Positions 1 to 20,730 of a stretch of 20,730 nt of DNA are shown here, piece after piece. This stretch comes from a virus: IMG/VR virus record IMGVR_UViG_3300030104_004518, positions 1-20,730 of that record. The stretch is one strand, 5' to 3'. A program made the translations under genes and the position numbers. Below the pieces are notes generated by a model. That model worked only from the letters and a program-made list of their open reading frames with translations. It was not told the origin of the DNA and searched no databases. The stretch's first letter is position 1; each line of letters starts with the position of its first letter.

Positions 1-942
1 ATCATAATTAAGAGCTTCTGGATCTGTGCAGCCCCAGATGTGCAGCGTTTCACATGTATCTGGCAACTCAGCCTCTGGGTTATAATCTACATAATCATCA
101 TCCATGCATCCATAAATAGGCGGTGCTGGTGGACAAGGATCGGGGAATATAGCTCCAGAATACATTGTATTTCCGTCATCAAACTCTGTAAAAGCAAGAT
201 CTTCCAACTCCCATATAATACTATCGCAAGACGTTATAACACACGCTCCGTCTTGCCCGCCCGAAGCATAGCCGTTTAGTCCGTCTCCAAACTCATCTAC
301 TAAGATTAACTCAAAACCTAACGATACACAAAAATCATATGTATATGTAGCATTTTGATCCCCAAAGTCAAATTCCCCAGGTATAACCTGCTCATATGGC
401 TGACCAGTAGCTAAATCTACCAATGTAAACCCAGTCTCACCAGGCCATGTATCCAGTGTAAGATTCATAGAAACAAGAGTCTCGGTAGAATCACATTCAA
501 ATACATTGCAGCTACCATTATCTGTGTTCGCCCATGGGTTGTAGTTGTTGGCTACAGGGTTGGTGCATCCAGGAAGCGGAGGTATGCATGGATTTAATGT
601 AAATGGTATTGTGTCTAAGGCTGTATCAAAATCATATACTGCTGTGTCTAGACCGCAAGTATTGCTTATCCTGTACCAACCTTCTCCAAATTGACAGCAT
701 ATACCATCGCCAAAAGCATCCATCATTACAAACTCATAATCACCAGCTGGTAAAAATACCATTTGATTTTGCAAAGTATTGTTTTGAAGCGGTGCGCTAA
801 CGGCTACAACATTAGAGTCGTTAAGAATTTGCCAGGAGCTCTCTCCTGCATATTCATCTGTTTGAATCTGTACATCTAGCCAGCTACCTTGAGCAAACAA
901 TAAAGAAGGTATAAAAAATAAAGCTAATAGTATATATCTCAT
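1..942 (-). CDS. Secreted Cys-rich modular surface protein (C-terminus beyond window)
   Basis: An open frame of 314 codons runs from ATG at 942 off the left edge with no stop. Residues 1-18 are a signal peptide (MRYILLALFFIPSLLFA, cut before QG). Two similar beta modules follow: about 20-95 with DAFGDGICC and about 155-235 with DEFGDGLNG. Each is followed by Cys-rich repeats of the form GCT(N/D)P-x-A-x-NYNP...DNGSC, at about 126-145, 279-297 and 304 onward. These modules are known from secreted proteins of marine Bacteroidetes. The ATG overlaps the TGA of the gene before it (ATGA), so it is translationally coupled at the end of the late block. Export is unusual for a virion gene: it may be a host-like adhesin or envelope protein, or a tail protein whose N-terminus only looks like a signal. 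The function is unknown; the domain make-up is clear. Confidence 0.8.
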   Translation of the reverse strand, partial: MRYILLALFFIPSLLFAQGSWLDVQIQTDEYAGESSWQILNDSNVVAVSAPLQNNTLQNQMVFLPAGDYEFVMMDAFGDGICCQFGEGWYRISNTCGLDTAVYDFDTALDTIPFTLNPCIPPLPGCTNPVANNYNPWANTDNGSCNVFECDSTETLVSMNLTLDTWPGETGFTLVDLATGQPYEQVIPGEFDFGDQNATYTYDFCVSLGFELILVDEFGDGLNGYASGGQDGACVITSCDSIIWELEDLAFTEFDDGNTMYSGAIFPDPCPPAPPIYGCMDDDYVDYNPEAELPDTCETLHIWGCTDPEALNYD

Positions 943-1097
943 CTTAAAGATCTTGAATTAAGTGTAACCTCTATATTTAATTTTGTAGGCTTTGTAGCCG
1001 TAGCCGTTATAACAGACGACTCAGTAGCTTTTGATGTTATCGTAACAGGATCTGTTACGCTTACAGTCCCTGTGGTTGTATTTATTGTAATACTCAT
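939..1097 (-). CDS. Small Thr/Ser-rich hypothetical protein
   Basis: A 52-codon frame is locked between its neighbours. Its ATG (1097) overlaps the TAA of the preceding gene as TAATG, and its TGA overlaps the ATG of the secreted protein as ATGA. This tight coupling is the main argument that it is real. The product begins MSITINTTTGTVSVTDPVTI and is rich in Thr, Ser and Val with alternating polar and aliphatic residues, which suggests a beta-strand polypeptide such as a small virion decoration or fibre piece. No family was recognised. Confidence 0.65.
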   Translation of the reverse strand: MSITINTTTGTVSVTDPVTITSKATESSVITATATKPTKLNIEVTLNSRSLR

Positions 1098-1528
1098 TAA
1101 GCGTGAATACTAAAATCGTCTTTAACTATAAAGCTTCCAAAAAGTATTGTGCGGGCATTACCTTCGCTATCAATCTCATCACCTTCGTCTACATACTGTA
1201 TATCGTACCTATGAGTCCCTGCTGGTAAGTTGTATTTTAAGGCAGTTGCCGAGGCTTCAAACCTAACTTTACCCGTAGCTGTTGACGCAATTGTACTCTC
1301 GTCGTCTGCAAGTATTTGATCTGTAATAATAGTAGGAGGTGGTACTACCGTATTAGTTCCCAGTCTAATTGAACCAGATGCTGTAGCAACTGCAAAATGA
1401 AATGTATCGCCATGTAGGTTTAAAGGGTTCCCACTAGAGTCTTTTAGTGTAAGCTCTAGTTTAAAAGAATCACCACGTCTAACAGTGATGTCAAGTCTTT
1501 TTGATATGTCGAAATTTATCTTTGCCAT
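1097..1528 (-). CDS. Baseplate/fibre-type beta-sandwich protein
   Basis: 143 residues. The pattern DITVRRGDSFKLELTLKDSSG at about residues 12-32, then NLHGDTFHFAVA, is that of phage Ig-like domains such as the N-terminus of the siphovirus BppU baseplate protein: a charged RGD(S/T)F strand, a polar hairpin around DSSGNPLNL, then an alternating strand. The C-terminal half (HRYDIQYVD, RTILFGSFIVKDDFS) continues the beta pattern and ends in the F-x-V-x-x-D strand common in this fold. It starts one base after the portal stop (TAA-A-ATG) and its own stop overlaps the next start. It is probably a tail or baseplate component; the exact role is unknown. Confidence 0.55.
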   Translation of the reverse strand: MAKINFDISKRLDITVRRGDSFKLELTLKDSSGNPLNLHGDTFHFAVATASGSIRLGTNTVVPPPTIITDQILADDESTIASTATGKVRFEASATALKYNLPAGTHRYDIQYVDEGDEIDSEGNARTILFGSFIVKDDFSIHA

Positions 1529-1529
1529 T

Positions 1530-3941
1530 TTACATCATTTGTTCGGGTTGTGGCTCCTCACCCTGAGCCATCTGTGTAATCATCATTTGGCTCTGGGCAT
1601 TATCTTCCTGACGCTCATCTTTTCTATCCTCCTTCATAATATCAAGCTTTTCTTTAAAGTTCTGATCATCTTCTTTAAACCCAAGAGTAGCCTGAGCACG
1701 TATCATCTCAATCTCTTTATTAAACTCGTGTTTCATCTGAGCTAATTGCATCTCAAGCTGACCCTTAAGCTGGATCTCTTGTTGATCTATCTGAGCCTGA
1801 GCCTGAAGCTCACCCATACGGGCTTGTGATGCTTGCTCTGCAGCGGCTGCTGCTTGTTGAGCCTGTTGTTGAGAATTCTGCATAGCCATCTGTTGCTGCT
1901 CCTGCATTCTCTTTTTTCTGCGTATAATAAGCAACCTCTCTGCCTGATTAACATCCTTAAGGGCTCTAACAGCCATAGCATCTTCTAAATCTATCTGCTG
2001 CTGCTGTATAGCCATCTGGATATTCATTTCTAGATATTCTTTATCCTTATCCTCCATTTCCTTAACAACATGCACACCGAAGTTGTACATAGACAGCTCC
2101 TCAAACGAAGACAAAACATTCATATTCTCTTCGCCTATAGCGTTTGTGTATATCTTATATAGAACGGATTCTTTTGGAAGGATCTGCAGGCATTTAACAA
2201 CGTCAGAACATACTCTCTTAAACAGCATCATAGATGCGTTTGTTATATCATATATAGCATTGTTACCCGCAGCTATAGCTTGCTGCTGAACACCGACAAG
2301 GGCTTCACCTTTAGGTGATGATGCATCCATAGCATCGTTAATACCCGTTGTGTCTCTAATAAGCTGCATATAATGATTATATAAACCTATAAGTTCATTT
2401 ATGTTTCTTATTGTGTTTCCTATTTCACGTATAGGTGGGTTTTGGAAACCGCCTTCTGGGTTCTTACTCCTATAGTAGAATACACCAGTCTGCTCGTATA
2501 TATCGTGAAGCTCTAGAGGCTGCAATTCACCGCCTTTACCAAGCTGTACATTTTCTAATCCCTCAATATCGATAATTAATCCGTCAGGTTTAGCTTTTGC
2601 AATAGCCTGTTGAATCTTTAAATGGGTAAGCTGTAGCATATCAGCAAATCCTGTGCAGCTCTCAACCATAGATTTAGGCATCATACGCCTAATGTTGGTT
2701 GCGGCTACAGAATAAGATAGTCTACATTTTGATATATCATGTACGTTTTTAGGTACGTTTTTAGATCTACCGTAATTAAACAACTTATCCGTGCCTAGGA
2801 TGTAAGATCCGCCATAGAGAACTGACATTTCCATTTTATGTGGAGTACGCTCGAATACGCTACCTGGCTTTTCTTTGTATTGAAATCCTTTATAGTAAAA
2901 ACCTTTGTTTCCGTGTCTACTCTCCTTCTCCTCGAAATGCATACAGTCTACGGATATGAACTCAAAGTCGAGCAAATCAACCATATACTCATCATACCCG
3001 TATGTCGTGCGCTGTAAACGCTCATTGTAATGTGTTTGGCTTAATTTTCCTGGATCATTGCCCTGTTTATTCTTTACCTGCTCGGCTATCTTCTTATATT
3101 CCTCCTCTTCAAATGAGCCAGCAGATAATCTTTTAAGCTCCTGTATAGATATTCTCTTTACACTACCAGCATATACAAGATCATCAAAATTAGGATCTTC
3201 TGTATAGCTATGTACAAAAGATGAAGGATCTACATACTCAAGAGATATACCTTTATTGGGATCGTTTCTCCTTTTTACAACACCCATACCAAGAGCTACT
3301 ATATCGTTAACAGCCCTTCTGTATGTAGTGTCAGAAAAATTACTCCAGCTTAATGTCATATTTGTTCCAATCTGAGCAGCTATCTCAGCATCAGTTTTAA
3401 CATTAGTGTCCATAAATATCTCAGCCTCCTCAAGAGTATCTGGTATAGCATCTGGATCCATATCCAAAACAACACCTGTTTTTTGTTTTAGAGAACGCAG
3501 TAATTCTTTTGCCTCTACCTGCATCCTCATTTTATCTTTCTTTTTGTTCTTTTCAGAAGAAGATATTGGGTCTATAGATTCTAGATTAGGGTAAGGATCC
3601 CTTGATAATGTTTTGTTTACGACAACTTTTACAAATTTTGGAAGAATCGGTACTGGGGTATAGTCTAGATTTAAGAGACTTCCGTCACCTTTATTGGGTG
3701 ATAAAGAGTTTAGAAGCTGCTTGTATATACTTGTATCCTGTGTTCCGTTAGCGTAATCTCTACTTCTTTCAAACACTTTATTTCTTTTTGCAAACAAAGA
3801 GGATGCTTCATTCATTTTACCCCACTGGGAATGAATAGCTTTTGCATACTGTAGTCCATATGCGTCGGACTCCTTGGTTTGTTGATCTGCTAATGGATCA
3901 GGAAATCCATTCTTTTTATTTACGTTGTCGTGTCCATACAT
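1530..3941 (-). CDS. Portal protein
   Basis: About 803 residues from ATG at 3941; a longer frame would need TTG at 3950. The portal forms the dodecameric ring at one capsid vertex that binds terminase and passes DNA. Supporting segments: a mixed N-terminal region; GMGVVKRRNDP...LEYVDPSSFVHSY near residue 220-250, typical of portal wing regions; a helical stretch MVESCTGFADMLQLTHLKIQQ near 430-450 followed by AKPDGLIIDIEGLENV, resembling portals of crAss-like and related Bacteroidetes podoviruses; and IRDTTGINDAMDASSPKGEALVGVQQQA, where the TGIND segment is a frequent portal signature. From about 655 on, the chain is a Gln/Ala-rich coiled coil (QEQQQMAMQNSQQQAQQAAA and beyond). It lies 19 bases downstream of terminase, the usual packaging order. 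A TATATTTG box lies just before its start. Confidence 0.8.
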   Translation of the reverse strand: MYGHDNVNKKNGFPDPLADQQTKESDAYGLQYAKAIHSQWGKMNEASSLFAKRNKVFERSRDYANGTQDTSIYKQLLNSLSPNKGDGSLLNLDYTPVPILPKFVKVVVNKTLSRDPYPNLESIDPISSSEKNKKKDKMRMQVEAKELLRSLKQKTGVVLDMDPDAIPDTLEEAEIFMDTNVKTDAEIAAQIGTNMTLSWSNFSDTTYRRAVNDIVALGMGVVKRRNDPNKGISLEYVDPSSFVHSYTEDPNFDDLVYAGSVKRISIQELKRLSAGSFEEEEYKKIAEQVKNKQGNDPGKLSQTHYNERLQRTTYGYDEYMVDLLDFEFISVDCMHFEEKESRHGNKGFYYKGFQYKEKPGSVFERTPHKMEMSVLYGGSYILGTDKLFNYGRSKNVPKNVHDISKCRLSYSVAATNIRRMMPKSMVESCTGFADMLQLTHLKIQQAIAKAKPDGLIIDIEGLENVQLGKGGELQPLELHDIYEQTGVFYYRSKNPEGGFQNPPIREIGNTIRNINELIGLYNHYMQLIRDTTGINDAMDASSPKGEALVGVQQQAIAAGNNAIYDITNASMMLFKRVCSDVVKCLQILPKESVLYKIYTNAIGEENMNVLSSFEELSMYNFGVHVVKEMEDKDKEYLEMNIQMAIQQQQIDLEDAMAVRALKDVNQAERLLIIRRKKRMQEQQQMAMQNSQQQAQQAAAAAEQASQARMGELQAQAQIDQQEIQLKGQLEMQLAQMKHEFNKEIEMIRAQATLGFKEDDQNFKEKLDIMKEDRKDERQEDNAQSQMMITQMAQGEEPQPEQMM

Positions 3942-3947
3942 ATTATG

Positions 3948-3955
3948 CAAATATA
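3948..3955 (-). promoter_or_regulatory. TAnnTTTG box before the portal start
   Basis: TATATTTG ends six bases before the portal ATG at 3941, within the 19-base terL-portal gap. No -33 element is visible at the usual distance. Confidence 0.38.
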
Positions 3956-3960
3956 GTGAA

Positions 3961-6075
3961 TCAACCGATTACTTCATATCTCCTAAAGAACTTGTGTTCA
4001 GTGAAGTCTGCTCTCGGCTTAGTCTTTGTTTTTTGTGCAGCTAAAAGGGCTAATCCTGAGCTAATCGTTAAGTCAAATTTTGTTCTTTTATCTATTTTAA
4101 AACCTATCCAATCCTCCATGGTCGCATTAAAATACATCTTACCCATACTTCCTGTATCATAATTTACACCTACATGTTCGTGTATATATGACTCTATAGC
4201 GTGAGCATGTGCTTGTATAACGTCTTGAGAGTTAGAGGGTATACCTTTTGTTTTTACATGAACCTTTGAATTACCTGTTTTTAAATGATCTGGACGATCC
4301 ATTAAGTATCCATCGTAACCTCTTGATTCAAAGTATCTTGCTATACCGTACTTATTGTTTTCAATTAATATAGGGTAACCGTAGAAAAACGCGCACATAA
4401 GAACGTCTTCGTAGAATATCCTCGCAAGATCTGGACGGGATGCATACTCTACAACAAACATATTGGATGGATTCTCCATATGAAATTTATTGTACATATG
4501 TAAAGCACCCTTAGAACCTCTACCGTCTACTGTAGCATCAAGGTCGTAGCTATCGACACCACCGCAACCTCTGTCTCCAAAAGGCGGTACTTTTTTACCT
4601 CTGTCTGATTTTGTTACATTTCTTTGATCCTCTGGTGGTAACCACGATATTTTAAATCTACCATTAACGTCTGGGCTAAATACAGCTTGCTTATCTTTCT
4701 CCTTCCACACAAAATTACCCTTTACTACAGGATTGGGAAAGAGCTCGTCATTGTATTCTATTTGCTGGTATATCTTACCTATGTTAAATAGACTACCCTC
4801 TATACTATCTCTAAAGGCTTCATCCTCTGTAAACGGGAACTGTCTAGTTACCTCATTAAGCTCTGACGGATCATGTTTTAAAGATTCCCTTTCGTTCTTA
4901 AGATATCTTTTAGACCCTATAGTTATATTCTCACCATCTATACCCTCTACTGGAGATTCTGGAGTTTCTATAACTGGATACCCATATATATCAAAAAACC
5001 CCTCAAGTGAATCTTGTGCTGGTATAAACAACCTATAGAGACCGCTTACGGTTCTACCATTCGCGTTCCTCGTCAAGGGGTTCGAGTCCGCCCATAGATC
5101 TTTGTATTCTTTTCCCCCTTTGTCCATCGGATTTACTGTGCTTCCCACGAGTGCCTTTCCCACGATTTTTCGCCCGACGATCAAACATGTCCTCTGAATC
5201 CTCCATGCGTCTCTTATGTCTGTAGGTCTTTCCCATTTTCCTGCTTCATCTAGATACAATAGGTGCAGCTTCTCACCATCGTATGCGTTGTTAGTTGTAT
5301 TTTTCCAATTTATAACTGTATTAAGCGCTTCACCCATCTGAGATGTTTTGTTCTTTTTAGTGATACGCTTTGACGGCTCTCTAAAAGCTAGCTCCATACG
5401 TGGATTAGTTGTACCGTCTTGTATAGGTTTGAAGAAGAATGGATAGTTTCTAAACATATAGACCACCTTCTTCATGAAAATATTCTCCTGAGCATCCTTA
5501 CCAGTTTTCGACTGTATACCCATAAGCTTGTCTTTAACCTGGGTTGCCTCGTCAACAAGTACAGCAGAGCATATATTAGTGTACCCAGAACGACGGCACT
5601 TAGTATAAAGCTGACCAATGCAACGTGGATCAGTTTCGCATGCAGCCATGTGTAGAAAGATTTCACGTTGAAAGTTAAGGAAATAAGGATGACCAATATC
5701 TAGCTTGGTCCACTGCAACATCATGTAATGCCTCCCCGTAATATATGTAGCTGTACCGTTGTTATAAAACCAAAAACCCTCACGCCTACGCCTAAACTCT
5801 TCCTCGATATATGGACGAAACCTCGCTCTGAACTCCCTTGGCATTTCCTCCCACTCATCCATAGATTTAATACGAGACAGTTCCTTCGGCATAGGTATCC
5901 TTCTCCACACTTGCATAGAGTCTGATTCTTTATATCCGAAAACTTCTTTCTTCGGCGGCCTTTTTGGAAGGCAAATGAGTAGCCCACCGAGTTCGATAAT
6001 TTCACCCTCCGTACCGTTGGGGCAAATCTTGACAGCAGGGTCATCATATTCTTTTACATTTAATAGTACAGACAT
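3961..6075 (-). CDS. terL: Terminase large subunit
   Basis: 704 residues: the ATP-driven DNA packaging motor with a C-terminal nuclease. ATPase part: a degenerate P-loop CRRSGYTN (160-167) lacking the usual GK(S/T); Walker B LHLLYLDEAGKW (270-281, Asp276-Glu277); coupling motif GSTVNP (311-316). Nuclease part, RNase H fold: GGVDSYDLD with Asp508, ILIEN with Glu572, and KFDLTISSG with Asp668 as the likely metal ligands. The N-terminal 130 residues include FWFYNNGTATYITGRHYMMLQW, usual before the ATPase core in terminases of Bacteroidetes podoviruses. The length is normal for a full TerL and there is no frameshift. The start overlaps the stop of the zinc-ribbon gene (TGATG), so the two are translationally coupled. 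Confidence is high. Confidence 0.92.
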   Translation of the reverse strand: MSVLLNVKEYDDPAVKICPNGTEGEIIELGGLLICLPKRPPKKEVFGYKESDSMQVWRRIPMPKELSRIKSMDEWEEMPREFRARFRPYIEEEFRRRREGFWFYNNGTATYITGRHYMMLQWTKLDIGHPYFLNFQREIFLHMAACETDPRCIGQLYTKCRRSGYTNICSAVLVDEATQVKDKLMGIQSKTGKDAQENIFMKKVVYMFRNYPFFFKPIQDGTTNPRMELAFREPSKRITKKNKTSQMGEALNTVINWKNTTNNAYDGEKLHLLYLDEAGKWERPTDIRDAWRIQRTCLIVGRKIVGKALVGSTVNPMDKGGKEYKDLWADSNPLTRNANGRTVSGLYRLFIPAQDSLEGFFDIYGYPVIETPESPVEGIDGENITIGSKRYLKNERESLKHDPSELNEVTRQFPFTEDEAFRDSIEGSLFNIGKIYQQIEYNDELFPNPVVKGNFVWKEKDKQAVFSPDVNGRFKISWLPPEDQRNVTKSDRGKKVPPFGDRGCGGVDSYDLDATVDGRGSKGALHMYNKFHMENPSNMFVVEYASRPDLARIFYEDVLMCAFFYGYPILIENNKYGIARYFESRGYDGYLMDRPDHLKTGNSKVHVKTKGIPSNSQDVIQAHAHAIESYIHEHVGVNYDTGSMGKMYFNATMEDWIGFKIDKRTKFDLTISSGLALLAAQKTKTKPRADFTEHKFFRRYEVIG

Positions 6076-6260
6076 CAGTAACTGCTACCATTCCTATTCA
6101 TTCTTCCAAGAGACGCTATTCCTGTCTTGGGGTTTGATAATTCCATGTATTTACCGCACGGACATTTAATGTCGTGTGTAGCTTTACCATCTATCATCCT
6201 AATAACGACACTAGAACACTCTAATTCATGCTCACCGCATTCGCACTTATACTCAGCCAT
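6075..6260 (-). CDS. Small zinc-ribbon protein
   Basis: 61 residues from ATG at 6260; a TTG nine bases upstream is a weaker option. Two Cys pairs stand out: CECG near residues 6-9 and CPCG near 33-36, with an extra Cys at about 15. This is the two-knuckle spacing of a structural Zn ribbon. The middle is beta-like (SSVVIRMIDGKATHDIKC) and the tail basic. The gene directly precedes terL with overlapping stop and start. Such ribbons next to terminase could bind DNA or assist packaging, but no function is established; the zinc site is inferred from Cys spacing. Confidence 0.65.
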   Translation of the reverse strand: MAEYKCECGEHELECSSVVIRMIDGKATHDIKCPCGKYMELSNPKTGIASLGRMNRNGSSY

Positions 6261-6270
6261 TTTATTCAAT

Positions 6271-6510
6271 TTATTTACGTTTAGATCCTTTTAGCCTAGA
6301 CTTTTCGGCTATACCTCTATTTTTAGAAGCACTCATAACAGTAAGCTTATTACCTTTATGATGTATGTCTTTTCCGTCTCCTTTAGAGACTAAGCCGCCT
6401 TTTAAAAGTCTTCTTCTGTTTTTATTTCTTTTAACCCTCTCTTTCTTTTGTTCAGGAGAAGATTGAAACTTTTTGTATTCTTTTTTATAATTTCTCTTTT
6501 TTAGGCGCAT
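6271..6510 (-). CDS. Very basic small protein, HNH-like remnant
   Basis: 79 residues, about 40 percent Lys/Arg. The layout resembles a family of small phage proteins with a basic helix (KKRNYKKEYKKFQSSPEQKKERVKRNKNRRRLL), then GDGKDIHHKGNKLTVMSASKNRGI. In HNH nucleases the second part would read (V/I)DH(K/R)-x(n)-N-x-x-NL-x-x-x-x-x-x-xN. Here an IHHK-like first motif and a final Asn (SKNRG) remain, but the central N-NL segment is shortened, so catalysis is doubtful. It may act as a nucleic-acid-binding packaging accessory. A TAACTTTG box lies four bases before the ATG. Confidence 0.6.
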   Translation of the reverse strand: MRLKKRNYKKEYKKFQSSPEQKKERVKRNKNRRRLLKGGLVSKGDGKDIHHKGNKLTVMSASKNRGIAEKSRLKGSKRK

Positions 6511-6514
6511 AGTA

Positions 6515-6522
6515 CAAAGTTA
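6515..6522 (-). promoter_or_regulatory. TAnnTTTG box before the 6510 start
   Basis: TAACTTTG ends four bases before the ATG at 6510. A TTTG lies 17 bases upstream of it (6540-6543), closer than the usual 19-21. Confidence 0.4.
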
Positions 6523-6810
6523 CTTAGAAAACCTTTCCGCAAATCCACCAGTATAATCCTTAGCTTTTTCTATCTCGCCACTTTCGCTAAGATCTTTAAT
6601 CATCTGTTCTAATCTCTGCCTCTCAACAAGTAGCTCTTTACAATCTGTAGCTGTTTGTTTGATAGATTGTAACTCTGCTTTTCTAGCGCTACCGTTGATT
6701 TCAGGATCAACTGGTTTCTTGATTTCATCAATCATGTTATTAATAGCAATTTCCATGCTATTCATAAGCCTTTGTGCGGCTTCTGCTGTGGTAAATTTAG
6801 ACTTCGACAT
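6520..6810 (-). CDS. Small coiled-coil protein upstream of terminase
   Basis: 96 residues, largely helical. Residues about 8-34 (AEAAQRLMNSMEIAINNMIDEIKK) and 43-75 (RKAELQSIKQTATDCKELLVERQRLEQMIKDLSE) show heptad-like spacing, followed by a short Gly-Phe tail YTGGFAERFSK. Its ATG lies inside the last codons of the co-chaperonin gene (14-bp overlap). The size, helical character and position before terL would suit a small terminase subunit or a scaffold-like assembly factor, but no DNA-binding motif is visible and no family was recognised. Confidence 0.6.
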   Translation of the reverse strand: MSKSKFTTAEAAQRLMNSMEIAINNMIDEIKKPVDPEINGSARKAELQSIKQTATDCKELLVERQRLEQMIKDLSESGEIEKAKDYTGGFAERFSK

Positions 6811-7393
6811 ACATTAAATCTTCTGCACGGGTACGGTAGTATTCCTGACCGTCTATGGTTAAACGATAATCTCTGTTCTGTTTGAATCCAACAATATCAC
6901 CAGGTTCTAACCCCATCTCCTTACCTTCTTCACATAGATATGCAACCTCCCCCTTTGTTGGGAGTTTTTCACTGTTGTCTACTACCTCTATAATATCAGA
7001 TTGAAGAGTCAACTCTTCTTGTTCTACAGGTTTTAACAAACACCATCCTGTAAGGCAACGTATCTTACCGTCTTTCTGGCTTTTATAAGCTATAGCCTGG
7101 TTACCTATAGCGAATTTGGGATCATACTTTACTATATAGGTATTGTCTTCTTCTGTAAATATCTGACCGTTGTTGTCTCCACCCATAACTACAAGGTGGT
7201 GAAAGTATAAAGTATCCCCCTCTTCAACGCCAGTGTCATATTTAAAAGGTACACATACAACAGGTCCTTCTGTGATGCGGTTCTCAAATTCATTGAACTT
7301 TGTATCCATATACAGTTCTAACCCACTGTCTGTAACTACCTTATCGTCAAACCTTTTTTCAAGCTTAACAACAAATAAATCAAATGTCTTCAT
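6797..7393 (-). CDS. Tandem GroES-like (Cpn10) co-chaperonin
   Basis: 198 residues from ATG at 7393, two bases after the upstream stop; a longer frame from 7408 would overlap that gene. The first domain, about residues 2-115, reads FDLFVVKLEKRF...DSGLELYMD...EGPVVCVPF...GVEEGDTLYFHH...YIVKYDP. This is the GroES layout: N-terminal RVIV-like strand, mobile loop with an IVL-like tripeptide (LEL), G-x-V strand, VGD-like turn and roof strand. The second domain, about 116-198, repeats it: CLLKPVEQEE...DIIEVVD...TKGEVAYL...GLEPGDIVGFKQ...RAEDLMYVEV. GroES caps GroEL; phages such as T4 (gp31) supply their own cap to fold capsid proteins. A double-domain form recalls chloroplast Cpn20. It probably helps fold virion proteins with host GroEL. 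The assignment rests on pattern, not on a search. Confidence 0.72.
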   Translation of the reverse strand: MKTFDLFVVKLEKRFDDKVVTDSGLELYMDTKFNEFENRITEGPVVCVPFKYDTGVEEGDTLYFHHLVVMGGDNNGQIFTEEDNTYIVKYDPKFAIGNQAIAYKSQKDGKIRCLTGWCLLKPVEQEELTLQSDIIEVVDNSEKLPTKGEVAYLCEEGKEMGLEPGDIVGFKQNRDYRLTIDGQEYYRTRAEDLMYVEV

Positions 7394-7395
7394 GG

Positions 7396-7635
7396 TTAAA
7401 AGTTGCAATCAAACTCAAGCATACACGGCATACCGTCTATAGCCTTCCATAGTGTCTGTATGCTGTCTTCATCCTCCATGTAAACTAAGTATCTGTTTCT
7501 ACCGTATTTAGCTAAATGACGATCATCCTGTACTATTGTGCTGACTTTGCCAGCTCCAGCTCTCATGCCTACATAGTAAGCCATAGCATCTTTAGGGTCT
7601 CTTCCGACCACAATTTTTCTAATAAGTCCTTCCAT
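7396..7635 (-). CDS. Hypothetical protein of the pre-terminase cluster
   Basis: 79 residues beginning MEGLIRKIVVGRDPKDAMAY, then VGMRAGAGKVSTIVQDD, a strand RYLVYMED, and LWKAIDGMPCMLEFDCNF. The alternating strands and the Gly-rich turn suggest a small alpha/beta domain. Similar small proteins lie near terminases of Bacteroidetes phages, but no function is known. It is flanked by gaps of 5 bases upstream and 2 bases downstream, so it is firmly in the late transcript. The KVVG/IVVGRD stretch is not a P-loop. Confidence 0.6.
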   Translation of the reverse strand: MEGLIRKIVVGRDPKDAMAYYVGMRAGAGKVSTIVQDDRHLAKYGRNRYLVYMEDEDSIQTLWKAIDGMPCMLEFDCNF

Positions 7636-7640
7636 TTTAT

Positions 7641-7967
7641 TTAATCTTCTAATTCTATACCTGTTCCGTCTAATAAGTCATCTATATCCTTGTAGTAATT
7701 ACCTTCTTCTTCATTAGGTTCATTCCAGGTGTTGTCAATAAAGTTTATTATATTATCTAATTCTTCTTTTGATTCTAGACTATAGCTATATATAGCCTTG
7801 ATACGTGTGTCTCCAAATATATTCTGATCCATAAGTCCTGTAACCATAATAGACAGAGCTCTATCACGCATGCCGTATTCATCAATAACTCTATCTATTT
7901 CGATAGATAATCGCTGAATTTCTAAGAAAAAAGCTTGTTCTTCCATATCTTTACGTAATAATTTCAT
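7641..7967 (-). CDS. Acidic helical hypothetical protein
   Basis: 108 residues, strongly acidic toward the C-terminus (NEPNEEEGNYYKDIDDLLDG). The first 60 residues look helical (EEQAFFLEIQRLSIEIDRVIDEYGMRDRALSIMVTGLM). ATG at 7967 faces the rightward winged-helix gene with only four bases between the two start codons; an internal ATG at 7946 would give a product seven residues shorter. No family was recognised. As the first leftward gene after the inverted winged-helix gene, it and the terminase cluster either need a promoter within that opposing gene or depend on read-through from upstream. Confidence 0.6.
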   Translation of the reverse strand: MKLLRKDMEEQAFFLEIQRLSIEIDRVIDEYGMRDRALSIMVTGLMDQNIFGDTRIKAIYSYSLESKEELDNIINFIDNTWNEPNEEEGNYYKDIDDLLDGTGIELED

Positions 7968-7971
7968 TTCA

Positions 7972-8394
7972 ATGCCTAAAAGTAGAGTTCCAAAGAAACG
8001 TCTTTTCAGAGATTTTGCTCTGCAAGATAAGAAATATATTCTAAGAAACTACCTTAAAAGACTCAAAGAGGTTAAGCGTAATATAAACAAAAATACCGAT
8101 CTCTCATTTAGTCAGGTAGAGTTTCTATTATGGGGATATGACCTACAGTTCTTTACGATAGATTACGCATCTAAGGATATGGGGATGAATAAGAACAATA
8201 CACAGAACCGCTTTATATATCCTATGGTTAATAAAGGGTATATATATAAACACTTTGATAAGCTAACCCCATCTGACACATATGAAGATCATCTGTTTAG
8301 AGATGAGACTAAATATAATTATAGGGTAAGATATGCGTTAACTCAAAAAGCTAGACTTCTTGTGCAGAGAGTATACAGAGAACTTGAGGGTTAA
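7972..8394 (+). CDS. Winged-helix (MarR-like) protein, inverted within the late block
   Basis: 140 residues. A basic N-terminus (PKSRVPKKRLFRDF) is followed by helices and a pattern close to MarR-type winged helices: LSFSQVEFLLWGYDLQFFT (about 44-62), a helix-turn-helix-like MGMNKNNTQNRFIYPMVNKGYI (about 71-92), a wing region to about 117, and a terminal helix ALTQKARLLVQRVYRELEG. Such proteins bind DNA as dimers. This one may control phage promoters. It runs against the late genes: its start is four bases from the divergent 7967 start and its stop shares TTAA with the stop of the lectin gene opposite. No Bacteroidetes-type promoter was found upstream. The fold is inferred from pattern and the target is unknown. 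Confidence 0.62.
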   Translation: MPKSRVPKKRLFRDFALQDKKYILRNYLKRLKEVKRNINKNTDLSFSQVEFLLWGYDLQFFTIDYASKDMGMNKNNTQNRFIYPMVNKGYIYKHFDKLTPSDTYEDHLFRDETKYNYRVRYALTQKARLLVQRVYRELEG

Positions 8395-9128
8395 GGATGA
8401 CCTGGGCCAGTTGTTGCTCCGCTAACAGTAAGATCACCTAAATTTCCAGAAAAATCACTATTACTTATTCCTGGGCGGTAATAGCATACAAGCTCTTTTG
8501 AAAACTTACCTCTAGTTAGATCCAATCTACATCTACTTCTATGCATCTTGTTTACAAGCTTTCCTGGTATTGCTTCGCTAAATATAGCAAAGTCAGCACA
8601 CTTCATGGCTTTAGACCCCGAAGCTTGAGATGTTGCTGTATTTCTAGCTATATAGAGATCGTTATTTATATTGATATCAGCTGATCCATGAACAGCTTGA
8701 GTATCCATAGTAAGTGGAGATCCATCAAGGTATATTTTACTACTCGATGCGCTTGATTTGTCTACCACTATTGCAAAATGGTACCATTGATTGTTCGTAA
8801 GGCGTGACATTGCTGCAGTTTGAAGGTCTACGGGGTTTGAAAGACCATCCGTTATGCGAAATCGAAATTTATTTTGATAATCGTGCTGGAATGTCATAGC
8901 GGTGGATTTACCAGCTGCTTGACTAAAGTACCAATCAACATCTGATCCATTTACTGGAGCAGCCCAGAAGCATATACTAAAATCACCTGTGCTGGGCCAG
9001 GCGGTGCTGTTTATAGGTATGATGGTATCATCGTCATTACCGTCAAATAACATGCAGCTGTTTACCCTTTTTAGCTTTTTTGGCTTCTTTGGCCTCTTAG
9101 GCCCTGACATTCCCATACTACCTAGCAT
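8391..9128 (-). CDS. LamG/concanavalin-like lectin protein 2
   Basis: 245 residues. A short Gly-rich start (MLGSMGMSGP) and a basic run (KRPKKPKKLKR) precede a LamG/ConA-like jelly roll: SCMLFDGNDDDTIIPINS (about 24-42), FSICFWAAPVNG, QWYHFAIVVDKSS (about 137-150), KIYLDGSPL and LYIARNTATS. Phages use such lectin folds in tail fibres and capsid decorations to bind glycans. The layout matches the next LamG gene upstream (MLG start, basic patch, one LamG domain), so they are probably paralogues from a duplication, now strongly diverged. The start is 11 bases after that gene's stop. Its stop overlaps the stop of the inverted winged-helix gene by four bases. Confidence 0.72.
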   Translation of the reverse strand: MLGSMGMSGPKRPKKPKKLKRVNSCMLFDGNDDDTIIPINSTAWPSTGDFSICFWAAPVNGSDVDWYFSQAAGKSTAMTFQHDYQNKFRFRITDGLSNPVDLQTAAMSRLTNNQWYHFAIVVDKSSASSSKIYLDGSPLTMDTQAVHGSADININNDLYIARNTATSQASGSKAMKCADFAIFSEAIPGKLVNKMHRSRCRLDLTRGKFSKELVCYYRPGISNSDFSGNLGDLTVSGATTGPGHP

Positions 9129-9139
9129 TGTTCATATTT

Positions 9140-9955
9140 TTATGGCCATGGGGCATCCTGAACCCATGTTGCGTTATTAATTGTTCCGTTTTGACCCCCC
9201 GAAGTTATATCTGTAACGGTGGTGCCTGTAGATTCATCTAATCTCCAGTAACCAGTAAGATTACCAGAATTGTCGTAATCACCTGAGTCTACGGCTGCGT
9301 TTAAAGCATTGCCGCTATTGTATAAAGCAGCAACAGCATCAGCGTCGAGAACAGTATTCCATATTGCAAATTCGCTCATCCTACCAGTAAACTCACCCGC
9401 TACAGCTGCACCTGTTCTATATCCTCCTAAAACAAGTTCTCCATTGTTGTTAGTGGTTATAGTGTCGTCTGATGACGAATTAGAAGTTCCATCTAAACTA
9501 CCGTTTATATAGATTTTAGTTTGAGATTGAGTGTCGTTTGTTGGGTTATTTCTCGCCCCAGTAAATACTACATGTACCCACGAACCTTCATTGCTTGTAA
9601 GGGCAGCCGTAGAAGTGCGAGTAAATACAGTTGTATCTACTGCAGGATCATCTTCATAACCACCCTTTAAAAGAAAACCTATTTTATCATTGTTGAGAAA
9701 TCTAATCCTTAAGCCTTTTGTATTACCACTCTGGTCGTGTATTTTCATTGCAGGATAACTAAAACCTGTAGCATCATCAAATTTTAACCACATCTGTATG
9801 CTAATATCTGGAGTCCCGTCAAAGTGATTGGTATCACCAAAACTAACCCAATCGTCAGTTCCATCAAACGCAAGGCTATACCCAGAAGGTGTAAATGCAG
9901 CTGCCCCTCCTAAAGATCTTCTACGTCTTGATATATTACCGCCTAACCCTAACAT
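9140..9955 (-). CDS. LamG/concanavalin-like lectin protein 1
   Basis: 271 residues from ATG at 9955, chosen because it overlaps the preceding stop as TAATG; an in-frame start at 9982 would add nine residues. The N-terminus MLGLGGNISRRRRSLGG is Gly-rich and basic. A LamG fold follows: YSLAFDGTDDWVSFGDT (near residues 25-41), ISIQMWLKFDD, SWVHVVFTGARNN, KIYINGSLDGT, ELVLGGYRTG and MSEFAIWNTVLDADAVAALYNSG, the classic closing helix of LamG-like domains in phages and Bacteroidetes. A tail of about 45 residues (YDNSGNLTGYWRLDESTG and onward) looks like the start of a second LamG-type motif. Probable receptor-binding or decoration protein. Confidence 0.8.
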   Translation of the reverse strand: MLGLGGNISRRRRSLGGAAAFTPSGYSLAFDGTDDWVSFGDTNHFDGTPDISIQMWLKFDDATGFSYPAMKIHDQSGNTKGLRIRFLNNDKIGFLLKGGYEDDPAVDTTVFTRTSTAALTSNEGSWVHVVFTGARNNPTNDTQSQTKIYINGSLDGTSNSSSDDTITTNNNGELVLGGYRTGAAVAGEFTGRMSEFAIWNTVLDADAVAALYNSGNALNAAVDSGDYDNSGNLTGYWRLDESTGTTVTDITSGGQNGTINNATWVQDAPWP

Positions 9956-10200
9956 TATTCTGGATTGGGGTCTACATACCACTCACTACCTTCGGTAGTA
10001 AGCAGAGCCCTTATGTCTGCTCTGGTATATTGTGTTTTACCATCTAGAAATGACGGGGTACCCCCATCAAACTTTACAAAGAACTTAGAGTTGTCGTTAT
10101 TATATCGCACAGTATTGGCTGATCTTTCCTGCACCTGTGAGAAATCTACAGAGCTAAGTTCAGCAGCATCAAGTATTACATATTTTCTACTCTCCCACAT
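9955..10200 (-). CDS. Hypothetical protein coupled to the LamG genes
   Basis: 81 residues beginning MWESRKYVILDAAELSSVDF, with a polar middle (NTVRYNNDNSKFFVKFDGGT) and a helical end (YTRADIRALLTTEGSEWYVD). Both ends are coupled: its ATG overlaps the stop of the DUF5675-type gene and its TAA overlaps the LamG gene start, each as TAATG. The beta-like pattern and context suggest a small virion or tail accessory protein. No known fold or catalytic motif was recognised. Confidence 0.62.
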   Translation of the reverse strand: MWESRKYVILDAAELSSVDFSQVQERSANTVRYNNDNSKFFVKFDGGTPSFLDGKTQYTRADIRALLTTEGSEWYVDPNPE

Positions 10201-10721
10201 TATGCCTCTCCCCCGAAAAATTCAGTTATATCGGCTTGCTGTAGTATAAGGCATTCAGCAAAGTCTCTGTACGTAATAGTGCACTCCTCACCAGAGAGAA
10301 CCGCATCTACTATGTCTGGGTACACCCTTATGTATGCTTTTGTTGATTTACCTATAAATCCGTTTGTTTTGATGTTGTTGTTTTCTTGCGTATCACCCAC
10401 GAGAAGACATCCCGCAGTATGCTCATCGGTATTACCACAATGAATAAGGATATAAGAAAAGTTAGGTACATCAAGGACATGAAGCATCCCTTTATGTATG
10501 TCGGCAAATCTTTTAGAGTATTTCTGATGGAATCCACCCACATCTCGAATACCGAGGCGGTACTCTCCTTCAGGTATACAAGTTTCTCCACGTACCTTTT
10601 CATCTCTGTCTTCATCTTCGAGAGTGTAGCATAAAAATTTTCTTTTACCATTTGTTATGTCGAATAGTATCCCATTAGTTGAGTCTATCCCTTTGTTGAA
10701 TCTTATTACCTCTAGTTTCAT
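10200..10721 (-). CDS. DUF5675-type protein with YkuD-like Cys/His site, probable cell-wall enzyme
   Basis: 173 residues. The succession FLCYTLEDEDRDEKVRGETCIPEGEYRLG (about 29-57), GGFHQKYSKRF, HKGMLHVLDVPNFSYILIHCGNT (about 76-98) and HTAGCLLVGD (101-110) is the layout of the DUF5675 family found in phages and prophages. The His-rich strand ILIHCGN followed by AGC (His94, Cys105) resembles the HG...(S/T)xGC signature of L,D-transpeptidases (YkuD). It would act on peptidoglycan, perhaps in lysis or during entry. No signal peptide or membrane segment is visible, so a partner such as a holin, or virion association, would be needed. It starts after a divergent intergenic region and is coupled to the next gene by TAATG. 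Confidence 0.68.
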   Translation of the reverse strand: MKLEVIRFNKGIDSTNGILFDITNGKRKFLCYTLEDEDRDEKVRGETCIPEGEYRLGIRDVGGFHQKYSKRFADIHKGMLHVLDVPNFSYILIHCGNTDEHTAGCLLVGDTQENNNIKTNGFIGKSTKAYIRVYPDIVDAVLSGEECTITYRDFAECLILQQADITEFFGGEA

Positions 10722-10805
10722 TTTTAATTTTATTTAGTCTTATTTTCTCTGCCTCTACGGCTGGATCTTTGCGTTTTTTCTTTGTGTTGAAATATCTTTT
10801 CTTCA
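10675..10805 (-). CDS. Possible small Lys-rich protein with TTG start
   Basis: A frame with no ATG, from TTG at 10805, encodes about 42 residues beginning LKKRYFNTKKKRKDPAVEAE and ending in a stop inside the DUF5675-type gene (47-bp overlap, different frame). The mix of basic and helix-forming residues looks coding, and such short Lys-rich peptides are common beside phage structural genes. Against it: no ATG, a long overlap, and AT-rich DNA that gives Lys codons by chance. Low confidence. Confidence 0.25.
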
Positions 10806-10812
10806 ATAAAAA

Positions 10813-10844
10813 TTTGTTTTTACGAAAACTTTATCGTATACTGA
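10813..10844 (+). promoter_or_regulatory. Bacteroidetes-type promoter for the inverted secreted-protein gene
   Basis: TTTG at 10813-10816, exactly 20 bases, then TATACTGA at 10837-10844, a partial match to TAnnTTTG. Transcription would start near 10851, giving a leader of about 45 bases. The block TCGTATAyT and a downstream AGCAGTCC (10849-10856) recur at the 19229 promoter. Confidence 0.55.
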
Positions 10845-10895
10845 GATCAGCAGTCCAAATATACGACTGATTTGTTAACCCTTAATTTATACGTT

Positions 10896-11420
10896 ATGAG
10901 AAATTTATTTTTAATTACTGCAGCTTTAATATCCATAACAGCAAGCGCGCAGAAAGAATTAGCAAGACTACAGGTAATCTTTAATGAGACCGAGTGGTCA
11001 GATGTATACAGAGATAGTATCGAGTGGGAAGTATGGGCTGAGCCTGCCGATAAATTTGAGTGTTCCGACTACAGTGCAACAAAAGAAGAAAAAGAAGAAT
11101 ACCTAAATAACGAGTACATCGCAGCCGAAATAGAAAAGAATAGATCAGTTACAGATCAGTACAGCGATGAATTTGTGTTATGGTTTCCTGTATACCGTAG
11201 AGGAATCTACCACGTAGGTGTTAGAAACAAATACACTGGAGAGCTTATGGGTAATACTGTAACATTAGTAGGTAGGTACACAGACTCTGACTTCGGCTGG
11301 GTTGCATATGACCACGATTTCGTATTAATACAGTTACAGATAAGAGATGAAAAAACCCAAACTTACGGGGGTGGATGTCCTAGAAAAGACTACCCGCCAG
11401 TAAGCTACAACCCTAACTAA
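10896..11420 (+). CDS. Secreted hypothetical protein, inverted within the late block
   Basis: 174 residues from ATG at 10896; an in-frame ATG at 10872 would put eight residues before the signal. Residues 1-18 form a signal peptide (MRNLFLITAALISITASA, then QKE). The mature part of about 155 residues is acidic and aromatic-rich (FNETEWSDVYRDSIEWEVW; SDFGWVAYDHDFVLIQLQI) and looks beta-rich, with a short C-terminal GGGCPRKDYPP tail. No family was recognised. It has its own promoter-like sequence and runs against the late genes; its stop overlaps the stop of the convergent 645-aa gene by four bases. Independent expression of an exported protein suggests a role in changing the host envelope (superinfection exclusion, for example), but this is inference. 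Confidence 0.7.
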   Translation: MRNLFLITAALISITASAQKELARLQVIFNETEWSDVYRDSIEWEVWAEPADKFECSDYSATKEEKEEYLNNEYIAAEIEKNRSVTDQYSDEFVLWFPVYRRGIYHVGVRNKYTGELMGNTVTLVGRYTDSDFGWVAYDHDFVLIQLQIRDEKTQTYGGGCPRKDYPPVSYNPN

Positions 11421-13354
11421 CGAATAAGAGATGAGAGAGCGCCGCCTCCGCGGTAGCTCTTTCCACCATTTTTTAGGATCGTCATTTTACCGCCCTGAGC
11501 AAATGAAGCGCTCCCTAAGTCAACTATTCTTTTCTTAAACATATCAGGGTCCCTATCATATGCTTGTTCCGCTAGCATATAATCTCTCTCACTTGGTTCT
11601 GTAATACCCTTGCTTTTAAAGTACTCCTCCATAAAGGCTGGCCTTTGCTCCTCTTTAATGTCGGCCATATTTCCTTCTTTTTCCTGTTGATACGCTAGAT
11701 CAGCTTTTTCAGCCATGTCAGCTTCCATATCAGAGACCTTCCTGAAGTCTGTTCCCTCTTGTTCGTTATAAGCTGCTAATTTTTGCATTTCATCTTGTAG
11801 GGCGGCAAATCTAGGATTTATAGAGGAATACCAGTCCCTGGCTTTTATCCTTGCTTGATCCGATCTAGCTTGTAAAGCTGCATCAGCGCCTTCTCTAGCT
11901 TCATCTATAAAGTATTGACTATATCCACCTGTTGAAGTGCCTGATTCATCTCCTGTACTTGGTGAAGACTGCTGAAATCCGCGATCATCTAGGTATTCAT
12001 TTAAGAAGTTTCGTGTTTTTTCAGTATCCTTAGATAGTTCTTCGCGGGAAATACCTGCTGCTTCAGCTGCGGCTAAATATTCACCCATTTGATTAGGCTT
12101 TACAGACCTCATACCTGTACCGACTAAAATACCCTCACCCTGTTCGGTTCTAATATTAGATGTTTGAGGAGAATAAAACTGAGGTAGAGGTGTTTTTTCT
12201 GGATTTGTGAGTATAGTTCCGTGGAAATCACCGATCTTACCGTCAGTCATCATATTTCTAGTTATAGCTAGCTTCTCCTCATCGCTTTTGCCTTTAAGCT
12301 TTGTCTGGAAACCTTCATTTGTTTCCATCATGTCGTTAATCCTAGACAGAGCCTCTTCAGGGTTGTTGTCGATAAAATCAAATACCTTTGTCGTATAAGC
12401 TTTATATTGATCATCTAGAGCCCCTTCTCCACTAAGATACATTTGACCAAACTTAGAGCTTAGGATTGAAGACTTCTTATCATCATCAAGAGAATCTAAG
12501 CTACCCCCTTCTGGGTTAATAGCGCCAATGGTTGTAACATAATCACCACCTGTTAAAGGTTTATCTTCTTGGAACTCCCCTGATGTGGTTTGAGTTTTTA
12601 TAACTCTTGGTTCACCGTATGTCTCAGTGTCTCCATTACCGTTAGGTACAGGATCTGTAATACCGCCTTCATCCATCTTTATAATAAGCATAGGTTTTCT
12701 CCCCTCCATTACGCTACCACCATGCTCATAATCCATACTTCCTCCATCACCGTATGATACCTTCATACCATCTTTTGCAAGAAACTTTCCAGCTAGGTTC
12801 TCTAATATACCTTTTCCAGCTCCACCACCAACATTATTACCAAGGTTTAAAAAGTCCTTAGCTTTATTAAGAATACCTGCGCCGCCTGATCCAGCAACAG
12901 CATCTACAACACCAGCTGTACCAGCACCAGAACCCTTGAGCATAGCACCAATATTTTTTAATCCACCTCCACCAACATTAAGCATGCTGGATAAACCACC
13001 AGCTACACCTAATCCTTTACCTAGCTTCTGTAATGCTGGGTTTTTAGACTTACCAGCTAATGCCCCAGCAAAGCCAAGACCAGCACCTACAGCACTACCT
13101 GGTGTAACTGCAGCCCTACCTACACCCTTTAATACACCACTACCTAGCTTTTTACCTTGTGCTATATTCTTACCTAGTGTAAGTAGAGCACCACCCACAC
13201 CCATCTGCTTGCCAGGTCGTACATACATACCTCCCGCTGCTTTTCTTTTACGTCTACCTACACCTCTACCTTTTAAAATATCAGCCATGGTAATCTTACC
13301 ATCGTTATTTAGATCTGGGAATCTTGATCTCCCACCTTTTTTCATGTACTTCAT
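11417..13354 (-). CDS. Gly-rich virion-like protein with an EF-hand/dockerin-like loop
   Basis: 645 residues. Near the N-terminus, FPDLNNDGKITMADILKGRG holds a complete EF-hand loop (Asp14, Asn16, Asp18, Gly19, Ile21, Asp25), of the dockerin kind. Residues about 30-190 are extremely Gly/Ala/Lys-rich with hydrophobic stretches such as SAVGAGLGFAGALAG, which could insert into a membrane. The rest is polar and helical (TSTGGYSQYFIDEAREGADA; QYEEEGTDF-like segments). Short Gly-Gly motifs recur: MKKGG at the start, MDEGGI near residue 230, FAQGGKMTILKNGGKSYRGG at the end. It starts two bases after the preceding stop (TAA-AC-ATG). The composition suggests an internal or ejected virion protein; no enzyme domain was seen. 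Confidence 0.62.
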   Translation of the reverse strand: MKYMKKGGRSRFPDLNNDGKITMADILKGRGVGRRKRKAAGGMYVRPGKQMGVGGALLTLGKNIAQGKKLGSGVLKGVGRAAVTPGSAVGAGLGFAGALAGKSKNPALQKLGKGLGVAGGLSSMLNVGGGGLKNIGAMLKGSGAGTAGVVDAVAGSGGAGILNKAKDFLNLGNNVGGGAGKGILENLAGKFLAKDGMKVSYGDGGSMDYEHGGSVMEGRKPMLIIKMDEGGITDPVPNGNGDTETYGEPRVIKTQTTSGEFQEDKPLTGGDYVTTIGAINPEGGSLDSLDDDKKSSILSSKFGQMYLSGEGALDDQYKAYTTKVFDFIDNNPEEALSRINDMMETNEGFQTKLKGKSDEEKLAITRNMMTDGKIGDFHGTILTNPEKTPLPQFYSPQTSNIRTEQGEGILVGTGMRSVKPNQMGEYLAAAEAAGISREELSKDTEKTRNFLNEYLDDRGFQQSSPSTGDESGTSTGGYSQYFIDEAREGADAALQARSDQARIKARDWYSSINPRFAALQDEMQKLAAYNEQEGTDFRKVSDMEADMAEKADLAYQQEKEGNMADIKEEQRPAFMEEYFKSKGITEPSERDYMLAEQAYDRDPDMFKKRIVDLGSASFAQGGKMTILKNGGKSYRGGGALSSLIR

Positions 13355-13356
13355 GT

Positions 13357-13830
13357 TTAACTTGCTATAAAGACTTCTACGCTACAGTCAGTAGATGCGT
13401 GTCCATCTATTAATAAGGATTCTAGGTCTGCAAGAGCTGCTGTTGTAAGTACTGCAGGGTCAGCATCATCATCAACAACAAAGGCATCATGAGGTGTCCC
13501 CATAATAAAACTTCTGCCTGCAGCTAACAATATAGTAGCAGATGCATCGGCAGCTCCATCTTCATCAACAGATGTCTGTAGAGAAAGATTTACAGAAACC
13601 CCGCCTAAGTTAGTTATTCTAATGTATTTTACGTTATCAAGGTCAAGAGCATTGTCGCTTGTGTTTACAGCTGCTTGAAATGTTGCTATTGTGGTGTCTG
13701 CTGCTGATGGACATGTAACAATTCTGTGAAACACCTCCGTTACACTAGCTATACTTAATGTATTAGTGGATCCTCTATCTGCTCCGTTTAGGGATATACT
13801 CTCTGTTATTGTCGATGTTAGTGTTGCCAT
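13357..13830 (-). CDS. Beta-rich structural protein
   Basis: 157 residues: MATLTSTITESISLNGADRG, then VTEVFHRIVTCPS, DNVKYIRITNLGGVSVNLSLQTS (about 65-88), ILLAAGRSFIMGTPHDAFVVDDDADP, and the end STDCSVEVFIAS. Alternating strands with acidic turns and almost no Lys suggest a beta-sandwich virion protein; similar short proteins lie in structural clusters of marine phages. Both ends sit tightly between Gly-rich virion-like genes (TAATG overlap upstream, two-base gap downstream). It could be a decoration or tail protein; no exact role can be assigned. Confidence 0.6.
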   Translation of the reverse strand: MATLTSTITESISLNGADRGSTNTLSIASVTEVFHRIVTCPSAADTTIATFQAAVNTSDNALDLDNVKYIRITNLGGVSVNLSLQTSVDEDGAADASATILLAAGRSFIMGTPHDAFVVDDDADPAVLTTAALADLESLLIDGHASTDCSVEVFIAS

Positions 13831-15233
13831 TAGTTATATCTTTTTATCATTCGTTTTACCATACCACCAGCATTCATTTTAGAACCTCTTAAGAGCTGTT
13901 GAGCACGTAATTGAGGTAATGTCCCTCCAAATGGTCTTTCTACACTAGATTCTACTGGACCTGCCTGACGTGGATTAAGTCTTTCAATCCTACCTGCTGG
14001 AGAGTCTACTAACTCCTTGGTTAATTGAGTGGCAGGCGGTAAACCAAGATCTGCTCTTCTTCTATTTATAGTTTGCAAGAGCCTTAAAGCTCCCTCTGCG
14101 CCTTCTTCACCTTGAACTAAACCATCTGGATCTACTTTAGAAAGTAAACTATCTCCACCGCCTCCTCTTACGGCACCTAAAACTTCAGGGTCTACCCCTT
14201 GTTGTAGTTGATCTAACATATCTTTAGTTGACATAGGAGCTTCAACTTCCTCTCCCTGACCTGAAGGTACACCACCCTTTAGTGGACCACCCGAAGATCC
14301 TCTGCCTTTTTGAAGTTCTAATAATTGTTGTTGTGCAGGATTTGGTGTGGACCCTGTAGCCCCCATCTTATCTAATATCGCCTGCTGATCTTCAGGTGTT
14401 TCGGCATTTTGAAGAGCGTTTAGCATATCCTCTGTGCTATATGTCTGCCCTTTACCAAAGGATTCGCCACCTGAGCCTCCTTCGATAACATTTCTAGACA
14501 TCTCAACATCACTCATAAGGTCTCTAGCTGAAGGACCTCCTAAATCCTCTTCTTCTTCTAATGGTATATCAGCATCCTCAATCTCTAGTTCATCTATATT
14601 AACAGGTCTACCTTTTCCGTCTGACTCGCCTGCTAGTATCTCCTCCATTGTTGTCATGCTACCTGGCAAAGACACATCTTGACCTTCATATGGACCCTCT
14701 TTTGGAGCTTTACCTCTTTGTATTCTCCTTAAATCACGTGTAGACGTTACACCTTCCGCTCCCTCAAGCTCTGCTGCTTGTCTATCATATGTTGCTTGAT
14801 CTATTTCACCACTCTCAAGTTGCGCATCTAATGCCTGTTGGTTCTTTAATCTGTTAGCTTCATTGAAAGCATCTAGATTTTCTTGACCTTTCTCACCACT
14901 AATACGAGATTTAATACTATCCATTAACCCCTTAGCACCCCCACTCTTAATAAGAGCAGCTGTACCTAAGGCCGCGGCTGCACCGCCTAGTCCACTAAGC
15001 AGTCCCCTTCTTCGCCTTCCTTTGACCTCGTTGGTTAAATAGTTTAAACGTCTACGCTCTCTATTGGTTAGTGTACCTCTACGAGCTTGTTTACGCAGAC
15101 CTCTCAGTTCTGGTCTGTTGAATCCTCCGATAGATCCGTCATCTACCTCAGGCATGACCACATTGCCGCCAAACGGCTGGCCTCCCTCCTGCATAGATTT
15201 AATTCTTCGGTTAATCTTGTTGAATAATGCCAT
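13830..15233 (-). CDS. Large disordered Gly/Glu-rich virion-like protein
   Basis: 467 residues. A basic N-terminus with MQEGGQPFGG (14-23) precedes an Arg-rich helical part (ELRGLRKQARRGTLTNRERRRL), a hydrophobic Gly/Ala stretch (GLLSGLGGAAAALGTAALI, near 80-98), a long acidic low-complexity middle with PEDQQ and GGPLKGG segments, and a basic C-terminus ending MNAGGMVKRMIKRYN. This make-up suits an internal or ejected virion protein or tail assembly protein. No domain was recognised. A TATATTTG box ends four bases before its ATG. Its TAA overlaps the start of the 157-aa gene. Confidence 0.6.
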   Translation of the reverse strand: MALFNKINRRIKSMQEGGQPFGGNVVMPEVDDGSIGGFNRPELRGLRKQARRGTLTNRERRRLNYLTNEVKGRRRRGLLSGLGGAAAALGTAALIKSGGAKGLMDSIKSRISGEKGQENLDAFNEANRLKNQQALDAQLESGEIDQATYDRQAAELEGAEGVTSTRDLRRIQRGKAPKEGPYEGQDVSLPGSMTTMEEILAGESDGKGRPVNIDELEIEDADIPLEEEEDLGGPSARDLMSDVEMSRNVIEGGSGGESFGKGQTYSTEDMLNALQNAETPEDQQAILDKMGATGSTPNPAQQQLLELQKGRGSSGGPLKGGVPSGQGEEVEAPMSTKDMLDQLQQGVDPEVLGAVRGGGGDSLLSKVDPDGLVQGEEGAEGALRLLQTINRRRADLGLPPATQLTKELVDSPAGRIERLNPRQAGPVESSVERPFGGTLPQLRAQQLLRGSKMNAGGMVKRMIKRYN

Positions 15234-15237
15234 ACAG

Positions 15238-15245
15238 CAAATATA
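15238..15245 (-). promoter_or_regulatory. TAnnTTTG box before the 15233 start
   Basis: TATATTTG ends four bases before the ATG at 15233, and the surrounding AAGAAGTAGTAT(C/A)TTTG sequence closely repeats that before the 16040 gene. No clear -33 element is visible. Confidence 0.4.
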
Positions 15246-16040
15246 CTACTTCTTTAATACTCTTATTTTACCTCCTTTATTTTTTATAATTTTATATCCC
15301 CAGGGGGTTTCTCTTAGTAATCTAACCTTATCAATAGGTATGTTTTCTTTCGTCCACATACTCCAATCCCCTTGCCTGCTGTATGTTTTACCAAACTCTG
15401 CTGCATCTTTTGGTATTACGGCAAAATTTCCCTCACCATATCTCCTTGCAACTCCAGACTGTGGAGATACATAAAGCTCTTTAAACTCTTTTGTTAAATT
15501 AAAAGGAGACTCACCTGTTGGTTTGGTTGGTTGCCTAGGCCTTAAAACACCAGATTGAAGGGCATCATCCATGCCTTCTTTACCTAACCCTCTATAGTAA
15601 CTATTCTTAGGTATGTCATCTAGATACTCACCTAACGCTCCTCTTATTAACCTTGGTAATAAAGTTGGTAATGATCTAGCACCTAGCAAAATCTGAAATA
15701 TAGGATCTTTAACACCTTCCATTGGTTGAATAGCCCCAGTCGCCCAGTTCGCTGGATTCATTGGGTCATTAAGTCTTTCCTCAATTTCCATCCGATCTTC
15801 ATAATTTGACTGTAAGATATCATCTATACTTCCAGGACCTCCTGATTGAATATATTTATCAAAATATTGTTCCTGCTGCTCCTCTTCCGCCGTCTTAGTA
15901 GTAAACGATTCGCCTTCAAACGTAAAAGTTTCCTTCCCTTCGGCTCTAGCATCAGCAAAGGCTTTTTGGAATGGAGTTAGTTCAGGGTTTGTCCCCCCGT
16001 CTTTCATTACTCGGTACCTTTTTCGCTTTTGGATCTGCAT
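15246..16040 (-). CDS. Virion-associated protein with ADP-ribosyltransferase-like C-terminus (tentative)
   Basis: 264 residues. The N-terminus KDGGTNPELTPFQKAFADAR with KETFTFEGESFTTKTAEE matches a short module I associate with varied marine phage proteins. The middle holds an amphipathic hydrophobic stretch (FQILLGARSLPTLLPRLIRG). The C-terminal part reads YYRGLGKEGMDDALQSGVLRP (148-168), LYVSPQSGVARRYGEGNFAVIP (189-210), then KENIPIDKVRLLRE (231-244). An Arg in the first strand, Ser after a hydrophobic strand and a late Glu are the R-S-E order of ADP-ribosyltransferases, so Arg150, Ser192 and Glu232 or Glu244 are candidate catalytic residues. If true it could modify host proteins after ejection, as T4 Alt does. 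The motifs are weak; it may be purely structural. Confidence 0.5.
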   Translation of the reverse strand: MQIQKRKRYRVMKDGGTNPELTPFQKAFADARAEGKETFTFEGESFTTKTAEEEQQEQYFDKYIQSGGPGSIDDILQSNYEDRMEIEERLNDPMNPANWATGAIQPMEGVKDPIFQILLGARSLPTLLPRLIRGALGEYLDDIPKNSYYRGLGKEGMDDALQSGVLRPRQPTKPTGESPFNLTKEFKELYVSPQSGVARRYGEGNFAVIPKDAAEFGKTYSRQGDWSMWTKENIPIDKVRLLRETPWGYKIIKNKGGKIRVLKK

Positions 16041-16044
16041 AAAA

Positions 16045-16052
16045 CAAAGATA
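16045..16052 (-). promoter_or_regulatory. TAnnTTTG box before the 16040 start
   Basis: TATCTTTG matches the Bacteroidetes -7 element and ends four bases before the ATG at 16040. No TTTG/CTTG partner lies 20 bases upstream. If active it would give an almost leaderless transcript. Confidence 0.4.
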
Positions 16053-16175
16053 CTACTTCTTGGTCTTCCTCCTATACATGCTCAGGGCAATAATAACCGC
16101 CTCTTTTAGGGGTTTACCCTCCAGTACAATCTTCCTGATCTTGTCTGCAACGTATTTACTCTTATCTATCTGCAT
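16053..16175 (-). CDS. Short basic protein, first gene of the late block
   Basis: 40 residues: MQIDKSKYVADKIRKIVLEG, then KPLKEAVIIALSMYRRKTKK. The GKP-x-(K/Q)-x-AVxIALSMxRRK pattern recurs in small phage proteins of unknown role; two amphipathic helices with a basic end could bind nucleic acid or a virion partner. It is the first open frame after the predicted late promoter (start near 16260), with a leader of about 85 bases. The next gene starts 12 bases after its stop. Confidence 0.7.
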   Translation of the reverse strand: MQIDKSKYVADKIRKIVLEGKPLKEAVIIALSMYRRKTKK

Positions 16176-16213
16176 AATACAGCTATCCCGTATTTAACAT
16201 TCTAAATGCTTCT

Positions 16214-16225
16214 TGTGTATACACA
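16214..16225. promoter_or_regulatory. 12-bp palindrome in the late leader
   Basis: TGTGTATACACA is a perfect inverted repeat about 35-46 bases downstream of the predicted late start site and 39 bases before the first late gene. A dimeric repressor site is plausible. Confidence 0.4.
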
Positions 16226-16266
16226 CCAAAAACATATAGATTAGCTTTGATATGCATTATTGATAG

Positions 16267-16298
16267 CAAAGTTATAACATATTTTTTTAAAAGTCAAG
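16267..16298 (-). promoter_or_regulatory. Leftward promoter of the late block
   Basis: On the minus strand CTTG (16298-16295) is followed by exactly 20 bases and TAACTTTG (16274-16267), a full match to the Bacteroidetes -33/-7 consensus. It starts CTTGACTT, like the early promoter. The predicted start is near 16260. Confidence 0.72.
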
Positions 16299-16445
16299 TA
16301 TAAAGTGCTGATTTAAGTAAAATAGTCTAATTGACCGATTCTCAATGCTTTAGTAGGTGGAAGGGGGTATAACCATCGCAAAAAAAATACGGATCCCCCT
16401 GGGAAAAACGGCGAGAAATGTTTAGGGTGGGGATTATATGTATAT

Positions 16446-16457
16446 GTGAGCGCTCAC
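16446..16457. promoter_or_regulatory. 12-bp palindrome GTGAGCGCTCAC
   Basis: A perfect 12-bp inverted repeat in the middle of the control region, followed by two ACGT boxes. It could be an operator or an origin element. It is not near either predicted promoter. Confidence 0.4.
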
Positions 16458-16712
16458 GTCACGTAGGAAAACGCAAAATTTGACATCCCCCCCTTCGCAT
16501 ATGGGCGTATGGTACCCCCAAGTGTACGACGCTAACTTGCTGACACCCAAATGATTACCACATCTGACTTAAACCCATTGTTTAACCGCATCCCGAATAC
16601 ACGCAATTAGGCACAGTTCTACGTAACTCAGTGACAATCACACCCCTAGCATACAAGACTTAAACCTATACTCCAATACGCATCCGCATTACGCTCTCGC
16701 ATCAGGCTCACA

Positions 16713-16775
16713 CCACGCATGTACGCACGGGATACGCACGCATGTACACACGCACAACACACGCATGCATGCACG
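16713..16775. repeat. Three 23-bp-spaced direct repeats (iteron-like)
   Basis: ACGCATG occurs at 16715, 16738 and 16761, an exact 23-bp period. Copies one and two share ACGCATGTAC(G/A)CACG; copy three reads ACGCATGCATGCACG. The DNA is strongly alternating purine-pyrimidine. Iterons at a fixed helical spacing are typical of replication origins and repressor arrays. Confidence 0.6.
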
Positions 16776-16813
16776 CACACACATGATCGCACACACGCGA
16801 ATTATCGCGGGTG

Positions 16814-16830
16814 TTTTACCTTCGGTAAAA
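16814..16830. other. Short hairpin before the early promoter
   Basis: TTTTACC and GGTAAAA form a 7-bp stem around TTC. It could end stray leftward or rightward transcription or be a protein site; no long T-run follows on either strand. Confidence 0.35.
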
Positions 16831-16856
16831 GGCGCATGTAATTAGTTGCCAAAAAA

Positions 16857-16888
16857 CTTGACTTCGGTGTTTTAATACCCTATCTTTG
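16857..16888 (+). promoter_or_regulatory. Rightward promoter of the early block
   Basis: CTTG at 16857-16860, exactly 20 bases, TATCTTTG at 16881-16888: a full Bacteroidetes-type promoter. Start near 16895, giving a leader of about 40 bases. Confidence 0.72.
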
Positions 16889-16922
16889 TGGTCATCGGTT
16901 CGGCAATGTTGCCAACCACAAA
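16885..16922 (+). promoter_or_regulatory. Inverted repeat overlapping the early promoter and leader
   Basis: TTTGTGGT (16885-16892) pairs with ACCACAAA (16915-16922), and inside lies GGCAA-TG-TTGCC (16902-16913). The outer left arm covers the TTTG of the -7 box, so as DNA it fits an operator; the inner hairpin would also form in the leader RNA just before the first early ATG. Confidence 0.5.
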
Positions 16923-16933
16923 ACCAATACATC

Positions 16934-17302
16934 ATGTCTAAAGACATCAACATCAAAGACTGCCGTAAGGCAGTGAACCAAGCAAAGTTCAACCCAACGA
17001 AGGCACGCAAAGCCAACGCAATCAAACTGCTTAAGCAGTTGATGGATGCGGTTAATAACCTCGAAGAGGTTAAGGCAAAGCCAAAGCGTAAGCCGAAGGC
17101 TAAGGCTAAGCGTAAGCCTAGAAATCAGAGACTCGAAGAGTCTCAGGCAAAGCAGTCAGTAGCTGAGAACTTCATACCCGAAGCGGTGGCAGAGGTGAAC
17201 ACGCTACCCGAATTCAGCGAACTACGTTCGATGGGCTACTCGGTTGAGGATGCCGTTCGTTACGTCAAGGCTCTCATGGATGGTGCGCCACAAGTGGCGT
17301 AA
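16934..17302 (+). CDS. Basic Lys/Pro-rich DNA-binding-like protein, first early gene
   Basis: 122 residues from ATG at 16934, chosen because it carries the ATACATCATG start context shared with three other genes and lies after the predicted start site; a start at 16886 would lie in the promoter. Residues 1-45 look helical (KKLLKQLMDAVNN-like). Residues 46-65 are KPKRKPKAKAKRKPRNQR, a histone H1-like basic linker. The end, FSELRSMGYSVEDAVRYVKALMDG (about 94-117), resembles a UBA-like three-helix piece. Its codons are richer in G+C than those of neighbouring genes. It probably binds DNA or RNA early in infection; no family was recognised. Confidence 0.65.
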   Translation: MSKDINIKDCRKAVNQAKFNPTKARKANAIKLLKQLMDAVNNLEEVKAKPKRKPKAKAKRKPRNQRLEESQAKQSVAENFIPEAVAEVNTLPEFSELRSMGYSVEDAVRYVKALMDGAPQVA

Positions 17303-17310
17303 CACACACA

Positions 17311-17357
17311 AGCCTAGCACACAGGGTGCGTTGGAGGTTCGACTCCTCCTCTAGGCT
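17311..17357 (+). ncRNA. Compact tRNA-like element with perfect T-arm
   Basis: AGCCTAG (17311-17317) pairs perfectly with CTAGGCT (17351-17357). Before the 3' strand lies a canonical T-arm: GGAGG, loop TTCGACT, CCTCC (17333-17349), with conserved T54-T55-C56 and A58. Only 15 bases separate acceptor and T-arm, with a possible 3-4-bp CAC/GTG hairpin and no normal D-arm or anticodon arm. It may be a mini tRNA-like RNA, a deleted tRNA, or an attachment-site remnant. No CCA is encoded. Confidence 0.5.
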
Positions 17358-17366
17358 CTATTAGAA

Positions 17367-17412
17367 GATATAATATACTACTCCTCTCATTTATGAGAGT
17401 AGTATATATATC
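17367..17412 (+). other. Long imperfect hairpin between early genes
   Basis: ATATACTA plus CTCTCAT (17373-17390, with a CTC bulge) pair with ATGAGAGTAGTATAT (17393-17407); the stem extends through GATAT/ATATC. It lies just after the tRNA-like element and before the 17441 gene. There is no T-run, so an RNA-processing or stability hairpin is as likely as a terminator. Confidence 0.55.
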
Positions 17413-17440
17413 CTCTTACAAACCAAAAATTTTATACATC

Positions 17441-17590
17441 ATGGATAACCAATTAATCCAAGACCTGCGAATGCAGGCAGTACGTAGCCTCTTTGACGGG
17501 CTTACATTCGACCAAGCTACTAACACTTCCGACTGGGACGAACTCACATGTGATGAGCAGATGCGCCTTGAGGACTTAATCAACTCGTAA
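17441..17590 (+). CDS. Small acidic hypothetical protein
   Basis: 49 residues from ATG at 17441 (ATACATCATG context). MDNQLIQDLRMQAVRSLFDG, then LTFDQATNTSDWDELTCDEQMRLEDLINS. It is helical and acidic, with a DEL-type end. A longer frame from 17393 would begin inside the hairpin and is less likely. Small acidic early phage proteins often inhibit host enzymes by mimicking DNA or binding basic surfaces; nothing specific supports this here. No family was recognised. Confidence 0.6.
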   Translation: MDNQLIQDLRMQAVRSLFDGLTFDQATNTSDWDELTCDEQMRLEDLINS

Positions 17591-17592
17591 TC

Positions 17593-17718
17593 ATGGAGAA
17601 TACAAACTACTGCCCATGGGAGCATGCATACCAGCTATGCAAAGACCATTACACGAAGGATGAAATCGACGAAATGTCGTTCTGTGAAATTAAAGAAATA
17701 ATACTCGACCAAGACTAA
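17593..17718 (+). CDS. Small acidic hypothetical protein
   Basis: 41 residues: MENTNYCPWEHAYQLCKDHY, then TKDEIDEMSFCEIKEIILDQD. Three Cys and one His are spread too widely for a clear metal site. It starts two bases after the previous stop and ends one base before the next start, which is the tight packing typical of real genes here. No family was recognised. Confidence 0.55.
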   Translation: MENTNYCPWEHAYQLCKDHYTKDEIDEMSFCEIKEIILDQD

Positions 17719-17719
17719 C

Positions 17720-18142
17720 ATGACACAAGACCACACAATCAGACAAGCGTACATCAACACGCTACTTGATGGCGGATATACACGCCTTTTAGACCGCACA
17801 GTCAACCCAACCGAAGGCTACATCATAGGCGGTGTAACTGAACCAACCACTATGCTGTTTGGGGGATTTATCAGCAGTGCATACGCTGACGTAAGCGAAC
17901 ACTACGCTAAGTTCAAACAGCTATGGGGAAAGTATGACGTATTACTTGACGAACACAAAGACACATATCGTATGCATAAGTTCACCGCTGGACTGGGTAT
18001 AGGTACATGGATACACGATGGTCAGATATACTTTGACCTTGTGCAACACTTGTACAACCTTGAAATAGCTACGAGGGAGGCAAAGAAACGTGGAGAAATC
18101 GCAATCTACGACTGCAAAAACCAAAAAGATATATTACTATGA
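17720..18142 (+). CDS. Conserved-type phage hypothetical protein
   Basis: 140 residues. The C-terminal half LGIGTWIHDGQIYFDLVQHLYNLEIATREAKKRGEIAIYDCKN (about 93-135) follows a pattern I recall from uncharacterised early phage proteins: GTW-x-x-(D/N)G-x-(V/I)Y-x-D, a helix, then (L/I)AI-(Y/F)D. The N-terminal part is Gly-rich and hydrophobic (TEGYIIGGVTEPTTMLFGGFISSA), resembling a short loop-strand core rather than a membrane helix. It begins one base after the previous stop and its TGA overlaps the next ATG (ATGA). The function is unknown. Confidence 0.65.
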   Translation: MTQDHTIRQAYINTLLDGGYTRLLDRTVNPTEGYIIGGVTEPTTMLFGGFISSAYADVSEHYAKFKQLWGKYDVLLDEHKDTYRMHKFTAGLGIGTWIHDGQIYFDLVQHLYNLEIATREAKKRGEIAIYDCKNQKDILL

Positions 18143-18318
18143 CAGATTTACAGAAAGCATCATTCGTGCTTAATGCACACCACAACACACCAAGCGAAGA
18201 GGTAGGCGGTAGACTATACATCAACGTATCAGAGCATCTGTGTGTAGCCATACACGATGAAGAGATACACTACCTAGCTGAACGCTACGATGAAGAAATT
18301 AACGAATCAAACCAATAA
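18139..18318 (+). CDS. Small acidic hypothetical protein
   Basis: 59 residues: MTDLQKASFVLNAHHNTPSE, then EVGGRLYINVSEHLCVAIHDEEIHYLAERYDEEINESNQ. Two short strands are followed by a helix; the HDEEIHYLAERYDEE end could be a metal-binding helix, but this is speculative. The start overlaps the previous stop as ATGA, showing coupling. No family was recognised. Confidence 0.6.
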   Translation: MTDLQKASFVLNAHHNTPSEEVGGRLYINVSEHLCVAIHDEEIHYLAERYDEEINESNQ

Positions 18319-18321
18319 AAC

Positions 18322-18615
18322 ATGAGCAAAGAATTATTAAAAACAATCGAGGCACAAGGCAAGCTGATAACAGAGTTACGTGCAGAAATCGAGGAAATCA
18401 AGTGGGAAAGAGGCGGTACACTTGTAGACCTGCGTGAAGAGAACGAGCAAATACGCCAGACTTACCTAGAACTTGCCGAATTATCTATGGAGTTGGTAGA
18501 TTACAACTACGATACCGAGCGAACACACTACGATGAGACAATAGATGAAGATGGTGAAGGTGGCGAAGGTCACATATTCCACACTCTTGTTAAGATACAG
18601 AAACTAACAGATTAA
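18322..18615 (+). CDS. Coiled-coil hypothetical protein
   Basis: 97 residues. Residues 1-58 are a continuous heptad-like helix (LLKTIEAQGKLITELRAEIEEI, LREENEQIRQTYLELAEL), then an acidic loop DEDGEGGEGH and a short end HIFHTLVKIQKLTD. A dimeric coiled coil is likely. It starts three bases after the previous stop with an AAAACATG context. The function is unknown. Confidence 0.62.
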   Translation: MSKELLKTIEAQGKLITELRAEIEEIKWERGGTLVDLREENEQIRQTYLELAELSMELVDYNYDTERTHYDETIDEDGEGGEGHIFHTLVKIQKLTD

Positions 18616-18626
18616 ACCAATCAAAC

Positions 18627-18710
18627 ATGAAAAACAAACTAATAACAATCGTGCTAAGCACATGGACAATCTTTGTAGTAAGCGCATGCACAATAGCAAT
18701 AGCATCATGA
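18627..18710 (+). CDS. Very small membrane or lipoprotein-like peptide
   Basis: 27 residues: MKNKLITIVLSTWTIFVVSA then CTIAIAS. A basic start, a hydrophobic stretch and VSAC form a lipobox-like signal, so the peptide could be lipidated at Cys21, or it could be a single-span membrane peptide. The TGA overlaps the next ATG (ATGA), which argues that the frame is translated. Its size is close to the minimum for a gene; a role in envelope change or lysis is guesswork. Confidence 0.45.
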   Translation: MKNKLITIVLSTWTIFVVSACTIAIAS

Positions 18711-18856
18711 ATAGGATATTCAACCCATACAGAGGATTTAGTTTCGAGGAACTAGAACTAGCATACGAGTACTTTACATGGTGCGAGGATTCAGAGGGCG
18801 TAAGCCTAGTGGCAGAGGCATTCTGTGAACAAGCAAAATTAGATATTAACTTATAA
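18707..18856 (+). CDS. Small acidic hypothetical protein
   Basis: 49 residues from the ATG that overlaps the previous TGA: MNRIFNPYRGFSFEELELAY, then EYFTWCEDSEGVSLVAEAFCEQAKLDINL. Acidic helices dominate. An upstream in-frame start at 18662 would read through the small membrane peptide in another frame and is less likely. No family was recognised. Confidence 0.55.
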   Translation: MNRIFNPYRGFSFEELELAYEYFTWCEDSEGVSLVAEAFCEQAKLDINL

Positions 18857-18868
18857 AAACCAATAAAC

Positions 18869-19204
18869 ATGGGATTACTAGAAAGAGCAGATGAAGTGTA
18901 CGAAATGTACAGAGATGACGGATGGATGTGGGGTGTACCGCATACAAAATCGATCGGATTACCTAAGTACAAGCAGAACCTATCTGTACGCAAAGAGTAT
19001 CACGGCTCATACGGATGGCGAATCATCGTCAAAAGTTATGATACTGACGTTGCGTGGGGGTTTGAGAGTCTAGGTTCATTGGTCGTATCTGACTACCACT
19101 CACCTACCACATCTAAGCACATCAGCTATGTAGCTGAGCAGTTGGGTATGGTGGTGAGGAAATGCTACGATGACAAGGCTGAGAAGGTCAATAGATACAA
19201 GTAA
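18869..19204 (+). CDS. Hypothetical protein, last gene before the internal promoter
   Basis: 111 residues, aromatic-rich: LLERADEVYEMYRDDGWMWG, then SVRKEYHGSYGWRIIVKSYDTDVAWGFESLGSLVVSDYHSPTTSKHISYVAEQLG. Mixed beta strands are followed by a C-terminal helix (EQLGMVVRKCYDDKAEKVN). It is preceded by ACCAATAAACATG, the usual internal start context here. A gap of about 95 bases containing a promoter follows it. The function is unknown. Confidence 0.6.
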   Translation: MGLLERADEVYEMYRDDGWMWGVPHTKSIGLPKYKQNLSVRKEYHGSYGWRIIVKSYDTDVAWGFESLGSLVVSDYHSPTTSKHISYVAEQLGMVVRKCYDDKAEKVNRYK

Positions 19205-19228
19205 TAACTACGTTATTAGAAAAATAAA

Positions 19229-19260
19229 TTTGGAATTTGGAAAAGTCTGTCGTATATTAG
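19229..19260 (+). promoter_or_regulatory. Internal early promoter
   Basis: TTTG (19229-19232), exactly 20 bases, TATATTAG (19253-19260). Start near 19267, about 33 bases before the 19300 ATG. It shares TCGTATAyT and AGCAGTCC (19259-19266) with the promoter at 10813, suggesting a common phage or host regulator. Confidence 0.6.
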
Positions 19261-19299
19261 CAGTCCGATTCAAACCAATCGAAAACCAATTAATACATC

Positions 19300-19425
19300 A
19301 TGGACGTAATAGATAACATTATCGAAGTGTACCGAATGGAAGGGTACACAATCACTCGTGAAGAGGCAATAGAAATCAACGATGCAATAGACTTTGCATA
19401 CGAAACATGGACAAAAAACCAATAA
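19300..19425 (+). CDS. Small acidic hypothetical protein
   Basis: 41 residues: MDVIDNIIEVYRMEGYTITR, then EEAIEINDAIDFAYETWTKNQ. Two acidic helices. The ATG is preceded by ATACATC, as in the first genes of the other early segments, and the gene follows a predicted promoter. The next gene starts two bases after its stop. No family was recognised. Confidence 0.6.
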   Translation: MDVIDNIIEVYRMEGYTITREEAIEINDAIDFAYETWTKNQ

Positions 19426-19427
19426 TC

Positions 19428-19658
19428 ATGAAAACATTTGAAATAGAAGTGGTGCGTACATACACCACCACAATCGAGGTGGAACTACCTGACAAGTATT
19501 ATCCATCATACGTTGAGGAAATAACGCTTGGAAACATGCCTTACGAAGAATGGCTGAGTATTCAAGATATATACAGCGAAATATGGGATAAGATAGGCGA
19601 GGGAGAGCTTGAGCAATGCGACACAGATATGCAATCAATAAACGTAAAGGAATTATGA
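19428..19658 (+). CDS. Small acidic hypothetical protein
   Basis: 76 residues from ATG at 19428 (an in-frame start at 19407 would overlap the previous gene). MKTFEIEVVRTYTTTIEVEL is a clear two-strand beta hairpin, followed by PDKYYPSYVEEITLGNMPYEEWLSIQDIYSEIWD, a helical acidic part. The TGA overlaps the next ATG (ATGA). Beta-hairpin-plus-helix proteins of this kind are common early phage proteins of unknown function. Confidence 0.58.
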   Translation: MKTFEIEVVRTYTTTIEVELPDKYYPSYVEEITLGNMPYEEWLSIQDIYSEIWDKIGEGELEQCDTDMQSINVKEL

Positions 19659-19912
19659 AGTACGCTAGACAATGCTCAGTAACGGGCGAAGGAATGAATG
19701 ATGGCTATGTAGTAGGCGATGGTGAAATGCACATCAAGTACGAGAAAGACCTTATCGCTCTTATCCGTTCACGGGGTGGGATGTACTTCCTGTCTAACGA
19801 ATACATACTAGCTGAAAGCTATCAGCTAGGGGAATACTATTGGACGGAATGGGATGATGAGAGCGAGTACCAATACGAAGAAGTAAACGGAAAACTAATT
19901 GAAATAAACTAA
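19655..19912 (+). CDS. Small Cys-containing hypothetical protein
   Basis: 85 residues from the overlapping ATG: MKYARQCSVTGEGMNDGYVV, then GDGEMHIKYEKDLIALIRSRGG and ESYQLGEYYWTEWDDESEYQYEEVNG. The start C-x-x-TG-x-x-MN-x-GY followed by a GE-x-(Y/H) strand and a late YYWTEWDD recalls a family of short Bacteroidetes-phage proteins that I know only as hypothetical. A single Cys excludes a zinc knuckle. The non-coding tandem RNA element follows directly. Confidence 0.6.
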   Translation: MKYARQCSVTGEGMNDGYVVGDGEMHIKYEKDLIALIRSRGGMYFLSNEYILAESYQLGEYYWTEWDDESEYQYEEVNGKLIEIN

Positions 19913-19919
19913 TAAACAA

Positions 19920-19987
19920 GGTGTGTAATGGTGTAGACTAATACACGTTTGATAATAGCGAAGTCGTTGCGACACCAAGCTATTGCC
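19920..19987 (+). ncRNA. Structured RNA motif, copy 1 of a tandem pair
   Basis: 68 bases. AATAGC (19954-19959) pairs with GCTATT (19979-19984); inside, GTCG-TTG-CGAC (19963-19973) forms a stem, leaving internal loops GAA and ACCAA. An upstream TGGT (19929-19932) can pair with ACCA (19974-19977) as a pseudoknot. It is about 74 percent identical to copy 2 and lies 74 bases upstream of it. No known riboswitch or ribozyme was recognised. Confidence 0.6.
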
Positions 19988-19995
19988 CGTAAGGG
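19986..19995 (+). other. GNRA-type hairpin joining the two RNA copies
   Basis: CCC-GTAA-GGG: a three-pair stem closing a GTAA tetraloop. It uses the end of copy 1 and the start of copy 2, so it may stack the two units as one compact RNA. Confidence 0.45.
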
Positions 19996-20062
19996 TGCGT
20001 GATGGTAATAACTACGACACACTTAATAAGAGAGAAGTCATGTGCGACACCAACCTCTTGCC
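19994..20062 (+). ncRNA. Structured RNA motif, copy 2 of a tandem pair
   Basis: 69 bases sharing GAAGTC and GCGACACCAA exactly with copy 1. AAGAG (20028-20032) pairs with CTCTT (20055-20059); a T-A pair of copy 1 is a G-C pair here, a compensatory change. The outer C-G of copy 1 is lost (A/C). TGGT and ACCA are again present for a pseudoknot. Located 40 bases before the next gene's ATG. Confidence 0.6.
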
Positions 20063-20068
20063 TTTTTT
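20028..20068 (+). terminator. Possible intrinsic terminator formed by RNA copy 2
   Basis: The AAGAG/CTCTT stem of copy 2 is followed two bases later by a run of six T (20063-20068). The stem is short and has a large internal loop, so termination could depend on the RNA fold, which would suit a regulated switch before the 20103 gene. Confidence 0.35.
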
Positions 20069-20102
20069 ATTTTACTAAAACAAATCAAACAAATAATACA
20101 TC

Positions 20103-20339
20103 ATGAAATCATTACTAATTAAATCAAAACTATTCGGGGACTTAGTAATCCCTGCAGGCGACTTCGAAGAAAGCAGAGATATATGGGATAGCTTATGCCC
20201 ATACATAGACATCAACGTATTCGGTGAGGGTGACGACATACAAGTTAACATATACCCCGTAAAGGACGGACTAACATGTACTGACAGAGAACTCGAAGTT
20301 ATAGAAAACGTAGAACTAATTGACGACTTAACATCATGA
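20103..20339 (+). CDS. Small acidic hypothetical protein downstream of tandem RNA
   Basis: 78 residues: MKSLLIKSKLFGDLVIPAGD, then FEESRDIWDSLCPYIDINVFGEGDDIQVNIYPVKDGLTCTDRELEVIENVELIDD. It is beta-rich and strongly acidic. The ATG carries the ATACATCATG context of a leading gene, and the tandem RNA lies just upstream, so this gene and the two coupled after it are the likely targets of that RNA. Its TGA overlaps the next ATG. No family was recognised. Confidence 0.6.
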   Translation: MKSLLIKSKLFGDLVIPAGDFEESRDIWDSLCPYIDINVFGEGDDIQVNIYPVKDGLTCTDRELEVIENVELIDDLTS

Positions 20340-20524
20340 ATTTAACAGACAAAATAATTGCCTACGAGTGTGGGGATATAGACGAAGCGGGAATACTACA
20401 ACTATTCTCTGAGCTAATCAGCAATGGTATGGCATGGACGCTACAAGGTAGCTACGGGCGAACTGCATCAGCCCTGATCGATGCAGGTTACATAGACACA
20501 GACGGAAACATTACAATGATATGA
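20336..20524 (+). CDS. Small phage protein of the LQGxYGR type
   Basis: 62 residues: LTDKIIAYECGDIDEAGILQ, LFSELISNGMAWTLQGSYGRTASALIDAGYI. The sequence YE-x-G-(D/E)-(I/L)...LF-x-x-L-(I/V)-x-x-G-x-AW-x-LQG-x-YGR-x-A-x-x-LI-x-x-G-x-(I/L) is a recurrent small-protein family in many phages, including cyanophages, so this is a real gene. Its function is not known. The start overlaps the previous stop (ATGA), and the end overlaps the next start. Confidence 0.72.
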   Translation: MNLTDKIIAYECGDIDEAGILQLFSELISNGMAWTLQGSYGRTASALIDAGYIDTDGNITMI

Positions 20525-20709
20525 GTAAACTACCTAGACACCCAAAAGACAGAGGCTACGGATTCTTGAAGGCTTGTGAATACCCAGAAACACAAACAGG
20601 CTTCGCATCATTCAGCATGCACGAACTAGCTGAACTAATTACTAAACCAATTAAACCAAAACAAAATGAGTTACACGACACAAGAACAAATGGAACAATA
20701 CATAGATAA
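20521..20709 (+). CDS. Small hypothetical protein
   Basis: 62 residues: MSKLPRHPKDRGYGFLKACE, then YPETQTGFASFSMHELAELITKPIKPKQNELHDTRTNGTIHR. The first half is basic and the middle FSMHELAEL forms a short helix. The ATG overlaps the previous TGA as ATGA, showing coupling. The C-terminal 14 codons overlap a possible next gene at 20666, so the true end could be read in two ways. No family was recognised. Confidence 0.55.
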   Translation: MSKLPRHPKDRGYGFLKACEYPETQTGFASFSMHELAELITKPIKPKQNELHDTRTNGTIHR

Positions 20710-20730
20710 CTTCTATGAGTGCGACACTGA
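20666..20730 (+). CDS. Start of a further early gene, cut by the window edge
   Basis: From ATG at 20666 an open frame runs to the edge: MSYTTQEQMEQYIDNFYECD then T. It is preceded by AACCAAAACAAAATG, like other internal starts here, and its residue make-up is that of the surrounding acidic early proteins. A 44-bp overlap with the previous frame is the main objection. Confidence 0.4.
   Translation, partial: MSYTTQEQMEQYIDNFYECDT

Follow-up and report, generated by a model that had tools for sequence, protein, structure and literature searches.

A tandem repeat element, possibly a non-coding RNA cassette, in a variable early-operon slot of a flavobacterial podovirus

In glycine-type tandem riboswitches, a gene is preceded by two consecutive RNA units that resemble each other. 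Tandem RNA repeats are also found in type III toxin-antitoxin arrays (ToxI, CptI, TenpI), whose antitoxin repeats are about 35-50 nt long, and in phage pseudo-antitoxins. The RNA anti-CRISPRs (Racr), by contrast, are solitary repeat units that mimic host CRISPR repeats (PMC10651486). The element examined here recalls the first of these in having two similar units upstream of a gene, and the last in looking like a small, repeat-like non-coding RNA in a phage. The original prediction, made from the letters of the DNA, had likened it to a cooperative riboswitch that ends in a T-run, with a regulatory or structural phage RNA given as equally possible. We tentatively read it as an orphan non-coding RNA cassette, autonomous or trans-acting, at a position of the early operon whose content varies.

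The early-operon slot and its neighbours

The window, i.e., the whole stretch of 20,730 nucleotides that was analyzed, is a linear record of 20.7 kb from a marine bacterial virus; among named phages, the nearest terminases to its own are those of podoviruses including the Flavobacterium phages elemo. The element lies between two small early genes, A and B, in the same orientation as the early operon (plus strand). The features around it are:

19230..19260, plus strand: promoter-like TTG-N20-TATATTAG, ahead of the operon to which the element would belong; conserved in the related record L232
19658..19912, plus strand: gene A, 84 aa, function not assignable from Pfam or PHROG
19913..20102, plus strand: non-coding gap of 190 nt between genes A and B, which holds the element
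20084..20105, plus strand: gene B's own leader, AAACAAATAATACATC-ATG (repeat families D1, D3 and D4); the same type precedes other early genes
20103..20339, plus strand: gene B, 78 aa, found in six related contigs, all without the element

Neither gene A nor gene B has a match in Pfam or PHROG; gene A has homologues in related phages, and also in phi38:1 and Calle, two phages of Cellulophaga. Further upstream, at window positions 16858-16888, TTG-N20-TATCTTTG precedes the first early gene (16931) and matches the Bacteroidetes promoter consensus in full.

The space between genes A and B varies among relatives. In L203 and L204 the two homologues are only 17 nt apart, and the slot is empty; L232, L233 and L236 have a small protein gene ahead of B; and in L231 several genes separate A from B. 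Cellulophaga phage phi38:1 has a tRNA-Glu gene directly after its gene A homologue. Because the slot is either empty or filled with protein genes in relatives, we regard the element as an optional cassette in a variable slot. Gene B has the leader ACATC-ATG in the window, next to the element, as well as in relatives that lack the element, and the leader is therefore independent of it. In L206, positions 2166-2204 hold an apparently truncated gene B (MKSLLIKSHTK, then a stop), which suggests that cassettes are exchanged in the early region.

These observations bear on the reading in which the element is a cis leader of gene B, that is, an attenuator, riboswitch or translational switch. It sits immediately before gene B, shares its orientation and ends in six T, as such a leader would. 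However, the six related contigs carry gene B and its usual leader without the element. An optional cassette next to an element-independent leader argues against a riboswitch dedicated to gene B, and would favor an RNA that is autonomous or acts in trans.

No open reading frame of 50 aa exists in the gap (19913-20102). A shorter one, of 34 codons, opens at the ATG at 20002 and closes with a TGA, whose overlap with the gene B ATG is the one feature that would suggest a short coding region. The equivalent ATG in copy 1, however, meets a TAG after one further codon, and the 34-codon frame has no ACATC leader and passes through the T-run; we consider that it is coding to be very improbable.

Sequence and predicted fold of the two copies

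The element consists of two copies, delimited by their alignment:

19921..19988, plus strand: copy 1
19995..20062, plus strand: copy 2, whose start is spaced 74 nt from that of copy 1

Of the 69 columns in this alignment 51 are identical, 16 hold substitutions and 2 hold gaps, and blastn recovers the self-match at 75% over 69 nt with an E value of 8e-6 (in the set of relatives), which places the tandem repeat beyond chance. Both contain GAAGTC (19960-19965 and 20034-20039), the 11-nt block TGCGACACCAA (19968-19978 and 20043-20053) and TGGT (19929-19932 and 20003-20006). ACTA is conserved equally with TGGT (19937-19940 and 20011-20014), and ACCA is conserved between copies as well. The original prediction had described two similar copies with these shared blocks and TGGT, at about 74% identity, ahead of an early gene, joined by CCC-GTAA-GGG (19986-19995) and followed by six T (20063-20068); all of this is present. 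The compensatory change from T-A to G-C that it reported for the AATAG/CTATT stem is likewise real (AAGAG/CTCTT in copy 2), yet the adjacent pair breaks.

The predicted fold comprises the following parts:

19921..19948, plus strand: hairpin P1a of copy 1, tipped by TGGT and ACTA; predicted at -8.6 kcal/mol and present in the consensus fold
19954..19984, plus strand: hairpin P2a, AATAGC...GCTATT, with GAAGTC, an inner GTCG/CGAC and ACACCAA; predicted at -9.0 kcal/mol (19952-19986)
19986..19995, plus strand: linker hairpin CCC-GTAA-GGG with a GNRA-type loop, predicted at -6.0 kcal/mol (19985-19998); as a single copy it allows no covariation comparison
19994..20023, plus strand: hairpin P1b of copy 2, with TGGT and ACTA, predicted at -7.7 kcal/mol
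20028..20059, plus strand: hairpin P2b, AAGAG...CTCTT, predicted at -6.0 kcal/mol (20026-20062)
20063..20068, plus strand: six consecutive T, separated from the P2b stem by three bases (GCC); the site fails the terminator scan

Between P2a and copy 2 there is one compensatory pair; beside it, a C-G pair of copy 1 becomes A.C in copy 2, and pairing is lost. The GTC/GAC and TGGT/ACCA pairs are invariant between the copies and thus provide zero covariation evidence. TGGT, moreover, has an alternative partner, in that it can pair locally with the conserved ACTA. That is, of the proposed inner GTC/GAC stem and TGGT/ACCA pseudoknot, the sequences are indeed conserved, but covariation does not support the pairings, and TGGT has a second possible mate.

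The folding energy of each copy by itself is ordinary (z -1.1 and -0.8). When the two copies are folded jointly and compared with shuffles, the plus strand gives z -1.7 and the minus strand z -0.75. The two-copy consensus fold, set against 2000 column shuffles, gives z -2.5 (p 0.018), and 16 of the 20 pairs of copy 1 are retained in copy 2 (p 0.045); under a stricter test, in which the same substitutions are placed at random, the consensus energy reaches p 0.07. That each copy forms two hairpins, P1 and P2, is in our assessment moderately supported. The broader proposal of a structured phage RNA made of two similar units draws moderate support, short of proof, from the plus-strand fold, the consensus fold, the one compensatory pair, the non-coding character, the orientation and the optional position.

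The element might instead be a relic or neutral stretch, in which a once-functional repeat was duplicated and is decaying between genes. That only one instance is found, that the copies have diverged by 24-26% and that the structure tests reach just p 0.02-0.07 all accord with decay. Against it, GAAGTC and the 11-nt TGCGACACCAA are unchanged while substitutions are concentrated elsewhere, and 16 of 20 pairs are kept. We hold this reading to be less probable than the RNA cassette. A function at the level of DNA, whether in recombination or as a pair of binding sites for protein, would agree with direct repeats that contain internal inverted repeats. Nevertheless, the unit has no further copies in the early region (16000-20730), no significant direct repeats flank it, it is not in the large divergent intergenic region (16041-16933), the expected place for sites of control or replication, and its fold is preferred on the plus strand; such a function is improbable.

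In the fold of the full-length element, the strands of P1a and P1b are exchanged into one rod of -39.5 kcal/mol, as compared with -32.9 kcal/mol for the fold with local domains only. For a cis leader, the switching step would be this exchange of P1 strands between copies, or the pairing of TGGT with ACTA versus ACCA. The two alternative folds, and the conservation of TGGT, ACTA and ACCA alike, speak for such a switch. Strand exchange, however, is possible for any two tandem hairpins and is thus not evidence for one; the T-run site fails terminator criteria; and the element has, in the collections searched, no homologue ahead of another gene and matches no Rfam riboswitch. We consider the cis leader unlikely, and rank it below the relic. 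Far less likely than either is a two-domain phage RNA with a new fold, in which P1 strands exchanged between copies would mediate cooperative ligand sensing or protein sequestration in early infection.

Homologue searches and other RNAs of related phages

A search of Rfam over the window returned no family at the gathering threshold, the best match below it having an E value of 2.9 on the opposite strand. According to ARAGORN and Rfam the element is neither a tRNA nor a tmRNA. The 74-nt spacing had suggested degenerate tRNAs, a candidate rejected because acceptor stem and T arm are both absent from the copies. Blastn of the element against named phages gave no meaningful match.

Four patterns were scanned in IMG/VR. 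For GAAGTC..GCGACACC and ATGGT..GARGTY..GCRAMACCAA, the matches listed were scattered, without flanking stems, and attributable to chance or coding sequence. The tandem pattern (GCGAMACCAA twice) and the strict pattern (ATGGT..GAAGTC..GCGACACCAA) were enumerated completely, with the same outcome. In GTDB genomes the strict pattern had 40 matches, none with stems, many being versions of one coding sequence that resembles rpoB. A covariance model built from copies 1 and 2 (R1) found nothing over 49 related virus records and 13 further records (4 named phages), or over 100 loci taken from the ATGGT..GARGTY..GCRAMACCAA scan. In 397 genomes from the family of Flavobacterium saccharophilum its matches scored 22-28 bits, without the conserved blocks and at the count expected by chance. 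Several related records stop short of the early region, the nearest relatives of the window may have been excluded and JGI metagenomes lie outside the collections searched, so that an absence of homologues is not proven.

Within these collections, then, the covariance model yielded no homologues with compensatory changes. With one instance known there is no covariation across species, and with no relative found the riboswitch label is not justified. Taken together, these results do not support a tandem cooperative riboswitch with a terminal T-run: no fold backed by covariation across species emerged from the IMG/VR and GTDB patterns, the 62 phage records or the 397 genomes; as to an expression platform, the terminator scan rejects the T6 site, and the stem 3 nt ahead of it is weak and below terminator grade; the best fold swaps the P1 strands; and relatives have gene B without the element.

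Related phages carry other structured RNA cassettes. One is a three-way-junction RNA of about 75 nt, seen in several phage groups, with invariant loops TTAGGCGAAACCAA and CTATATGGCGTG; among relatives, loops AGGCGAAACC and CTATATGGCGTG are invariant. It occurs at:

L205 5874-5951, L236 5309-5383, L357 2250-2324 and L364 8-81: three-way-junction RNA
L368 1082-1158 and L356 4062-4137, minus strand: three-way-junction RNA
L359, L362, L366, L370, L371 and L373: further carriers

Compensating changes affect 10 of its 16 pairs, which 0 of 500 shuffles reach, and it has no match in Rfam; it looks like an undescribed RNA family. Members score 74-92 bits with its covariance model (R2), and the 397-genome family sample holds nothing above about 26 bits. 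Two instances (L205 5854-5970, and L368) have perfect direct repeats on either side of the RNA, 17 nt (ACTAGTAATGCACTAAA) and 19 nt (ATTAAATCACATACAAAAT) long, which duplicate the last stretch of the gene ahead of it (0 of 200 shuffles); this is the pattern that insertion with a target duplication would leave. The L236 copy comes immediately downstream of the promoter, a place where the RNA is missing from the window and L232.

The three-way-junction RNA and the tandem element both lie between small early genes and have GCGA(A/C)ACCAA and ATGG in common. Kinship on the basis of GCGA(A/C)ACCAA was nonetheless rejected, as R2, which describes a closing stem and hairpins with loops AGGCGAAACC and TATATGGCGT, fails on the element's plus strand: with filters off and E up to 10, the element is not listed there. 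Since a single shared 10-mer, itself with one mismatch, would arise by chance when so many are compared, and since R2 does not match, we keep the two RNAs apart.

The second kind is tRNA-like:

window 17311-17357 (47 nt), L232 3514-3558 and L236 3819-3863: tRNA-like RNA of 45-47 nt
L202 7110-7213, L206 4517-4610, L236 8018-8115, L203 5826-5899 and L205 8647-8720: further tRNA-like loci

The 45-47-nt RNA has an acceptor-like stem of 7 bp with a compensating change (AGCCTAG/CTAGGCT in the window, AGCCAAG/CTTGGCT in relatives). Its T arm carries TTCGACT or TTCGAAT, and where the D and anticodon arms would be there is a hairpin, GCAC-ACAGG-GTGC. Neither ARAGORN nor Rfam calls it. The further loci have an acceptor-like stem and a T arm around an abnormal or enlarged middle, and are not called as tRNAs. 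The three-way-junction RNA and the 47-nt tRNA-like RNA are better supported than the tandem element.

Interpretation and comparison with known systems

The cassette has two diverged, co-oriented copies and no ORF of 50 aa, its position is optional and gene B has a leader of its own. Tandem copies, consensus fold, strand preference, the variable slot, the element-independent leader and the other RNA cassettes of relatives together lead us to favor an autonomous or trans-acting RNA. The single instance, the ordinary single-copy folding energy and the one broken pair weigh against it. The orphan RNA cassette is thus our first choice, though a tentative one, ahead of the decayed relic and then of the cis leader. 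Such an RNA would be made from the promoter near 19230 as part of the early-operon transcript, or be released from it, and would work on its own or in trans in the early phase of infection. It may serve as a decoy or regulator, e.g., by binding a host or phage factor, and the two copies would raise its valency. If the element is an RNA gene, the swappable early slots of flavobacterial podoviruses hold non-coding RNAs besides small proteins, and protein-only annotation would miss host-takeover functions; the better-supported RNA families in the same phages make the idea testable.

With respect to known systems, the element differs from glycine-type riboswitches in having no Rfam aptamer, terminator-grade stem or ligand-related gene, and in that gene B exists without it. 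With regard to the Racrs, the core blocks of the element gave only chance or coding matches in GTDB genomes. As to type III antitoxin arrays, its spacing of 74 is longer than their repeats, no ToxN-like endoribonuclease is recognized beside it (genes A and B being without Pfam matches), and its 78-aa neighbor also occurs without the repeats; what it shares with these arrays and with phage pseudo-antitoxins is the tandem RNA repeats, the compact locus and the possible pseudoknots.
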